DNA of 64,000 nucleotides from Coleofasciculus sp. FACHB-1120 (GTDB taxonomy: Bacteria > Cyanobacteriota > Cyanobacteriia > Cyanobacteriales > FACHB-T130): positions 1 to 64,000 of the forward strand of contig NZ_JACJTV010000013.1 in assembly GCF_014698845.1 (NCBI RefSeq), in the 5' to 3' direction. Positions 1-64,000 of this stretch are shown piece by piece. Under the pieces are notes generated by a model, which did no database searches, was not told where the DNA came from, and was given only the letters and a program-made list of their open reading frames with translations. Position numbers and translations under genes: made by a program. Within the stretch, counting starts at the first letter, position 1. Each line of letters starts with the position of its first letter.

Positions 1-76
1 CAAATATCTCCGGATGCACTCCGCATCGCCGCTTGAAAGCACTTGGCGTGAGTTGTTTGAGTTGTTTGTAGGTCAT
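1..76 (-). CDS. transposase N-terminus, cut by window edge
   Basis: The reverse strand opens with a clear ribosome site (AGGAGGAAAG, positions 81-90) followed by an ATG at 76. It reads MTYKQLKQLTPSAFKRRCGV and on to the window edge, 25 codons. This opening resembles the helix-turn-helix N-terminus of DDE transposases common in cyanobacteria (IS5-like group), in which a Cys-Gly-Val motif follows a basic stretch. The rest of the gene lies outside the window, so intactness and inverted repeats cannot be judged. The family assignment is from memory of the motif and is tentative. Confidence 0.55.
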   Translation of the reverse strand, partial: MTYKQLKQLTPSAFKRRCGVHPEIF

Positions 77-179
77 GCGGCTTTCCTCCTTAACCTACTT
101 TTTCCCATTTTCCTTCCATTCACGCAAGAGGTCTACTCTCCCCACCAGAAAGTATCATAACTAGACGAAATGCACTCGT

Positions 180-2525
180 TTAGCTTTGAGCGTTGATCCA
201 ATCCCCTAGCGCCTTGCCCATCTTTTTTAGCTGAAGAGGGCGCTTGTAACTGAAATTAGAAAGTTGGGCTGCGGGCTTGATAATACCCCGATTTTTCTCA
301 CCGTCACACCAGTACGAGTTTGGAGCCGATTGTGGCGTATCAATGAGGGTAAAGTGCAACAAGCCAATCAATCCAGCGTTTTGCAGTTCTAAAGAGCGTT
401 GTTGTAATTCTTGGTAAACCTTCGCGCCTCCCTCGTCCCAATCAGTGCCAGTATCAGCCATCAAGAAAAAGTAATCGATCAGAGACGGCTTTTGCAGTTG
501 TGTTTGGATGAATTGGGCAATCGCGATTACTCGATCGGGCATATCATAAAGCTTCGCTTGATCGGGGGTTAAGCGTTTGCATCCGTTCCCCTCATTCCGC
601 CAAGGGCCTTGGGTGACTTGAAACCCAAAGAAATCGACTCCCGGTGCAGCCGCTTTTAAATCGGGTAAATAGTTTTGTAGACCTGTGGGAGAGGCATTGA
701 AGTCACCGAAAGCCAAACCCACTTTCAAATTCAGTCCTGGAACTGAATTCGCTGAGGTACGTAATCTTTGGGCAGCTTCAGCCATTAACTGCCCGAACTT
801 CTGCGGAATACTGGCATCCCACCCATAATTCGCATTAACGGGATCGCGCAGCGTTCCTACCAGATTATGCTCCGGTTCCAGCGATACATACACCGTCCCT
901 TGCATCTTAGAGAGTACATCTTTTGCGAAGCGATCTAGCTCCGAGAAGTACCAACTCTTTCTGGCTTCAATTTCAGCCCAAGTTTTTTTACTTTGGGCAT
1001 CGTGAGTAATCAAGTTAACGATAAAGACGGGGACAACCCCTTCCTTAAACATTCGGTCTGTCGTCGCGCAAGTTTTCTGACCAGCGACACAACCAAACCA
1101 GATGGGTTGCCATCCCACCTCTACTCCAAGCGATGTCGCTTTCGGTTTGGGTAAACCGACTTCTTTGGCAACATCAAGGCTGTGCATCCAAGTTTCTTCC
1201 ACATTGCTCGTGCCACCACCAAAACCAATTAGCAATGAATTACTGGTTTGGGGAGTGCTGGTTACGGGTTGAGGAGTCGCGGTTATCGGGGGAGAAGTCG
1301 CGGGGGTCTGAGCAGTTGTTGGTGGAGTTGTCGGAGGAGTATAGATGGTCTGACCTTGACCCATCAGCTTTTTTTGACTCAGAACCATCCGGAACCAGTT
1401 TTGAACCATCACTTGGGTTCCGTTTCGCCGCCTCGTAGTGCTCCGGAGTTGAGAGTTTGCTACATTCTCATTCCAAACGATCAACTGCCGTTTTCGGGTT
1501 TCCACATAACGGATTGAAGAAACGCGACTTTTTTGTCCATCCACCAAATAAGCAAATACAAGTCCGTAGTTAGGATTACTGCGTTCAACTGGAATCCAAT
1601 ACTCCCGACCGCAGGCAGCAGGATTCACTTTCTCTGGAACTCGATTGAAGTGATGGAAAACGTAGTAAAGGCGACCATCCCGATCAACGCCTTTGCCCAG
1701 TTGAGTTAGCATCCCGGAGCCACAGTAGTTTTGAATTGCTGTTTTGCTGGTTTGAGGGCTTGGGGAGGCAGGAGTAGAGGCGGTTTGGGCTGCTGTAGAA
1801 GCTTGGCTCTGGTTATTTATCAGAGTTTGGGGGAGAGTAGAGGCAGTCTGAGTGCGCCTTAGCTGGCTCCAATTTAGAATCCGCGCGATCGCATGAGAAA
1901 GGGCTTGATTACCATCTTGCCGCGTTAAGATTCTTCTCAGTAGAGGATTGACTGAATTACCATCCCAAACGATGAGTTTCCCGTTGTTAGTTTCCACATA
2001 GCGAGTGGCAGAAACGCGATTTTTGTATCCATCCACCCAATAAACAAATACAAGTCCGTAGTAAGGATTGCTTTGCTCGGTTGGAATCCAATATTCCCGA
2101 CCACAAGCGGCAGAATTCACTGACTCTTGACCTCGGCTGAAGTCATAGAAAACGGAATACACTCTCGTGTCTGTATCGATTCCGCTGGTGGGTTTGGTGA
2201 TGGTGCCAGAACCACAGTAATTTGTCGGGGCGGTCTTCTCAAAAGGGCTGGGTTGGCTTGCTAGGATTTGCTGTTGTTGAGACTCAGAAGCAAATTGATT
2301 CACCGTATCCTTGAATACAGAAGTTTGAATGGCAGGCGGGTCAGCAGCAATGGCCACAGAGGAAGCATCGGTATGGGGACTGCTGATACCCAAATTGAGG
2401 GTAAAAACTGTGCTGAGCGCTATTGCGAGAATGCGGTGCAGGAATGTTACCGGGTCAAAGAAGGAGCCTACTAGAGTTGCAACAAAGCTGATGGTAGCTA
2501 AAGCAAGCAGCCGAATTCTACGCAT
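180..2525 (-). CDS. large exported protein with duplicated N-terminal domain and TIM-barrel-like C-terminus
   Basis: 781 residues. The first 45 residues are basic then hydrophobic, consistent with a signal peptide or anchor. Two related modules follow, at about residues 102-200 and 266-365. Each starts NYCGSG, contains AACGREYWIP and YGLVF, and ends near a LIVW motif. Each has two conserved Cys that may pair. Ser/Thr/Pro/Gln-rich linkers separate them from a C-terminal domain (about 430-781). That domain looks like a glycoside-hydrolase-type barrel, with YVSLEPEHN as a possible catalytic-acid strand and DTGTDWDEGG and LLHFTLIDT strands further on. I do not recognise a named family. A periplasmic or cell-surface carbohydrate-active role is inference. 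No partner gene is adjacent. Confidence 0.75.
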   Translation of the reverse strand: MRRIRLLALATISFVATLVGSFFDPVTFLHRILAIALSTVFTLNLGISSPHTDASSVAIAADPPAIQTSVFKDTVNQFASESQQQQILASQPSPFEKTAPTNYCGSGTITKPTSGIDTDTRVYSVFYDFSRGQESVNSAACGREYWIPTEQSNPYYGLVFVYWVDGYKNRVSATRYVETNNGKLIVWDGNSVNPLLRRILTRQDGNQALSHAIARILNWSQLRRTQTASTLPQTLINNQSQASTAAQTASTPASPSPQTSKTAIQNYCGSGMLTQLGKGVDRDGRLYYVFHHFNRVPEKVNPAACGREYWIPVERSNPNYGLVFAYLVDGQKSRVSSIRYVETRKRQLIVWNENVANSQLRSTTRRRNGTQVMVQNWFRMVLSQKKLMGQGQTIYTPPTTPPTTAQTPATSPPITATPQPVTSTPQTSNSLLIGFGGGTSNVEETWMHSLDVAKEVGLPKPKATSLGVEVGWQPIWFGCVAGQKTCATTDRMFKEGVVPVFIVNLITHDAQSKKTWAEIEARKSWYFSELDRFAKDVLSKMQGTVYVSLEPEHNLVGTLRDPVNANYGWDASIPQKFGQLMAEAAQRLRTSANSVPGLNLKVGLAFGDFNASPTGLQNYLPDLKAAAPGVDFFGFQVTQGPWRNEGNGCKRLTPDQAKLYDMPDRVIAIAQFIQTQLQKPSLIDYFFLMADTGTDWDEGGAKVYQELQQRSLELQNAGLIGLLHFTLIDTPQSAPNSYWCDGEKNRGIIKPAAQLSNFSYKRPLQLKKMGKALGDWINAQS

Positions 2526-2959
2526 TATGCAGCCGGAAATCTAAATAGATTATTGGCTGCTTCCTTTCTCTACTTCATCGGGAAATTTGCTGGATATCTC
2601 ATTAATTGGCATTTGGCTCTCCGTGCGATCGCGTAGTTCCCGCACTCTTCAACACCGTTCCTGTCCGTTAATCAACCTAAAATTCTGCTGAATATCAGAA
2701 ATCCGGTTGCTTAAGAAACGGGGTTTCCAACTACTTCCCTTACTTCTGCCTCACCAGAATTAGTCCCGAACGCTACTTCACCTAATCGTTTCAAAAGGTA
2801 AAGGTTGTCGATTGATCAATACCGCAACCGAGCTACCAAAAAGTTCACAATAGTGCTGAGTTTTCGACAACAAGAGGAGCCAATCAGGATAGCTGAATTT
2901 ACCGCCATAGCAACCAAAAGTGATTGATTTAGCCATTCTCCTTGTCTTAGTTGCTGGTT
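2526..2959. other. intergenic region, no gene seen
   Basis: About 430 bases between two minus-strand genes. It holds one HIP1-type site and a short GAAAC/GTTTC-type repeat near 2705-2735 (AAGAAACGGGGTTTCC). No convincing coding frame, RNA or terminator was recognised. It probably contains the promoter of the 781-residue protein at its left end. Confidence 0.5.
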
Positions 2960-3985
2960 TTAGTAACGAATTCGAGGGTCGATGTAAGCATTGATAATAT
3001 CAATCAAAATGCTAGCAACTACGACAATCGATGCAAAAAATACCATGATTCCTTGCACAGTAGGATAATCGCGTAAAGAAATTGCTTCATACAGCCGATT
3101 TCCTAAACCAGGCCAAGAGAACGTAACTTCTGTTAAGACTGCGCCGCCAAGCAATGCGGCTAAAGTCAGCCCCAGGACGGTAATCACTGGAATCATGGCA
3201 TTTTTTAGGGCATGGGCAAAGAGAATCCGCGATTCTGGAATACCTCTGGCTCTAGCAGCTTCTACATAATCCGCCTTGAGGGTTTGCTTCAAGTTCACCC
3301 GGACAATCCGCTCGAAAATCCCACTGAGGAGGATTCCGAGGGTCAAGCTGGGGAGAGCGAGATAATGTAATGCGGTGAAAAAATGCTCCAAGTTACCGCT
3401 GAGGAGACTATCAATCGTGTAAAGACCCGTGATGAGAGGTGGGGGTGCTGTAGTGAGGGGAAAGCGAGATCCTAGGGGAAACCAGCCTAGCTGAACCGAG
3501 AAAATCAACTGTAGAATCATCCCTACCCAGAATATCGGGAGTGAGTAGGTGATGATGCCAAACAAACGACCGCTCGCGTCTAAAACCGTGCCAGGGCGGG
3601 TGGCAGAAAGGATGCCAACGCCGACGCCGACCAGGAAAGCGATCGCCATACTAAATACTGCCAATTCTACTGTCGCGGGGAAGTATGTCTGAATCTCACT
3701 CCAAACATCTTGACCCTGACTGGTCAGCGAAGTCCCCAAGTTCAAGCTGAGTAAGGAACCTAGATAGCGAATGTACTGCGACGCTAAGGGATCGGATAGC
3801 CCCAGCTGTTGACGATATAGCTCTTTGACGCTTTCTGGGGCGCGACCGCCTAAAACCGCATCCACCGGGTCGCCTGGGGTGGCACGGAGGAGCAAAAACA
3901 CTAGGGTGATGATGATCAATAGCATCAAGGGTGCTAGGAGAAGGCGGACGAAGATGTAATACTGTAGGGCTTTGGAACGAGACAT
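2960..3985 (-). CDS. ABC transporter permease, DppB/OppB type
   Basis: 341 residues with about six membrane helices: residues 17-37, 104-128, 140-165, about 205-225, 265-290 and 310-335. The permease signature loop EAARARGI (about residue 242) contacts the ATPase. The N-terminal RATPGDPV motif is typical of the DppB/OppB/NikB branch of peptide and nickel importers. It follows the family 5 binding-protein gene on the same strand across a 150-base gap containing a dispersed repeat. The usual second permease (DppC type) is not next to it in this window, so the complete importer must take its partner from elsewhere or work as a homodimer. Substrate is not predictable. Confidence 0.9.
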   Translation of the reverse strand: MSRSKALQYYIFVRLLLAPLMLLIIITLVFLLLRATPGDPVDAVLGGRAPESVKELYRQQLGLSDPLASQYIRYLGSLLSLNLGTSLTSQGQDVWSEIQTYFPATVELAVFSMAIAFLVGVGVGILSATRPGTVLDASGRLFGIITYSLPIFWVGMILQLIFSVQLGWFPLGSRFPLTTAPPPLITGLYTIDSLLSGNLEHFFTALHYLALPSLTLGILLSGIFERIVRVNLKQTLKADYVEAARARGIPESRILFAHALKNAMIPVITVLGLTLAALLGGAVLTEVTFSWPGLGNRLYEAISLRDYPTVQGIMVFFASIVVVASILIDIINAYIDPRIRY

Positions 3986-3993
3986 TTCTTTTT

Positions 3994-4108
3994 TAACGCA
4001 AAGGTTCGCAGAGGTTTACGCAAAGGTAGCGCTGTCGCGCCGCTTCGCTAACGCAGAGGTTTAACTCTGCGTAATGCAAGTGCTTCCCTTTGTGTTCCTC
4101 TGCGTTTA
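3994..4108. repeat. dispersed ACGCAAAGG / ACGCAGAGG repeat between two genes
   Basis: The gap between permease and binding-protein genes is filled by related copies of a short motif: ACGCAAAGG, CGCAGAGG, ACGCAAAGG, ACGCAGAGG. An inverted copy follows, reading CCTCTGCG. A perfect 8-base inverted repeat lies at 4051-4058 and 4065-4072. A related element occurs at 60800-60886. This looks like a mobile short repeat of the cyanobacterial type, not a gene. Confidence 0.7.
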
Positions 4109-4135
4109 AAAGGGAATTGTAAAACTAAGCGATCG

Positions 4136-5785
4136 CTACTTTTTAATTGTCCAGAAGGCGAAATCCTGGGTGGGATTAATGCGGAGACCGCTGACACCTT
4201 TTTGGGCAAAGGCGAAGTCTTTACTTTGCCACAGAGGAACGTAAGGAACGTCTTTCGCGAGTAGGTCTTGAATATCCGCAAAAATCTTCTTGCGAGCTTC
4301 GGGGTTTTGCTCTTTTCGTTCTTGGGAAATCAGCTGGTTCATGCGATCGCTGTAATAAAATGACCCCTGATTTTGGCTTGCGCCGTCTTCACAGCCGTTT
4401 GCCGCCGATCCTTTCGGACACTCCAGAAAGGGCTGAACGTAGTTGTCAGGGTCGAGAAAGTCTGGATACCAATCCAGTAAGACGGTCTGATAAAGACCTT
4501 GGGGGACACTTTTAAAGAAGGTGGCGGAGTCTACGGTGTTGACTTCAAATTGCAGCATTCCTCCCAGTTCTTGATCTGCCACTGCTTTGAGGGTACTGGC
4601 AGCAAGTCGGCGAGTCGGTGAAGTCGAAGGATACCAAATTTGTAGCTTCAAAGGATTGGTAGGAGAATATCCAGCTTGCTGCAACAGTTGTTTTGCTTTG
4701 TCGGTATTGCCATCCCCGTATTGGTCTTTAAATACTGGCTTGTAGACATCAAAGGTAGTGGGCACCATGCTGTAGAGGGGTTCAGCTTGATTTTTGAGCG
4801 ATCGCTCATTCACTAAAGGTCGGTTGACGATGGATGCGATCGCTCCACGCACGACTGGGTTATCGAGCGGCTTACTCTTGGTATTGAGCACCATAAAGCT
4901 AGCAGCACTCCCCTGAGACTCAATCGCTTGCCAGCTCCCTTTGGTCGCCCCATCTTTCAAGCTGGCAATCTGGTCGGGATCGAGGGATAGGTAGGCGACA
5001 TCCACGCCTCCCGTGCGAAATGCGTTAAACAAGTTGGCTGAATTACTCAGCACTTGCACGTCAATTCCTTTATTTACTGGTTTCTCGCCCCAGTATTGGT
5101 CAAAAACATCCAATCGCTGCGACTCGCTGCTAAACTGAGCCAACTTGTAAGGGCCAGTTCCCACAAATGTGTTCGGTTTAAATTTCCCGGTGCCAATTTC
5201 ATAAGCTTTGGGTGAAACCGCAGCGGCACCAGAAAATGCCAGTAGGGCGGGAAAGGCGGCAAACGGCTTTTTCAGCTTGATGGTTAACTCGTTGTCTCCG
5301 GTCGCCTTCACGGAGTCCACCGTATCGCCGAGAAGAAACGATGGCTTCCCTTTGTTTTCGATAAAGCGTTGCAGGGAAAATTCCATCGCTTTGGCGTTAA
5401 AAGGAGTGCCATCGTGGAAGACGACGCCCTGACGCACAGGAATGGTGTAAGTTAACCCATCTGGACTCACTTTCGGCATTGCCGTCGCCAGTTGCGGCTT
5501 GAGTTGGGTGCTTCCCAATTCGTAGGTATACAGGCGATCGCTCATGTTATAGAGCAAGTAGGCAGCTGCTAGCTCGTAATTATCTGCCGGGTCCATCGTC
5601 CGTGGCTTCTGGGTAGTGCCGATGGTAATCCGACCCGAATTGGCACCACCAGGACTGGGAGAAGTTGCAGAATCAGACGCCGGTCGCTTCCCACAGCTGA
5701 TCGCGAGAAAACAACAAAGACAAAACAGACAAAAGAATTGTCCGATGAACCGCCACCGATGAATAGACAGGCGTCCCCACTTCAT
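4136..5785 (-). CDS. ABC transporter substrate-binding lipoprotein, family 5
   Basis: 549 residues. A basic N-terminus, a Cys-rich hydrophobic core and a lipobox LAIS-C31 indicate a lipoprotein anchored at the cytoplasmic membrane. The mature part has the family 5 (DppA/OppA/NikA) hallmarks. These are IGTTQKPRTMDPADNYELA near the start, VFHDGTPFNAKAMEFSLQRF (about 127-146) and a C-terminal SQERKEQNPEARKKIF helix. Such proteins bind peptides, nickel complexes or other small solutes and feed a DppB/DppC permease. The gene lies between cysA-type and dppB-type genes on the same strand, so the three are probably co-transcribed. Ligand unknown. Confidence 0.9.
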   Translation of the reverse strand: MKWGRLSIHRWRFIGQFFCLFCLCCFLAISCGKRPASDSATSPSPGGANSGRITIGTTQKPRTMDPADNYELAAAYLLYNMSDRLYTYELGSTQLKPQLATAMPKVSPDGLTYTIPVRQGVVFHDGTPFNAKAMEFSLQRFIENKGKPSFLLGDTVDSVKATGDNELTIKLKKPFAAFPALLAFSGAAAVSPKAYEIGTGKFKPNTFVGTGPYKLAQFSSESQRLDVFDQYWGEKPVNKGIDVQVLSNSANLFNAFRTGGVDVAYLSLDPDQIASLKDGATKGSWQAIESQGSAASFMVLNTKSKPLDNPVVRGAIASIVNRPLVNERSLKNQAEPLYSMVPTTFDVYKPVFKDQYGDGNTDKAKQLLQQAGYSPTNPLKLQIWYPSTSPTRRLAASTLKAVADQELGGMLQFEVNTVDSATFFKSVPQGLYQTVLLDWYPDFLDPDNYVQPFLECPKGSAANGCEDGASQNQGSFYYSDRMNQLISQERKEQNPEARKKIFADIQDLLAKDVPYVPLWQSKDFAFAQKGVSGLRINPTQDFAFWTIKK

Positions 5786-5865
5786 AAATTAACTATGCGC
5801 TCTTTCAAATCGACTTAGATATCTCATTAAAGCCGATTAAGCTGAAAGCTGAGTGTTGACCCTGG

Positions 5866-5897
5866 AAGTGCTAGATCGAAAAAGTGCTAGATCGAAA
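5866..5897. repeat. 16-base tandem duplication covering a stop codon
   Basis: AAGTGCTAGATCGAAA occurs twice in direct succession (5866-5881 and 5882-5897). The second copy contains the stop codon (minus-strand TAG, 5887-5889) of the upstream ATPase gene. The duplication lies just past the reading frame and leaves the protein unchanged. It is probably replication slippage. Confidence 0.85.
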
Positions 5898-6903
5898 AAT
5901 ACAGCGGGAAAGATTTTGCATCCTTGGGTTTGACGAATACTCGCTGTTGTGGCTCCAACTCTAACTGGTCGAAGCGCTCTCGCGTGATATGTGCCGTGAC
6001 GACCTGACCATCGTCTAAGATTAATTCCGCCTGAATTTCCCAGCCGAGATGAATTAAGCGGTTCACCCTTGCCGGTACGGAGCTGCCGTTGGGGTTCGTG
6101 TCTACGACAACATCATGGGGACGCAGGAAAATCTCAGCTTGGGTCGAATCAAACCCGTTTGCCTCGAAAATGCGGGAAGTGCTGGGCAACACATTCACTG
6201 GGCCAATGAAACTCATGACAAACGGTGTCGTTGGGTGATCGTAAATCTGAGCGGGTGTGCCGATTTGTTCGACTCTGCCTTTGTTCATCACCACAATTTC
6301 ATCGGAAACTTCCATCGCTTCTTCTTGGTCGTGGGTGACGAACACGGTGGTGACGTGGACTTCATCGTGCAGGCGTCGCAACCAAGCCCGCAAATCTTTC
6401 CGAACTTTGGCGTCTAAGGCTCCAAAGGGTTCATCTAGCAGTAATACTTGGGGTTGAACGGCTAGCGCTCTGGCTAAGGCAACTCGTTGCCGCTGACCGC
6501 CGGAGAGTTGGGAAGGGTAGCGATCGCCTAGTCCGCTCAGTTGCACTAACTCCAGCAATTCTTCCACCCGCGCCTTTACTTTGCCTTTGGGAGTTTTTTG
6601 GATCTCCAAGCCAAAAGCAATATTTTTGCGGACGGTGAGATGCTTAAACAGGGCATAGTGCTGGAATACAAACCCGATGTTGCGGTCTTGAACACTTTGA
6701 TGGGTGGCATCTTGACCAGTCAGCCAGATTTTGCCGCTATCTGGCTTTTCCAGACCGGCTATCAGTCGCAGCAGTGTAGATTTACCAGACCCCGAAGGCC
6801 CTAAGAGTGCTACCAGAGAGCCTGATTGAATTTCTAAGTTGACTTCGTCAACGGCTTGAAAACTGCCGAACTGCTTGGAGACGTTTTCAACAACAATGCC
6901 CAC
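5887..6903 (-). CDS. cysA: ABC transporter ATP-binding protein, CysA (sulfate/thiosulfate) type
   Basis: 338 residues. Walker A is GPSGSGKST (35-43), and the signature [15 protein letters not shown], Walker [13 protein letters not shown] and the switch His in VTHDQEEA all follow in order. After about residue 240 comes a TOBE-type regulatory domain ending in FPLYFSI. The N-terminal sequence and length match CysA of cyanobacterial sulfate importers. No cysT, cysW or sulfate-binding gene is beside it. Instead a family 5 binding protein and a DppB-type permease follow on the same strand. It may be a stand-alone CysA serving sulfate permeases elsewhere. Coupling to the neighbours is possible but would be unusual. 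sat, the first enzyme of sulfate assimilation, is 7 kb away. Confidence 0.88.
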
Positions 6904-7188
6904 TACTTTCGACCCCTAGACAAGAATATTTTTTTAGCTATCCTATCTGGGTTTTCATTGACCCATCAAAGTCAGGATAGACTAATCTCCGGTTTACCGA
7001 TGAGATTAACGTACATATATACCATACCTAAAATGTATTTGCATTAATTGAGATTTGCTAGAGACCTGTGGGTCAACAAAACTGGCAGGCAAAATGAGAC
7101 AGTTATATTCTGCCTGCTCTCCCCCGCAGCATTTTTATAATGCATTCTTAAATTAAGTTGAAGTCGGGAGGGTGACGAGATGAATGTT

Positions 7189-7689
7189 CTAGCCTCCGCA
7201 ACTCCCGCAATCTCCGGCTCCGCAATCCATCCCAGAACCGCAATCTAAAGAAACACAATCTGCGGCTCCACAATCTAAGGAAGCACAATCCATTTCAGAG
7301 AAACAATCTAGTGCTTCACAACTCAGCTCTGAGACACCTGATACACAATCTAGAGCACCATAATCATTACAATTACTACAGTTGCTGCCCCAGTTTCTAT
7401 TTCTGCGATCGCGGTTGGTGCGATCGCTATCAGCTTGACTGCTATACCTGGCTTGCAAAATTTGGTTTGCGATTTTACAAGCTCGAAATCGTTGGCGCAC
7501 CGTTGCGATCGCCCCCACCAAACCCTGTTGTGCAATCATGCGCTTGGCGTACTGAGAGCAAGATTCCCCCTTGTAAAGCAATCGATGAGCGCAAGAAAAC
7601 CCTTTGCGGGGTGAAATGTGCCTCTGATAGCCGCCGATAGAAGCGATCGCCATTTGCCGAATTGCAGAATCGAGGGAAGGAGCATTCAT
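7189..7689 (-). CDS. YidD-like protein with Cys-rich C-terminal tail
   Basis: 166 residues. Residues about 17-60 carry the YidD signature in variant form: GYQRHISPRKGFSCAHRLLY then SCSQYA. YidD helps YidC insert membrane proteins in other bacteria. A basic helix follows (ATVRQRFRACKIANQIL). The last 65 residues are a low-complexity tail with twelve Cys, mostly as Asp-Cys pairs (LDC, MDC, ADC, GDC) at 4-8 residue spacing. The tail could bind metal or form disulfides, which is inference. The gene is divergent from chlP, with about 180 bases between starts. Canonical YidD is much shorter (about 70-90 residues), so this is an extended form. Confidence 0.7.
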   Translation of the reverse strand: MNAPSLDSAIRQMAIASIGGYQRHISPRKGFSCAHRLLYKGESCSQYAKRMIAQQGLVGAIATVRQRFRACKIANQILQARYSSQADSDRTNRDRRNRNWGSNCSNCNDYGALDCVSGVSELSCEALDCFSEMDCASLDCGAADCVSLDCGSGMDCGAGDCGSCGG

Positions 7690-7872
7690 AGAATTGGAGC
7701 AAAAATCTCTGAAGTGATTGGGAGTAGCTACAACCCCAGGAACCGCGATTTAGTTTTCAATGTGTTAAGCTCTGTTGCAATTCAGTCACAACCTGCACGA
7801 TCCTGCTGGGACAACCGAAAAGTCCGTGATACCATCTCACCTTGTAGCCGTAAGAGAATCGGGAGAATAGCT

Positions 7873-9093
7873 TTGGTACTACGGGTTGCTGTTGTGGGAT
7901 CGGGTCCGGCGGGTTCCTCTGCTGCCGAAACGCTAGCAAAAGCTGGAATTGAGACTTACTTGTTTGAGCGCAAGCTAGATAACGCCAAGCCTTGTGGCGG
8001 GGCAATTCCGCTATGCATGGTGAGCGAGTTTGACCTACCGCCTGAGATTATTGACCGGCGGGTCAGAAAAATGAAGATGATCTCACCTTCCAACGTTGAG
8101 GTGGATATCAACATTGAAAAAGAACATGAATATATCGGTATGTGTCGCCGCGAGGTATTGGATGGATACCTACGCGATCGCGCAGCTAAATTAGGTGCAA
8201 ATTTAATTAACGGCACTGTTTATAAACTCGATATTCCCACGGGCAATGCTGACCCTTACACCTTGCACTACGCCGATCACTCGAACGGTAGCGCTGAAGG
8301 GGAAATGAAAACCCTGAAAGTCGATCTAGTGATTGGGGCCGATGGGGCGAATTCCCGCGTTGCAAAGGCAATTGACGCCGGGGATTACAATTATGCGATC
8401 GCCTTCCAAGAGCGCATTCGCCTGCCAGAAGATAAAATGGCTTACTACAACGACCTGGCAGAAATGTACGTCGGGAACGATGTTTCTACCGACTTCTACG
8501 CCTGGGTATTCCCCAAATACGACCACGTCGCTGTCGGCACTGGCACCATGAAGGTGAACAAAGCCGACATCAAAAATCTGCAAGCAGGCATCCGCAAGCG
8601 TGCCGCTAGAAAACTCGCAGGCGGCGAAATCATCAAAGTAGAAGCTCACCCGATTCCAGAGCATCCCAGACCCCGCCGCGTTGTCGGTCGCGTTGCTCTC
8701 GTGGGAGACGCCGCCGGAACGGTTACGAAGTCTTCTGGAGAGGGAATTTACTTTGCCGCCAAGTCGGCGCGGATGTGTGCAGAAACCATTGTTGAAACTT
8801 CCAACGGTGGTACCCGCATCCCTACAGAAGCCGACCTGAAGCTGTACCTGAAGCGTTGGGATAAGAAATACGGCATCACCTACAAGGTGCTGGACATTCT
8901 GCAAACCGTCTTCTATCGCTCTGATGCCACTCGCGAAGCGTTTGTGGAAATGTGCGCCGACAAAGACGTGCAGAAGCTTACCTTCGATAGCTACCTGTAC
9001 AAAACAGTCGTTCCGGCAAATCCCTTGATTCAGATGAAAATTACTGCCAAAACGATTGGTAGCTTGTTACGGGGTAACGCGCTAGCTCCTTAG
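7873..9093 (+). CDS. chlP: geranylgeranyl diphosphate/chlorophyllide reductase ChlP
   Basis: Flavoprotein that reduces the geranylgeranyl chain to phytyl for chlorophyll, tocopherol and phylloquinone. The FAD-binding motif VAVVGSGPAGSSAAETLAKA opens the protein. KPCGGAIPLCMVSEFDLPPE and the second FAD motif RVALVGDAAGTVTKSSGEGI follow. I place the start at TTG 7873, giving 406 residues, the usual cyanobacterial length. GGGAGAA lies just upstream at 7861-7867, and the protein then begins directly at the conserved VLRVAVVGSG. The frame stays open upstream to 7618, but that extension overlaps the divergent YidD-like gene and has no family similarity. A strong hairpin terminator follows at 9161. 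Confidence 0.96.
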   Translation: MVLRVAVVGSGPAGSSAAETLAKAGIETYLFERKLDNAKPCGGAIPLCMVSEFDLPPEIIDRRVRKMKMISPSNVEVDINIEKEHEYIGMCRREVLDGYLRDRAAKLGANLINGTVYKLDIPTGNADPYTLHYADHSNGSAEGEMKTLKVDLVIGADGANSRVAKAIDAGDYNYAIAFQERIRLPEDKMAYYNDLAEMYVGNDVSTDFYAWVFPKYDHVAVGTGTMKVNKADIKNLQAGIRKRAARKLAGGEIIKVEAHPIPEHPRPRRVVGRVALVGDAAGTVTKSSGEGIYFAAKSARMCAETIVETSNGGTRIPTEADLKLYLKRWDKKYGITYKVLDILQTVFYRSDATREAFVEMCADKDVQKLTFDSYLYKTVVPANPLIQMKITAKTIGSLLRGNALAP

Positions 9094-9160
9094 TGGTTTC
9101 TATCGGTAAGCAGAATTTGAAAAGCAAAAAAACCTAGAACATTAACAAATGGTTTTTCAG

Positions 9161-9198
9161 CCAGCGTTGGATCTTAAGAATCCAACGCTGGTTTTTTT
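9161..9198 (+). terminator. intrinsic terminator of chlP
   Basis: Perfect 12-base arms CCAGCGTTGGAT (9161-9172) and ATCCAACGCTGG (9180-9191) with a 7-base loop, followed by seven T. It lies about 70 bases after the chlP stop. Confidence 0.92.
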
Positions 9199-9294
9199 AT
9201 CCTCGTAATATTCAGATAGCGCTCCTCTGAGAGTTTTTATTGACGAGAGAAGAAGACCGACCGCTACTTGAACTGAGAACAGCCACAATTAAGC

Positions 9295-10098
9295 TTAGTA
9301 AGCGAACGATTGATAAACCTCAACCTCGGATTTATCGTTTACGGATTCCACAATCGGATTAAAACGCAACAAGTGACGGGCGCGTTCGGAGAGTGTATCT
9401 AGGGTTGCACGCGGAATATTAATCGACACCTCAGGACGAAACATCCAGCGGCGACTATAGCCAATTACAACCATCGGACGCGGTGTTTCTGTGTAGTTAG
9501 GAGTGCCCCGGTGCAGACCCCGAACATCCCGGATCATCACATCACCCAGTTGCATTGTGACAGGTTCTAACTTGGCTTCTCCAGACTCCATGCGGCGCAG
9601 TCCTTCCTCTTTGGAAATCATGTGCGTACTGCGCGTAATCTCCATTGGCCCGTTTTCCAGAGTGATATCTACGAGTGGAAAGTTGACAGCTAACTGGAAT
9701 GGCGGCGTTTCTGTACCCATTTCGGGGAAAAGTGGCGGCGCATCTCGATGCACGTCTTGATATTCAGACCCCAGCAAAGGTGTGTCAGTTGCTAGTTGGC
9801 ACATCACTGCATCTTTGCCTACTAACAACTCTACAAGTGCCAGAATATCGTCATCTTCGTAAATACTAGGATCGGCAAAAGGAGCAGTGAAAGGAAGGGT
9901 TACATAATAGCGGGCTGAACCGCGATTGCGAAGCTTGCCTTCGCGGACAATGTGATCTTCTAGCAAAGGCGTGAAAGCTTCACGCCAAGAATTAAGTGTT
10001 ACCGGGGAAAAGTGATTGGGCAACACACAATAGCCATCGTTCAGAACCGCTTGGGCGAACGATTCGATTTGTTGGTGGTTATAGCGCTTTGTCATCAT
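9295..10098 (-). CDS. phytanoyl-CoA dioxygenase (PhyH) family protein
   Basis: 267 residues. Fe(II)/2-oxoglutarate dioxygenase of the PhyH family. The metal triad is visible: H117 and D119 in DVHRDAPP, and distal H196 in RGLHRGTPN. R207 in TPRPMVVIG is the likely 2-oxoglutarate ligand. The family hydroxylates lipids or small secondary metabolites, so the substrate is open. It is separated from chlP by its terminator and is convergent with it. There is no biosynthetic cluster around it to suggest a product. Starts at 10098 or 10095 (adjacent Met codons) are equivalent. Confidence 0.88.
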   Translation of the reverse strand: MMTKRYNHQQIESFAQAVLNDGYCVLPNHFSPVTLNSWREAFTPLLEDHIVREGKLRNRGSARYYVTLPFTAPFADPSIYEDDDILALVELLVGKDAVMCQLATDTPLLGSEYQDVHRDAPPLFPEMGTETPPFQLAVNFPLVDITLENGPMEITRSTHMISKEEGLRRMESGEAKLEPVTMQLGDVMIRDVRGLHRGTPNYTETPRPMVVIGYSRRWMFRPEVSINIPRATLDTLSERARHLLRFNPIVESVNDKSEVEVYQSFAY

Positions 10099-10269
10099 CT
10101 TTTGATTTTAGCGATTGAGTATAGCGAATGGCTGTAGTTTAAAGTTTTATTTATGATAATTAATAATCCAACAATTAGGCGTTTTAAAACCCTCATCTCT
10201 AAGAATAAAGCGTTTTCTTGTAAATTTTAATACTTAATAAATAAACCTATAAAGAGAGTTTAGATAAAA

Positions 10270-11292
10270 CTATTCATCCAATAGTTGCTTAAATAACTCT
10301 TCTCCTCGAATTGCGCTAAAAGCCTCGTCATTTTTAGCGATTTCTTTATACCTAGGCTCAATATCAATTGCCCATTGTAGGTTTCCGACTGCTAGATTAA
10401 GGCGGTATTGCATTGCATAGCAGCGAGCATTGTTATATCGAGCTTCCGAAAAGTTTGGTTCAATTTTAACCGCTAAGTTATAAGATTGATTTGCCTCTAA
10501 ATATCGACCTTCAGAGAAGCAAGAATTACCTAAAATCAAGTAATCGTTGGCGTTTAAATCAAGATTTTGATTGACAGATTCTGTTTCTGCCACTCTTTGC
10601 TCAGACACTGCATCGTTTGTTTGAGCTATAGGCTCCGATAGGGTATCGGAAACCAGTTCATGATTTTGATAAGAATGCTCAAAGTTAGAGCTTTCAATTT
10701 CTCTATCTATAACGGTCGGAATTTTAACAGCTTGTGCATAACTGAATTTTGCAATTTCTTGTTGTACACTTTGTTTCTGTTCTTTTAGGTTTTCTAATAT
10801 AATCTGAGCTTGAGATAAAGTTGTATTTAATTGGCTTAAAGTATCCGTTTCAAAAAGATTAGCTTCTTGCGGTAAAGCAGATTGTTCTAATTTTAAGTTA
10901 GCCTTGACTGTCTCTTCTATTTGTCTAGTAAGTTGTTCTTGTAGGTGCGCGAATCCCTTCTGAGCATCTGAAATTATTTGATTTGTCATACTGCGATGAA
11001 GCAGAACCACACTAACAGCGATCGCAATCGGAAACAGCGTCAGAACCAGTACCAAAGTATTCAGCAGCGTGGTGATGCGGCTAAAGGCGCGGTCAACTTC
11101 AGCTTGGACGCGATCGCGTATTTCTTTCTCTTGCCGCAGTCGTTCTAGTTCCTCTCGTTCTTGATTTGACAGGGTTGGAGATGAATTAGGCTGGGGTTGG
11201 GCAGTGGTAGCAACGGCAGATACTAGCAGGGAAGAAAGCGCCAGTGCAGGAAGCGCAAGCTTTGCGATCGCAACCAGATTGGGAATTTTCAT
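10270..11292 (-). CDS. membrane-anchored coiled-coil protein with C-terminal TPR repeats
   Basis: 340 residues. A signal-like N-terminus (hydrophobic 8-30, then TTAQPQPNS) is followed by a Glu/Arg-rich helix (about 40-70). Next comes a membrane helix (about 77-100, LNTLVLVLTLFPIAIAVSVV) and a long Gln/Glu-rich coiled coil (about 105-190). The C-terminus has TPR-like units (about 248-330): ANDYLILGNSCFSEGRYLEA and SYNLAVKIEPNFSEARYNNA. This suggests a scaffold at the inner membrane. No enzyme motif and no known name. It stands alone between PhyH and the orthocaspase homologue. Confidence 0.75.
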   Translation of the reverse strand: MKIPNLVAIAKLALPALALSSLLVSAVATTAQPQPNSSPTLSNQEREELERLRQEKEIRDRVQAEVDRAFSRITTLLNTLVLVLTLFPIAIAVSVVLLHRSMTNQIISDAQKGFAHLQEQLTRQIEETVKANLKLEQSALPQEANLFETDTLSQLNTTLSQAQIILENLKEQKQSVQQEIAKFSYAQAVKIPTVIDREIESSNFEHSYQNHELVSDTLSEPIAQTNDAVSEQRVAETESVNQNLDLNANDYLILGNSCFSEGRYLEANQSYNLAVKIEPNFSEARYNNARCYAMQYRLNLAVGNLQWAIDIEPRYKEIAKNDEAFSAIRGEELFKQLLDE

Positions 11293-11492
11293 TTTTCATC
11301 CTGTTAGCTTTCAGTCTTAGTATTCCCAATCCGAGCCAAAACTATCAGCCAATCTGCATTTAAATTGCAGATTAGTCGCAGAGGGTTGGAAATGGGGAAT
11401 GGGTAAAGACTTTTTGAGTTATAACCCTTGGCTTCGCTCAATGCCAGGGGTTTGAATTTTGAATTAAAGAACGCTCTTCTCACTCAAAACTC

Positions 11493-11512
11493 AGACGCGA
11501 TAAATCGCGTCT
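11493..11512. repeat. small palindromic repeat AGACGCGA-N4-TCGCGTCT
   Basis: Perfect 8-base arms around TAAA. The surroundings (AACTCAAAACTC-type sequence, 11440-11590) have the look of degenerate dispersed cyanobacterial repeats and contain no gene. Confidence 0.75.
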
Positions 11513-11590
11513 CGACAACTCAAAACTCTAATTCCCTTCCCAGTCCCAACCCATCGCCACATCTGAAATGTAAAGGTAGGACGATCGCTT

Positions 11591-14080
11591 TTAAACCACC
11601 TGATAAATAAAGCTGAGTGTTGCCCAGCTTCGCACATCTAGGGCGTAGGAGTCAGAAGAGATAGGAATCGTTTCCGAAGGGACTGAAGCGATCGCTTCCC
11701 CCTCCCCTTCATGCCGCATCGCTAACGTACTCGCCTGATGCAAGTCTTGCAGCACCGCCTGCGCCACACTCAGCGGCTTAAACAACTCGCCTACTCCCTC
11801 TCCCTTCGACCCGCGAATTGATGCCACAGTCGCCATAGTCTGGGTAAAGGGTGCCGAGGAGCAAATTAGAAGAGTTTCTTCTAACCCGCTAGAACCGCGA
11901 ATCGTCAATTCAAAAGAGTCAGCAGGTTGTGGCACGATCAGGGTAGCACCCGCCTCGACGACCAGCTCTTTGATCGTTGGTTTCGCATCCGAGCCGTCCC
12001 CGATTTGGGGAAATTGTAGCGGATAGAGAGCAACACCAGCGCCGCCGCTATCAACGCCGATAAGCATCAAATAAATCGGGCGATCGCTATAATTTTGGAC
12101 TCGGTACTGGATGCGGCTACCGATGGGGATGGTGGGGATACCTCCCTCGGAAGGAATTTTTGAGTTGACAAGACGCGATGACTCGTTTCTGGGATTAGAA
12201 TCTACAACGGCGTTCCCTGTCATCCGCAGCGTTTCTCGTTTTAGCAACACCTTTTGGCTGGGATAAATCATCTCCAACGTTGCCCCCACTCCCAACCGGG
12301 AAGACCCTTCATTGACCGTCAAACGCAATAATTTCGCTGTCAGCAACGTCCTCAGTTTGGGCACTAACCGATTCACAGCCGCCTTCACCGCCTCACCCGA
12401 TTCCCCAACGGTATTGGGAATCAAATCCCGACCCAGAGAAAACAGCCCATATCCTCCTAGATAATCGGATGTCTGCGCCTTGCCAAACAAATAATCGGCG
12501 GGTTGCTCTCCTGCCGTCACCACGGATGAGACAGAGCGAACGCTGGCAAAAGCACTGGTGGCATCCACGCGTTCAATTCGCTCTAGTCCGGCGTCTAAGG
12601 CAATCGTCAAGCCTATATTTTTAGGCAACACCCGGACAGATTCGTGAACCAGTTGCCCCACTTGGAGGCTAGAGAGGCTAGAAGTGTCTGCGATGCCGAC
12701 AACTCGCGCCTTGGCGGTGAGGCCCTCTTTGGAACGAATGTGTAGTTGCAGTTGAGTCGGAACTGAGGATACTTCACCTGTCGCGTTGCTGTCTGGCGTC
12801 TGAGCTTCCGGCATAGGTAGGGAAGCACTCAGCTGAGAATTCACTCCGTAGTATTCCAAAACGGGTGCAGGTAATCCTGCTAGCCACAGATGTACCGTTT
12901 TACCGCCTTCTTCCACCGCTGTAACGACGCCATCCGCACCGATGCTAATTTCCGGCTGATAGGGTAACAAGGAAGGCTGGTTACTTTTTTGACCGCTTAA
13001 CTGGGGTTGTTGCTCTTTCCCCGCCAGCTGCTCGACGACCCCAGCTGCTCGACTGAAACTGACTTGAACCGTAGTGGGAGGAGTCGCCTGCCAGAGATGT
13101 TGCGTCAGGGCATAGGTGAACAGTCCAGCGCTGAAACCGCCCCAAGAAGCCTCTGCCGCAAGTTGACTGGGACCAGCCGCTGCCAGCACGATTCCTGGCA
13201 TTTGACCGGGTTGGTGCTGCTTCTTGAGCTGTTCCCGCGAAGATTTGAGACGCCGCAGGAGTTGTTCCTGAAAAGCGAGTTCCTGGTCGCTCGCTTGCTC
13301 TGCTAGCGATTGTAAGGCAGAACGAATCCGCAAGTTCCCTTGGAGGACTGTATCGGCGTCAGTATAGCTGGTATCCAGTACTGTTGTGACTTGGTCTGTG
13401 GGAAGCGATCGCAACAGCAACAGCAGTGTCTCTTCCAACAAATCATTCGCCGGTGCCCCTTTCGTCGGCAGCACTCCATCTACTGGCACTAAACTGTTTT
13501 GAGTGTTGATTTGAGTGTTCAAGGCTGTAGGCGCTAGCGGTGCAGCCGCAACGCTTTCGCCTTCCGGAAGGGTGGACTGAGGACTGAGTGAGGATTCATC
13601 AGCACCTAACTCAGTTCTGAGTCCATTCTCCTCAGTCCTAGTTCTGACACGGCTACCGCAGCCGCTGAAGTGGAACAAAACAACATCCCCCGCCGCTGCC
13701 TGCTCTGTGAGATGCTCCAGAAAAGCAGTTTCAATATTCTGCCGCGTTGCTTGGCTATCTGTCAGCGTCAGAATATCGCTAGGGTGAAAACCAAAGCGAT
13801 GAATCAACAGTTCCCGTTGTAGTTCCACATCTGTGACACAACCTTGTAGAGACGGAAGCGATCGCGTCTCTGTCCCACGAGGGTACTGATTAATTCCTAC
13901 CAGTAGCGCCAACTTCCGCCCACTCGGTTGTGCCAGCGCCTGATAATAGCGATCTAGCAGAGGCACCGCAAAGCTTTGATCTCCCAGTAGAGATAGGGCC
14001 GTTTCGCTCACGCCCAGCGCCGCTAGCGCCAACCCTGCCCGTTGCAGAAAACTTCGCCGATTCAATCCCATATCAGCCAT
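11591..14080 (-). CDS. orthocaspase (peptidase C14) homologue lacking the catalytic dyad
   Basis: 829 residues. The N-terminus has a twin-arginine motif (NRRSFLQ) and a hydrophobic stretch, so export by Tat is likely. The caspase p20-like domain begins at about residue 55 with KLALLVGINQYP. Where active enzymes have SGHGS, this protein has FHFSGCGSR, with Cys141 replacing the catalytic His. Where they have D-x-CHSG, it has LDTSYTD, with Ser238 replacing the catalytic Cys. Protease activity is therefore unlikely. Such pseudo-orthocaspases are known in cyanobacteria. The second half (about 390-829) includes a DUF4384-like stretch (GSRIQYRVQNYSDRPIYLML), suggesting a scaffold. ATG 14080 lies in a heptamer repeat. 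ATG 14071, placing Arg-Arg nearer the start, is an alternative. Confidence 0.88.
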   Translation of the reverse strand: MADMGLNRRSFLQRAGLALAALGVSETALSLLGDQSFAVPLLDRYYQALAQPSGRKLALLVGINQYPRGTETRSLPSLQGCVTDVELQRELLIHRFGFHPSDILTLTDSQATRQNIETAFLEHLTEQAAAGDVVLFHFSGCGSRVRTRTEENGLRTELGADESSLSPQSTLPEGESVAAAPLAPTALNTQINTQNSLVPVDGVLPTKGAPANDLLEETLLLLLRSLPTDQVTTVLDTSYTDADTVLQGNLRIRSALQSLAEQASDQELAFQEQLLRRLKSSREQLKKQHQPGQMPGIVLAAAGPSQLAAEASWGGFSAGLFTYALTQHLWQATPPTTVQVSFSRAAGVVEQLAGKEQQPQLSGQKSNQPSLLPYQPEISIGADGVVTAVEEGGKTVHLWLAGLPAPVLEYYGVNSQLSASLPMPEAQTPDSNATGEVSSVPTQLQLHIRSKEGLTAKARVVGIADTSSLSSLQVGQLVHESVRVLPKNIGLTIALDAGLERIERVDATSAFASVRSVSSVVTAGEQPADYLFGKAQTSDYLGGYGLFSLGRDLIPNTVGESGEAVKAAVNRLVPKLRTLLTAKLLRLTVNEGSSRLGVGATLEMIYPSQKVLLKRETLRMTGNAVVDSNPRNESSRLVNSKIPSEGGIPTIPIGSRIQYRVQNYSDRPIYLMLIGVDSGGAGVALYPLQFPQIGDGSDAKPTIKELVVEAGATLIVPQPADSFELTIRGSSGLEETLLICSSAPFTQTMATVASIRGSKGEGVGELFKPLSVAQAVLQDLHQASTLAMRHEGEGEAIASVPSETIPISSDSYALDVRSWATLSFIYQVV

Positions 14081-14096
14081 TAGCCATTAGCCATTA
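14076..14096. repeat. heptanucleotide tandem repeat (GCCATTA)3
   Basis: Three exact copies of GCCATTA lie directly over the start of the orthocaspase-homologue gene. The same heptamer recurs at about 57510-57523. Short tandemly repeated heptamers are typical of filamentous cyanobacteria. Confidence 0.85.
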
Positions 14097-14149
14097 CTCG
14101 ATCAGCCTATCAGGGGCTAGGCTTTAGAGAATAGTCAAGAATGGCAAAT

Positions 14150-14215
14150 TTTCAAATTTAAGTTGCCTCCCCTCTCAAATTTCAAATTTGAAACTTGCAA
14201 TCTTAAATTTGCTTG
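14150..14215. repeat. AT-rich inverted repeat overlapping the 3' end of sat
   Basis: Contains CAAATTTAAG, CTCAAATTTCAAATTTG and CTTAAATTTGC segments that can pair with each other. It forms the last codons of sat and the gap to the next gene. It resembles other dispersed repeats in this window. Confidence 0.6.
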
Positions 14216-15389
14216 CTTCCTCTGGCACCTGCATCGCCCTTGCCAATTCTGCCGCAACTTCTGGGCGAGAAAACTCTGGTGGTGGCAATTCACCCCGACG
14301 TAGCATTTCTCGCACCTTCGTTCCCGATAGGTGAATGCGTTCAGAGGGATTGCTGGGACTGGTCTTCGTCGTCGCCATTGTCTGCGTGCGCGTGCAGTAG
14401 AAGGCGTGTTCAAACTTCATCGGCATGATGCCCAATTCACCCGGCTCAAACTCATCAAAAATGTGCTGAGCATCGTAAGTTCCATAATAATCGCCGACAC
14501 CCGCATGATCGCGCCCAACGATGAAGTGCGTACAGCCGTAATTCTTGCGAAGCAGGGCATGGAAAATTGCCTCTCTAGGGCCAGCGTAGCGCATCGCGGC
14601 GGGATTAATTGCCAAAATTACCCGGTCTTGGGGGTAGTAGTGTTCCAGCATAATCTCGTAGCAGCGCATCCGAATCTCTGCCGAGATGTCATCATCTTTG
14701 GTGACTCCTACTAAGGGATGCAAGAACAAGCCATCTACGGTTTCTAAAGCGCACTTTTGGATATATTCATGCGCCCGGTGGATGGGGTTGCGAGTCTGGA
14801 AGCCGACAATCGTTTTCCATCCCCTTTCTTTGAACATGGCGCGAGATTGAGCGGGATCGATCTGGTAATTAGGGAATAAAGAATGAGAGTCGCGTTGCAA
14901 CAGCCAAACTGAACCCGCGAGATTAATTTCCCCTTGCTTGTAGACAACCTTAACGCCTGGGTGTTTTTCATCCTCAGTGCGATAAACATTCACCGCCTCG
15001 CGGGTTTTATCGTAGCGATACTTTTGTGTGAGTTCCATGACACCGACAAATCTACCCGTCGGGTCATCCAGACGCACCAAACTGCCTTCTTTTAGATTCG
15101 CCGCAACCGACTCATCCACCGAAAGCGTCACAGGAATTGCCCACGGTAGCCCATTGGCAAGCCGCATTTCAGTAACTACTCGATCGTAGTCTGCCTGTTC
15201 CATAAAGCCAGTCAGCGGGCTAAATCCACCAATGGCAATCAGTTCTAAATCCGATGTCGCCCGTTCGTCGAGTTGCACTCTGGGGAGAAAGTCGGCTTTA
15301 TCGAGAAATACTTGTCGTTGTTCTGGTGTAGCGATGCGATTAATTAGCTGACCGCCGTGAGGTGCTATGCCGTCTGGACGCTGACTCAT
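14175..15389 (-). CDS. sat: sulfate adenylyltransferase (ATP sulfurylase)
   Basis: 404 residues. It makes adenosine 5'-phosphosulfate from ATP and sulfate, the first step of sulfate assimilation. The N-terminal PUA-like domain has [10 protein letters not shown]. The catalytic domain has [14 protein letters not shown] (ATP/sulfate loop) and [35 protein letters not shown] and [19 protein letters not shown] follow. The usual protein ends about 12-14 residues earlier. The extra tail ([11 protein letters not shown]) is translated from an AT-rich inverted repeat (14150-14215). No kinase or reductase gene is adjacent. Confidence 0.96.
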
Positions 15390-15522
15390 ATCGAATTGTT
15401 AATTTTAGCTGCAAAAATTATCGTACCAATATATAGAACCGGACGGTGAAAAACCTAACCTCCCAGTTCCCTTCTCTTGGGGTTAAAGAGGATCGACTTT
15501 TCAACTAACGTGTTTGTGCTCA

Positions 15523-16122
15523 TTATGCGATCGCTTCCCATTCATCCAAGGTAACTTGAAACTCTTTATAGACTTGTTCCATAGCTAACTCCTCTGTTTC
15601 AAAGTAACCTTCTTCGGAAGCTCCCCGCTCCTGCGATATTTGGAAGAGATAGAAACCAGAGTCAGTTGTGTATTGCACAATTCTAATTTCTTGAGGTGGG
15701 GATAGCTCTATTTTTCCCCCATTTACATAGCGATACCGACGCACGACTCTGATAGATGTATGCTGCGAACTTAGAAACACACGACGCTTTAAGATGGGCA
15801 ATCGTTGTTTGAATAATTCAAGTAGCTCAAAGAAAACATCTAGAGCTTTGGCTTCGTCTCCAACTTCTTGCAGAATAATGTTGCACCATCCTGCTGTTGA
15901 TGCTTCCCACTTGCAATATCTAGCAATCCAATCATGGAATTGTCCAAAGGGAGGGATTTCTTCTGGAACAGCAATATTATTGGTTTGTATAGCAAAATAG
16001 TACCCAGAAATAAATGCCTTTAATAAGGTAATAGACTTCTTTCCCAAGTACATACCAGGTCTAGGTTTTATTCTTTCCAAAAGCTCATGGATAGGCATTT
16101 TTGAAGGGAATATAGGTGACAT
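15523..16122 (-). CDS. uncharacterised protein with RPGMYLG N-terminal motif
   Basis: 199 residues, soluble, not recognised as a named family. The N-terminal part contains IKPRPGMYLGKKSITLLKAF and an aromatic segment (FGQFHDWIARYCKWEASTAG). The C-terminal half is beta-rich, with HTSIRVVRRYRY, EIRIVQYTTDSGFYLFQ and a Glu-rich helix at the end. The RPGMYLG motif occurs in small cyanobacterial proteins that I can only place as hypothetical. An immunity-protein role would be a guess, and no toxin gene is adjacent. It is flanked by non-coding AT-rich DNA on the upstream side. An alternative start is Met9. Confidence 0.65.
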   Translation of the reverse strand: MSPIFPSKMPIHELLERIKPRPGMYLGKKSITLLKAFISGYYFAIQTNNIAVPEEIPPFGQFHDWIARYCKWEASTAGWCNIILQEVGDEAKALDVFFELLELFKQRLPILKRRVFLSSQHTSIRVVRRYRYVNGGKIELSPPQEIRIVQYTTDSGFYLFQISQERGASEEGYFETEELAMEQVYKEFQVTLDEWEAIA

Positions 16123-16517
16123 ACAGTATCTCGCTTTACCTAGAACAGGGCAGAAACTTGAATTTAACCGTTTTCAAGAGTGGATACAGGAAACATATAA
16201 TATTACGGCATTTCACGGATAGGATAATATAATTATCTTCTCTTCCGCGACTGAAAGAGACGCGCCAGATAAATTTTTGGAGCTAATTGAATAATTTTAG
16301 AATAGAGAAATGGATTCACTTATTTATTTTTAAGCCAGAAAATCCTCCGAGTTTGATTTACATTTTTCCAAAGAAAAACACCTCTTTATCTGATTGAATA
16401 GCAACAAAAAAAGAGGCAAAATATTTTACCTTTGCCTCTAAATAAATTGTCTATTTCTTGTGGAGTACGCTAAGTATAATTCGCTTTGCGTATCTTAGCG
16501 CTCCTTTGATTTCTTAA
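16123..16517. other. AT-rich intergenic region with the mnmA terminator
   Basis: Between mnmA and the 199-residue protein gene, both on the minus strand. It contains the hairpin terminator at 16405-16439. A second imperfect inverted repeat lies near 16466-16500 (CGCTAAGTATA / GTATCTTAGCG). No reading frame is supported. Confidence 0.6.
16405..16439 (-). terminator. intrinsic terminator of mnmA
   Basis: Arms AGAGGCAAA (16412-16420) and TTTGCCTCT (16431-16439) are perfect. Read on the minus strand the hairpin is followed by a run of T (16411 down to 16406). It lies about 80 bases beyond the mnmA stop. Confidence 0.85.
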
Positions 16518-17573
16518 TTACTCAAACCTGTCGATGATGCCGCCGCCGAGTACGATATCTCCATCGTACAAAACCGCAGCTTGTCCAGGGGTAATCCCGA
16601 ACTGGGGTTCATCGAAGACAAGCTTGATTCGCGAATCTTCGAGAGGAATTACGCTGACTGGTACTGCCTTTGAACGATAGCGGACTTGCACTTCGGCGCG
16701 GATGGGACTGGTGGGTTCTGGGATAGAAACCCAATTTAACCGCGATACGGTGCATTCAGGCTTGTGGGTGCTAGCGCGATCGCCTACAATCACTCGATTC
16801 CGTACCGCATCCAACGCCACCACATACAGCGGTTCCGCCGCCGCAACACCAATTCCCTTCCGCTGTCCAATGGTGTAGTGATGGATACCCGTATGCTGAC
16901 CCAACACCTTCCCGGACTGGTCAACAATGTCACCCGTTTGCTGAGAAATGTACTTGTCTAGAAACGTTTGCATGGAACCGTGGGATTCAACCAAACACAA
17001 ATCCATACTTTCTGGCTTATCAGCGGTTTTTAAGCCGAATTCTGCGGCGATGCGCCGAGTTTCTGTCTTGTGCAGTTCTCCCAACGGAAACATCGATCCC
17101 GCTAGCATTTCTTGGCTTAAATCGTACAAAAAGTACGACTGATCCTTAGATAAATCTACAGCCCGACGCAGCTGATAACGTCCTGTTTCTGCGTCATACC
17201 CGATCCGCGCATAATGACCCGTGGCAATTTTATCAATCCCCAATTCTTCAGAGGCATAGCGCAGCATCGGGCCAAATTTCACCGCCTTATTGCACTGAGA
17301 ACAAGGTAACGGAGTAATCCCCGATTCGTATCCCGCAACCAGGTAATCGACAATATTTGCCTGAAAAACATCCCGACTATCAACAATGTGATGGGGAATG
17401 CCCAACTGTTCGCAAAGAGAAGCCGCATCGACCATTCCCTCAGAACAGCATTGACCTTTACCCTTCATTAGCCAGAGGGTAAGACCAACAACTTCATATC
17501 CTTGATGGTGGAGGGTAGCGGCTGCGACGGAACTATCAACTCCACCGGAGAGGCCGACGACGACTTTATTCAT
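16518..17573 (-). CDS. mnmA: tRNA-specific 2-thiouridylase MnmA
   Basis: 351 residues. It thiolates U34 of tRNA Lys, Glu and Gln using sulfur from a cysteine desulfurase relay. PP-loop [16 protein letters not shown] binds ATP at residues 6-21. [12 protein letters not shown] holds the nucleophile (C94 by alignment to the CNK motif) and MDLCLVES holds the persulfide Cys (C193). GQRKGIG and the C-terminal barrel complete the family pattern, and the length is normal. Single-gene unit with its own terminator. Confidence 0.96.
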
Positions 17574-17914
17574 GGACGGAAAACTGATTTACAGACTGAA
17601 AGATTACTCAAACATTACTTGCTTTTCTAAGCTAACACCTAGACGCTAAAATAGTGAGTCCCTTTTCAAGAGGAACCCACTATCTTATTTGACTGAACAA
17701 AACTCTTGAAACCCTTAATAAGCCCTAGAGAAGGTTAAGCAGGAACCTAGGCACGTTCATGCACTAGGGCTTTATTTAGCCTTCAAAGGAGGGTAAGTAG
17801 GGCAGAACGCCTGCTGCTGTTGGGTTACACCCTGGTGAAACTTCTCTACACGGAAAGATTTGTCAGTCAGACAGACCCACTAACTTGAACAGCAAGGTAG
17901 AAATTAAGTGCTTA
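17574..17914. other. structured intergenic region
   Basis: Two sets of inverted repeats are visible. At 17651-17681 a 9-10 base stem with G-U pairs (ATAGTGAGTCC / GGAACCCACTAT) could end transcription on the minus strand. At 17717-17776, AATAAGCCCTAG and CTAGGGCTTTATT pair around a 35-base insert with its own partial stem. Either could be the terminator of the Asn-rich protein gene or a small RNA. No coding frame is supported. Confidence 0.45.
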
Positions 17915-18337
17915 TTACTGAGAGAAGACGACTACATCGCCACCGCTGAGGACATCGATAGCAACAACATCATTAACCGCTACATTGTTGTTGTTGAGGG
18001 CGTTCTTAATGACCTCATTGTTGTTGAGAACATTCCGCAGATTGAGGATCTCTACGTTGTTCCTGTTGAGCGCGTTGTTCAATGCCTCGACGTTATTATT
18101 GTTGAGAATACCTTCGACATTGACGACGCGAACATCTTCTACAGTTAGGTCATTGAGTGCCTGAAGATTGTTTACCTGAACGCTGATGTTATTGAGCGCT
18201 GCGATCAAGTTGCCAACGGTAGCCTGCCCTGTTTGCTGTACCGGCGGGGTTTGCTGAGCTAGAGCAACTGCCGGAATACCTAAGATTAGGATACCCGCAC
18301 TTAGTAATGAAGCTAGCCGTGTTTGCTTGTTCTGCAT
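17915..18337 (-). CDS. small exported Asn-rich repeat protein
   Basis: 140 residues. It has a clear signal peptide: basic MQNKQTR, a hydrophobic core 8-25 and the cleavage site ALAQQ. The mature part is about a quarter Asn. It is built of short repeats with alternating hydrophobic residues: LNNNNVEALNNALNRNNVE, ILNLRNVLNNNEV, NALNNNNVAVNDVV. The pattern suggests a small solenoid or amyloid-like strand stack, which is inference. No family name recognised. Composition is unlike the neighbours. An overlapping plus-strand frame (17885-18148) is open only because the repetitive GTT/AAC codons leave no stops there. Confidence 0.7.
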   Translation of the reverse strand: MQNKQTRLASLLSAGILILGIPAVALAQQTPPVQQTGQATVGNLIAALNNISVQVNNLQALNDLTVEDVRVVNVEGILNNNNVEALNNALNRNNVEILNLRNVLNNNEVIKNALNNNNVAVNDVVAIDVLSGGDVVVFSQ

Positions 18338-18800
18338 TCTTTAATAACCTCGAATTAGACTTGTTTGGAATGTCTGTAGTGAACGATACGAAACTTGTTT
18401 CCGATAAGTCGCCTTTCCAAAGAACGAGGTTGATTTAGTTAAAATTCTCACTAAAGAGTGAGATGGGTATTTGAGGGAATTACAATCTACTGGAAAATTA
18501 AAGAAAACGAACTTATAAAATTACCCCAATTGCTAACCCGACGATTCTCCCAATTGAAGCGATCGCGACAACTGACAACTGTGCCAATCGTCCCGTTGCG
18601 ACTGGGTGGAGGTTGTTATTCGCGCATCCTACTCCAGTAGCAGCCAGACTCCCTACACCACTAATGTGGTTCCTCGCTTACCTGCATCGCCCCTGCTTTA
18701 AAGCCCGCAATTCGGTATTATGTACCTGTTTATCTGGGATTTTTGGTATCTTCCCGCTCAAACTTAGAACTCACAGGAATCAGCACTGAAATTGGTACAG
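18338..18800. other. intergenic region between divergent genes
   Basis: Promoter space for the Asn-rich protein (left) and nnr (right). A perfect small hairpin CTCACTAAAGAGTGAG lies near 18448-18463. No open frame with family similarity was found. Confidence 0.45.
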
Positions 18801-20396
18801 ATGCAACAGAGGCAGGAAAAGATTCAGCAAATGGTGGTGACTGCCCAGCAGATGCGCGAGATTGAAGGGCGCGTATTTGCGGCTGGAATGCCAGTGGCGG
18901 CTTTGATGGAAAAGGTGGGGGGTCTGATTGCTAGTCGAGTTCAAGCGCTTTATCCTTGTTTACCCCCCTCATTCCCCTCATTGACGGGAAGAGGTAAGAA
19001 TGTACTGCGTGTAGGCGTTTTGGTGGGGCCGGGTCACAATGGGGGCGATGGGTTGGTGGTCGCCCGTGAGTTGCATTTTCAGGGTTATGAAGTTGTTGTC
19101 TATCGTCCGATTGCCAAGTTGAAAGAATTAACTTCGCAACACGCCCAGTATGTTGAGAGTCTGGGAATTCCCTGTGTTGAGCAGATTGAGCCGTTGCAAG
19201 GGTGCGATCTAATTATTGATGGTTTATTTGGGTTTGGGCTGGAAAGAGCGATCGCAGAACCCATATTTTCTGCGATTCATCAACTAAATCAGTGGTCTAA
19301 GCCCGTCATTAGTATCGATTTGCCTTCTGGTTTGCACACCGATACTGGGGAAGTTCTGGGAACGGCGGTTCGTGCAACTCACACGTTTTGCTTAGGCTTG
19401 TGGAAATTGGCGTTTCTGCAAGATCGAGCCTTAGAATCTGTCGGAAAAGCGGAACTGATTGATTTTGATATCCCGGTGGCGGATATCTCGGCGGTACTGG
19501 GTGAGACGCCCAATATTCAGCAGGTGACATCAGCAGTTGCGATCGCGCATCTTCCCATTCCTCGCCCCGCAGTAACTCACAAGTACAAACAAGGACATTT
19601 GCTGTTGATTTGCGGTTCTCGCAAGTATGCGGGAGGGGCAATTTTATCCGGTTTGGGAGCCAGATCCAGTGGCGTCGGGATGCTCTCAATTGCAGTGCCA
19701 GAATCGCTGAAACCTTTGCTGGTAGCTCAGTTGCCGGAAGCACTGATTATCGGTTGTCCAGAAACGGAGACAGGTGCGATCGCATCTTTGCCAGAAGAAA
19801 TTGATTTGAGTTCGTATAATGCGATCGCTTGTGGTCCCGGTTTGACAAAAGATGCCACGTCAGTCGTGGAAAAAGTATTAGAAAGCGATTTGCCGATTGT
19901 TTTAGACGCTGATGGCTTGAATATCCTCGCCCAATTAAACCCGATACCGACTCTCTCTAAACGACAAGCACCTACTGTTCTCACCCCTCATACAGGTGAG
20001 TTTAAGCGTTTGTTTCCAGATGCACCCGATACCACGAAAGATCGGGTAAGTGCAGTTCGGGAAGCAGCCCAGCAAAGTGGGGCAGTGGTACTCCTGAAGG
20101 GGGCAAGGACTGCGATCTGCCATCCTGGTGGCTCAGTATGGATTGTTCCCGAAAGCACTCCCGCTTTAGCCCGTGGCGGTAGTGGAGATGTGCTAACGGG
20201 GCTAATGGGTGGATTGGTCGCAACGGCATCTCAGCAAGAGTTACCCATCGCAGAGATGGTGCAAAGTGCGGCTTGGTGGCACGCTCAAGCCGGAATTTTG
20301 GCAGCCGAGGAGCGGACTGAGTTAGGAGTTGATGCGTATACTTTGACACAGTATTTGATGGCAGTCGTGCGATCGCATAGTAGATCGTCCCGTTGA
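18801..20396 (+). CDS. nnr: bifunctional NAD(P)H-hydrate epimerase/dehydratase
   Basis: About 531 residues. It repairs hydrated NAD(P)H. The N-terminal epimerase domain (YjeF_N, about 1-225) has VGPGHNGGDGLVVARELHF and SIDLPSGLHTDTGE. The C-terminal ADP-dependent dehydratase (ribokinase-like, about 230-525) has KYKQGHLLLICGSRKYAGGA, ACGPGLTKD and VLDADGLN. It then has VLTPHTGEFKRLF and ARGGSGDVLTGLMGG. The start is uncertain: TTG 18792, ATG 18801 or ATG 18831 (MVVTAQQMREIEGR, closest to homologues). gntK follows 46 bases downstream on the same strand. Confidence 0.93.
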   Translation: MQQRQEKIQQMVVTAQQMREIEGRVFAAGMPVAALMEKVGGLIASRVQALYPCLPPSFPSLTGRGKNVLRVGVLVGPGHNGGDGLVVARELHFQGYEVVVYRPIAKLKELTSQHAQYVESLGIPCVEQIEPLQGCDLIIDGLFGFGLERAIAEPIFSAIHQLNQWSKPVISIDLPSGLHTDTGEVLGTAVRATHTFCLGLWKLAFLQDRALESVGKAELIDFDIPVADISAVLGETPNIQQVTSAVAIAHLPIPRPAVTHKYKQGHLLLICGSRKYAGGAILSGLGARSSGVGMLSIAVPESLKPLLVAQLPEALIIGCPETETGAIASLPEEIDLSSYNAIACGPGLTKDATSVVEKVLESDLPIVLDADGLNILAQLNPIPTLSKRQAPTVLTPHTGEFKRLFPDAPDTTKDRVSAVREAAQQSGAVVLLKGARTAICHPGGSVWIVPESTPALARGGSGDVLTGLMGGLVATASQQELPIAEMVQSAAWWHAQAGILAAEERTELGVDAYTLTQYLMAVVRSHSRSSR

Positions 20397-20442
20397 GCGC
20401 GATCGCACTGTAAAATCCCTGAATCCGGCTGATTGAGGAAAG

Positions 20443-20928
20443 ATGATTATTCTCGTCATGGGCGTATCTGGTAGCGGCAAATCTACCGTCGCCCAGCTAC
20501 TCGCACAAGAACTAAACTGGAATTTTAGCGACGCCGACTGCTTCCACACAAGCTCTAATATTGAAAAGATGAGCCGTGGCATTCCCCTCACCGATGCCGA
20601 CCGAATGCCGTGGTTGCAAGCCATGCAACACGCCATCGACCAATGGCTACAGGAAGGCAAGAATCAGGTACTAGCGTGTTCTGCCTTAAAAGAATCCTAT
20701 CGTCAGATGCTGTGGCGAGATCCCCAACAGATGCGACTCGTTTATCTCAAAGGGAGTTTCGAGGCGATCGCGCAGCGGCTGGAAGAACGCCAAAGCCACT
20801 TTATGACCAAAACGCTGCTGCAAAGCCAGTTTGACACCCTTGAAGAACCACAGAATGCCCTTTGGGTAGACATTTCCGAGCCGCTAGACGTAATTGTGCA
20901 GCAGATTTGCAGGCGTCTAGAAATCTAA
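20443..20928 (+). CDS. gntK: gluconokinase
   Basis: 161 residues, the normal size for a GntK-type kinase. It phosphorylates gluconate to 6-phosphogluconate. The P-loop is VMGVSGSGKSTVAQLLAQ at the N-terminus. FSDADCFHTSSNIEKMSRGI, PLTDADRMPWL and CSALKESYRQ are family motifs, and HFMTKTLLQSQFDTLE is the lid segment. It probably shares a transcript with nnr. No gluconate transporter is nearby. Confidence 0.92.
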   Translation: MIILVMGVSGSGKSTVAQLLAQELNWNFSDADCFHTSSNIEKMSRGIPLTDADRMPWLQAMQHAIDQWLQEGKNQVLACSALKESYRQMLWRDPQQMRLVYLKGSFEAIAQRLEERQSHFMTKTLLQSQFDTLEEPQNALWVDISEPLDVIVQQICRRLEI

Positions 20929-20979
20929 AACGAGCGATCGCATCTTATTCCAAATCCACTGGTTCGCTACAGGCAATCC

Positions 20980-21621
20980 CTAAAATCTTAAACCCACACC
21001 ACCCTGCACTGAAACAGCGGTACCACCACCATCCCGGTAGGCGTCAAAAGCAATAATTGCATTGCCAAAAAGAACAGCATTGCTGTTGGGAACGACGTAA
21101 TCAATCCCCGGTTGAATTGCAAAACTGGTTTTATCCCCTACCGGCGAAGGCGTCCGATTCCCGCTGCCAAAAGCAACGCCTGCACCCACATAGACATCTG
21201 TCTGCCAGTTGAGGGGGATATCATAGGAAATCGTTGGCACAACTGCTGGACTCGCCCCAATTAGCGCTTGTGCCCTTAAGGAAAGGGGAGCTTGCAGGAG
21301 TTTGTAGCGTACAGCAACCACCCCACCGATTTGGCGACCTTCTCCAAAATCATTATCATTAATCCCCACCGTAGCACCAACCCCCACATAGCTGCCGTAT
21401 GCTGCCTGAGCCGATGCTGGCTGACAAAAAGCAAACCCTATCTTACCGGAAGCCGAATCGGTTACGGGAAGCAAAAAGTAGAACGCAAAAAATAAAAAGT
21501 AAAAAAGGCTTTTTTTTACCTTTTTCCTGTCACCTTCTAGGGCGGCTCCTTCTTGCAGAAATAAACCCTTGAAACGCTCCATTTCCCCACTCCTCAGCGC
21601 CCATGAAGCAAAATGCTCCAT
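20980..21621 (-). CDS. small outer-membrane beta-barrel-like protein
   Basis: 213 residues. A signal-like N-terminus leads to an AXA site (PASAQA, about residue 70). About 140 residues of alternating strands follow: GSYVGVGATVGI, IGGVVAVRYKLL, TDVYVGAGVAF, NAVLFGNAIIAFDAY. The protein ends in VGLRF, a C-terminal Phe typical of outer-membrane barrels. An eight-stranded pore or adhesin-like barrel is likely, and function is unknown. The hydrophobic part of the leader (KKSLFYFLFFAFYFLLPVT) is encoded by a T-rich TTTTTAC/TTTTTGC dispersed repeat (about 21470-21530). The leader is also unusually long. The true start may be Met14 (21582). Confidence 0.68.
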   Translation of the reverse strand: MEHFASWALRSGEMERFKGLFLQEGAALEGDRKKVKKSLFYFLFFAFYFLLPVTDSASGKIGFAFCQPASAQAAYGSYVGVGATVGINDNDFGEGRQIGGVVAVRYKLLQAPLSLRAQALIGASPAVVPTISYDIPLNWQTDVYVGAGVAFGSGNRTPSPVGDKTSFAIQPGIDYVVPNSNAVLFGNAIIAFDAYRDGGGTAVSVQGGVGLRF

Positions 21622-21688
21622 GTTTGTGTCGATTGTATTCTAATTTATCCTGAATTTCCTCAGTACCAAATTATTCATAGCCAGAGAT

Positions 21689-21735
21689 AATAAACCCCGT
21701 CCCAAGCCTTCTCGGAACGGGGTTTATTTTTTTAA
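21689..21735 (-). terminator. hairpin terminator after the fasciclin gene
   Basis: Perfect 12-base arms AATAAACCCCGT (21689-21700) and ACGGGGTTTATT (21717-21728), flanked by T on the plus side and A/T on the other. It sits between two minus-strand genes and best serves the fasciclin gene. The T run on the plus strand would also allow bidirectional use. Confidence 0.75.
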
Positions 21736-21770
21736 ACGCTAGCGTTACAAACGATGACTCTGTTTCACAC

Positions 21771-22541
21771 TTACTTAGTCGGCATCGGTGGCATAATCAC
21801 CTTGTCAATTACATGAATGACGCCATTGGTGGCTTCGATGTTAGCCTGAGAGACCTTGGCGTTCCCCACCATCACGCCATCGTTTCCAACCTTAACGGTA
21901 ACTGGGCTGCCTTCAACTGTCGTCACTTCTCCAGACTTCAACTGGGAAGAACTCACTTTGCCGGGAATGACGTGGTAGGTCAAAATCTGAACCAACATCG
22001 CTTTATTTTCTGGTTTCAGCAACTTTTCGACAGTGCCTGCGGGTAAAGCTGCAAATGCTGCATCAGTCGGTGCAAAAACCGTGAAAGGCCCTTGTTGTTC
22101 GAGGGTTTCCGTCAAACCTGCGGCTTCCAAAGCAGCAGTCAGAATTTTGAATGAACCATTTTGGGCAGCAAGCGCAACCAAATTGCTACTTGAGGGCATC
22201 GTCCCTTGTGTAGCAGCTGGGTCAGGACCTTCACCAGGGGCTGGCATCATCCCTTCTGTGGCAGGGGGCTGAGTGCTGTTGCTGGGGGATTGCATCATCC
22301 GGTCGGTAGAAGATGGCTTCGGCTGAGCGCCTTGACTAGGTGTAGGGGTTACGGTTCTTGGGGTTGACTGAGCGCTGCCACCGCGATTGTAGGGTGGCTT
22401 GCTGAAAACGTCTGACTGAAGAATTTCAGGGTTGGGATTCACCTGGGCACCAGCTGGCAGACCTATGAAGGCACTAGCACCGATAACTCCCATCAGGCTA
22501 GCCAACTGTTTAATCAAACTGTTGCGTTTTTGATTGGTCAT
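21771..22541 (-). CDS. exported fasciclin-domain protein
   Basis: 256 residues from ATG 22541 (MTNQKRNSLIKQLASL). An upstream ATG at 22583 in frame is less likely because it puts 14 polar residues before the signal peptide. The signal core is MGVIGASAFIGLPAGAQ. A Pro/Ser/Gln-rich linker (about 35-120) leads to a single FAS1 domain (about 125-256). FAS1 motifs are TLEQQGPFTVFAPTDAAFAA, VQILTYHVIPGKV and ATNGVIHVIDKVIMPP. FAS1 proteins mediate adhesion, so this one is probably on the cell surface or in the sheath. It has its own terminator. Confidence 0.9.
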   Translation of the reverse strand: MTNQKRNSLIKQLASLMGVIGASAFIGLPAGAQVNPNPEILQSDVFSKPPYNRGGSAQSTPRTVTPTPSQGAQPKPSSTDRMMQSPSNSTQPPATEGMMPAPGEGPDPAATQGTMPSSSNLVALAAQNGSFKILTAALEAAGLTETLEQQGPFTVFAPTDAAFAALPAGTVEKLLKPENKAMLVQILTYHVIPGKVSSSQLKSGEVTTVEGSPVTVKVGNDGVMVGNAKVSQANIEATNGVIHVIDKVIMPPMPTK

Positions 22542-22583
22542 TGCTAAGGGTTTCCCTAAAAACTGAGACTTGATTAACTTCAC

Positions 22584-23238
22584 ATTTTGTTACATTTGTT
22601 TACCTCTGTCTAAAGTGTGAGTTCCTCTGATAATCGACAGAGAAACTGGGACACTACAGGGGATTGAACAATCCAAACAGGGGAAAAAGCGCAACTTATT
22701 AATTAAGGATGTCAGCAGCTTTCTTCGTGGCGATCCTGATTAAGACCTAGCAGTGGCAAGGCGGCTGGTATGCTCTTCAGGCGAAAAGGAGAATTTTGGA
22801 GAATTTTGTGTGATCGCTCACGCCTACGTTCGCCTAAGCTCATCTAGGCAGAAACCATTTCTATTTCGTAGCGATTTCGGCTTTTCTCCTTCCTGCCTAC
22901 TTTCTGTTAGGGGAGTAAAAAGTTCACACGCCTGATTAAATAGAGCTTTTTCTCCGCTTTGCTGAGGCTAGCACCACCTTCTCCACTGGGCGAGTTGAGT
23001 CATAATTGCCGTTTCTAGCTTCAACCGCCCTCAGTCAGCCAAAATTTATTGCAATCCGGCTAATTAACTGGAGATACTACTTCTTTATATATAAACAAAC
23101 CTAAGCAATGCCTTCAGTATCTATGCCTTTTGGTTATACCCTCTGATAGAGGTGGACAATTAAGCCAGCTTGTTATTCTAATAACAACGAAAAGATAACA
23201 ACATCAACAAAAAACATTAATAAGAACGGAGAAAAAAA
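22584..23238. other. intergenic region, no gene seen
   Basis: About 650 bases between divergent genes. The right end carries the ribosome site ACGGAG of the 89-residue membrane protein. Upstream of it is an A-rich leader (23170-23235). I saw no RNA gene or supported frame. A plus-strand frame at 22753-22935 has no recognisable features. Confidence 0.4.
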
Positions 23239-23508
23239 ATGGGAATTATTGCTTGGATTGTTTTAGGTCTGATTGCGGGTGCGATTGCTAAAGCCATTTA
23301 TCCCGGTCATCAAGGCGGCGGTATTCTCGCCACAATGGTATTAGGTATTTTAGGTGCCCTGGTTGGTGGATATTTAGGACAAGTTTTGCTGGGGTCATCG
23401 GGAGGCGCAGCTTACGGTGCGTTGACAGTACCGAGTATTGCTTTTGCTGTTCTGGGCGCAATGGTTCTACTATTCCTGTGGGGCTTGTTAACTCGGCAGA
23501 GAGCTTAA
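23239..23508 (+). CDS. GlsB/YeaQ/YmgE family stress-response membrane protein
   Basis: 89 residues with three membrane helices rich in Gly/Ala. MGIIAWIVLGLIAGAIAKAI opens the first, GILGALVGGYLG the second and FAVLGAMVLLFLWG the third. This is the transglycosylase-associated (GlsB/YeaQ/YmgE) family of small inner-membrane proteins induced by stress in other bacteria. The start is fixed by an ACGGAG site nine bases upstream. A hairpin terminator follows. Confidence 0.92.
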   Translation: MGIIAWIVLGLIAGAIAKAIYPGHQGGGILATMVLGILGALVGGYLGQVLLGSSGGAAYGALTVPSIAFAVLGAMVLLFLWGLLTRQRA

Positions 23509-23548
23509 TTAAGGGTTCATTTTATTACCATCTAGCATTTAGAAAGCA

Positions 23549-23574
23549 CCCCCAGCTTAGGCTGGGGTATTTTC
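23549..23574 (+). terminator. intrinsic terminator of the GlsB-type gene
   Basis: CCCCAGC (23550-23556) and GCTGGGG (23561-23567) form a GC-rich stem with a 4-base loop, followed by TATTTTC. It lies about 40 bases after the stop. Confidence 0.85.
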
Positions 23575-23862
23575 ATTGGGTCTATTTTGTGTTACAGCAG
23601 TCGTTAGTGGACTGTGTTTAATAGATCCAATTTACTCATTTTTTATTAAAAAAAATAAAGCCATTCAAGTCAAATTTTTAACTTGAATAAAGTTGTAATT
23701 TTTCAAATTGTATTTTTTAGTAGCAAAAGTAAGCAATTTAATAAGTACAACTGCTAAAAAAAGATAATTTTGCTTTTAGTTTCACCGATATAAATAATAA
23801 CAACATTAGCAGGCTAAAAGCGTTAAATTAACAGTGTTACTTAAAAATAGAAGGAGATGAAA

Positions 23863-24663
23863 ATGCTGGATTTATACCAATTTGAGCTATCTCACTACTC
23901 TGAAAAAGTGCGACTGCTGCTGGATTATAAAGGTCTGCCCTACCGCAAAATTGAGGTGACGCCAGGAGTGGGACAGGTAGAATTGTTCAGGATGTCTGGT
24001 CAACGACAGGTACCTGTCCTGAAGGATGGCAATAGGGTAATTGCTGATTCGACAGCGATCGCTAAGTACCTCGACAAGCAATATCCCGACCGACCTCTGA
24101 TTCCAGTTGACCCGAAACAAAAGGGACTGTGCTTACTCATCGAAGCCTGGGCAGATGAATCTATTGGTTTTAAAAGTCGTAAGGTGTTATTTGGGGCACT
24201 CAGCCAAAACCAGAACTTCCGCACCTCGATTTTACCCAGCAACACGCCAGATGCTCTCAAGACTCTCGTGGGGGCAGTGCCTGGTGAAGTGCTGAATCTC
24301 CTGGGTCTTGGCGTCGGATACGGCCCCGATGCCGTACAATCGGCGACAGAGGATCTTCAGCAAGACCTAGAAAGCCTATCCCTGCTACTACTGGAAAGCC
24401 CTTACTTAGTGGGTGACTATCCAACCTTGGCAGATTTTGCTGTCGCTGGGCTGAGTATGCTGATTAAATTCCCCTCTGGACCCTATCTTGATCTGCCCGA
24501 AACCCTTAGAGGCAAAGGAATCCCTGGTTTGGCTGACCGTAGCGCCTACGAGACATTTTTCAACTGGCGCGATCGCCTTTATGCGGATTATCGCAAACCC
24601 CTGAGTGCCAACACAACCGCTGGAGCCACTGGCTCAACGCCGACATCGATTGAGATAGATTAA
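23863..24663 (+). CDS. glutathione S-transferase family protein
   Basis: 266 residues. The N-terminal thioredoxin-like fold (1-80) has YQFELSHYSEKVRLLLDYKG and QRQVPVLKDGNRVIADSTAI (glutathione gamma-glutamyl contact), then KYLDKQYPDRPL. The C-terminal helical domain (about 90-230) has YLVGDYPTLADFAVAGLSML. Conjugation, reductase or isomerase function cannot be told apart. AAGGAG six bases before ATG 23863 decides that start over ATG 23857. The 350-base AT-rich region upstream shows no gene. Confidence 0.88.
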   Translation: MLDLYQFELSHYSEKVRLLLDYKGLPYRKIEVTPGVGQVELFRMSGQRQVPVLKDGNRVIADSTAIAKYLDKQYPDRPLIPVDPKQKGLCLLIEAWADESIGFKSRKVLFGALSQNQNFRTSILPSNTPDALKTLVGAVPGEVLNLLGLGVGYGPDAVQSATEDLQQDLESLSLLLLESPYLVGDYPTLADFAVAGLSMLIKFPSGPYLDLPETLRGKGIPGLADRSAYETFFNWRDRLYADYRKPLSANTTAGATGSTPTSIEID

Positions 24664-24678
24664 GCAATTCATTTTAGA

Positions 24679-24718
24679 TTTTAGATTTTGGATTGGCTTA
24701 GAAATCCAAAATCTAAAA
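24679..24718. repeat. dispersed inverted repeat TTTTAGATTTTGGATT
   Basis: Perfect 16-base arms at 24679-24694 and 24703-24718 around an 8-base loop. It follows the GST gene and could also end its transcription. A variant of one arm lies inside the phosphate permease gene at 52441-52466. Confidence 0.85.
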
Positions 24719-24809
24719 TTGAACGAATAGCTAGGTTTCGAGAATTAGGGTAAACTTTGGATGCCTAAGTGTCCTGAAGCGACACAGCTAAAAGACTCCA
24801 GAAGCAATT

Positions 24810-26549
24810 ATGGAAATGCCATTAGGGTCGGTGATTCAAGGCTCCCTCAGTCAGGGGCTAGAAGTAAGACTACATCCCGATATTTCTGTTGAAGATATGC
24901 GGGTTGGCAAATTTCTGGTAGTCAAAGGTGCCCGTTCAGACTTCTTCTGTATGCTCACCGACGTTTCGCTGGGCACCTCCAGCCAGCGAATTGTCGCCAA
25001 TCCTCCCAGTCCTGAGGACACTTTTTTGCAAGCGGTTCTAGCAGGGAGTGGCACCTATGGCACCATCAATCTGACGCCGATGTTAATGCTGACACGAGAA
25101 GCAACGAAGTCAGTAGGCGCTTATGTGGTGGGTGCCGAAAATCCCAACTCCAACGGCAAATCCAACGGTGGAACTCTCGGATCATTTCAACTACAAAGTA
25201 GCGCTGATACTGAGATGGAGTTGATGCCCGTTAAGACAATTCCCAGTCACTTCAGCCAAGTTTATGATGCGACGGAACGTGATTTCCGCGCCGTCTTTGG
25301 CTGGGAAGATGACCCCACTCGGTGCAACTTCGCCATCGGTCAACCCTTAGATATGGATGTGCCCGTATGTCTAGATTTACACCGATTCGTGGAACGCAGC
25401 AACGGGGTCTTCGGGAAATCCGGCACTGGCAAATCCTTTCTCACCCGCCTACTCTTATCTGGCATCATCCGCAGGCAGGCAGCGGTCAATTTAATTTTTG
25501 ATATGCACTCGGAATATGGCTGGGAAGCCGTCCGCGAAGGCAAACACTTCAGCACCGTCAAAGGCTTGCGGCAGCTATTCCCAGGACAGGTGCAAATTTA
25601 CACCCTCGACCCCCAATCTACCAAGCGGCGGGGGGTACGGGACTCTCAGGAACTTTACCTCAGCTACGACCAAATTGAAGTCCAAGACATCATGCTGGTG
25701 CGGAATGAGTTAGGTCTTTCCGAAGCGGCTTTGGACAATGCCAATATTCTGCACGCCGAGTTTGGCAACTCCTGGATTATCCAACTGTTGAATATGACCA
25801 ACGAGGAAATCCAGATGTTCTGCGAGGAGAAGAAGGGTCATAAGGGTTCAATTATGGCGTTGCAGCGCAAACTCATGCGCCTGGAAAATCTCAAATATCT
25901 GCGAACTACCTGTCCCCACAACTACGTCAATCAAATTTTGCAATGCCTCGATGCGGGTCAGCACGTGGTGATTGAGTTTGGTTCTCAGTCAGATATGCTC
26001 TCCTATATGCTGGTGACGAATATGATCACCCGCCGCATTCACAAAGCTTATGTGAGCAAGTCTGAATTGTTTTTGCAGACCAAAAACCCGATCGATCGTC
26101 CTCAGCAGCTAGTCATTACTATAGAAGAAGCCCACCGCTTCCTTGACTCCGCCATCGTGCAAAGTACCATTTTTGGTACGATTGCCCGCGAGATGCGAAA
26201 ATACTTTGTCACCCTTCTGGTGGTAGATCAGCGTCCCTCTGGAATTGATAATGAGGTGATGTCCCAGATTGGAACCCGCATCACTGCTTTGCTAAACGAT
26301 GACAAAGACATCGACGCCATTTTTACTGGCGTCTCTGGCGGAATGAGTCTGCGTTCCGTTCTGGCAAAGCTGGATTCCAAGCAACAAGCTTTAATTTTGG
26401 GTCACGCGGTTCCGATGCCCGTGGTGGTGCGGACTCGTCCTTACGATGAAACGTTTTACAGAGAAATTGGCGATACTTGCTGGGAAGAGATGCCAGACGA
26501 CGAAGTGTTCGCTGCGGCTGAAGCGGCTAAAGCTGATATTGGGTTTTAA
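24810..26549 (+). CDS. HerA-like ATPase (DUF87 family)
   Basis: 579 residues. An N-terminal HAS-barrel-like region (about 1-120) precedes a RecA-type motor of the HerA/VirB4/FtsK clan. Walker A is FGKSGTGKSFLTRLL (about 200-214) and Walker B is LVITIEEAHRF (about 436-446), followed by GTIAREMRKYFVTLLVVDQR, the arginine-bearing segment. HerA proteins translocate DNA. In archaea they work with the nuclease NurA, but no nuclease gene is adjacent here. Stand-alone homologues of this length are widespread in cyanobacteria, with role unknown. Confidence 0.88.
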   Translation: MEMPLGSVIQGSLSQGLEVRLHPDISVEDMRVGKFLVVKGARSDFFCMLTDVSLGTSSQRIVANPPSPEDTFLQAVLAGSGTYGTINLTPMLMLTREATKSVGAYVVGAENPNSNGKSNGGTLGSFQLQSSADTEMELMPVKTIPSHFSQVYDATERDFRAVFGWEDDPTRCNFAIGQPLDMDVPVCLDLHRFVERSNGVFGKSGTGKSFLTRLLLSGIIRRQAAVNLIFDMHSEYGWEAVREGKHFSTVKGLRQLFPGQVQIYTLDPQSTKRRGVRDSQELYLSYDQIEVQDIMLVRNELGLSEAALDNANILHAEFGNSWIIQLLNMTNEEIQMFCEEKKGHKGSIMALQRKLMRLENLKYLRTTCPHNYVNQILQCLDAGQHVVIEFGSQSDMLSYMLVTNMITRRIHKAYVSKSELFLQTKNPIDRPQQLVITIEEAHRFLDSAIVQSTIFGTIAREMRKYFVTLLVVDQRPSGIDNEVMSQIGTRITALLNDDKDIDAIFTGVSGGMSLRSVLAKLDSKQQALILGHAVPMPVVVRTRPYDETFYREIGDTCWEEMPDDEVFAAAEAAKADIGF

Positions 26550-26599
26550 TCCGTAGTCAATAATCCGTAGTCAATAATCCAATGACTATTGACTACGGA
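26549..26599. repeat. 14-base tandem repeat plus inverted copy
   Basis: AATCCGTAGTCAAT occurs twice in tandem (26549-26562 and 26563-26576). An inverted copy then follows (TATTGACTACGGA, 26587-26599). The hairpin lies directly after the HerA-like gene, whose stop codon borders the first copy. Confidence 0.85.
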
Positions 26600-27111
26600 C
26601 TTCTAGATAAAAATTGTTCGGTTATCCCACAACGGCTAGAGTACCCATTGAAGGGTTTTCCGTGGATGATTATATATATAGGGCACAGATAGGACGCTTT
26701 TAGCTAATGATTTTCCGGGTGGCATTTAAGGGTTAACAGGAATTTGCCAGAGCAGCAAGTTTAACCCTATCGGATGAACCTTTCAACCTGGAGCGTCGTC
26801 TATCATTAGTGATACGATAGAAATGTAAAGCAAACTCATACCGACTTTGACTTTTTAGCCTTCGTTACCTATCAGGAGTGGCTAAATGGGGGTCGATACC
26901 AGCTCTTTGAGGCATCCCCAGCCGAAATCTTGACGATCCGCTTTTCGTGTGTTAGGTTTGCCTATTCAACTGGGTAGGCTATCTTTACAACTTTTGCAGG
27001 ATGTTTCTCACTAATTGACCTAGCTACTCTCATTGTAAGAGCTGGCAATCTCCCGCTAAGGTCAATCCCTGCTACAGAATTGTTGCTTGTTTACGGAGTC
27101 ACCACTCACTC
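26600..27111. other. long upstream region of the sigma-factor gene
   Basis: About 510 bases without a supported frame. It probably holds the sigma-gene promoter and a long leader. CTAAATGGGGGTCGAT (near 26882) and the TAGGTTTGCCTATTC / GGGTAGGCTATC region (26952-26983) could fold. I recognised no named RNA motif. Confidence 0.4.
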
Positions 27112-28101
27112 ATGCCCACTGCCAACACCCAAAAAAAGACGACTAAACAACCCACGTTTACGGCTGATATGGTTCGCACCTATCTGCATGAGATTGGGCG
27201 CGTGCCCCTGCTGACACACGAACAAGAGATTGTATTCGGCAAGCAGGTGCAGCAAATGATGGCGCTGCTAGAGGCGAAGGAGACCTTGGCTGAGACATTG
27301 CAGCGGGAACCGACTCATCAAGAGTGGGCAGACCATGTTAGCTTGAGTGAACCCGAACTCGACCGGATAGTTAACCTGGGAACGCGGGCGAAGCGCAAGA
27401 TGATAGAAGCTAACTTGCGTCTAGTGGTCGCGATCGCGAAGAAGTACCAGAAGCGTAACATGGAATTCCTGGATTTGATTCAGGAAGGTACTCTCGGCTT
27501 GGAACGCGGCGTCGAGAAATTTGACCCGATGCGCGGTTACAAGTTTTCGACCTACGCCTACTGGTGGATTCGCCAAGCGATTACTCGCGCGATCGCTCAA
27601 CAAGCCCGGGCGATTCGTTTACCCATCCACATCACCGAAAAGCTTAACAAAATTAAGCGGGTGCAACGTGAACTAGCTCAGACACTGGGTCGCAGTGCTA
27701 CCCCTGGTGAAATCGCGAAGGCGTTGGATTTAGAACCCGCGTTGATCCGCGAGTACTTAAATATCGCCCGTCAACCAATTTCTCTGGATGTGCGCGTCGG
27801 CGATAACCAGGACACCGAACTGCAAGACCTTCTGGAAGATGAAGGTCCAACCCCTGACCATTATATGACCCAGGAGTCGTTGCGGCAAGACCTGGACGAT
27901 CTTCTAGCAGAACTAACCCCACAGCAGCGGGAAGTCCTAACGCTGCGCTTTGGCTTGAACGATGGCAACGAGCTATCTCTAGCGAAAGTCGGCGAACGCC
28001 TAAGCCTCAGCCGCGAACGGGTACGCCAGCTAGAACACCAAGCCCTCGCCCATCTGCGCCGTCGTCAGGCGAATGTCCGCGAGTATATCGCTGCGAGTTA
28101 A
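27112..28101 (+). CDS. group 2 RNA polymerase sigma-70 factor (SigB/SigD type)
   Basis: 329 residues. Region 1.2 is TFTADMVRTYLHEIGRVPLL. Region 2 has MIEANLRLVVAIAKKY, NMEFLDLIQEGTLGLERGVE and RGYKFSTYAYWWIRQAITRA. Regions 3 and 4 have RSATPGEIAKALDLEP, LTPQQREVLTLRFGL and the helix-turn-helix LSLSRERVRQLEHQALAHLR. It lacks the long region 1.1 and insert of the principal SigA, so it is a group 2 factor. These are non-essential and stress- or light-responsive. The N-terminal MPTANTQKK opening matches the SigB/SigD branch as I remember it. The exact letter needs a tree. A strong terminator follows. Confidence 0.94.
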   Translation: MPTANTQKKTTKQPTFTADMVRTYLHEIGRVPLLTHEQEIVFGKQVQQMMALLEAKETLAETLQREPTHQEWADHVSLSEPELDRIVNLGTRAKRKMIEANLRLVVAIAKKYQKRNMEFLDLIQEGTLGLERGVEKFDPMRGYKFSTYAYWWIRQAITRAIAQQARAIRLPIHITEKLNKIKRVQRELAQTLGRSATPGEIAKALDLEPALIREYLNIARQPISLDVRVGDNQDTELQDLLEDEGPTPDHYMTQESLRQDLDDLLAELTPQQREVLTLRFGLNDGNELSLAKVGERLSLSRERVRQLEHQALAHLRRRQANVREYIAAS

Positions 28102-28165
28102 TTGTAGAGGCGGGATTGACCTGATATACTCCTGCCTCCCACATCAACTCATAGAGATCGCGTCT

Positions 28166-28201
28166 AAACCCGTCCTTACACCTCAGTAAGGGCGGGTTTT
28201 T
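28166..28201 (+). terminator. intrinsic terminator of the sigma-factor gene
   Basis: A 14-base stem, AAACCCGTCCTTAC (28166-28179) with GTAAGGGCGGGTTT (28186-28199), with one G-U pair and a 6-base loop, followed by TT. Confidence 0.9.
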
Positions 28202-28629
28202 CAGTCATTTCACCTCTTGCATCTTTAGTCACTGTCGAGTAGATGTTTTTTCCTGCTGAAATTTTTTGCAGGAGTCTAAAAACCGATAACACTCTTTTTT
28301 ATATTTTTATAAAGTTTCCTGAAGCATTTCGGGAACTTGGACGGGTGCCAGTGAAGTCATCCACAGTTAAGGCATAATCCCGCGCTGACGCGATTTGGGA
28401 AAGCGAATGAAACAGGTGGATCAAGTGACCATAAACACGCCTTCTAGAATCAAAAGGCCTATTTATGTCCGGGAATCAAGGATGAATGCGTTGCTTGTCT
28501 TAACAAAAAAACTCCTTTTGGATGACCCCCGGTTCATTCAAATGGGTGAAGCTTTACACCTAAGGAATTAGGTAGTTTTTAACTAGATGCTTAAGGGTGT
28601 CTGCTCGTAATTGCTAGGGGGAAACAACG
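28202..28629. other. intergenic region upstream of a secreted-protein gene
   Basis: About 430 bases. A small hairpin TCCTGC / GCAGGA lies near 28250-28274. The ribosome site AGGGGGAAA (28616-28624) at the right end belongs to the next gene. Nothing else recognised. Confidence 0.4.
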
Positions 28630-29175
28630 GTGCTTAACAAGTTTTATCAGCAATTTATGTCCCGGCTTCCACTTGAAGTTCCTGCCCTAGGATTACTTCT
28701 AACGATGAGCTTTGCCACCACTACAGTTGCTTTGCAGGCACCCACATCCTTAAGTAAAGTGGGAATACTCGACAAAAATTCTGTTTCCTTGGCACAAGTG
28801 CCAGCATCAGACAGCCCAGTGGCTGACGGAATTTATTTGTATGGTAGCTCCCAAAAGCCAGAAGAGATTGGTCAAGAATATTTAGTATTTGAAGCGCGTC
28901 AGGGAAAAGTCAGGGGTGCGTTTTATATGCCTTCCTCTGAATATAGTTGTTTTTCCGGCAAGGTTGGGACACAGCAAATCAGTCTAACCGTTCAAGACCC
29001 CTACGATACGACAACCTATTCTCACTCAATTGCCCTCGGAGCATCCTCTTCAGTCGCCTCAGCCGATGGTCGGTTGCCCATTGAGGATAGTTTACAACTC
29101 CAGGGATATCACTCAATTAACCAAATCAGCGCAAACGACCAGCAAATGTTAAACGCTTGTCAAGCTAACTTCTAA
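28630..29175 (+). CDS. exported hypothetical protein
   Basis: 181 residues from GTG 28630, chosen because AGGGGGAAA lies just upstream. ATG 28657 has no such site. The hydrophobic segment LEVPALGLLLTMSFATTTVAL suggests a signal peptide or anchor. The mature part is beta-rich: DGIYLYGSSQKPEEIGQEYL, VFEARQGKVRGAFYMPSSEY and SCFSGKVGTQQISLTVQDPY. A C-terminal NACQANF supplies the second Cys, probably for a disulfide. It resembles small cyanobacterial periplasmic proteins without a named function. It ends at a strong shared terminator. Confidence 0.75.
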   Translation: MLNKFYQQFMSRLPLEVPALGLLLTMSFATTTVALQAPTSLSKVGILDKNSVSLAQVPASDSPVADGIYLYGSSQKPEEIGQEYLVFEARQGKVRGAFYMPSSEYSCFSGKVGTQQISLTVQDPYDTTTYSHSIALGASSSVASADGRLPIEDSLQLQGYHSINQISANDQQMLNACQANF

Positions 29176-29290
29176 TCATCAGGAAGCTTTTGGGGTGGCA
29201 ATAAGAGTAATCTAAGTTCACCGCTGGGAATTGTCAGTAGTTTGCTGCTACGAATCAATGACTCATTACTAAAAAACAATTCACGCCTCT

Positions 29291-29333
29291 AACAAACCCG
29301 TTTTCTTGAAGAAAACGGGTTTGTTAATTTTTT
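29291..29333 (+). terminator. strong terminator between convergent genes
   Basis: Perfect 17-base arms AACAAACCCGTTTTCTT (29291-29307) and its complement (29309-29325), followed by AATTTTTT. The near-zero formal loop means the innermost pairs open. It lies between the secreted-protein gene and convergent cobO and can serve both. Confidence 0.9.
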
Positions 29334-29338
29334 AACCT

Positions 29339-30016
29339 TCAAAATTCGATTCCTGGCTGCGCTTTGACACCTTGTTCCCGGAACGGATGCTTAACGAGCG
29401 TCATTTCCGTTACTAGGTCGGCTCGCTCAATCAGGGCGGCGGGGGCACCTCTGCCAGTGAGAATCACGTGAGAATCCGCAGGCTTTTCCTCCAAGCCAGC
29501 TAGCACTTCCTCAACGCTCAAATAGCCGAGTTTTAAAGCTACGTTGATTTCATCCAACAGCACTAACTTAAATTCAGGATTGCGGATAAAGCTTAGTCCA
29601 GTTTCCCAAGCCTGATGCGCTTTCTGGATATCTCGCTGTTGGTCTTGAGTTTCCCAAGTGAAGCCTTCTCCCATCGCGTGGAACTCTAGCTGACCTTCCC
29701 AGCGACCGAGGACAGCTTTCTCAGCAGGTTCCCAGGCTCCTTTGATGAATTGTACGATCCCGACTCGATAGCCGTGACCAAGCGATCGCATTACCATCCC
29801 CAAAGCAGCAGTGGTCTTTCCCTTGCCATTGCCTGTATTAACAATAATTAAGCCTTTCTCTTGAGATGCCTTTGCCACCCGCTGCTCTTGAACTTCCTTG
29901 CGCCGCTGCATCTTGCGCTGGTATTGTTCTGGAGTTAGTGATGATGTTTCTGTCTCCAGTAAGTCAGCAGATTCTAAATTTTTATTTACATCAGTCGGGG
30001 TAGGAGTTGTCATCAA
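29339..30016 (-). CDS. cobO: cob(I)yrinic acid a,c-diamide adenosyltransferase
   Basis: 225 residues. It transfers the adenosyl group from ATP to cobalt during B12 synthesis or salvage. The P-loop is VNTGNGKGKTTAALGMVMRS (about 59-78). VGIVQFIKGAWEPAEKAVL, LVLLDEINVALKLGYL and VILTGRGAPAALIERADLVT are CobO/BtuR motifs. The protein ends in QPGIEF as in the family. A charged N-terminal extension of about 50 residues is common in cyanobacterial forms. No cobalamin riboswitch was recognised upstream. Confidence 0.95.
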   Translation of the reverse strand: MMTTPTPTDVNKNLESADLLETETSSLTPEQYQRKMQRRKEVQEQRVAKASQEKGLIIVNTGNGKGKTTAALGMVMRSLGHGYRVGIVQFIKGAWEPAEKAVLGRWEGQLEFHAMGEGFTWETQDQQRDIQKAHQAWETGLSFIRNPEFKLVLLDEINVALKLGYLSVEEVLAGLEEKPADSHVILTGRGAPAALIERADLVTEMTLVKHPFREQGVKAQPGIEF

Positions 30017-30221
30017 GTCTGCCTAGAAAAAACTTTCACACCTATTAAAATAGCCCCAAAAGGAGATGCTTTAGGATAAGCTATCGGCAATTCATTCCCA
30101 TTGGAAAGAGTCGTTCCCAGCAATCAATTCAAGATCGGAGGGCATAACCCCCCTTCCATTTTGCCTATAGATTCAGCAACACTGATTTCAGTATAAACTT
30201 ACTCCCCTTCATTTAAACTTT

Positions 30222-31826
30222 ATGTCTTTAACCTTATCAACCCCTTCTGAACAAGGTGTAGATCAACTTAATTTGAATTTGGAATCCACATTGCAGGGAT
30301 TAACCCTGTATGAGGCTTGCATTGAATACAACCACACAGCCGCAGAGGTTCTCAGGCTTTTCGAGGAAAAACCGCTACTACCGGGTTTGATCCTCATGGA
30401 TAAAAACCAACTCGTCGGGATGATCAGTCGCAGACGTTTTTTTGAATATCTGAGCCGTCGTTACAGCTTGGAGTTACTGTCGAAACGAAGTTTGCGATCA
30501 CTCTATCAGTTTAATCATACCGAAATTCTAGTTTTTCCCAGTTACACTTCCATTACCGCAGCGGTGCGGGAGTCTTTGAAGCGATCGCCTGAATTAATCT
30601 ATGAACCGATCATCGTACAAACGGCACCCGGAATTTATAAGTTGTTAGACGTGCATCAACTTCTGCTGGCTCAGTCGGAGGTGCATGAAATTACAATGGC
30701 AGCCTATAAGCAAATGGGATTGGCGCTGCAACAGGCAAAAAACCAGCTTTTAGCCGTCTTAGATGCTGTGCCTGGATTTGTCTCCTGGATTAGTTCGGAT
30801 TTACAATACCTGGGCGTCAACCAGCATTTAGCTGCATCCTTTAACTTGTCTTCAGAGGAATTTGTCGGTCAGGAACTTAGTTGTTTTGACAGTAGTTCCA
30901 ACTTTAGTGAATTTGTGGAACAATTTTTTGCTTCCCCAACCAAAACAACCTCTCAGGAAGTGACCGCAGAAGTTGACGGCAAAATCAAAAATTATCTCAT
31001 GGTGGCGCAGAAATATAACCAAGATCAAGCGGCGGTCACAGTAGGAATTGATATTACCAAACGTAAGCAATTAGAAGAAGAACTGCGAGCATCACTTGAG
31101 CGAGAAAAAGAACTCGGCGACCTAAAATCCCGGTTTATCTCCATGACTTCCCACGAATTCCGCACTCCCCTAAGTACAATCCTCTCTTCTGCCGAATTAT
31201 TAGAACACTACAGCAACAATTGGTCTGAAGAGAAAAAACTCATCCACCTCCATCGCATTCAATTCGCGGTTAAGCACATGATTGGGCTGCTAGAGGATGT
31301 ATTAATCATTGGTAAAGCCGAAGCCGGACGGTCGGACTTTCAACCTAAACCGCTACATCTGGAAGAATTTTGTGTTGAATTAGTGAGAGAATTGCAACTA
31401 AATGAGGAGGGATCTAATGAGATTAATTTGATTAATCACTGTAAATCTATTTCATTTTGTCTGGATGAGAAATTGCTGCGGCATATCCTCAGCAATCTTC
31501 TTTCAAACGCTATAAAATACTCACCGGAAGGAAGTCCGGTTAAGCTTGAAATTGCCCAGCAAAAAAATGCAATCGTCTTTCAAATTGAAGACAAGGGAAT
31601 AGGGATTCCCCTGAAAGATCGTCAGTGCTTATTTGAATCATTTCATCGAGCCGCGAATGTCGGCAACATCCCTGGAACAGGTTTAGGGTTAGCAATCGTT
31701 AAGAAGTGTGTGGAGCTTCACGGGGGTGAGATTACCGTTAAGAGTAAAGTAGGTGTGGGCACTAAATTTAAAGTGAGACTACCCCTGAAGAGTGCTGTAG
31801 AGTCAAGGTCTCCCCGCCCGTGCTGA
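30222..31826 (+). CDS. sensor histidine kinase with CBS-like and PAS domains
   Basis: 534 residues, no membrane helix, so cytoplasmic. Residues about 20-155 look like a CBS pair (LILMDKNQLVGMISRRRFFE, then ILVFPSYTSITAAVRESL). A PAS domain follows (about 175-285, LDAVPGFVSWISSDLQYLGV, ending VGIDITKRKQLEEEL). The dimerisation domain has phospho-acceptor H311 in SMTSHEFRTPLSTIL. The ATPase has HILSNLLSNAIKYSPEGSP (N box), EDKGIGIPLKDR and GTGLGLAIVKKCVELHGG. The sensed signal is unknown. A hybrid regulator follows 210 bases downstream and may be its partner. Confidence 0.92.
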   Translation: MSLTLSTPSEQGVDQLNLNLESTLQGLTLYEACIEYNHTAAEVLRLFEEKPLLPGLILMDKNQLVGMISRRRFFEYLSRRYSLELLSKRSLRSLYQFNHTEILVFPSYTSITAAVRESLKRSPELIYEPIIVQTAPGIYKLLDVHQLLLAQSEVHEITMAAYKQMGLALQQAKNQLLAVLDAVPGFVSWISSDLQYLGVNQHLAASFNLSSEEFVGQELSCFDSSSNFSEFVEQFFASPTKTTSQEVTAEVDGKIKNYLMVAQKYNQDQAAVTVGIDITKRKQLEEELRASLEREKELGDLKSRFISMTSHEFRTPLSTILSSAELLEHYSNNWSEEKKLIHLHRIQFAVKHMIGLLEDVLIIGKAEAGRSDFQPKPLHLEEFCVELVRELQLNEEGSNEINLINHCKSISFCLDEKLLRHILSNLLSNAIKYSPEGSPVKLEIAQQKNAIVFQIEDKGIGIPLKDRQCLFESFHRAANVGNIPGTGLGLAIVKKCVELHGGEITVKSKVGVGTKFKVRLPLKSAVESRSPRPC

Positions 31827-32038
31827 GGGAGGCTTTTTTACAAGGGAAAGGATGAAGTCTTCATTTAAAAGAAAAGTTTGGGCGTATTCAAGAAAGTGCC
31901 CCTTACAAGCTCAAACCTCATTAAAGTTGATAAGCTTTTGTGCATTGAATTTGGACAATCCTAGCAAACAGCTTGTCTGCACTTCTAGGATCTTACATTA
32001 TTAATTTTTAATTGCTTACCTGCTAGGCGATCGCTGAT

Positions 32039-33130
32039 ATGACAAAGATTCTGGTAATTGAAGATGAAGTCTCTATCAGGGAGAACATTCTGGAGTTGTT
32101 AGAAGCAGAGGGATTTGACGCTATTGAAGCCGAAAATGGTCAAATAGGGTTGCAGTTAGCTCAAGCAGAAATTCCCGATTTAATTCTCTCCGATGCGCTA
32201 ATGCCCGAACTCGACGGTTATGGTGTTCTGAAGGCACTTCGCTCTAACCCTGCCACCGCGACGATTCCCTTCATCTTTCTCACTGCCAAAGCCGCTAAAA
32301 CCGATCGGCGTCAAGGAATGGAATTGGGTGCAGACGACTACCTCACCAAGCCATTCACCAGAGCAGAATTACTGGGAGCGATCGCAGCGCGGATGGAAAA
32401 ACAGGCAGCGATTGAGCGACATTCGCAAAAAAAACTTGATGATTTACGCAGCAATATCTCCTTTTCTCTCCCTCACGAACTCCATACTCCCCTCAATGGC
32501 ATTTTGTGTTGTTCGCAAATGTTAATTGATGAAGCCGACTCTCTAGAACCGCAAGAAATTCTAGAAATGGCAGTCGATATTCGTACCTCTGCCGAACGTT
32601 TATCTAAGTTAGTCCAGAATTTCTTGCTCTTCGCTCAATTAGAGCTAATCGGAACCGATCCGCTTCAAATAGCGGATCTCAGACAAAACAGTCGAACTGA
32701 CTCAGCGAAGAGCGCGATCGCAGAAGCGGCAATTAAAAAAGCCAAGCAGGTTTTTCGAGACATGGATTTGGAATTAGATCTCCAAGAAGCTGCTGTCTTC
32801 ATTTCAGAGCCAAAATTGCGAAAAATCGTGGAAGAACTGATAGACAATGCCTGTAAATTTTCGTCTCCCAACACCGCAATCCGCGTTGTCACTCGATGCG
32901 AAAATAGCACTTTTATACTGTCTGTAAGCAACTTCGGACAAGGGATGACACCAGAACAAATTGCGACAATTGGTGCCTATATGCGCTTTGAACGCAAGCT
33001 CGCTTCACAGCAAGGCTCTGGTTTGGGATTGCTTATTGCTAAACGTCTAACCGAACTCCACGCTGGGGAATTATCAATCGAGAGTATTTCCGCTCAAAAA
33101 ACCACGGTGCGTGTTGCTCTGCCCATGTGA
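32039..33130 (+). CDS. response regulator-histidine kinase hybrid
   Basis: 363 residues. The N-terminal receiver (1-120) has DE acidic residues at 9-10, phospho-acceptor D52 in LILSDALMPELDGYG, and Lys in DDYLTKPF. A kinase module follows, with H146 in SLPHELHTPLNGIL and an ATPase with EELIDNACKFSSPNTA (N box) and GSGLGLLIAKRLTELHAGEL. The G1 box is degenerate (VSNFGQGMTPEQ), so full activity is not assured. The receiver-then-kinase order suggests a phosphorelay intermediate fed by the kinase just upstream. No output domain. Confidence 0.9.
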   Translation: MTKILVIEDEVSIRENILELLEAEGFDAIEAENGQIGLQLAQAEIPDLILSDALMPELDGYGVLKALRSNPATATIPFIFLTAKAAKTDRRQGMELGADDYLTKPFTRAELLGAIAARMEKQAAIERHSQKKLDDLRSNISFSLPHELHTPLNGILCCSQMLIDEADSLEPQEILEMAVDIRTSAERLSKLVQNFLLFAQLELIGTDPLQIADLRQNSRTDSAKSAIAEAAIKKAKQVFRDMDLELDLQEAAVFISEPKLRKIVEELIDNACKFSSPNTAIRVVTRCENSTFILSVSNFGQGMTPEQIATIGAYMRFERKLASQQGSGLGLLIAKRLTELHAGELSIESISAQKTTVRVALPM

Positions 33131-33400
33131 ACACATTTCGCGAGCTGTACAATCTATATCAAAATCGTTATCAGTAAATAGAGGTAAACTCACATCTTGC
33201 TCCAGGCAGTTTCAACTGCACAGCGATAGCAAGCACCTAAACGAAACCTACCGAGAACAGGTTACAGAAGCCTTAATTTTCGGTTAGTCCGCCCTTTTCT
33301 GTCTGGGAAAGCAATCTCCCCAGGATTCTATAGGGTTAATCACTCATGGCTCATTTTGACAATTCGCTATGAGCAATTACCCACTGGCGATTATCGGATC

Positions 33401-33754
33401 TTAATTCAACCACGGAAACTGGCTAGAAGTAGCATCGGGTTCTTCAACTAAACTCGCCATATCACCCTGGTAGTTCTCGTTAATAAAAACCGCTTTACTC
33501 TTCAAATGTTCGGGTACATAGCGGAGGTTGACAGGGATACCATGCGCCAGCAGAAATTCTGCCAGATGATCGGGATGAATGTACAAACCTTCTTGATGGA
33601 GCCGTTGTAACATTTCCTCAAAATTAGACCAATGATTATGGTGCTGGATTTGAGATTCTGATTGAACTCTAGCTGGATTGCGAGAGGAAAGATTGCTTGC
33701 CATCTTGTCATATTGACTGGACTGAGACAAAATCCTTATCTGGATTAAAGCCAT
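33401..33754 (-). CDS. hypothetical small soluble protein
   Basis: 117 residues from ATG 33754, chosen for the AAAGG eight bases before it. The frame is open upstream to 33844, but that part (RRSLRGSQKRSPQ) reads through a dispersed GATCCC/CGATCGC repeat. ATG 33703 (MASNLSSRN) is a shorter alternative. The middle is polar (SQIQHHNHWSNFEEMLQRLH). The C-terminal part EGLYIHPDHLAEFLLAHGIP looks like a small helical domain, with HLKSKAVFINENYQGD after it. No family recognised. Confidence 0.6.
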   Translation of the reverse strand: MALIQIRILSQSSQYDKMASNLSSRNPARVQSESQIQHHNHWSNFEEMLQRLHQEGLYIHPDHLAEFLLAHGIPVNLRYVPEHLKSKAVFINENYQGDMASLVEEPDATSSQFPWLN

Positions 33755-33909
33755 GAGAATGACCTTTTTCCAGTTTACAAAAATTTGAGATTTATCGAAT
33801 TGTGGCGATCGCTTTTGCGATCCCCGCAGGGATCTCCGCAACACCCCTATGATGGCAATTATGACTCAGCCGGTCTCGTTCAGTTTTTTGTGCTGTAGAA
33901 AAAAATGCC

Positions 33910-34428
33910 ATGATTTTAAATAAAATTGCAATCGTTCAAGGTGATATAACTCAGCAAAAAGTAGATGCGATTGTCAATGCAGCGAATACCTCCTTACTCG
34001 GTGGTGGCGGCGTCGATGGGGCAATTCACCGCGCCGCTGGATCGGAATTGTTGTCAGAATGTCGCCAATTGAAGGGCTGTGCTACTGGTGAAGCAAAGAT
34101 TACAAAAGGTTATAATCTCCCCACCAAGTGGGTAATTCACACAGTTGGCCCAATTTGGCGGGGAGGCGATCGCCAGGAAGATGAGCTGCTAGCTAGATGT
34201 TATCGCAGTTCTCTAGCTTTGGCGGATCAATACGAAATACACAGCATTGCCTTCCCAGCTATTAGCACAGGTGTCTATGGGTTCCCGCTAGAACGCGCCA
34301 CTAGAATTGCTGTAACTGAAGTTAAGAAGTTTTTGGAGCGTACTACCTCGATAGAGCAGGCGATTTTCGTTTGCTTTGGGGATAGTGCCTATAATTCTTA
34401 CTCAGCTGCGATAAAAGAAATTATTTAA
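33910..34428 (+). CDS. macro-domain protein (YmdB-type ADP-ribose hydrolase)
   Basis: 172 residues, essentially a single macro domain. [20 protein letters not shown] and [14 protein letters not shown] form the ADP-ribose pocket. [20 protein letters not shown] and [20 protein letters not shown] complete the MacroD/YmdB signature. Such enzymes remove ADP-ribose or deacetylate O-acetyl-ADP-ribose. No ADP-ribosyltransferase or NAD-linked toxin gene is adjacent, so a housekeeping role is more likely than DarG-type immunity. Confidence 0.93.
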
Positions 34429-34700
34429 GACAAGGTGGCGATCGCCTGAAAAAATCCTGCGTGCTGTAAGGGCAAAAAGACCCCAGCGATGCTGAGTAGA
34501 ATTCAGTTAGACAAGGGATGGCGCGATCACACTCCCTGCTTACCCGACAAAATTATCTGCCTCAGGATGCAAGGAGTGCGATCGCTCTAGCGCTCATTTA
34601 TCTTTTCCCCACACTGATATTTTTCCTGCTCCAGTTGGGTTTCTGACTCGCTTTTGCTGGTTATAGTTGACAATGCGGTTCATTCTTTTAAAAGTAAAAA

Positions 34701-35894
34701 ATGTCACAACTGCCCGGTAACAAAATCGCACCCGTCCCGATGCCAACGGCAATTAATGTTGTCGATCTGATTGATGGTTATTTCAGCGCCTACAACTCAG
34801 CGCGTCTGCGGGAAATGTGTCACTTGCTCAGCCGAGACGTAATGCGTGAGGGCGTCACAGTGGGAGTCAGCCTATCAGGCGCGATGACCCCCGCCGGAAT
34901 GGGTGTGGGAATTTTGGCTCCCCTGATTCGCCACGGTTTTATTGACTGGATGATCAGCACGGGTGCCAATCTTTACCACGATATGCATTTCGGATTAGGT
35001 TTCGACCTCTACGCGGGGAATCCGTTTGCAGATGATGTGAAACTGCGCGAAGAAGGCACCATTCGCATTTATGACATTACCTTTGGCTACGATGTGCTGC
35101 TGGAAACTGATGCCTTCATCCGAAAGATTTTGCAAGCAGAACCGTTCCAAAAACGGATGGGAACTGCTGAATTTCACTACCTGCTCGGCAAGTATGTCCG
35201 GGAAGTGGAAAAGCAATTGGGAGTGAAAAATTCCTGCTTATTAGCGACCGCCTATGAATGCGGTGTCCCCATTTATACTTCTTCTCCGGGAGATAGTTCG
35301 ATTGGGATGAACGTAGCGGCATTGTCTCTGGAAGGCTCAAACTTAGTGTTAGATCCTTCCATCGATGTGAATGAAACCGCTGCGATCGCCTACTGCGCTC
35401 GTGAAACCGGCAACCCAGACGTAGAGGGCAAAAGCGCCGCCGTGATTATTGGCGGTGGCAGCCCCAAAAACTTTCTGCTGCAAACTCAACCACAACTTCA
35501 CGAAGTGTTGGGACTAGAGGAACGAGGTCACGATTACTTCGTACAAGTCACCGATGCGCGTCCAGATACCGGCGGACTCTCTGGTGCAACACCTAGCGAA
35601 GCCGTTAGCTGGGGCAAAATTGACCCCGAAGAGTTACCCAGCACCATTGTCTGTTATACCGACAGCACAATTGCCCTGCCTCTCATTGCTGCCTACGTGA
35701 TGAACCAATGTCAGCCCCGCCCCCTGAAGCGCCTCTACGATCGTCGAGAAGAAATGTTCTCAAAATTGCGGACGGACTATCAAGCAGCTAAAACCCAGCC
35801 CTTAGATAAAATTCCCGCCGCCGTTGTCGAAAATGCTTCTGAACAACCTGTAGCAACTTATCCCTGCGGCAGGCTAATTCCCAATACCCAATAG
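34701..35894 (+). CDS. deoxyhypusine-synthase-like protein
   Basis: 397 residues. Belongs to the deoxyhypusine synthase superfamily, with [20 protein letters not shown] and [35 protein letters not shown] and IGGGSPKNF follow, the last with K256 at the position of the catalytic Lys. [20 protein letters not shown] forms the NAD region. Bacteria lack eIF5A, so these homologues are thought to act on polyamines (homospermidine-type chemistry) instead. The substrate here is not shown by context. A clear terminator follows. Confidence 0.9.
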
Positions 35895-35913
35895 CAGTTT
35901 GCTTATTGGATCT

Positions 35914-35946
35914 AATCCCCTTGGTTGATAAAACCAGGGGGATTTT
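35914..35946 (+). terminator. intrinsic terminator of the deoxyhypusine-synthase-like gene
   Basis: A stem of AATCCCCTTGGTT (35914-35926) with AACCAGGGGGATT (35932-35944) with one G-U pair and a 5-base loop, then T residues. Confidence 0.9.
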
Positions 35947-36248
35947 TCATTCCATTTTATGCACGGTAAGCCACCTAATTTTTGTTAAAAGAAGACTTTA
36001 ATTTATAAATATTAAAGGGAATTAAACACAGTTAATAAATTCTTAATAAAAATTATTGAATTAGGGAGTTTTCGTGAATTTACGGAGTTCCGATGATTCC
36101 AAAAATATTTCAGTAAAACTACTGAGACTTCTGGTTTCTATATAGTGCTATTAATTTAATTAATAGGCTTTTTATAAAAAAAATTTATAACTATAAGCTC
36201 CCGTTTTCGCTAGGCTAAAGCGAATTTTTGCAAGAAGGAATCAGAATT
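35947..36248. other. AT-rich region upstream of the phototaxis operon
   Basis: About 300 bases, strongly AT-rich, with no supported frame. It ends in the ribosome site AAGGAA of the first operon gene, so it probably contains the operon promoter. I cannot single out -35 and -10 boxes. Confidence 0.5.
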
Positions 36249-37472
36249 ATGACAGCCCAACCTATGAAGATTAGTGCTTTTGCTAGCAAGCTGACTGCTT
36301 TGAAGCAAGCTCGCTTTAGTGGGCGGCTGTTCCTGAAAGGTACCTTGGGGCAAGAGTGGACTCTTTATTTCTACCTGGGTCGAATTTTGTACGCGACTGG
36401 AGGAACTCATCCAGTTAGAAGGTGGCAAAGACATTTAGGAGCTCATTGTTCTAATGTTAATCTAAATCAACTTCATTTAAACTTGCCAAGTAATATTTCT
36501 GAAACATCTTCAGAGGTTAGCAAGAATCATCGGGAATATTATTTGCTATGTTTATGGTTAAAGCAGCAACAAATTACCCGCGAACAAGTTGTCAAAATTA
36601 TTCAAGGCATTGTTCTTGAAGTATTGTTTGATATTAGTCAAGAGATACCGAAGGCGTTACAAATCAAGCAAGAAAACCCTTTGGCTCCCCAGTTATTATT
36701 GATTGATGCCGAACAAGCGATCGCTAAAACTCAGGAAATTTGGCAAGCCTGGAAAATCGCCAAAATTTCCGATCTGCTTCCCAATCGAGCGCCGTCAATC
36801 AAGCAACCAGAACAACTCCAGCAAAAAACATCGCCTACCGTTTATAAATCTCTGACATTGTTATTAAACGGGCAAAGAACCCTGCGGGATATAGCAGTTC
36901 AAACTAAGCGCAATGTTGCGGAAGTAGCCCGTTCCCTATTGCCTTACATTGAAACTGGATTAGTAGAGTTAAATGATATTCCAGATTTAGCAGATCCAGT
37001 TGCTCAGGCTTCTTCAGAATTACCTGTTAAAAATTCCCCGGCTTCTTCAGGCAAAACACCCGCTCAAGTGGCGGCTCGGAAACCGTTGATTGCTTGTGTG
37101 GATGACAGCCCATTGGTTTGCAAAAACATGGAAAAGATCCTTACATCAGCCGGGTATCAATTTTTAGCAGTCTCAGATTCGATGCGAGCGATCGCTACTT
37201 TATTAAATCGCAAACCTCATATCATCTTTTTAGACCTGGTAATGCCTAATACGAACGGCTATGAAATTTGTACCCAATTGCGTAAAGTTTCCGCTTTCCG
37301 AGACACCCCGATTATTATCTTGACGGGAAATGACGGTATCATTGACCGAGTCCGAGCTAAGGTTGTCGGAGCTTCAGATTTCATGGGGAAACCCGTCGAT
37401 GCGGAAAAGGTGCTAGCGATAACAAACAAGTACCTCAAGCACCTCAAAAACAGTTCCCTCGTAGTTAGTTGA
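36249..37472 (+). CDS. pixG: PatA/PixG-type response regulator
   Basis: 407 residues from ATG 36249 (AAGGAA just upstream). The N-terminal PATAN-type domain (about 1-200) has ISAFASKLTALKQARFSGRL and WTLYFYLGRILYATGGTHPV. A linker region has TLLLNGQRTLRDIAVQTKRN. The C-terminal receiver (about 280-400) has D329 in IIFLDLVMPNTNGYE and Lys in DFMGKPVDAEK. PixG/PatA proteins respond to CheA in phototaxis and pilus control. It is the first gene of pixG-H-I-J-L, the order known from Synechocystis. Confidence 0.92.
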   Translation: MTAQPMKISAFASKLTALKQARFSGRLFLKGTLGQEWTLYFYLGRILYATGGTHPVRRWQRHLGAHCSNVNLNQLHLNLPSNISETSSEVSKNHREYYLLCLWLKQQQITREQVVKIIQGIVLEVLFDISQEIPKALQIKQENPLAPQLLLIDAEQAIAKTQEIWQAWKIAKISDLLPNRAPSIKQPEQLQQKTSPTVYKSLTLLLNGQRTLRDIAVQTKRNVAEVARSLLPYIETGLVELNDIPDLADPVAQASSELPVKNSPASSGKTPAQVAARKPLIACVDDSPLVCKNMEKILTSAGYQFLAVSDSMRAIATLLNRKPHIIFLDLVMPNTNGYEICTQLRKVSAFRDTPIIILTGNDGIIDRVRAKVVGASDFMGKPVDAEKVLAITNKYLKHLKNSSLVVS

Positions 37473-37500
37473 TTTTTGTTTTCCCTAGGAGGTTTATAGA

Positions 37501-37866
37501 ATGCATACTGCTTTAATCGTTGAAGATACCCTAACTGAAAGGGAAACTTTTGCTAGCTGTTTGCGACGAGGTGGCTTAAATGTTTTAACAGCGAATACTG
37601 GAGAAGAAGCCTTAGAAAAAATCAGTACCCATAAACCCGATGTAATCATCCTAGACGTTGTATTGCCCGGTCGTAGCGGCTTTGAACTCTGCCGCGAACT
37701 CAAAGCAGATGCAGAAACCAGCAAAATTCCAGTCGTGATGTGTTCCACTAAAAGCACCGACATGGATAAATTTTGGGGCATGAAACAAGGAGCAGATGCC
37801 TACATTCCAAAACCAGTCGATCAAGAGGAACTGCTGCGTACTGTTAATCAATTAATTAAAGGTTAG
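37501..37866 (+). CDS. pixH: CheY-like response regulator PixH
   Basis: 121 residues, a single receiver domain with D52 in VIILDVVLPGRSGFE, Thr/Ser in VVMCSTKSTD and Lys in DAYIPKPVDQEEL. There is no output domain, so it acts by protein contact. AGGAGG lies nine bases before the ATG. It follows pixG by 28 bases and precedes the CheW gene by 35. Confidence 0.94.
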   Translation: MHTALIVEDTLTERETFASCLRRGGLNVLTANTGEEALEKISTHKPDVIILDVVLPGRSGFELCRELKADAETSKIPVVMCSTKSTDMDKFWGMKQGADAYIPKPVDQEELLRTVNQLIKG

Positions 37867-37901
37867 GGAAAATTTTCGTCAGCACCGTCAAGAGATAAGC
37901 A

Positions 37902-38489
37902 ATGGAATCTGAATTTTTGTCTGGGAACAAAACCTTAATTGGGCAATTGGAAACCCCAAAGGCAGAGCATAAAGCAGCCGTGGGAGAGCAATTTTTGCGG
38001 TTTCATCTTTTTCCGGACATTACCGCACTATTCCCCATGCATCAAATGACAGAGGTGCTGACAATTCCAGTTGGTCAGATTGTCCCCATTCCTCATATGC
38101 CAGCTTGGGTGATGGGAGTTTATAACTGGCGCGGTGAGATTTTATGGATTGCGGATCTCGGTCATTTGGTAGGGTTGACTCCCTTATATTTACAGGCAAT
38201 TAACCGATCAACCTACACAGTCATTGTGATTCATGGGGAACAGCAAATCCTTGGCAAACAGCAAACTGGTAGCCAAATTACAGGAAAAAAGATGCTGGGA
38301 TTGGTAGTGAATCGAGTTGAAGACATCGAAAGCTGCGATCCAGATTTAATTCAATCTCCTCCACAATCATCTATCACCCCGGAATTGGTGCCATTTTTGC
38401 GGGGATATTGGCTGAAATCAAATGGTGAAATACTGGTGGTTCTAGAGGGAGAATCCATCATGGCTGGAATGCCTAAGCCAGAAGTTTGA
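37902..38489 (+). CDS. pixI: CheW-like adaptor PixI
   Basis: 195 residues. The CheW domain (about 30-190) has LRFHLFPDITALFPMHQMTE, VPIPHMPAWVMGVYNWRGEI and LWIADLGHLVGLTPLYLQ. It is expected to couple the PixJ receptor to the CheA kinase. An N-terminal polar extension of about 30 residues is unremarkable. Confidence 0.93.
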   Translation: MESEFLSGNKTLIGQLETPKAEHKAAVGEQFLRFHLFPDITALFPMHQMTEVLTIPVGQIVPIPHMPAWVMGVYNWRGEILWIADLGHLVGLTPLYLQAINRSTYTVIVIHGEQQILGKQQTGSQITGKKMLGLVVNRVEDIESCDPDLIQSPPQSSITPELVPFLRGYWLKSNGEILVVLEGESIMAGMPKPEV

Positions 38490-38610
38490 ATGGCTGTTTG
38501 AATATCCAGATGTCTTTCCTTGAGTCTGGAATTTCAGTTTTTTAACTCTATCTATATCCCTTAATCAACTCAACTCGCTACACTCATCTACCTTTAGCAA
38601 AGTTTAAGCT

Positions 38611-41600
38611 ATGAAGACACCTTCTGATCCTCAATCCGATCCAACAAAAGCCAATATTAAGCGTCGCCTCAGGGGTCGCAAGACAGGTGTGAGCCATCAA
38701 CCCCCTCCTCTGAAGCTCATTCCGAACCAACAAGATTTAGACGGCTCTCAGAATCTTGAGCAAAAGGTAGACAACAAGGGTAAAGAGCAACTAGAGACAA
38801 CAGAGCAAGGCAACCTTAAGCCTCCGTCGCCACAACTGAATGTACCCAAAAGCCGCACGCTCCGCAGCCAATTGTTGCGGACAATCTTACCTGTGGTACT
38901 AGCACCGCTAGCGATCGCAGGTATTGTCAGCTGGGGGATGACGAATTATCAAGCATCTGGGCGCACCGAGACGAAATTATGGAATGACGCAATGCTATCC
39001 TCCAACTTGGCTGGCGTAAAGGTCAAGAATGCGTTGATTTCGTCGTCTTTGGCAGAAAATTCCTTAACGATTGATATTGCGCGTGCTGCTAACTTTGACG
39101 AACTAGCAGTGCCGTTGGAGCATGTGGGACTGAGTAACACAGAAAAAATTCAAATTTTGGCTCCAGCAAGCAAAGCCGTTATTAGTACCATTACATCTAA
39201 TGGAGCGATCGCTCAGAAAGAAGTATTGGGTGGCGAACCGATTTTACAAACAGCTACCGCTCTGTTAGCCGAACTAGAAGTACAAAAGGCTAATTTTGGG
39301 GAAAACGCCACCCTAGGGAAAAAGCCAAGCTACGTTGCCACTACAGGTCAACTTCAGGGACTGACCATTATCCCTTACGTTCACAAAGAGGGACAATTAG
39401 TTCTGAGTACCTCCTTCGATCGGGACGGCAGAAAGTATAGCCTTGCCGCAGTTCCCGGTATCGATTTGGTCAGTGTTACTTCAATCGATCTTTCGGAAAT
39501 TGCTGCCGCTGGAAACGAGCATGGACTAATTTTTGTCCTAATTTTTCTTTCCTTGGGAGCCTTAGGTGCAGGCATTGTGGTGAGTTTAGCACGCCGCTGG
39601 TCAGCGCCTTTGAAAGAGTTGACGGGGACATCAGAGCAGGTTGCTGCCGGAAATTTGGATGCCTACGTTGAACCTCGCGGTACTACTGAAACCCAAACTC
39701 TAGCTGTTAGCTTCAATAACTTGGTGGCACGAGTTAAAGACTTATTAAGCAAGCAAGAAGTTGAAGGTAAGCGATTACAACTGTGTGCGGATATTGCAAC
39801 CAGTGCCAGAGAATCTCTAGATATTCACGAAGTATTCAAGAAAGCAGTTCAAGGCACGCAACAAATCCTGAACGCAGAACGAGTATTCATCTATCGCTTC
39901 AATCCTGACTGGAGTGGCTATGTTGTTGCCGAAGCCGTAGCGTCCGGATTGCCGACCTGCATGAAAATCAAGGTGGCTGATACTTACTTCACCTCTTCAA
40001 AGGTGGGAGTAGAACTCTATCGGAAGGGTCGTGTATTTGTCATTGATGACATCTACAAAGCCAATCTCACCCATTGCCACATTGAATTGTACGAGCGATT
40101 AAAAATAAAAGCCAATGTAATTACCCCACTGATTAGCGGCGACAAACTACTTGGCTTGATGTGTACGCAACAGTGTTCAACTCCCCGAAATTGGCAGCAG
40201 TCTGAAGTTGATTTCTGCACCCAAGTTTCCACTCAATTAGGCTTAGCGATAGACCGGATCGGCTATTTGCAAAAGCGGGAAGTTGAAGCTAAACAACAAG
40301 AAGTTGAAGCCAAGCGATTACAGTTGTGTGCCGATATCGCCACCAGCGCTAGAGAATCGTTAGATATCAAAGAAATTTTCGATAAAGCTGTTCAAGGAAC
40401 TCAACAAGTCCTGAAAGCCGAACGGGTGTTTTTGTATCGCTTCAATCCGGATTGGAGTGGAGATGTCGTCGCAGAATCAATTGCACCAGGTTGGCCTTCC
40501 TGCTTGAAAATGACCGTCACAGATACCTACTTCACCGACTCTCCAGTGGGGGTAGAACGATATCGCAATGGTCGTGTGTTTGTCATCAATGACATCTACA
40601 AAGCTAATCTTACAGGTTGTCACATTGAGCTGTATGAGCGATTAAAAATCAAAGCCAATGTGATCACCCCGATTGTCAGCGGTGATAAACTGTTGGGCTT
40701 ACTGTGTACGCAGCAGTGTTCAAATTCTCGGAATTGGCAGCAGTATGAAGTTGATTTTTGTTCGCAGTTGTCTACTCAAGTCGGTTTAGCTCTAGATCGA
40801 ATCAGTTTCTTAGAACAGAAAGAAGGTGAAGCAAAACAGCAAGAAGTTGAAGCAAAACGCATTCAATTGTGTGCCGATATTGCTACTAGCGCTCGTGAAT
40901 CTCTCGATGTCAAAGAAGTATTTGAGAAAGCCGTTGTTGGCGCTCAACAAATTCTGAATGCAGAACGAGTGTTTTTGTATCGCTTCAACCCAGATTGGAG
41001 TGGGGATGTAGTTGCCGAATCAGTGATGCCGGGTTGGCCTTCCTGCCTGAAAATGACCGTGACCGATACTTACTTCACTGACTCGAATGTGGGTGTAGAA
41101 AGATATCGCAATGGTCGTGTCTTTGTCATCAATGATATTTACCAATCTGGGTTGACTTATTGTCATGTTGAGTTGTATGAGCGATTAAGAATTAGAGCCA
41201 ATGTGATTACCCCGATTGTCAGCGGTGATAAATTACTCGGCTTACTGTGTACGCAACAATGTTCAAATCCTCGGATATGGCAACAGTATGAAGTAGACTT
41301 TTGCTCGCAGTTGTCCACTCAAGTCGGCTTAGCTCTAGACCGAATCAGTTTCCTAGAACAGAAAGAAACTGAAGCAAAACAGCAAGAAGTTGAAGCTAAG
41401 CGCATTCAACTGTGTGCCGATATTGCTACTAGCGCTCGTGAATCGCTAGATGTCAAGGAAGTATTTGAAAAAGCGGTTGTTGGCGCTCAACAAATCCTGA
41501 ATGCGGAACGGGTGTTTTTGTATCGCTTTAACCCGGATTGGAGTGGAGATGTTGTTGCGGAAGCGGTGACGACCGGCTTGCCTTCGTGCCTGAAAATGAC

Positions 41601-44034
41601 CGTGACCGATACTTACTTCACCGACTCGAATGTGGGTGTAGAAAAGTATCGTAAAGGTCGTGTATTTGTCATTAATGACATCTATCAAGCCAATCTTACA
41701 GGTTGTCACATTGAGTTGTACGAGCGATTAAAAATCAAAGCCAATGTAATCACCCCGATTGTCAGCGGTGATAAACTACTGGGCTTGATGTGTACGCAGC
41801 ACTGTTCAAATCCTCGGATTTGGCAGCAGTATGAAGTCGATTTTTGCTCGCAGTTGTCTACTCAAATCGGCTTGGCTTTAGACCGAATCAGTTTCCTCAA
41901 ACAGAAGGAAGCGGAAGCAAAACAGCGAGAAGTCGAAGCCAATTTGACACAACTGTTTGCAGACATTGCCAACAGCGCTCGTGAATCTCTCGATGTCAAA
42001 GAGGTTTTCGAGAAAGCAGTGATTGGCGCTCAACAAATCCTAAATGCAGAACGGGTGTTTTTGTATCGCTTTAACCCGGACTGGAGTGGGAATGTTGTTG
42101 CGGAAGCCGTGACGCCCGGATTACCGACCTGCATGAACATGAAAGTAGCTGATAGCTATTTCACCGACTCAGACGCGGGGGTAGAGTTGTACCGCCAAGG
42201 TCGCGTGTTTGTTATTGATGATATCTATCAAGCGAATCTCGCCCCTTGTCACGTTGAGTTGTACGAGCGATTAAAAATCAAAGCCAATGTGATCACCCCG
42301 ATTGTTAGCGGTGACAAACTACTGGGCTTAATGTGTACCCAGCAATGTTCAACCCCTCGGACTTGGCAGCAGTCTGAAGTCGCTATCTGCACGCAGTTGT
42401 CCACTCAAGTTGGTTTAGCGATAGACCGCATCAGCTATCTGGAACAGAAAGAAGCTCAAGCCACGCGATCGCAACTTTTGTCGATGATTACCCTCCGGAT
42501 TCGGGAAACTCTGAAGCTGGAAGACATTCTTAATACAGCAGTCCAAGAGGTGCGACGCGCATTTAAAACAGATCGCTTGATCGTCTATCGCTTCGATGCG
42601 AACTGGGATGGGACGGTAATTGCAGAATCTGTAGGGACGGGTTGGATGCCCACTCAAGGAGTCAAAGTTGAAGATACCTGCTTGAAAGAGACGCAGGGGG
42701 GAAGCTACAACAAAGGGCGCATTCGTGCGATTGACGATATTTATCAAGCGGGTCTGAACGAGTGTCACGTTAAAATGTTGGAGCGCTTTCAAGTCAAAGC
42801 TAACTTGGTCGTGCCCATCGTGGTAGATAACGAGCTATTCGGCTTGATGATTGCTCATCAATGTTCGGGGACTCGCATTTGGCAGAAGGGTGAAATCGAT
42901 TTGTTCACCCAGTTGACAACTCAAGTAGGTATTGCCCTCAACCAAGCGACGCTGCTGGAACAGATTCAAACTTTGCTAGCGGCGCAAGAGGAAGCAACCC
43001 GCCAACAATCTGCAAATGCCGAACAGCAAAGGTCAGCCAAGGAAGCCCTGCAAAAACGAGCGATGGAACTGCTGCTGGAAGTCGATCCCGTCAGTAAAGG
43101 AGACCTGACCATTCGGGCGCAAGTGACTGAAGATGAAATCGGCACGATTGCTGACTCCTACAATGCCACGATCGGTAGCTTGCGGAAAATTGTTAGCCAG
43201 GTGCAAACTGCCGCCAAACAAGTGGCAGCAACCACCAGCACCAATGAAGTTTCTGTCCAAGAGTTATCGGCAGAAGCTTTACGGCAATCGGAGGAAATTT
43301 TAGTGGCTCTGGATCGAATTCAGGAAATGTCCACCTCAATTCGAGCGGTTGCTGCCAATGCCGAACAAGCGGAAGCTGCGGTTCAACAAGCGACGCAGAT
43401 TGTGAAGGAGGGTGACGCTGCCATGAACCGCACGGTGGACGGGATTCTAGCAATCCGGGAAACTGTTGCAGAAACCTCCAAAAAAGTCAAGCGCTTGGGC
43501 GAATCTTCGCAAAAGATTTCCAAGGTGGTAAACCTGATTGGCACCTTTGCCGCTCAAACGAACTTGTTGGCGCTGAATGCTTCAATTGAGGCGGCACGCG
43601 CTGGGGAAGAGGGTCGAGGCTTCGCCGTCGTTGCGGATGAAGTGCGATCGCTAGCGCGGCAATCGGCAGCAGCAACGGCGGAAATTGAAAAGTTGGTTGC
43701 AGGCATTCAAGCAGAAACCAATGAGGTGGTAGCGGCGATGGAAGCAGGCACCGAGCAGGTTGTTACAGGAACGAAACTGGTGGATGAAACCCGCCAAAGC
43801 CTGAACAAAATTACGACTGCCAGCGCCCAGATCAGCGCCTTGGTGGAAGCGATCGCCCAAGCGGCTATCGTGCAATCCAAAGCTTCCGATGCAGTCACCA
43901 AAACCATGACCGATGTGGCAGCGATCGCCACTAAAACCTCAACGGGAGCCACCGATGTATCGGCATCCTTTAAGGAATTGCTAGCGTTGGCGCAAGAACT
44001 GCAAGCAAACGTGGGTCGATTTAAAGTTAGCTAA
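38611..44034 (+). CDS. pixJ: PixJ-type methyl-accepting photoreceptor with six GAF domains
   Basis: 1807 residues. A disordered basic N-terminus (1-90) is followed by membrane helices at about 93-112 and 304-325, enclosing a periplasmic domain, and a HAMP (about 328-385). Six GAF domains start at 387, 568, 749, 930, 1111 and 1285. Each keeps the cyanobacteriochrome Cys-His pair, with Cys at 489, 670, 851, 1032, 1213 and 1385. GAF1-5 have DTYF or DSYF where DXCF types have a second Cys, and GAF6 has DTCL with Cys1357. A second HAMP-like segment (about 1480-1540) and an MCP signalling domain follow. The hairpin tip is [20 protein letters not shown], then [17 protein letters not shown]. It would sense light for phototaxis through CheW and CheA. 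Bilin binding is predicted, not shown. Confidence 0.94.
39769..42462 (+). repeat. tandem array of five GAF-coding units, 543-nt period
   Basis: Units begin at 39769, 40312, 40855, 41398 and 41941. The first four spacings are exactly 543 bases (181 codons); the last unit, 522 bases, lacks one linker heptad. Long stretches are nearly identical between units 2-4, for instance the region encoding WSGDVVAE and the segment encoding [17 protein letters not shown]. This implies recent duplication or gene conversion inside pixJ. Confidence 0.92.
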
Positions 44035-44035
44035 T

Positions 44036-44230
44036 GGGTAATCGGTAATCGGTAATGAGTAACGGGTAATTGGTAATGGGTAATTCTAATGGGTAATCGG
44101 TAATCGGTAGGGGCAAGAATCCAACCAACTACCAATTACTAAACCTCTTTTCCCCAATTATCAATTCCCAATTCCCAACCCTCATACGCCTTTTCCCCAA
44201 TTACCAATTACTAATTACCAATTACCAATT
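44036..44230. repeat. heptamer array and complementary array between pixJ and pixL
   Basis: 44036-44111 is about eleven imperfect copies of a 7-base unit (GGTAATC / GGTAATG / GGTAATT). 44125-44230 carries complementary units (ATTACCA, ATTACTA, CCCAATT). The two halves can pair, so the intergenic transcript could fold into a long hairpin and affect pixL expression. Confidence 0.85.
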
Positions 44231-44237
44231 CAGTATT

Positions 44238-47200
44238 ATGGCGCTCGACTCTGATATCCGCGACCAAGCCTATCAGTTCTTCATTCAAGAAGCTCCAGAG
44301 CTGTTGCAGGTCATCGAATCGGAACTGCTGACGCTCAAGACAGAGCGGACAACCGCGAAAGTTCACAGTCTCATGCGTGCGGCTCACTCGATTAAAGGGG
44401 GATCTGCTTGTGTAGGACTTGAAACAATCAAAACAATAGCTCACCGCCTTGAAGATATCTTTAAGGCACTCCACAACAAAGAGTTAGAGATTGATGCCGA
44501 ACTAGAAAGCTTGTTGCTGCAAGCCTATGATTGTCTCCGCCTCCCTTTAATGGATCAGATTCTGGCGGGTCATTTCAACGCAGAACAGGCGATCGCGATC
44601 GCCGAACCCGTGTTTGCCAAAATTGAGGCGCAATTAGGAGATTTCCTCACCGGAGAGGAAGTTTTACCCAATGCAGTGGAATTGGGAATCGATATCACCT
44701 TATCGATATTTGAAGTGGACGTGGCGCAGGAACTAGAGCGCCTCACCAATGTTTTAGCCCATCCTGAAAGCAATCAAGTAGCCGGAGAATTGCGGGCACT
44801 CGCTGATGTATTTACCGGCATCGCAGAATTATTAAGTTTGCCAGGATTTGGAGCGATCGCTCAAACTACTTTGGCGGCTCTCGATGCTCATCCCGAACAA
44901 GCCTTGCAGATTGCTAAATTGGCATTATCTGATTTTCTGGCAGCGAGGGAAGGCGTACTTGCAGGCGATCGCTTGCTTGGCGGTTCTCCCTCTCCCGCTT
45001 TAACAAAACTTGCTGCTGCTTCTCCAGTTCAAACTTCGTCCGTAGCAGCGGTTACAGTCATCCAACTAGCTTCCGAATTAGAGCTACTGACACTGACTGA
45101 AGATGAAGAGGAATCAGCGCCCTCTTTTTCCTTTTCTTCTATTGAAGATATTTTTGGTAGCTCTGTCCTCTCCTCTGAAATCAATGAAGATTTCCTAGAC
45201 GTTTCGGCACTATTCACATCTGAAGAAATTCCCGAAACAGAGTTAGGCATTCCAGGGGAAACGCTAACTTCTATCGCTGATTTCGATGAAATTCTTGATT
45301 TCTCAGATTCCAGTCTGTCAACTCAAAATCAACTCCCTCTTTCCACAGTTGATGAGCCTGACCACCTAATCTTAACAACAGATGAGGAAATCCTTGAACA
45401 AAAATTAAGCGAACGAGAACAGAAACAGACTTCGGATAAAATTTTTAAGGATTCAAACTTAATACCAGAAATTCCAGAAGTTCCGAATAATTACTCTTTT
45501 GATGGACTGAAACTTCCGGCACTGCCAGCAGCTAATAAAAATCAAGAATTTGAGTTAATAGCTCAAGAAGAGATACTCGCTTCCCCTCCTTCTCTCGATG
45601 AAGTTTTTGGTAGCTTCGTCTCAAATTTGCCAACGATAGAAATTGAAAATTTATCCTCTTTTGAGGTAGCAGAGCCGACGGTGCTAATTGAGGAACGGTC
45701 TGAATTAGAGCCAAATATTGAAGAAACTGACCTAGTTACTCTCCCAACGATAGAACTTACGCCAGTTTCACCGCCAGCTCCAGAACTACACTCAGAATTA
45801 ATTGAAACACAATCTCCAGCGAATATTCAAGAAATTGTTCAGAAAATCGAACAATTATTTGACAGCTTACCTTCCGTAACCGAGCTTCCAGTCAATCTAG
45901 CTAACACAGAAAATTCGCCTCAGCTAATTCAGACAGAAATCGACAAACTAGCATCTAAAACCTCTAAACCCGCTAAATTGCCTGCTGCCAAAGACAAGCA
46001 AAAGGAGACTATCACCCCTACCAATCCTACTCCCCAACTTTCTGTTCGAGTTGACCTAGATCGACTGGAACGAATGAATAACTTGGTGGGTGAACTTGCT
46101 ATTAACCGAAACGGTCTTTTCCTTCAAAACGAGCAACTACAGGCAACGGTGAAAGAACTGCTGCGGCGGTTTACTAAATTTCAGGAAATCGCCAATCATC
46201 TGCGCGATTTATCAGACCAGATGATAGTGGCTCCAGAACGCCATTCTATCGCATCAGACCAGCAAACTTTTGCGCCTCTAAAACCAGGAAATTCGGGTGT
46301 AAAAACGCGATTTACAGCCTCTGAAACTGGGGAAAATATAGAGCCAAATTCTCTGTCTTCTAGCACTTCTACACCCCTAATTTCTTCGTTTGACTCCCTA
46401 GAGATGGACAGCTATGGAGAATTACACTCAATGGTGCAAGAAAGTCTCGAAGAGATGGTGCAACTCGAAGAAATCGTTGGGGATGTGGCACACTTAGCTG
46501 GGCAATCAAGCCAAACTTTAGAAGGTCAACGTCAAATGATCGCCCACTTGCGGGATGATTTGATGTGGGCGCGGATGCTTCCCCTGCGCGAAGTGTTGAG
46601 TCGTTTTCCGAGAGTCTTGCGCGACCTTTCCACAAAATACAAAAAGCCAGTCGATCTGAAATTAAGCGGGACGGGAGTTTTAGTTGATAAAGCAGCTTTA
46701 GAAAAACTCAACGACCCTTTACTGCACTTGCTCCGAAATGCCTTCGATCATGGCATTGAGCCGCCAGAAGTACGCCGTCAGCGAGGGAAACCGGAGCGAG
46801 GTCAGATTGAAATTCAGGCTTATCATCAGGGAAGCCATACGATTATTGAAGTCCGGGATGACGGTCAAGGAGCCAACCTAGAACGCATCCGTTTGAAAGC
46901 ATTAGAGTTGGGGTTGCTTTCACCAGAACAAGTGGCTATAACTTCAACAACTCGACTTTTAGATTTGCTATTTGAGCCAGGATTTTCCACTGCGGCTCAA
47001 GTCAGCGAACTGTCGGGTCGAGGAGTGGGATTAGATGTGGCGCGATCGCAACTGCGATCGCTCAAAGGTACCATCACCATCACGACCACTCCTGGAAAAG
47101 GTACCACCTTTACGTTACGCATCCCGCTGACGCTGACGATTGCCAAATTACTCGTCTGCTTGGTTGGTTCCACTGCTTACGCCTTCCCCGCTGACAGCAT

Positions 47201-48095
47201 TGAAGAGATTGTAATTCCGAAAACTGACCAGATGAAGCACTCTGGAAAACAGAGATTTTTGCACTGGCGCAAGCGGATCGTTCCTGTCTATCACTTATCA
47301 GAATTACTGGACTACAGTTGTCCGTTGCCTGAATCAATTCCCAGCCAAGCTTTAGTCGCCGTTCCCACTCCCGAAGCTTGGGCACCACCGATGCTGCTAA
47401 TCCGCCGAGATAACCAAATTTTCGCTTTAGAAATCGATCGCTTGGTCACAGAGCAAGAATTGGTGATTAAACCCTTTGGTGCAGCGATCGCGCCTCCAAG
47501 TTATATTTACGGTTGCACGATTTTAGGAGATGGGAGCCTGATTCCGGTAATTGATGGGGCAACGCTTCTGACTCAGATGGTTGGGCAAAGTAAGAACGCG
47601 ATCGCTACGACTACTTTCACCGATCTGCCAACTGCTTCCCCCATCACAACTGCATCAATTGACAAAACTAAAGTATTCGCGAATCCTGCCAAATCGCCTT
47701 TAATATTAATCGTCGATGACTCGATTACCCTGAGGCAAACTTTAGCTTTAACACTCCAAAAAGCCGGATACCGCGTCTTACAAGCAAGAGATGGAAGGGA
47801 AGCCATCGAACAGTTACAGCAAAATTCCAGCATTCAAATGGTAGTTTGCGATGTGGAAATGCCGAATCTAAATGGCTTTGAATTTCTCAACCATCGTCGT
47901 CAAGATCCGCAGCTATCGAAAATACCCGTCGCGATGCTGACTTCCCGCAGTAGTGAAAAACATCGGCAATTAGCCACTCACTTGGGAGCCAGTGCTTACT
48001 TTAGCAAACCTTACTTAGAGCAAGAATTTTTAGCAGCACTCAAAGCCCTTTTTGAAAAAAGTGGAGCTTTAGGAGCTGTCGTTCGTAGCTCATAA
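44238..48095 (+). CDS. pixL: CheA-type hybrid histidine kinase PixL
   Basis: 1285 residues. The N-terminal HPt domain has H50 in MRAAHSIKGGSACVGL. A second helical, HPt-like segment without an obvious His spans about 150-240. A long acidic, low-complexity linker (about 260-590) follows. The dimer domain has LERMNNLVGELAINRNGLFL. The kinase has LLHLLRNAFDHGIEPPEVRR (N box), VRDDGQGANLERI and LFEPGFSTAAQVSELSGRG. The CheW-like domain lies at about 960-1110. A C-terminal receiver has D1205 in MVVCDVEMPNLNGFE. This matches PixL/HmpE-type CheA of cyanobacterial phototaxis. It is expected to phosphorylate PixH and PixG. Confidence 0.95.
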   Translation: MALDSDIRDQAYQFFIQEAPELLQVIESELLTLKTERTTAKVHSLMRAAHSIKGGSACVGLETIKTIAHRLEDIFKALHNKELEIDAELESLLLQAYDCLRLPLMDQILAGHFNAEQAIAIAEPVFAKIEAQLGDFLTGEEVLPNAVELGIDITLSIFEVDVAQELERLTNVLAHPESNQVAGELRALADVFTGIAELLSLPGFGAIAQTTLAALDAHPEQALQIAKLALSDFLAAREGVLAGDRLLGGSPSPALTKLAAASPVQTSSVAAVTVIQLASELELLTLTEDEEESAPSFSFSSIEDIFGSSVLSSEINEDFLDVSALFTSEEIPETELGIPGETLTSIADFDEILDFSDSSLSTQNQLPLSTVDEPDHLILTTDEEILEQKLSEREQKQTSDKIFKDSNLIPEIPEVPNNYSFDGLKLPALPAANKNQEFELIAQEEILASPPSLDEVFGSFVSNLPTIEIENLSSFEVAEPTVLIEERSELEPNIEETDLVTLPTIELTPVSPPAPELHSELIETQSPANIQEIVQKIEQLFDSLPSVTELPVNLANTENSPQLIQTEIDKLASKTSKPAKLPAAKDKQKETITPTNPTPQLSVRVDLDRLERMNNLVGELAINRNGLFLQNEQLQATVKELLRRFTKFQEIANHLRDLSDQMIVAPERHSIASDQQTFAPLKPGNSGVKTRFTASETGENIEPNSLSSSTSTPLISSFDSLEMDSYGELHSMVQESLEEMVQLEEIVGDVAHLAGQSSQTLEGQRQMIAHLRDDLMWARMLPLREVLSRFPRVLRDLSTKYKKPVDLKLSGTGVLVDKAALEKLNDPLLHLLRNAFDHGIEPPEVRRQRGKPERGQIEIQAYHQGSHTIIEVRDDGQGANLERIRLKALELGLLSPEQVAITSTTRLLDLLFEPGFSTAAQVSELSGRGVGLDVARSQLRSLKGTITITTTPGKGTTFTLRIPLTLTIAKLLVCLVGSTAYAFPADSIEEIVIPKTDQMKHSGKQRFLHWRKRIVPVYHLSELLDYSCPLPESIPSQALVAVPTPEAWAPPMLLIRRDNQIFALEIDRLVTEQELVIKPFGAAIAPPSYIYGCTILGDGSLIPVIDGATLLTQMVGQSKNAIATTTFTDLPTASPITTASIDKTKVFANPAKSPLILIVDDSITLRQTLALTLQKAGYRVLQARDGREAIEQLQQNSSIQMVVCDVEMPNLNGFEFLNHRRQDPQLSKIPVAMLTSRSSEKHRQLATHLGASAYFSKPYLEQEFLAALKALFEKSGALGAVVRSS

Positions 48096-48205
48096 TGATG
48101 GGAGCATCTCCATGTTTTTAAAAACATCAATTACAGTCCAGAAACCCACCCCACCCCTCTGGGTGAATCGGGAGGAATAAATCCTACTTTCCCCTAAAAA
48201 AAGGC

Positions 48206-48763
48206 ATGAACAGCGCTTTAATCAACTCAACCCCCCCGGATTTCGATCGGTTAGATGTTTCCGCGTCTGTACCCGCTATTAAAGTGCTTGTGTTTAGCAT
48301 TGGTAGCTTAAACTTGGGTTTGCGGATTGAGTCTATCTATAAAGTGCTGAATTCTACCCAAATTTTTGGCAGCGGACAGAATGGAGTCGGGATTGCTCAT
48401 GTAGGCGATCGCGAAGTGACTGTTTTGGATCTACAGCAGCGGTTATTTTCATCCAACCCAACCCATGAAACCCTTCAGGGAGCCTACCTGATTGTTATTC
48501 AAAATAGCGAAAGCGAGTTGTATGGTATCCCCGTGGAAACCGTTCCCGCTTTGATAGATGTACCCTTATCCACGATTCGAGTCTTACCCGAATCCTTTCG
48601 TCACGCTAATACCCTAGGGATAGCCAGTCACGTTGCTGTCATTTCTCAACCAGAAACTTCTCTAACCTTATTTCTGTTAGATATTGATACAACAACGAAA
48701 CTTTCTTGGGGAAATTTGTCTCTGCCACCGGGTACGGAAGAGGAGACACGGCAGCATCAATAA
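48206..48763 (+). CDS. second CheW-like protein at the end of the phototaxis operon
   Basis: 185 residues. The CheW fold is recognisable from KVLVFSIGSLNLGLRIESIY, VGIAHVGDREVTVLDLQQRL and YLIVIQNSESELYGIPVETV. It is more diverged than PixI. It lies 110 bases after pixL on the same strand and probably belongs to the operon. It could compete with PixI for CheA or serve another receptor. The C-terminus is polar (GTEEETRQHQ). Confidence 0.82.
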   Translation: MNSALINSTPPDFDRLDVSASVPAIKVLVFSIGSLNLGLRIESIYKVLNSTQIFGSGQNGVGIAHVGDREVTVLDLQQRLFSSNPTHETLQGAYLIVIQNSESELYGIPVETVPALIDVPLSTIRVLPESFRHANTLGIASHVAVISQPETSLTLFLLDIDTTTKLSWGNLSLPPGTEEETRQHQ

Positions 48764-48850
48764 TACTCGGTTGGAATAGGTAGGAATTAGCGATCGCATC
48801 TCCATCTCTCTTCAGCGCGATCGCTCTCGTTAATTGATATTGACTTAAAA

Positions 48851-48891
48851 CAAAATCCCCCAGCACCCTGAAAAAGAGGGGTACTGGGGGA
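48851..48891 (-). terminator. terminator of the exported-protein gene cluster
   Basis: A stem of TCCCCCAGCACCC (48856-48868) with GGGTACTGGGGGA (48879-48891) with one mismatch. Read on the minus strand it is followed by TTTTGTTTTA. It lies about 20 bases beyond the stop of the 213-residue protein. Confidence 0.88.
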
Positions 48892-48911
48892 GCAAAATCA
48901 TGAAATTGCGA

Positions 48912-49553
48912 TTAGCGGATTGGCGGACAGGGAACGGGTGGAAACCCTCCCGCCTCAATCACGAAATCATCAAAGTCCTCATCTTTTCCTGGTTGGGGTA
49001 GCCCTGCATCATCCCAAGCGATGCGAACGCCAGTAATTTCTTCGTTTGTGCCACCAGCCAAACTGCCATTAAACGCAGCTGCTAAGTTGGTGGTGGATCT
49101 GACACTGCGTCGAGTTTGACCTGTAGGGCTAACAGATTCCAGGTAGAACGCATACCGGGTATTCGCCTTAAAAGTATATTCGCTGAGTCGATTTTCTACA
49201 GCTCCCCCATCAACTGTCCCCAGAAAATCGATTGCCGTGCCAATATTATTTTGACCAGGTGAGGAAGGCTGAGGCTGTTCGCTGCCGAAGGCGTCATAGG
49301 GTTTGACTTCCTGAAATAGCACCGTCTCTTCACCCGTATCTAAATTGACGACGCCAAGCGTTGATAGATAAGCTCCGTGGGACTCTTTGAATTCAAATTC
49401 AACCGTCGTATCCACCGGGAACTGGACAGCTTCATTTCCAAACAAATCTTCACCGTGAACGGGTGTTGCCACGCCCATAAACCCAGCCGCGATCGCTCCC
49501 AGTAGCCACTTGAACCCGGTGGTTCTACCGTTTTTACGCTTCATCTGCCTCAT
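48912..49553 (-). CDS. exported protein, DUF4114-like C-terminus
   Basis: 213 residues from ATG 49553, chosen because AGGAGAAAG lies at 49562-49570. An upstream in-frame ATG at 49592 has no such site. The signal peptide has basic KRKNGR, core FKWLLGAIAAGFMGVA and site PVHGE. The mature part is beta-rich (EFEFKESHGAYLSTLGVVNL, TFKANTRYAFYLESVSPTGQ). The C-terminal IAWDDAGLP plus DEDFDDFVIEAG resembles the acidic end of DUF4114 domains found in Ca-binding surface proteins. That similarity is from memory. Last gene of a three-gene cluster. Confidence 0.75.
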   Translation of the reverse strand: MRQMKRKNGRTTGFKWLLGAIAAGFMGVATPVHGEDLFGNEAVQFPVDTTVEFEFKESHGAYLSTLGVVNLDTGEETVLFQEVKPYDAFGSEQPQPSSPGQNNIGTAIDFLGTVDGGAVENRLSEYTFKANTRYAFYLESVSPTGQTRRSVRSTTNLAAAFNGSLAGGTNEEITGVRIAWDDAGLPQPGKDEDFDDFVIEAGGFPPVPCPPIR

Positions 49554-49607
49554 CGTATTCTTTCTCCTGCTCACACTAGAATGACTCTGCAACTGACAAC
49601 CGAACCG

Positions 49608-50012
49608 TTACCAAGTCCGCAAACCGGAGTTGGCTCTGGAAAGGTCTTTTTGCTGCAAAGTCGTTCTCAAGTTTTCGACTTCTGTCCTTAATTCCTCTAG
49701 CCGCTGACACGCCTGGGGAACCGGGGGGGGTGTTTGAGGCTGTCGAGTAAACCGGCGCGTAGTCGGAGTTTGCTCCGTCAGAGCAGTCCCGCAGGCTTGA
49801 AAAGCTGCTTCTGACTCCTGGTTAAGCCGGGTAATATTTGCGGTTAGTTCTGGATCTAACTTGTCATCAGTATCAAAAACGGGTGCCGTGTTGTTCCAGA
49901 TATTCGTTCCCGTGATGTCAGAATAACTACGATCGGCTCTTGCAGGTGCAGCCATACCTAGCGCCACAATTGATAAGCCAACAACCCAACCCAAAGATTT
50001 TATGGTGTGCAT
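49608..50012 (-). CDS. small exported protein with C-terminal coiled coil
   Basis: 134 residues. Signal peptide MHTIKSLGWVVGLSIVALGM ends at PARADRS. The mature part has two Cys (QACG, PQACQR) that may pair. A Pro/Thr linker and a helical coiled coil follow (QRLEELRTEVENLRTTLQQK). AAGGAGGAGT precedes the ATG. It lies 15 bases after the gene for the 464-residue protein. Unknown function, probably periplasmic and working with its two neighbours. Confidence 0.78.
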   Translation of the reverse strand: MHTIKSLGWVVGLSIVALGMAAPARADRSYSDITGTNIWNNTAPVFDTDDKLDPELTANITRLNQESEAAFQACGTALTEQTPTTRRFTRQPQTPPPVPQACQRLEELRTEVENLRTTLQQKDLSRANSGLRTW

Positions 50013-50027
50013 TTCGGATACTCCTCC

Positions 50028-51422
50028 TTAAAACTTCAATGCTGTCCCAACACCTAATACAAATCGAGAGCCGTCACCCGCACCTGCAACGTCGCGCAAG
50101 GCTGGAGTAATCACAAAAGGAAAGTTTTTGAAGGGAGCGATGGAAAGACCCAATGCTAAGTCCTGCCCTGTCCATTCCGCAATAAAACTAACAGGTCGAA
50201 CAACTCGAACTGCCAAATTTCCAAACACGTTGATATTGTTTTCACCCGCATCAACCGCACCGTTGGAACGGAACTGTCCATCGCCGACACCCACCGTAAA
50301 AGCAACGCGGCTGAAAGCATCATTGAGAGATTCTCGGGTTCGGAATATTTTGGTAACAACTCCATATTTGGATTGTTCAAAGTCGTTGTGACCAATATTT
50401 AAAAAGCCATTCCAGCCTAATGCTGCGGATACATCTCCCCCAAATCGACGATGCAGCTTGCCGTTAAAGCCACCTTCGCCAAAGCTGTCATTTGTCGCTA
50501 AGGCGTAGGATAGTTCTACCCCCACGGCTTTATCGGCATTGCCTAAGCCGATACCGATCCCCGCAGCCCCGACAGAACCACTATCTTCTCGCACGTTGGG
50601 TTGATAGGTGCCGCTGATAAAGGCGGTGTTTCTATCGGCACCATAGCCAACTGGGATATAAATACTCAGGGCTGGCGAAGCTTCAAATTCCTCAATGGGT
50701 GCTGGCAACGCTAGCGGTGCAACTGGTTCCGGACTCGGACAGGATTCTGTCGCCGCTGTGGTTCCTTCTTGAGCAACTTGATAAGTTGCATCATCTAAGG
50801 ATTTAACGTTCTTGGTTCTTTGCGAGGCACAGGTATTCCCGGCTTTCGGTTTCGTTGCGATTAACTGGCTGGTTGTAGCCGTTGACGAATTAGCGATCGC
50901 CCGATCGGGACGGAGTGCCTCAGCCTTGGATGTAAATGTACCTCCACTGGTTATCGTTCGTTCCTTTACAACCGCTCCGTCAACGGTTTCTCCGTTTCGG
51001 AAGGAAGCTAAGTCAGTCGCTTTCCTCGCGGATGCATCAGATGCAGGCTGGTTAACCTCAGAACCTGCTGATAACTGGGTGAGGATGTTATTTGTAGGAA
51101 GCGCCGCAGCTTCAGGGATTTCTGGCAAATCAGTTTGGGGGGCAGATGTCAATGCTGGAAGTTGCCTTGCAGTTAATCCTGGGGCATTTTGAGAAGGCGG
51201 CGCAAATTCCTGCCTGGATGCTAATCGTGGTTCTGGTTGGATTTCTGGGGCAGCGATCGCTGTCATACTTCTAGGAGTCACCATCGGGGTGGCAACACTC
51301 CCCTCATCAGTCACGGCTTTTTGGGGAGAACCTTCGGAACTCGGACTTTCACTTGCTTGGGCTGTCATCCCTCCAGCCACAAGAGCAGCTAAAGTACAAA
51401 CAGCAACACGGGAAAAACGCAT
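50028..51422 (-). CDS. exported protein with disordered region and beta-barrel-like C-terminus
   Basis: 464 residues. Signal peptide at 1-23 (VAVCTLAALVAGGMTAQASE). A Ser/Thr/Pro/Ala-rich, probably disordered region follows to about 240, with one Cys pair (NTCAS and ESCPSPEP). The C-terminal half alternates strands typical of an outer-membrane barrel: ALSIYIPVGYGADRNTAFIS, VGAAGIGIGLGN, VGVELSYALATN, DVSAALGWNGFLNIGHN. It ends VLGVGTALKF with terminal Phe. First gene of the exported-protein cluster. Function not recognised. Confidence 0.78.
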   Translation of the reverse strand: MRFSRVAVCTLAALVAGGMTAQASESPSSEGSPQKAVTDEGSVATPMVTPRSMTAIAAPEIQPEPRLASRQEFAPPSQNAPGLTARQLPALTSAPQTDLPEIPEAAALPTNNILTQLSAGSEVNQPASDASARKATDLASFRNGETVDGAVVKERTITSGGTFTSKAEALRPDRAIANSSTATTSQLIATKPKAGNTCASQRTKNVKSLDDATYQVAQEGTTAATESCPSPEPVAPLALPAPIEEFEASPALSIYIPVGYGADRNTAFISGTYQPNVREDSGSVGAAGIGIGLGNADKAVGVELSYALATNDSFGEGGFNGKLHRRFGGDVSAALGWNGFLNIGHNDFEQSKYGVVTKIFRTRESLNDAFSRVAFTVGVGDGQFRSNGAVDAGENNINVFGNLAVRVVRPVSFIAEWTGQDLALGLSIAPFKNFPFVITPALRDVAGAGDGSRFVLGVGTALKF

Positions 51423-51660
51423 AAATTAGCCCTACTAAACTCACACCGCTCCAATTGAGAAGTCGGTCTTCCCAAATCGTTGAATAGATACTTATACAGA
51501 GCTGGGCGCGTTTATCCGCAGCGACATCACCCAACTTTTGCCTCGATTTGAGTAAAAATCATCGCTTCAAATCCCGATCGCCGCTTCCTCTCCCTTCAGC
51601 GCGATCGCTCTCCTATCCTTCACCGGATAAACTAGCCGTGTCGATATCTATATTTACGAC

Positions 51661-53001
51661 ATGATTGTTTTTGTCGCCCTGCTAGCTTTCTACGTTGCCT
51701 GGAATTTGGGCGCAAACGACGTTGCTAACTCAATGGGAACGTCAGTGGGATCGAAGGCTGTCACCCTGCGGCAGGCATTGGTGATTGCCGGGGTATTGGA
51801 ATTTACAGGTGCAGTGCTGTTTGGTCATTCCGTATCGGAGACGCTGGCAACAGGGGTTGTCAATCCAGAACTGTTCGCTGACGCACCTCAGATGCTACTG
51901 ATTGGCATGGTTTCGGTACTGATAGCCTGTGGCATCTGGCTGCAAATTGCCACCAGTCAGGGCTTACCAGTCGCATCATCTCATGCGGTAGTCGGCGCGA
52001 TCGCCGGTTTTAGTTGGGTGGCTGCGGGTGTTGGTGCCATCGATTGGTCATTAATTGGTCTAATCAGCTTCGCCTGGGTAATAACGCCGGTCATCAGTGG
52101 CATAATTGCCGCGTTATTCTACAGCGTCGTCAAGCGTTGGATTCTGGATCAACCCAATCCACTTTTTCAATTGCGCGAGTGGATTCCCTGGTTGAGTGTG
52201 ACATTGCTGGGTATCTTTGGGGTGATTGTTCTACCTTCTGTGAGTCAACCCATCGATACTTGGCTGACAGAGAGTTTCGGCATCAACCTCCCTGCCCACG
52301 ATATCCCCCTCTTAATTGGCGCGATCTCATCCGTTGCCCTTACTCAGTTCATCTGGCGACAATTAGCCCACGAGGAAGCAGAGCAGCTTGTAAACACAAC
52401 GGTTATCACTGGAGCAAATGAGCCTGACAACCGCGACCCAAATCCAAAGTCTAAAATCCAAAATCCCATTGAGCGTCAGCTAGCACGGTTTCAGCTATTA
52501 AGTGCCTGCTTCGTTGCCTTTGCCCACGGTTCCAATGATGTTGGCAACGCGATCGCTCCCTTAGCTGCGATCGCCTATATTAATCGCACAGGTTCCGTTC
52601 CCGTCTCTGGCTTTAGCATTCCTCTGTGGATTCTCGTATTAGGCGGTGCCGGTATCGTTGCTGGTCTTGCCGTCTGGGGCAAAAAAGTCATTGCCACGAT
52701 TGGAGAAGGCATTATTGCCCTCCAGCCGAGCGGTGGCTTCTGCGCTGAACTCGCAACCGCTACGACTATCTTGCTTGCTTCCCGGCTGGGCTTGCCCGTT
52801 TCCACCTCCCATGCCCTTGTTGGTGCTGTGGTTGGCATTGGTGCAGTCAAAGACTGGAAATCCATCCGCTTTCAAACCCTGCAATCGATTGGACTCGCTT
52901 GGCTGATTACCCTTCCCATTAGTGCGGCTTTGGGGGCAATTATCTTTCTAGTGACCCGTCAGCTAGGGGGACAATTCGGAATTTTCCACTTGATTGGTTA
53001 A
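51661..53001 (+). CDS. PiT-family inorganic phosphate permease
   Basis: 446 residues. Two PiT signatures give the family: WNLGANDVANSMGTSVGSKA near residue 15-34, and FAHGSNDVGNAIAPLAAIAY in the second half. GLPVASSHAVVGAIAGF and GLPVSTSHALVGAVVGIG are the paired SSHA/TSHA motifs. About ten membrane helices. The central cytoplasmic loop contains NPKSKIQNPIE (261-271), encoded by a dispersed repeat. It transports phosphate (or sulfate) by ion symport. Stand-alone gene, divergent from the exported-protein cluster. Confidence 0.93.
   Translation: MIVFVALLAFYVAWNLGANDVANSMGTSVGSKAVTLRQALVIAGVLEFTGAVLFGHSVSETLATGVVNPELFADAPQMLLIGMVSVLIACGIWLQIATSQGLPVASSHAVVGAIAGFSWVAAGVGAIDWSLIGLISFAWVITPVISGIIAALFYSVVKRWILDQPNPLFQLREWIPWLSVTLLGIFGVIVLPSVSQPIDTWLTESFGINLPAHDIPLLIGAISSVALTQFIWRQLAHEEAEQLVNTTVITGANEPDNRDPNPKSKIQNPIERQLARFQLLSACFVAFAHGSNDVGNAIAPLAAIAYINRTGSVPVSGFSIPLWILVLGGAGIVAGLAVWGKKVIATIGEGIIALQPSGGFCAELATATTILLASRLGLPVSTSHALVGAVVGIGAVKDWKSIRFQTLQSIGLAWLITLPISAALGAIIFLVTRQLGGQFGIFHLIG
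52441..52466 (+). repeat. dispersed repeat inside the phosphate permease gene
   Basis: AATCCAAAGTCTAAAATCC plus AAAATCC, in frame, encodes NPKSKIQNP in the loop between the permease halves. It closely matches one arm of the intergenic repeat at 24679-24718. Confidence 0.8.
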
Positions 53002-53646
53002 ATTTAAAACTTTACATCCCCTCTCCGGTTGCCCGATTGGGATACACTCTTTCTGGAAGGAGTTTCTAGGCGGCATCGGCTGCCCAGTTGCGGAAAATGT
53101 GTCCGCGTCCAAAAACTCGATCCTAAATGCCAGCGATTAATTGGCTTCCAGGCAGAGGGACACGGCACTGTTTCATCTGCGTGTTGCAAAGCTCAAACCT
53201 CTGCTTATAAACGGGGTGCGAACTTTTTGCCTTCTTTTGTCGCGGGTTTGGGGAGCAAAAGATTAGACTTCTTGCAAAAGTTGTCTGAACTCCCCAAAAG
53301 TCTCTCGCTTAAGGGGAAGAAACTCCCTCTTCGTTATTCAATGTGTTGCTGGAGGATGGTTTCAAAGTAGCTGTTCTTGCAGGGAGTGCAAGATTCAACA
53401 GCTCTAGAACAAAATTAAATTCACCCGAAAAATCTCTTAAGAATCACCAAAATTTTGGAATAATTTGTCAGTATTGATGCTAAAAAATCAAACCCTATCA
53501 TTCATCTGAGAAACAACACCTAGTTGAGCAAAATCACATCCGTAAGGAAGTGTATTTGCGAAAATATCAGAAATACTAACAAGGCTTAAGTAGACTAAGT
53601 TACAATCACACTTCGTTATAGCCAATCGCACCGAGGTTATACGCTA
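53002..53646. other. intergenic region, no supported gene
   Basis: About 640 bases. Open frames on both strands (53029-53370 plus; 53004-53189 minus) lack a ribosome site, family similarity and a good start codon. The last 100 bases are A/T-rich and probably carry the promoter of the next gene. Confidence 0.45.
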
Positions 53647-55413
53647 ATGGGGCAACTGGACAATCTACCGGAAAATCAAAACACCGGAAATGCTACGGCA
53701 GCAGAGGCTCTTTTGAGGGCGATGACGCAGGAACTTGAGAACCTGAAGCAAAATCTCATCGTCCAGTTGAATCAAGACGTTGAGAGACTCCATGCTGAGA
53801 AATCCCGGTTGGTCGAGGAGATCAACTATCTACAAGCTCAGCGTCAGCAATTACCCTCGTCCCAAAACCCTCTGCCTCAAGAACAACCTCAAGAACAAAT
53901 CGATCAGCAGCAATATTTAGTCGGGCAACTCACCCAAGCGATCGCAGAACACCTGCAACACCTACTGATGCAGCGGCTGTCTCAGCAACCAGACAGTTCC
54001 TATCAACCGCTGAGTGGCACTGGCAGTAACAATTTGCCGCCCTCGCCAAATGACTACAACGACAGTGCCTACCGAATCCTATCTTCTTTGGATACAACCC
54101 TGAGAACGACTTTCAAAACACTGCAACAAGACATTAGCAGTTATCAAAGTTCGTTCTCCCAGCAGCTGTCGCGAATGCACAGCTTGGAACAACAAGGAGA
54201 AGCAATTTTAGAAACTCTCGTCAATCGCCTGCAAGAACAACTGCAAGCACAAAGCAGTGCGTTGCCGTTAGTAGAACCATCAGAGTCAGAGGTTGGAGGA
54301 CAAGCTTATAGCGATCGCAAACAGACCCCAGAAGCGAATGCGATCCCGTTCTCGGTTCCGGCTGCCCCGCTACCACTGTCACGCCAACCTAAACCTAGCT
54401 CCCAAGGTCAATTAGGTTTATTGTTGATTTTAATTTCTACCGTGGCGCTGTCGGTTCACAACGTGGTTGTTCAGATCATCGGCAGAGAAAGCCAAATCTT
54501 TAACTTGTTTTCCTTGGGAGGATTCATCAAGCTAGGTTTGGGCAACTCGCTGTTAATTTTGTGGTTCCGCATGATGGTAGTGCTGCCTTTGATGGCTTTA
54601 CTTGCCATTGTTCTCTATCCCAACGTATGGAGGGATATCAAGAAGTTTTTATTAGATCCAGACCGGCGCGGACTTTTAACTGTAGTCGGGAGTGGCTTCT
54701 TCCTGTTTTTGTCGCAAGTGCTGATTTATATCGCCATCCCGCAAATTGGCCCAGGGGTTGCAGTGACAATTCTGTTTATGTATCCAATTATTACAGTCCC
54801 GCTGGCGTGGCTGTTTTTTGGCGATCGCCCTACCTTCCTGCGCGTTGGAGTGATGTTGGCGATTTCTTTCGGTGTTATCCTCGCGGCTTGGCCTAAAATC
54901 TTCCCGGCAGTTAATAGTGGGGTGGCGAGCATTTCTGGGGTAGGAGTTGGCACCGCCGCCGCCTCCGGAATCGCCTTTGCCTTCTACCTGATTTTTATGC
55001 AGCTTGGCTTTCAAAAACTTCACCCCGTGCCCGTCAGCTTGGTTCAGTTTACAACCATCTTTGTCCTAGCTAGCATCAGTCTGATGTTGCCATTACCAGA
55101 AAATTTGGCTGTTCAGGTCATCCCCGATAAGCGGCTGGGTTTGATTCTCAGCGGCGTTGTTTTGGGGATATTAACTCTAGCGGGCTATTTGTTAAATAAC
55201 TTTGGCGTTCGCTTCTTGGGTGCCGCACGAGCCTCGATCATCGCTTCTAGTGGCCCTGTGTTAACAGCAGTTTTAGCATTTTTGATTATTCCGAGCGCTC
55301 AGAATGCTTTACAGCCCATATCAATTTTCGGCATTGTGCTGGTGACATTGGGAGTTTTCTCCCTAAGTTTTGAGCGGCTGCTAGTTCAAAACAAGGGGCA
55401 ACCTGCAAAATAA
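53647..55413 (+). CDS. DMT/EamA transporter with long N-terminal coiled coil
   Basis: 588 residues. Residues 1-240 are a Gln/Glu/Leu-rich coiled coil without membrane segments (LENLKQNLIVQLNQDVERLH; LRTTFKTLQQDISSYQSSFS). A Pro/Ser linker leads to ten hydrophobic helices (about 255-580) in two EamA halves. LILISTVALSVHNVVVQIIG begins the first and GVGVGTAAASGIAFAFYLIF the second. The AARASIIASSGPVLTAVLAF segment is a typical EamA end. It probably exports or imports a small metabolite. The soluble N-terminus suggests oligomerisation or partner binding. A terminator follows. Confidence 0.9.
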   Translation: MGQLDNLPENQNTGNATAAEALLRAMTQELENLKQNLIVQLNQDVERLHAEKSRLVEEINYLQAQRQQLPSSQNPLPQEQPQEQIDQQQYLVGQLTQAIAEHLQHLLMQRLSQQPDSSYQPLSGTGSNNLPPSPNDYNDSAYRILSSLDTTLRTTFKTLQQDISSYQSSFSQQLSRMHSLEQQGEAILETLVNRLQEQLQAQSSALPLVEPSESEVGGQAYSDRKQTPEANAIPFSVPAAPLPLSRQPKPSSQGQLGLLLILISTVALSVHNVVVQIIGRESQIFNLFSLGGFIKLGLGNSLLILWFRMMVVLPLMALLAIVLYPNVWRDIKKFLLDPDRRGLLTVVGSGFFLFLSQVLIYIAIPQIGPGVAVTILFMYPIITVPLAWLFFGDRPTFLRVGVMLAISFGVILAAWPKIFPAVNSGVASISGVGVGTAAASGIAFAFYLIFMQLGFQKLHPVPVSLVQFTTIFVLASISLMLPLPENLAVQVIPDKRLGLILSGVVLGILTLAGYLLNNFGVRFLGAARASIIASSGPVLTAVLAFLIIPSAQNALQPISIFGIVLVTLGVFSLSFERLLVQNKGQPAK

Positions 55414-55441
55414 ATGCTTCTGTGGGTTAATGAATTCGTCC

Positions 55442-55470
55442 TAGGGTGGGCAATACTCACCCTATTTTTT
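55442..55470 (+). terminator. intrinsic terminator of the EamA transporter gene
   Basis: TAGGGTGGG (55442-55450) pairs with CTCACCCTA (55456-55464), allowing one G-U, and six T follow. It begins about 28 bases after the stop. Confidence 0.85.
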
Positions 55471-55540
55471 ATGGGCACTTCTTAATTTATTCAAAACGCG
55501 CGATCGCGTCTTTCTCCTTAGTCAAATTTGAATGCGATCG

Positions 55541-55909
55541 CTACTCTAACATCAACACTCCCGCTGCAAAATCAACTACCAATCGCTTTGTCTGAAGCCA
55601 ACGTACACCCAAGAGAATGTTTTCCAGTTCATCTCCTCCCAAGACTTCAACTGTGAACTCTTGTCCATCCAAAAGTACACTACCCTCATAGAGATTAAAC
55701 CGTGCGACTCCTCGTGCTGTCTGCATAGCACGGCGCTCATTACTGTCAAGATACCATCCCAAACTTTTGGCATCTTGGTTGTCAACTGCCAGCCAACCCG
55801 TGAAACCTGTATCTAGGAGAGCTTTAACTGTAATCACATCTCCATTAGATGCAATCAATCCAATTTCAAAGAATAACTCGCCTCTACTATTAAACTCGCC
55901 AGAAATCAT
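55541..55909 (-). CDS. retropepsin-like (clan AA) aspartic protease
   Basis: 122 residues from ATG 55909. A single pepsin-like lobe with catalytic D33 in KALLDTGFTGWLAV, a flap-like RGVARFNLYEGSVLLDGQEF segment and a C-terminal ENILLGVRWL strand (psi-loop equivalent). It would be active as a homodimer. The ATG overlaps the stop of the upstream gene as ATGA, so the two are translationally coupled. Such small clan AA proteins are frequent in cyanobacteria, with unknown targets. Confidence 0.85.
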   Translation of the reverse strand: MISGEFNSRGELFFEIGLIASNGDVITVKALLDTGFTGWLAVDNQDAKSLGWYLDSNERRAMQTARGVARFNLYEGSVLLDGQEFTVEVLGGDELENILLGVRWLQTKRLVVDFAAGVLMLE

Positions 55910-56223
55910 ATTCTGCCGCAAGTTCCAGTTTCATTAATGCAGGCAATGAGGCGCATCTTATTAGGATGTTTCTCACGAGCTTTTCCCCTTGCAACCTTTT
56001 CATCTGGATCGATGACATAATCCCCGCTGTCTGGCTCAATTACAATAAACCAGTCGTAGTGGTCTTTGATTAGTTCTGGTTGAACTCGCTCAAAAATTGC
56101 ACGACAGCGCTGATAAAATGCTTCATCTTCAGCTTTACGTTTTGCTTTTTCTTCCGGAGATAGTTGGCGTTCTGGGAATATCCTTCCAGGACGGGGAATG
56201 CGGTTATTAGATAGTTGAGTCAT
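55906..56223 (-). CDS. small charged protein coupled to the aspartic protease
   Basis: 105 residues, no recognised enzyme motif. A basic/acidic helix LSPEEKAKRKAEDEAFYQRC precedes IFERVQPELIKDHYDWFIVI and EPDSGDYVIDPDEKVARGKA. KMRLIACINETGTCGRI closes the protein. The conserved-looking HYDWFIVIEPDSGDYVIDPD pattern occurs in many cyanobacterial small proteins paired with clan AA proteases, as I recall. It overlaps the protease gene by four bases. The pair could be a substrate-protease or toxin-antitoxin-like module, which is inference. Confidence 0.8.
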   Translation of the reverse strand: MTQLSNNRIPRPGRIFPERQLSPEEKAKRKAEDEAFYQRCRAIFERVQPELIKDHYDWFIVIEPDSGDYVIDPDEKVARGKAREKHPNKMRLIACINETGTCGRI

Positions 56224-56331
56224 TGGATATTTTTCCTATTTAATATTAATAATTTACTTTTGATTGTAAGTTAATTTGATGGCGAGGAGATTGCGCGGTG
56301 GATTCACTCGCTGAGAGTCAGGCAATCTCCA

Positions 56332-56371
56332 AAAATAAATATCGCCCCAGAAGTATCTTTTGGGGCGATAT
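56332..56371 (-). terminator. terminator of tRNA-Ser
   Basis: ATATCGCCCCA (56339-56349) and TGGGGCGATAT (56361-56371) are perfect arms with an 11-base loop. On the minus strand they are followed by TTATTTTT. It lies about 30 bases past the tRNA 3' end. Confidence 0.9.
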
Positions 56372-56403
56372 ATCTCACAGCACTGCTGTGTTTTGATTCT
56401 TAA

Positions 56404-56488
56404 CGGAGAGGGTGGGATTCGAACCCACGTTAAGTTGCCCTAAACAGCATTTCCAGTGCTGCGCCTTCAACCACTCGGCCACCTCTCC
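56404..56488 (-). tRNA. trnS: tRNA-Ser(GGA)
   Basis: Read on the minus strand: acceptor GGAGAGG paired with CCTCTCC, D-arm GCCGAGTGGTTGAAGGC, and anticodon loop CTGGAAA (anticodon GGA) on a CAGCA/TGCTG stem. A long variable arm and GGTTCGAATCC in the T-arm follow. Discriminator G and the long variable arm fit serine. CCA is not encoded. About 85 bases. Confidence 0.97.
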
Positions 56489-56551
56489 AGAGGATCATTT
56501 ATTTTGAAATGTGCAACTCAAAGCTGCGATTTTTAATAATACACTAAAACT

Positions 56552-56920
56552 ATGACGAATTACCATACCATTCGGATACGCAATCGCCAAACCGGCACTC
56601 ACCATGACCTTCAGGTGCCAGAAGATCGCTATATCCTATCTAGCGTCGAGCATCAGAGCGTCGAGTTGCCTTTTTCCTGTCGCAATGGCGCTTGTACCAC
56701 CTGTGCCGTGCGCGTCCTCTCAGGGGAAATTCACCAGCCAGAAGCAATGGGGCTTTCTCCGCAACTGCGCGACAAAGGCTATGCTCTACTATGCGTGAGC
56801 TATCCCCGCTCCGACTTGGAAGTGGAAACTCAGGATGAGGATGAAGTTTACGAACTCCAGTTCGGTCGCTATTTTGGCAAGGGAAAAGTCCGTTTCGGTT
56901 TACCGCTGGATGAAGACTAA
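56552..56920 (+). CDS. plant-type [2Fe-2S] ferredoxin with C-terminal extension
   Basis: 122 residues. The cluster ligands follow the plant-type pattern CX4CX2CX29C: SCRNGACTTC, then LLCVSYP. After the usual end, a C-terminal extension of about 30 residues is present (ETQDEDEVYELQFGRYFGKG). This places it with the FdC-like extended ferredoxins and not with the main PetF electron carrier. Partner enzyme unknown. It overlaps the nuclease gene by 11 bases, so the two are co-transcribed. It is divergent from tRNA-Ser. Confidence 0.92.
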   Translation: MTNYHTIRIRNRQTGTHHDLQVPEDRYILSSVEHQSVELPFSCRNGACTTCAVRVLSGEIHQPEAMGLSPQLRDKGYALLCVSYPRSDLEVETQDEDEVYELQFGRYFGKGKVRFGLPLDED

Positions 56921-57467
56921 CCAAAGGCGATCGCGCAAAATAAAAAGGCAAAAGAATTTTCTCTTTTGCCTTTTGCCTTTTGCTTTTTCCCTTTTCTTGC
57001 TTGGTTGCCAAGCTAAAGAAGTTCCGACAGGGGTAATTGTTAAGGTTGAGCGGGTTGTCACCGGACAAACCCTGGAGGTGCTGGATACCAGCAAGCAATC
57101 GGCTTTGGTAGAGCGAGTGCGGCTACTGGGAATCGAGGCACCCGATATGAAACAGCAGCCTTGGGGATCGGCGGCTCAAGAGCGGCTCAAACAGTTGATT
57201 GGCGGACAATCCGTTTTGTTAGAGTCGGATGGATCGAGCAAAGACCAGTTTGAGCGCCGATTAGCTTATGTGTGGAAAGATGGGGTATTGCTGAACGAGC
57301 AGATGGTGGTAGAAGGGTATGTGTTTGTACCGCGATCGCTCAACAACAAATATGACCAACGGCTCACTACCGCTCAAGAATATGCTCGAATTATGGGCAA
57401 AGGCATTTGGAACCCAGAAAAACCCATGCGCTGGACTCCAGCGGAGTTTCGGCGTCAAAATCGCTAA
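56910..57467 (+). CDS. thermonuclease-family (SNase) lipoprotein
   Basis: 185 residues from ATG 56910, which overlaps the ferredoxin stop. This start gives a standard lipoprotein leader: RRSRKIKRQK, hydrophobic core, lipobox LLG-C33. The SNase domain (about 42-170) has VERVVTGQTLEVLD, RVRLLGIEAPDMKQQPWGSA and QFERRLAYVWKDGVLLNEQM. RLLGIEAP and the Glu/Arg pairs are typical. The first strand has GQTLEV where active enzymes have DGDT, so a Ca ligand may be missing. The leader core LLPFAFSLF is encoded by a TTTTGCC dispersed repeat. Confidence 0.85.
   Translation: MKTNQRRSRKIKRQKNFLFCLLPFAFSLFLLGCQAKEVPTGVIVKVERVVTGQTLEVLDTSKQSALVERVRLLGIEAPDMKQQPWGSAAQERLKQLIGGQSVLLESDGSSKDQFERRLAYVWKDGVLLNEQMVVEGYVFVPRSLNNKYDQRLTTAQEYARIMGKGIWNPEKPMRWTPAEFRRQNR
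56942..56998 (+). repeat. dispersed AAAAGGCAAAAGA / TTTTGCC repeat
   Basis: AAAAAGGCAAAAGA (56942-56955) and its complement (56962-56974) form a hairpin, followed by further TTTTGCC-type units. The whole element is read in frame as the signal sequence of the nuclease lipoprotein. Confidence 0.85.
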
Positions 57468-57527
57468 CTGCTCATTGCGAATGGCTAATTGTTCATTGTT
57501 CAATGCCATTAGCCATTAGCCAAAAAT

Positions 57528-58352
57528 ATGACACGCCATACCCCTGACCAACTGCAAATTTTTCTAGATATTGCCACCGAGGCGGCGCTAGCTGCTGGTG
57601 CCGTCTTGCAAAGCTACTGGGGCAAATTAGAAGCCGTTGAAGAAAAAGGACGCCCAGGAGACCTTGTAACCGAAGCAGATAAAGCCGCCGAAGCCATCAT
57701 TCTTTCAGTCATCAATCGCCATTTTCCTCACCATCAAGTCCTGGCAGAAGAATCCGGGCAACTGGGAGATACTAACAGCGAATACCTCTGGGCAATCGAT
57801 CCCCTAGATGGCACCACAAATTATGCTCATCAGTATCCCTTTTTCTCCGCCTCAATCGGGTTACTGATTGACGGAGTGCCCCAAGTCGGTGTCGTTTACG
57901 ATCCATTTCATCAAGAGTTGTTTCGGGCTGCCAAAGGCCTAGGAGCCACTTGCAACCGGCGGAGCATTCGAGTTTCCAAAACAGCCGAGTTGAGCAAAAG
58001 CTTGCTCGTCACCGGCTTTGCTTACGATCGACGCGAAACAGCGGACAATAACTACGCAGAATTTTGTCACCTTACCCATCTCACCCAGGGCGTCAGGCGC
58101 AGCGGTTCCGCATCTATCGATCTAGTTTATGTTGCCTGCGGACGCCTGGATGGTTACTGGGAAAGGGGTTTACAACCTTGGGATTTGGCAGCCGGAGTGG
58201 TCATCGTGGAGGAAGCCGGGGGCAAAGTCAGCGCTTATGATGGGAGTCCTTTAGTGATTCATTCCGGACGGATTTTGGCGACCAATGGTTATCTACACCC
58301 ACAGATCAGTCAAGAACTTTTGCAAATTACACCTCTAAGTAGATGGCAATAA
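57528..58352 (+). CDS. inositol monophosphatase family protein
   Basis: 274 residues. Mg-dependent sugar/inositol phosphatase fold: GDLVTEADKAAEAIILSVIN, LAEESGQ (metal Glu) and AIDPLDGTTNYAHQYPFF with metal ligands D91 and D94. The C-terminal WDLAAGVVIVEEAGG supplies the last Asp. It could act on inositol-1-phosphate, histidinol phosphate or another sugar phosphate. hisZ lies 1.2 kb downstream, but histidinol-phosphatase activity is only a possibility. A GCCATTA heptamer repeat sits just before the start. Confidence 0.93.
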   Translation: MTRHTPDQLQIFLDIATEAALAAGAVLQSYWGKLEAVEEKGRPGDLVTEADKAAEAIILSVINRHFPHHQVLAEESGQLGDTNSEYLWAIDPLDGTTNYAHQYPFFSASIGLLIDGVPQVGVVYDPFHQELFRAAKGLGATCNRRSIRVSKTAELSKSLLVTGFAYDRRETADNNYAEFCHLTHLTQGVRRSGSASIDLVYVACGRLDGYWERGLQPWDLAAGVVIVEEAGGKVSAYDGSPLVIHSGRILATNGYLHPQISQELLQITPLSRWQ

Positions 58353-58465
58353 GTAGATGGCAAAGTGCTAAAAATCAGGCTTCTCTGTAAGCAAGGTCAC
58401 ACATAGGTTTCGCAAGGGAAGTATATTAGAAAGAATATTCGGCTCTGACGGTGGGACAGCGGGCT

Positions 58466-59425
58466 ATGTCATTTCGGATCGACCGTGGACTGTTCAAGTT
58501 TGATTTCACAGACCACCACGCAATTTTAGGGGTGCCAGTAGATGCAGGCGTCAATGACATCCGCAAACGGTATCTCAAAATCGCCCGGAGATTGCATCCG
58601 GATAGTTGCAAGGCTGAAAACGAAGCAGAAAAACAGCGTGCCAGCCAGATGTTGTCAAAATTGGTAAATCCTGCCTACGAGCAACTCTCGCAGGATCGCA
58701 CGCGGGCAGAATACGTCGTTATGGTTGGGCGCATGGGTAAGCGCTTGGCTGGGGAAGCGGCGAACGTTCAACCCCAAGGTGAAACCGCGAAACAGTTAGC
58801 TCAGTCGGGGGGCGATTTAGACCATTCCTATAAAACGGCACTGCAAAAGCTAGCACAAACGCAATATGAATCTTTGAGCCAAGTCCTGGAAGTGACGGCT
58901 CAAATCAGCGAACTGAATATGGTTTATCTGAGGCGGAAGGGGGGTTCTGGGGTAGCAACCCCGATGATGTCCGATAAACGTCCTATCGAGGATCGTACAC
59001 CACCACCACCGAAGGATGGTCCACCGCCGCCACCACCACCATCATCAGTCGCGGAACCATATTTCCGTCGCGCTGATGAGTTGATCGCGAAGAACCAGTT
59101 TGCGAAAGCGGAGATAGAGTTGCGGGAAGCCCTGAAAATGGAGCCAAACAATAGCCGTTGCCATAGCTTATTGGGAATGGTTTATTTGAAGCAAACTCCG
59201 CCTAAGGTGACAATGGCGAAGGTCCATATCACCCAAGCTTTGAAATTAAACCCTCAAGATCCAATTGGGCTAGAGGGCAAACAGACACTAGACAAGCTGA
59301 CACAAAAAGTTGCGGGTGGCAAGACAACGACGCCGCCTAAGCCTGGGCAGGGCAAGCCAGCGCAGGGCAAGCCGGAGGATAAATCTGGAGGCGGTTTATT
59401 TGGTATGTTTGGTAAGAAGAAATAA
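58466..59425 (+). CDS. J-domain protein with C-terminal TPR repeats
   Basis: 319 residues from ATG 58466 (GTG 58451 is an alternative). The N-terminal J domain (about 10-80) keeps the HPD motif (H44-P45-D46 in RRLHPDS), so it can stimulate DnaK. There is no Gly/Phe or Cys-rich zinc region. A helical middle (about 95-165), a Pro-rich linker (KDGPPPPPPPSS) and TPR units (RADELIAKNQFAKAEIELRE; HSLLGMVYLKQ) follow. A Lys/Gly/Pro-rich tail ends GLFGMFGKKK. Likely a DnaK co-chaperone with a specific client or location. Confidence 0.9.
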   Translation: MSFRIDRGLFKFDFTDHHAILGVPVDAGVNDIRKRYLKIARRLHPDSCKAENEAEKQRASQMLSKLVNPAYEQLSQDRTRAEYVVMVGRMGKRLAGEAANVQPQGETAKQLAQSGGDLDHSYKTALQKLAQTQYESLSQVLEVTAQISELNMVYLRRKGGSGVATPMMSDKRPIEDRTPPPPKDGPPPPPPPSSVAEPYFRRADELIAKNQFAKAEIELREALKMEPNNSRCHSLLGMVYLKQTPPKVTMAKVHITQALKLNPQDPIGLEGKQTLDKLTQKVAGGKTTTPPKPGQGKPAQGKPEDKSGGGLFGMFGKKK

Positions 59426-59564
59426 GAAAGCGATGTCTTCGATTAGCGACTCGACCATTAGATGTTTGGAAGTTGTCGGTGAGAACTAGGTCAATCCGTC
59501 AACTCGCTAATCGCGAATACTTCGCTTGAAAATCGCTTGTCAACTAACAAAAAACAACGACTGA

Positions 59565-60788
59565 ATGGTTTATCAACCCCCGGCAGGCGCGAGGGATTTA
59601 CTGCCTCTCGATGTCGCTCAAAAAAGCTGGATTGAAGATCGGTTGCAGCAGGTGTATCACCGCTGGGGCTATCACCGGATTATCACCTCCACTCTAGAGC
59701 GGTTGGATACTTTGATGGCAGGCGGAGCAATCCAGCGCTCCACAGTGATTCAAATACAGGATGCTGAGGAAGGGACGCTGGGACTGCGCCCAGAACTGAC
59801 AGCTTCGATCGCCCGTGCATCTGTGACGCGGATGGCTGGTGTTAGTTATCCGCAGCGCCTCTACTACAACGCTAATGTATTCCGCCGTTCGCAGGGAAGC
59901 AATTACGGGCGTCAGCAGGAATTTTACCAGGCAGGGGTAGAGCTGTTGGGTGCCGGGGGGGTCTTGGCAGATGCAGAGGTGCTGTTGTTGCTGGGAGACT
60001 GCCTGAAGTGTCTGGGGTTAAGCCAGTGGCAGGTAATTTTGGGAGAAGCGGGGTTAACGCGATCGCTTTTTTCCCCCTTTCCAGTTCATCTGCAAGAAAA
60101 AGTGCGACGGGCGATTGCGCATCTCGATCGGATTACTTTGGAAACTCTGCCCCTTTCTCCGGAATTGCGAGAACGGGCTTTATTTCTATTTGAGCTGCGG
60201 GGACACCCGGCTGATGTGCTGCAACGAGTTTCCACGCTAGATTTAGCAGAATCTGAACGCCAAACAGTCAACAATCTAAAATCCCTGATCGATCTTCTAA
60301 ATGAAGGCTATTCCCATCAGCAAAGCTTCCCCGTGACGCTGGATCTCAGCTTGATCCAAACCTTTAACTATTACACCGGCATTGTGTTTGAAGTCGTTAG
60401 CGATACAGACACCCAAGCACGGGTTTTAGCCCAGGGAGGACGCTACGATCAGCTGCTGGGACTCTATCATCCCCAAGGGCAAACTTACCCCAGTATTGGG
60501 TTTGCGCTGAACATTGAAGACTTATACCAAGTCTTGCTCTCAAAGGCTGGGATGCCCCGCGAAACCCCTGCGAGTGATTGGTTAGTCGTTCCTGCATCCC
60601 CCCAAGCCTATATGGCAGCGTTTGCCCACGCCCAAACTCTGAGAGATTCGATTCATCTGGTGCGGGTGGAGATGGATTTAGGAGGGCGATCGCCTGAAGA
60701 TGTGCGAGAATATGCCCGTAGCCGCCACATCCGTCGCATTGCCTGGGTGGAAGCTGAGGGTGCTACTAAAATTGAGACGCTGAGTTAG
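59565..60788 (+). CDS. hisZ: ATP phosphoribosyltransferase regulatory subunit HisZ
   Basis: 407 residues. Paralogue of histidyl-tRNA synthetase that activates the short HisG in histidine synthesis. The class II synthetase motifs remain: PPAGARDLLPLDVAQ, IQDAEEGTLGLRPELTASIA (motif 2 region) and RRSQGSNYGRQQEFYQAGVE. ALAQGGRYDQLLG-type motif 3 and LDLSLIQTFNYYTGIVFEVV follow. The anticodon-binding domain is reduced, ending about residue 400. This absence and the length separate it from HisS. hisG is not in the window. Confidence 0.93.
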   Translation: MVYQPPAGARDLLPLDVAQKSWIEDRLQQVYHRWGYHRIITSTLERLDTLMAGGAIQRSTVIQIQDAEEGTLGLRPELTASIARASVTRMAGVSYPQRLYYNANVFRRSQGSNYGRQQEFYQAGVELLGAGGVLADAEVLLLLGDCLKCLGLSQWQVILGEAGLTRSLFSPFPVHLQEKVRRAIAHLDRITLETLPLSPELRERALFLFELRGHPADVLQRVSTLDLAESERQTVNNLKSLIDLLNEGYSHQQSFPVTLDLSLIQTFNYYTGIVFEVVSDTDTQARVLAQGGRYDQLLGLYHPQGQTYPSIGFALNIEDLYQVLLSKAGMPRETPASDWLVVPASPQAYMAAFAHAQTLRDSIHLVRVEMDLGGRSPEDVREYARSRHIRRIAWVEAEGATKIETLS

Positions 60789-60799
60789 ATTTTTTCAAC

Positions 60800-60886
60800 G
60801 CAAAGGTACGCAAAGGAAAGCGCCGAGACACGCAAAGAGAGGGGCTTTTCCTGGTAAGATTTCACCTTAACTTTGCGTACCTTTGC
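60800..60886. repeat. inverted repeat GCAAAGGTACGCAAAG
   Basis: Perfect 16-base arms at 60800-60815 and 60871-60886 with about 55 bases between. Same family as the element at 3994-4108. It fills most of the gap between hisZ and the ferredoxin gene and may act as a terminator. Confidence 0.85.
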
Positions 60887-60974
60887 ATTTAAAAAGCCTC
60901 GTTTCAGCTATCAGTCGGAAGACTTTGGTAGGCTATAGAAGCAGCCGTCTGCCAATCCCAAGAGAGAGAACACT

Positions 60975-61199
60975 GTGCCGCATACGATTGTTACTAATAC
61001 CTGCGAAGGCGTCGCTGATTGTGTCGATGCCTGTCCTGTTGCCTGTATTCACGAAGGACCCGGTAAAAACACGAAGGGGACTGACTGGTACTGGATTGAT
61101 TTTGCAACTTGCATTGACTGCGGCATCTGCCTACAAGTCTGCCCCGTGGAAGGAGCAATTGTCCCCGAAGAACGCCCCGATTTGCAAAAGACACCTTAA
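60975..61199 (+). CDS. bacterial-type [4Fe-4S] ferredoxin
   Basis: 74 residues from GTG 60975, with AGAGAGA just upstream. The first cluster motif is TCEGVADCVDACPVAC and the second is CIDCGICLQVCPVEGA (CX2CX2CX3CP). WYWIDFATCIDCG is typical of small cyanobacterial ferredoxins. The first motif has five residues between its first two Cys, so whether it holds a 3Fe or 4Fe cluster is open. Redox partner unknown. Confidence 0.93.
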   Translation: MPHTIVTNTCEGVADCVDACPVACIHEGPGKNTKGTDWYWIDFATCIDCGICLQVCPVEGAIVPEERPDLQKTP

Positions 61200-61289
61200 T
61201 TGTTGATGATTCAGAGTTCATGGTTGATGCAAAAATTGCAATCAATCATGAACCATAAATAATAAATATTAAATAATAAATAAGAACGA

Positions 61290-62018
61290 ATGACGAATGA
61301 ACCTTTATTAGAAGTTGAAGATGTTTGGGCGGGATATGTCAAAGATTTGGATATCTTGCAAGGGGTTAATTTCAAGATATATCCTGGTGAATTAGTTGCC
61401 GTTATTGGCCCCAATGGTGCCGGGAAATCAACATTAGCAAAGACTATCTTTGGGCTTTTAAACCCTCATAAAGGCAAAATTACTTTCAAAGGCGAGAATA
61501 TTGCTGGCTTAAAGTCGGATCAAATTGTTCGGCGGGGAATGTGCTACGTGCCGCAAATCTCGAATGTGTTCCCATCGCTGACGGTGGAAGAGAATCTGGA
61601 GATGGGCGCGTTTATTCGCAATGTCCCTTTGCAACCGCTCAAGGATCATATCTTTGCCACGTTTCCGGTTCTGGCTCAACGGCGGCATCAGCGGGCTGGA
61701 ACTCTGTCAGGGGGAGAACGACAGATGCTGGCAATGGGAAAAGCTTTGATGTTGGAACCCACTCTGTTGCTGCTGGATGAACCTTCGGCGGCGCTGTCTC
61801 CCTTATTGGTTAATAACGTTTTCGAGCAGATTCAAGCGATTAATCAAACGGGTAAAGCAATTGTGCTGGTGGAACAAAATGCCCGGAAAGCTTTAGGGAT
61901 GGCACACCGGGGTTATGTTCTGGATACAGGACGCGATCGCTTCACAGGTCCCGGCTCCGAACTCTTGAATGACCCGAAGGTAGGAGAACTCTATCTGGGC
62001 GCAGGTAAAGCCCACTGA
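61290..62018 (+). CDS. ABC transporter ATP-binding protein, LivF/NatE type
   Basis: 242 residues. Walker A GPNGAGKSTLAKTIFG, signature TLSGGERQMLAMGKALM and Walker B LLLLDEPSAALSP are in order, and VLVEQNARKALGMAHRGYVL carries the end motif. YVPQISNVFPSLTVEENLEM marks the branched-chain/neutral amino-acid branch (LivF, NatE). No permease or binding-protein gene is adjacent, so it is an orphan ATPase here. NatE genes are often scattered in cyanobacteria. Confidence 0.92.
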   Translation: MTNEPLLEVEDVWAGYVKDLDILQGVNFKIYPGELVAVIGPNGAGKSTLAKTIFGLLNPHKGKITFKGENIAGLKSDQIVRRGMCYVPQISNVFPSLTVEENLEMGAFIRNVPLQPLKDHIFATFPVLAQRRHQRAGTLSGGERQMLAMGKALMLEPTLLLLDEPSAALSPLLVNNVFEQIQAINQTGKAIVLVEQNARKALGMAHRGYVLDTGRDRFTGPGSELLNDPKVGELYLGAGKAH

Positions 62019-62150
62019 GACATTAACCTTAAAATTTAACCTTGAAATCAAGCTTACTTAGGGATTGCGAGTAGTGTCAGGGCGCTGCATGGTCTTTCCA
62101 CTCCTTCCCGCGAAGCACCTGAGTTTTCTATAAATCGCATGGCATACATC

Positions 62151-62180
62151 TGTAGGGGCACACGGCTGTACGCCCCTACA
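62151..62180. repeat. dispersed palindrome TGTAGGGGC-N12-GCCCCTACA
   Basis: Perfect 9-base arms at 62151-62159 and 62172-62180, upstream of the DUF1400 hydrolase gene. This is a very common type of short repeat in cyanobacterial genomes. Confidence 0.85.
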
Positions 62181-62225
62181 ATAATTGCAAGCAGTTAGCG
62201 GAAAAACCAAAAAGGAGAAATATTC

Positions 62226-63878
62226 ATGCGATCGCGCTTGAGATGGCTGTTGCCAGTTATTAGCTTCATCGGTGGTTGCGCCTACAGCATCAGCGGCGCG
62301 ATCCCTTCGGTACAAGCCGCTCAAACCGTCGTGGTTCGGAAAGGCTCCTCTACTGAATCCATTGCTATCGCGGATCTCCGCCAGCTTGCGGAAACGGGAA
62401 CTGTCCCATCATCTCTGAGAAGTTTTGCCAGAAATCTGTCTTCTCAACAACGAAGCCAAATTTCATCAGCGCTGAGGGCAAAATTTGAGATTGATGTTCT
62501 GCAAATGAGTCGCTTACTCGATACTCAGATTGGCAGAGCGATCGCATCTTCTTTGGCTAGCACAACATCGCGTCAGGATAACGTTGGGGTGCTAGATGTA
62601 CGATCGGGTTTGGTATTGGGGGCTAGGGCACCAGAAGGACTTTCTTTGCTTAGCTTTATCGAAGCTTATCCCCGTCAAACACTTTATATAGACTTAAGTC
62701 AGGCGTTTAAAGTCGCCGAAAATTTTAACAGCGCTTTTTGGCAAACTCAGTGGTTTATGGCGGAGATTTCCCCCCAACTGACTGTCAAGCGCCCCCAACT
62801 TACTTTACCTTTTGATCCCACGCTACCGGGAACTGCAACCGTGCAGTTGCTGAACTTAAAACTCAATGATACCCAGCGCCGTCGTGAAATTCCCGTTGAT
62901 GTTTACTGGTCGGAAGCGGCTTCTCCCGCCAAGCCGATCGTTGTTCTATCGCATGGGTTAGGTTCGGTTCGTACTGATATGCGTTACCTGGCAGAGCATT
63001 TGGCATCCTATGGCTATGTAGTGGCAGCCTTAGAACATCCTGGGAGTAACGAAAGTCATGTAAAGCAGGTAGTCAGAGGCAAAGCTCCTTTATTGGATGC
63101 TCAGGAGTTTTTGGATCGTCCCAAGGATATCAGTTTTGCGATCGACGAACTAGAAAAGCTGAACCAAGCAGGGGAACTTCAGGGTAAACTGGCACCCGAT
63201 CGTGTTATGGTAATCGGGTATTCTCTGGGGGGTAGTACGGCTTTATCTGTTGCGGGTGCCGAGTTGCAATTAGCGTCTTTAAAAGAGCGCTGTAAAGGGA
63301 ACGTGATTTCCTTTAATCTTGGCGAAGCTTCCCAGTGTTTTGCTAGCGGGCTTCCAGAAGACCGCTATCAATTGCGAGATCCCAGAGTCAAAGCAGCGAT
63401 CGCTTTCAACCCCACCACGTCTTTGATCTTTGGCGAAACGGGTTTGAGCGCCGTGCAAATCCCCACTTTAATTGAATCCGCTTCCGCCGATAAGACGACT
63501 CCAGCTTTAACCGAACAAATTATCGGCTTTTCTAAAATACCCGCCCCAAAATGGCTGGTTGGTGTGGTGGGCAGTACCCATTTGAGTGTCAAAGATCCCA
63601 GCACTACCCAAGATCAAGCTAGACAACCGAATACACTTTATACGGGCGGTGAAATTGTCGGCGAACAAGCGATTGCTATCCGCAGCTACATGAAAGCGAT
63701 CGCGCTGGCAATGGCAGCACAACTTACCGATGATGCTGCCAAGTACGCGATTTTCCTTACCCCAGAATATGCTCAGTTGGCTTCAACAGATGCTTTCCCC
63801 ATTCGCCTCGTGACTGAGATTCCGCCGGAAGCGCAAGCAGTGGTTGACAAGTTTCTTGAGAATCAAGCGAAAAGGTAA
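62226..63878 (+). CDS. DUF1400 alpha/beta hydrolase, exported
   Basis: 550 residues. The signal peptide is MRSRLRWLLPVISFIGGCAY, with a cleavage site at VQAAQT. The DUF1400 domain spans about 33-160 (VVVRKGSSTESIAIADLRQL; FARNLSSQQRSQISSALRAK). The hydrolase domain begins about 215 with KPIVVLSHGLGSVRTDMRYL. The nucleophile is S333 in VIGYSLGGSTAL. Asp (about residue 420, ESASADKTTP) and His (VGSTHLS) complete the triad. Esterase or lipase on a periplasmic substrate is likely. AAAGGAGAA precedes the ATG. Confidence 0.92.
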   Translation: MRSRLRWLLPVISFIGGCAYSISGAIPSVQAAQTVVVRKGSSTESIAIADLRQLAETGTVPSSLRSFARNLSSQQRSQISSALRAKFEIDVLQMSRLLDTQIGRAIASSLASTTSRQDNVGVLDVRSGLVLGARAPEGLSLLSFIEAYPRQTLYIDLSQAFKVAENFNSAFWQTQWFMAEISPQLTVKRPQLTLPFDPTLPGTATVQLLNLKLNDTQRRREIPVDVYWSEAASPAKPIVVLSHGLGSVRTDMRYLAEHLASYGYVVAALEHPGSNESHVKQVVRGKAPLLDAQEFLDRPKDISFAIDELEKLNQAGELQGKLAPDRVMVIGYSLGGSTALSVAGAELQLASLKERCKGNVISFNLGEASQCFASGLPEDRYQLRDPRVKAAIAFNPTTSLIFGETGLSAVQIPTLIESASADKTTPALTEQIIGFSKIPAPKWLVGVVGSTHLSVKDPSTTQDQARQPNTLYTGGEIVGEQAIAIRSYMKAIALAMAAQLTDDAAKYAIFLTPEYAQLASTDAFPIRLVTEIPPEAQAVVDKFLENQAKR

Positions 63879-64000
63879 TAAGTCCTCGATCGTTAGCTCG
63901 ACTTTATCCATATTAAAGATGCGACAAGGTAGCAAGATCGCAAAAGTGTTGTTTGATTTCTCCTGATGAACTGACTACCGAAAAAATTTCTGCCCCGTCT

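Follow-up and report, generated by a model that had tools for sequence, protein, structure and literature searches.

The window, by which we mean the entire 64,000-nucleotide stretch of the Coleofasciculus sp. FACHB-1120 genome analyzed here, encodes a PixJ/PtxD-type receptor of 1807 amino acids. Its single open frame comprises two hydrophobic stretches, a HAMP domain, six GAF domains and an MCP signaling domain, and is flanked by genes of a pix/ptx-type phototaxis cluster:

36228..37472, + strand, PixG-like response regulator, DUF4388/PATAN-like plus receiver (DUF4388 and Response_reg matches in a Pfam scan starting at 36246)
37501..37866, + strand, PixH-like CheY receiver (Pfam Response_reg; synteny)
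37902..38489, + strand, PixI-like CheW (Pfam CheW; synteny)
38611..44034, + strand, PixJ/PtxD-type receptor
39586..39738, + strand, HAMP domain, aa 326-376 (Pfam)
39757..40275, + strand, GAF1, array type; chromophore Cys489, loop Cys450
40300..40818, + strand, GAF2, array type; chromophore Cys670, loop Cys631
40843..41361, + strand, GAF3, array type; chromophore Cys851, loop Cys812
41386..41904, + strand, GAF4, array type; chromophore Cys1032, loop Cys993 (AlphaFold2 model, mean pLDDT 92)
41929..42447, + strand, GAF5, array type; chromophore Cys1213, loop Cys1174
42451..42963, + strand, GAF6, DXCF type; DTCL Cys1357, chromophore Cys1385 (residues and tree)
43459..43926, + strand, MCP signaling domain, aa 1617-1772 (Pfam)
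44238..48095, + strand, PixL-like hybrid CheA with Hpt, H-kinase_dim, HATPase, CheW and receiver domains (Pfam; synteny)
48206..48763, + strand, second CheW-like protein (Pfam CheW; synteny)

The receptor and its gene cluster

A Pfam scan of the receptor matched HAMP, six GAF and MCPsignal domains and, at E <= 0.001, no PHY domain; none of the 13 NCBIfam models listed for the protein reached its own cutoff. As the preliminary description had stated, all six GAFs carry a Cys-His pair (Cys489, 670, 851, 1032, 1213 and 1385, each followed by His), and the starts of GAF1-5 are spaced by 543, 543, 543 and 543 bp. The sixth unit follows at an offset of 516 bp. The bilin-attachment pair and the absence of PHY are sequence hallmarks of cyanobacteriochrome GAFs. 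Their combination with an MCP signaling domain behind a membrane anchor, in a cluster with PatA-like/CheY receivers, CheW and CheA, is that of PixJ/PtxD receptors. The pix cluster (PixG, PixH, CheW, hybrid CheA and CheW) is retained beside the array-bearing receptors of relatives, up to the contig limits; of the nine regions compared, five contain a match to the PixG-like gene, that of G005 at just 37%, and a sixth contains a weak one. The genome also encodes a bilin reductase of family PF05996. Promoter and terminator scans gave no excess over shuffled sequences (12 versus a mean of 17.6, and 16 versus 15.0), and we therefore propose no transcript boundaries.

Receptors of this general kind are already known. 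Synechocystis PixJ1 and Thermosynechococcus TePixJ are likewise membrane-anchored GAF-MCP receptors, the Synechocystis tax1 cluster includes PixG, PixH, PixI and PixL (PMC5812497, excerpt), and PixJ has been described with one to five serial GAFs (PMC13383048, excerpt). PtxD (NpF2164) of Nostoc punctiforme, encoded in a Che-like cluster for phototaxis, also joins serial GAFs to an MCP domain; it has seven GAFs, at least six of which bind bilin (PMC5812497, excerpt). Compared by description, PtxD mixes photocycles, with an insert-Cys g3 that is violet/orange and a g2 that is near-UV/blue (PMC5240096, figure legend), whereas five of the six GAFs in the window receptor belong to one clade. The window receptor is a new variant of the multi-GAF PixJ/PtxD type.

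Age, copy number and spacing of the array

GAF1-5 had been called near-identical and attributed to recent duplication or gene conversion. The 181-aa units are in fact 71-91% identical pairwise in amino acids and 73-87% in nucleotides, with NG86 dS of 0.57-1.49. Each is closest to the unit at the same position in a congener, at 97-99% amino acid identity and dS of 0.12-0.41; in that comparison, units of the same array were further apart, at 73-91% and dS of 0.60-1.51. Because units match better across species by position than they do within the array, the array in the window is old, and both dS and the positional orthology argue against a recent origin there. Recent expansion with exchange does fit the relative G051, which has ten array units (eleven GAFs) on one 5.3-Mb contig, in support of the expectation that repeat number varies. 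Three further relatives (G003, G004 and G005) have five units each, in the same order and spacing as in the window. Among the relatives compared, interior units turn over more than C-terminal ones.

In G007, G025 and G030, three of the order's eight genomes that have the array, contigs stop inside it, a typical failure point of short-read assembly. It is nevertheless highly improbable that the array is an assembly artifact or a passing expansion in one strain: the independent assemblies of G003, G004 and G005 contain the same five units and that of G051 contains ten, and the window units, at 73-87% nucleotide identity, are distinct enough to be assembled separately. The array is genuine.

Array-to-array spacing was 181 or 174 aa in all 32 cases, and the terminal GAF was preceded by a spacing of 172 aa in all seven, although these values come from within and between close relatives and are not independent. 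The joining helices change in length by seven residues at a time, which is one heptad of a coiled coil. Unrelated five-GAF arrays have spacings that alternate between 172 and 179 in five of five genomes, so the heptad rule is common to other arrays and not special to this one. An AlphaFold2 model of two units has a single helix running through the join (residues 151-204); its mean pLDDT was just 67, and it was used for that helix alone.

A uniform GAF array is also not unique to the window receptor. In 19 regions with long PixJ-like frames, drawn from a wider survey, similar runs were found in other PixJ-like receptors. They included runs of three XRG GAFs at 68-97% amino acid identity (L102, L108, L111 and L112) and runs of three to four GAFs of the insert-Cys pattern at 58-68% (L103 and L107). 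Five genomes of family f49 (L122, L126, L128, L130 and L133) had at least five consecutive DPCF GAFs, 51-78% identical in amino acids in the three arrays compared.

Clade and cysteines of the array GAFs

In our tree, GAF1-5 and their kin form one clade (support 100/98), which joins the TePixJ-type DXCF GAFs and the terminal DTCL GAFs at 100/99, outside the XRG group. The tree thus supports the idea that a single receptor combines five sensors from one lineage with a sixth from another. Only GAF6 has the DXCF-type Cys (DTC, Cys1357; DTCL, with Leu for Phe), as had been noted, and the members of its clade carry that Cys too. Tyr replaces it in GAF1-5 and in all 36 array units compared.

An extra loop Cys in each of GAF1-5 (450, 631, 812, 993 and 1174) had been overlooked. 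It lies nine residues upstream of the Tyr and is present in 34 of the 36 array units; in the last array unit of G051 and of G025 it is replaced by Phe. The GAF of TePixJ, which belongs to the adjoining clade, has the DXCF Cys itself, whereas the five array GAFs have Tyr there and the Cys nine residues before. Insert-Cys cyanobacteriochromes (UG1, UG2, UB1 and VO1) similarly have a second Cys in the loop that precedes D-x-Y (PMC5240096). However, their Cys-to-Tyr distance, from the residue numbers in PMC5240096, is 28 in UG1 and 16 in UG2, as opposed to 9 in array GAFs. The array loop is ungapped when aligned with TePixJ, and the CXXR/K of the insert-Cys loop is replaced in the window by CMKI, CLKM or CMNM. 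Shared descent with this class was rejected: in the tree, where it was represented by GAFs of its pattern and not by the named proteins, 16 such GAFs fell in the XRG superclade (100/100) and the array GAFs outside. Because of this placement, the loop Cys of the array probably arose independently.

The closest structural match of the GAF4 model was 6oap, the GAF of the dual-sensor histidine kinase PPHK. It also has Tyr for the DXCF Cys (DQYF), but belongs to another clade, lacks a Cys at the array position and has a histidine kinase output. The 6oap GAF and four DxFF GAFs do have a Cys in this loop, three positions further up. Since 6oap has this nearby Cys and yet its Pg state lies at 562 nm (PMC11480761, excerpt), a loop Cys alone is no proof of a bilin adduct. 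C1061, present in every array unit compared and in nine of 89 other GAFs, could be an alternative candidate for the relevant thiol. A literature search found no paper on the array clade; subscription journals were mostly outside its coverage, which makes this weak evidence of absence.

Proposed function and significance

We consider it probable that this is a membrane-anchored phototaxis receptor, in which five GAFs of a distinctive clade and one DXCF-type GAF lie between HAMP and MCP, and light on the GAFs shifts a shared coiled coil and alters CheA. We infer that the GAFs, strung along long helices in heptad steps, would bind bilin, and that light on any of them would be coupled along the helix to the activity of PixL (CheA). 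PixL would in turn act through the receivers PixG and PixH on type IV pili. The same-type copies GAF1-5 would increase photon capture and gain for one color, and GAF6 would add a second color beside the MCP domain.

As to color, our leading but tentative guess is that GAF1-5 may have a dual-Cys photocycle through the loop Cys, with a near-UV, violet or blue dark state; a single-Cys photocycle of the orange/green type would rank next. The hint in the preliminary description that GAF1-5 are red/green sensors was not supported. An ordinary single-Cys red/green type, making the receptor five red/green sensors plus one blue/green, would agree with the missing DXCF Cys, which typical XRG GAFs also lack (PMC11284453, excerpt), and with the PDB search for GAF2, whose best match was NpR6012g4 (6bhn), with AnPixJg2 (3w2z) third. 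Most array GAFs also share a Val at the Trp position with GAFs of the NpR3784 lineage, which are red/green as a rule (PMC11284453, excerpt). Yet the WXDXXL motif that defines XRG GAFs (same excerpt) is absent, with Val for Trp and Phe for Leu in all five, and the tree, which did not include NpR3784 itself, places GAF1-5 outside the XRG clade. The loop-Cys column has Cys in 32 of 34 array units and in none of 89 other cyanobacteriochrome GAFs; the array residue was found in none of the 89 at C1079 and in one at Gln1063, a position mostly taken by His, Tyr, Asn or Phe in other cyanobacteriochromes. These clade-typical residues, like the loop Cys, had been overlooked. We therefore regard the red/green assignment as unlikely.

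Lower still is the chance that the array units serve mostly as spacers or dimerization modules, leaving light sensing to GAF6, with at most one or two more taking part. The precedent is Synechocystis PixJ1, whose second GAF is the only one to bind phycocyanobilin (PMC5812497, excerpt), and the higher turnover of interior units is in keeping with this reading. Free spacers would be expected to decay, however, and all 36 array units retain the Cys-His pair and the residues Asp1000, Tyr1002, Tyr1013 and Trp977 without exception.

More speculatively, the phototaxis receptor we favor may carry a new dual-cysteine class of cyanobacteriochrome, a proposal we hold as possible but doubtful. Its ancestor would have lost the DXCF Cys and, separately from the insert-Cys class, acquired another nine residues upstream. 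Repeated tandem duplication, which kept the heptad register and reached ten units, would then have produced a variable-gain antenna on one receptor. If so, array length would also set the distance of the CheA layer from the membrane, and receptors that differ in copy number could not join a common array. Phototaxis receptors with several sensors are familiar; the puzzle lies in the many copies of a single sensor on one receptor. The natural five- and ten-copy variants open dose, in the sense of photon capture, gain and receptor length, to direct testing. In addition, the array GAFs hint that a second bilin-binding Cys may have originated independently, which would be useful for understanding color tuning and as a source of optogenetic parts.

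Receptor and its gene cluster

The open frame at 38611-44034 on the positive strand encodes a PixJ/PtxD-type phototaxis protein of 1807 aa, with the following parts, the domains being those found by Pfam:

aa 87-105 and 297-315: two hydrophobic stretches before HAMP
aa 326-376: HAMP
between HAMP and MCP: six GAF domains
aa 1617-1772: MCP signalling domain

The period of GAF1-5 is exactly 543 bp, and GAF6 starts 516 bp after GAF5. All six GAFs carry the Cys-His pair, and the place of the second Cys of DXCF cyanobacteriochromes (CBCRs) reads D-T/S-Y-F in GAF1-5 as opposed to DTCL in GAF6. The preliminary description was correct in all these coordinates and motifs. A run of about 11 copies of the heptamer TAATGGG (44032-44109) begins at the stop codon and is followed by CCAATTACC-type repeats as far as about 44239.

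By Pfam domain content, the flanking genes match PixG, PixH, PixI, PixL (the CheA) and a CheW. The same gene order was found in the congener G003, in G005 (another genus of the same family) and in G051, and G025, G030 and two contigs of G007 contain the half of the cluster that each contig holds. The cluster of G214 is a more distant version, with the last CheW unmatched. The identity of PixG in G005 is only 37%. The first GAF Cys lies farther from the frame start than in the window in G005 (locus L090, by 134 aa), G051 (L092, 115 aa) and G030 (L066, 150 aa), and the pre-HAMP region is thus bigger there. The Synechocystis tax1 and Nostoc ptx clusters are described as similarly built, with positive phototaxis lost in PtxD mutants (PMC5812497). 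The window's own genome (G000, 6.2 Mb) contains a single PF05996 (bilin reductase) match, six MCP signalling domains and 130 GAF-family matches at E <= 0.001.

Sensor class and typical residues of GAF1-5

In a tree of 120 GAFs (support given as ultrafast bootstrap/SH-aLRT), the array units and the single unit of G214 formed one clade (100/98), which was joined at 100/99 with TePixJ-like DXCF GAFs and the terminal DTCL GAFs. The red/green (XRG) GAFs, among them AnPixJg2 and NpR6012g4, made up a superclade of their own (49 rows, 100/100). In a quick tree with 121 rows, the array was again one clade outside XRG. At the positions of WXDXXL, the XRG motif (PMC11284453), Trp is replaced by Val and Leu by Phe in all five window units. 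Since the sister GAFs carry the DXCF Cys, it would most simply have been lost on the array stem. A plain sequence search with GAF2 returned NpR6012g4, 6oap and AnPixJg2 as the best PDB matches, with TePixJ slightly lower; such a search places the GAF type less sharply than the tree. The structural model of GAF4 (mean pLDDT 92, pTM 0.88) matched 6oap and its sister entries best, then 3w2z and TePixJ.

Each of GAF1-5 has an additional Cys in the loop that follows the second strand (450, 631, 812, 993 and 1174), nine residues ahead of the Tyr at the DXCF place. Of 36 array units, two of them cut by contig ends outside the window, 34 have this loop Cys; the sole exceptions, the last array units of G051 and G025, have Phe. 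In one alignment, its column was Cys in 32/34 array units and 0/89 other Cys-bearing CBCR GAFs. Similarly restricted are Gln1063 (34/34 and 1/89), Cys1079 (33/34 and 0/89) and, less strictly, Cys1061 (34/34 and 9/89). In the other 89, position 1063, which by analogy with AnPixJ and phytochrome structures would face the D ring of the bilin, is usually His, Tyr, Asn or Phe. The array units share 40 invariant columns, so the loop Cys is just one among many conserved sites. The GAF4 model predicts Cys993 in a loop between strand 57-64 and a short helix (79-82), Cys1061 in strand 133-142 and Cys1032 in helix 109-117.

A Cys elsewhere in that loop occurs in 6 of the 89 other GAFs in all: five of these (four DxFF GAFs and that of 6oap) have it three residues up-loop, and one DXCF GAF of G000 has it immediately before Asp. 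These residues speak against a simple reading of the array loop Cys; 6oap absorbs at 562 nm (PMC11480761). The four DxFF GAFs belong to a CBCR clade (L067-L084) with mostly D-S-F-F for DXCF; 6oap falls outside it.

Insert-Cys proteins are reported to have their second Cys in an insertion loop preceding the D-x-Y motif, and the residue numbers place it 28 residues from the Tyr in UG1 and 16 in UG2 (PMC5240096). Sixteen GAFs from the PixJ-like proteins of our survey were assigned to this type by pattern alone; the Cys is 16 residues before the Tyr in 12, CXXR/K is present in 13, and all 16 fall inside the XRG superclade of the 120-GAF tree. In contrast, the array loop lacks CXXR/K and aligns with TePixJ with no gap at the loop Cys. 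Hence, the array loop Cys, if a bilin ligand, is probably a separate invention.

Age and copy number of the array

GAF1-5 had been called near-identical, which is overstated: over 181 aa they share 71-91% of amino acids and 73-87% of nucleotides, with pairwise NG86 dS of 0.57-1.49. Between G003 and the window, same-position units are 97-99% identical (dS 0.12-0.41), whereas other-position units are 74-90% identical (dS 0.45-1.47). Hence, recent homogenisation is not visible in the window array, and the same-position pairing indicates that the five copies and their order are older than the split of the two species. With G005, GAF5 and GAF6 pair by position with support, and units 1-4 are unpaired or weakly paired. 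G051 and G025 belong to one genus, and units paired between them are 100 and 98% identical in amino acids for the last two of the array and 94% for the terminal GAF. This pattern fits a conserved C-terminal array end with turnover further in.

The GAF4 type is rare. At E <= 1e-54, it was found in 8 of 388 genomes sampled across the order, and an overlapping class-wide draw gave 2 of 388, the window's own genome and G214. In the large draws no more than 9 or 18 candidates were scored for each genome, so copy numbers were read directly at the loci. G000, G003, G004 and G005 have five array units each, and G214 has one, behind a DPCF GAF. Where contigs end inside the array, the counts are at least three whole units and a fragment (G025), at least three and one cut (G030), and at least two and one cut over two contigs (G007). 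G051, on a contig of 5.3 Mb, has ten array units and then a terminal DTCL unit, or eleven GAFs in a frame of 2821 aa. Its units 1-8 are 88-99% identical in amino acids, with dS of 0.16-0.63 among units 2-8 and exact runs of up to 221 nt common to non-neighbours, consistent with recent expansion and exchange. L108 (G051:C6:5279000-5287000), a second MCP receptor in this genome, has three consecutive XRG GAFs that are 90-97% identical; thus, repeat expansion struck two receptors of G051.

Spacing of the units and relation to known receptors

All 32 array-to-array steps between chromophore Cys residues were 181 aa (29) or 174 aa (3), and all seven array-to-terminal steps were 172 aa. These counts come from related genomes that are not independent (G004 and G005 are near-copies) and leave out the 192-aa step of G214 from its DPCF GAF to its array GAF. 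The value 172 is 174 minus two loop residues that the terminal GAF lacks on the stretch from the D-x-Y/C motif to the Cys-His pair. The length therefore changes by one heptad (seven residues), which is what a coiled-coil linker would need. In a two-unit model, weak overall (mean pLDDT 67), a single helix spans the join (residues 151-204, block means 76-84). PixJ-like frames with at least five consecutive DPCF GAFs occur in five genomes of another family, f49 (L122, L126, L128, L130 and L133). The DXCF arrays of f49 have Cys steps of 172, 179, 172 and 179 in 5/5 genomes; since the heptad rule also holds there, it looks general for such receptors.

One to five GAFs have been reported for PixJ (PMC13383048) and seven for PtxD (PMC5812497). 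Other PixJ-like proteins also carry runs of same-lineage GAFs. As far as the literature searched shows, what is new is the clade of these GAFs and its typical residues, an array that is both long and homogeneous, and a natural five-to-ten-copy series.
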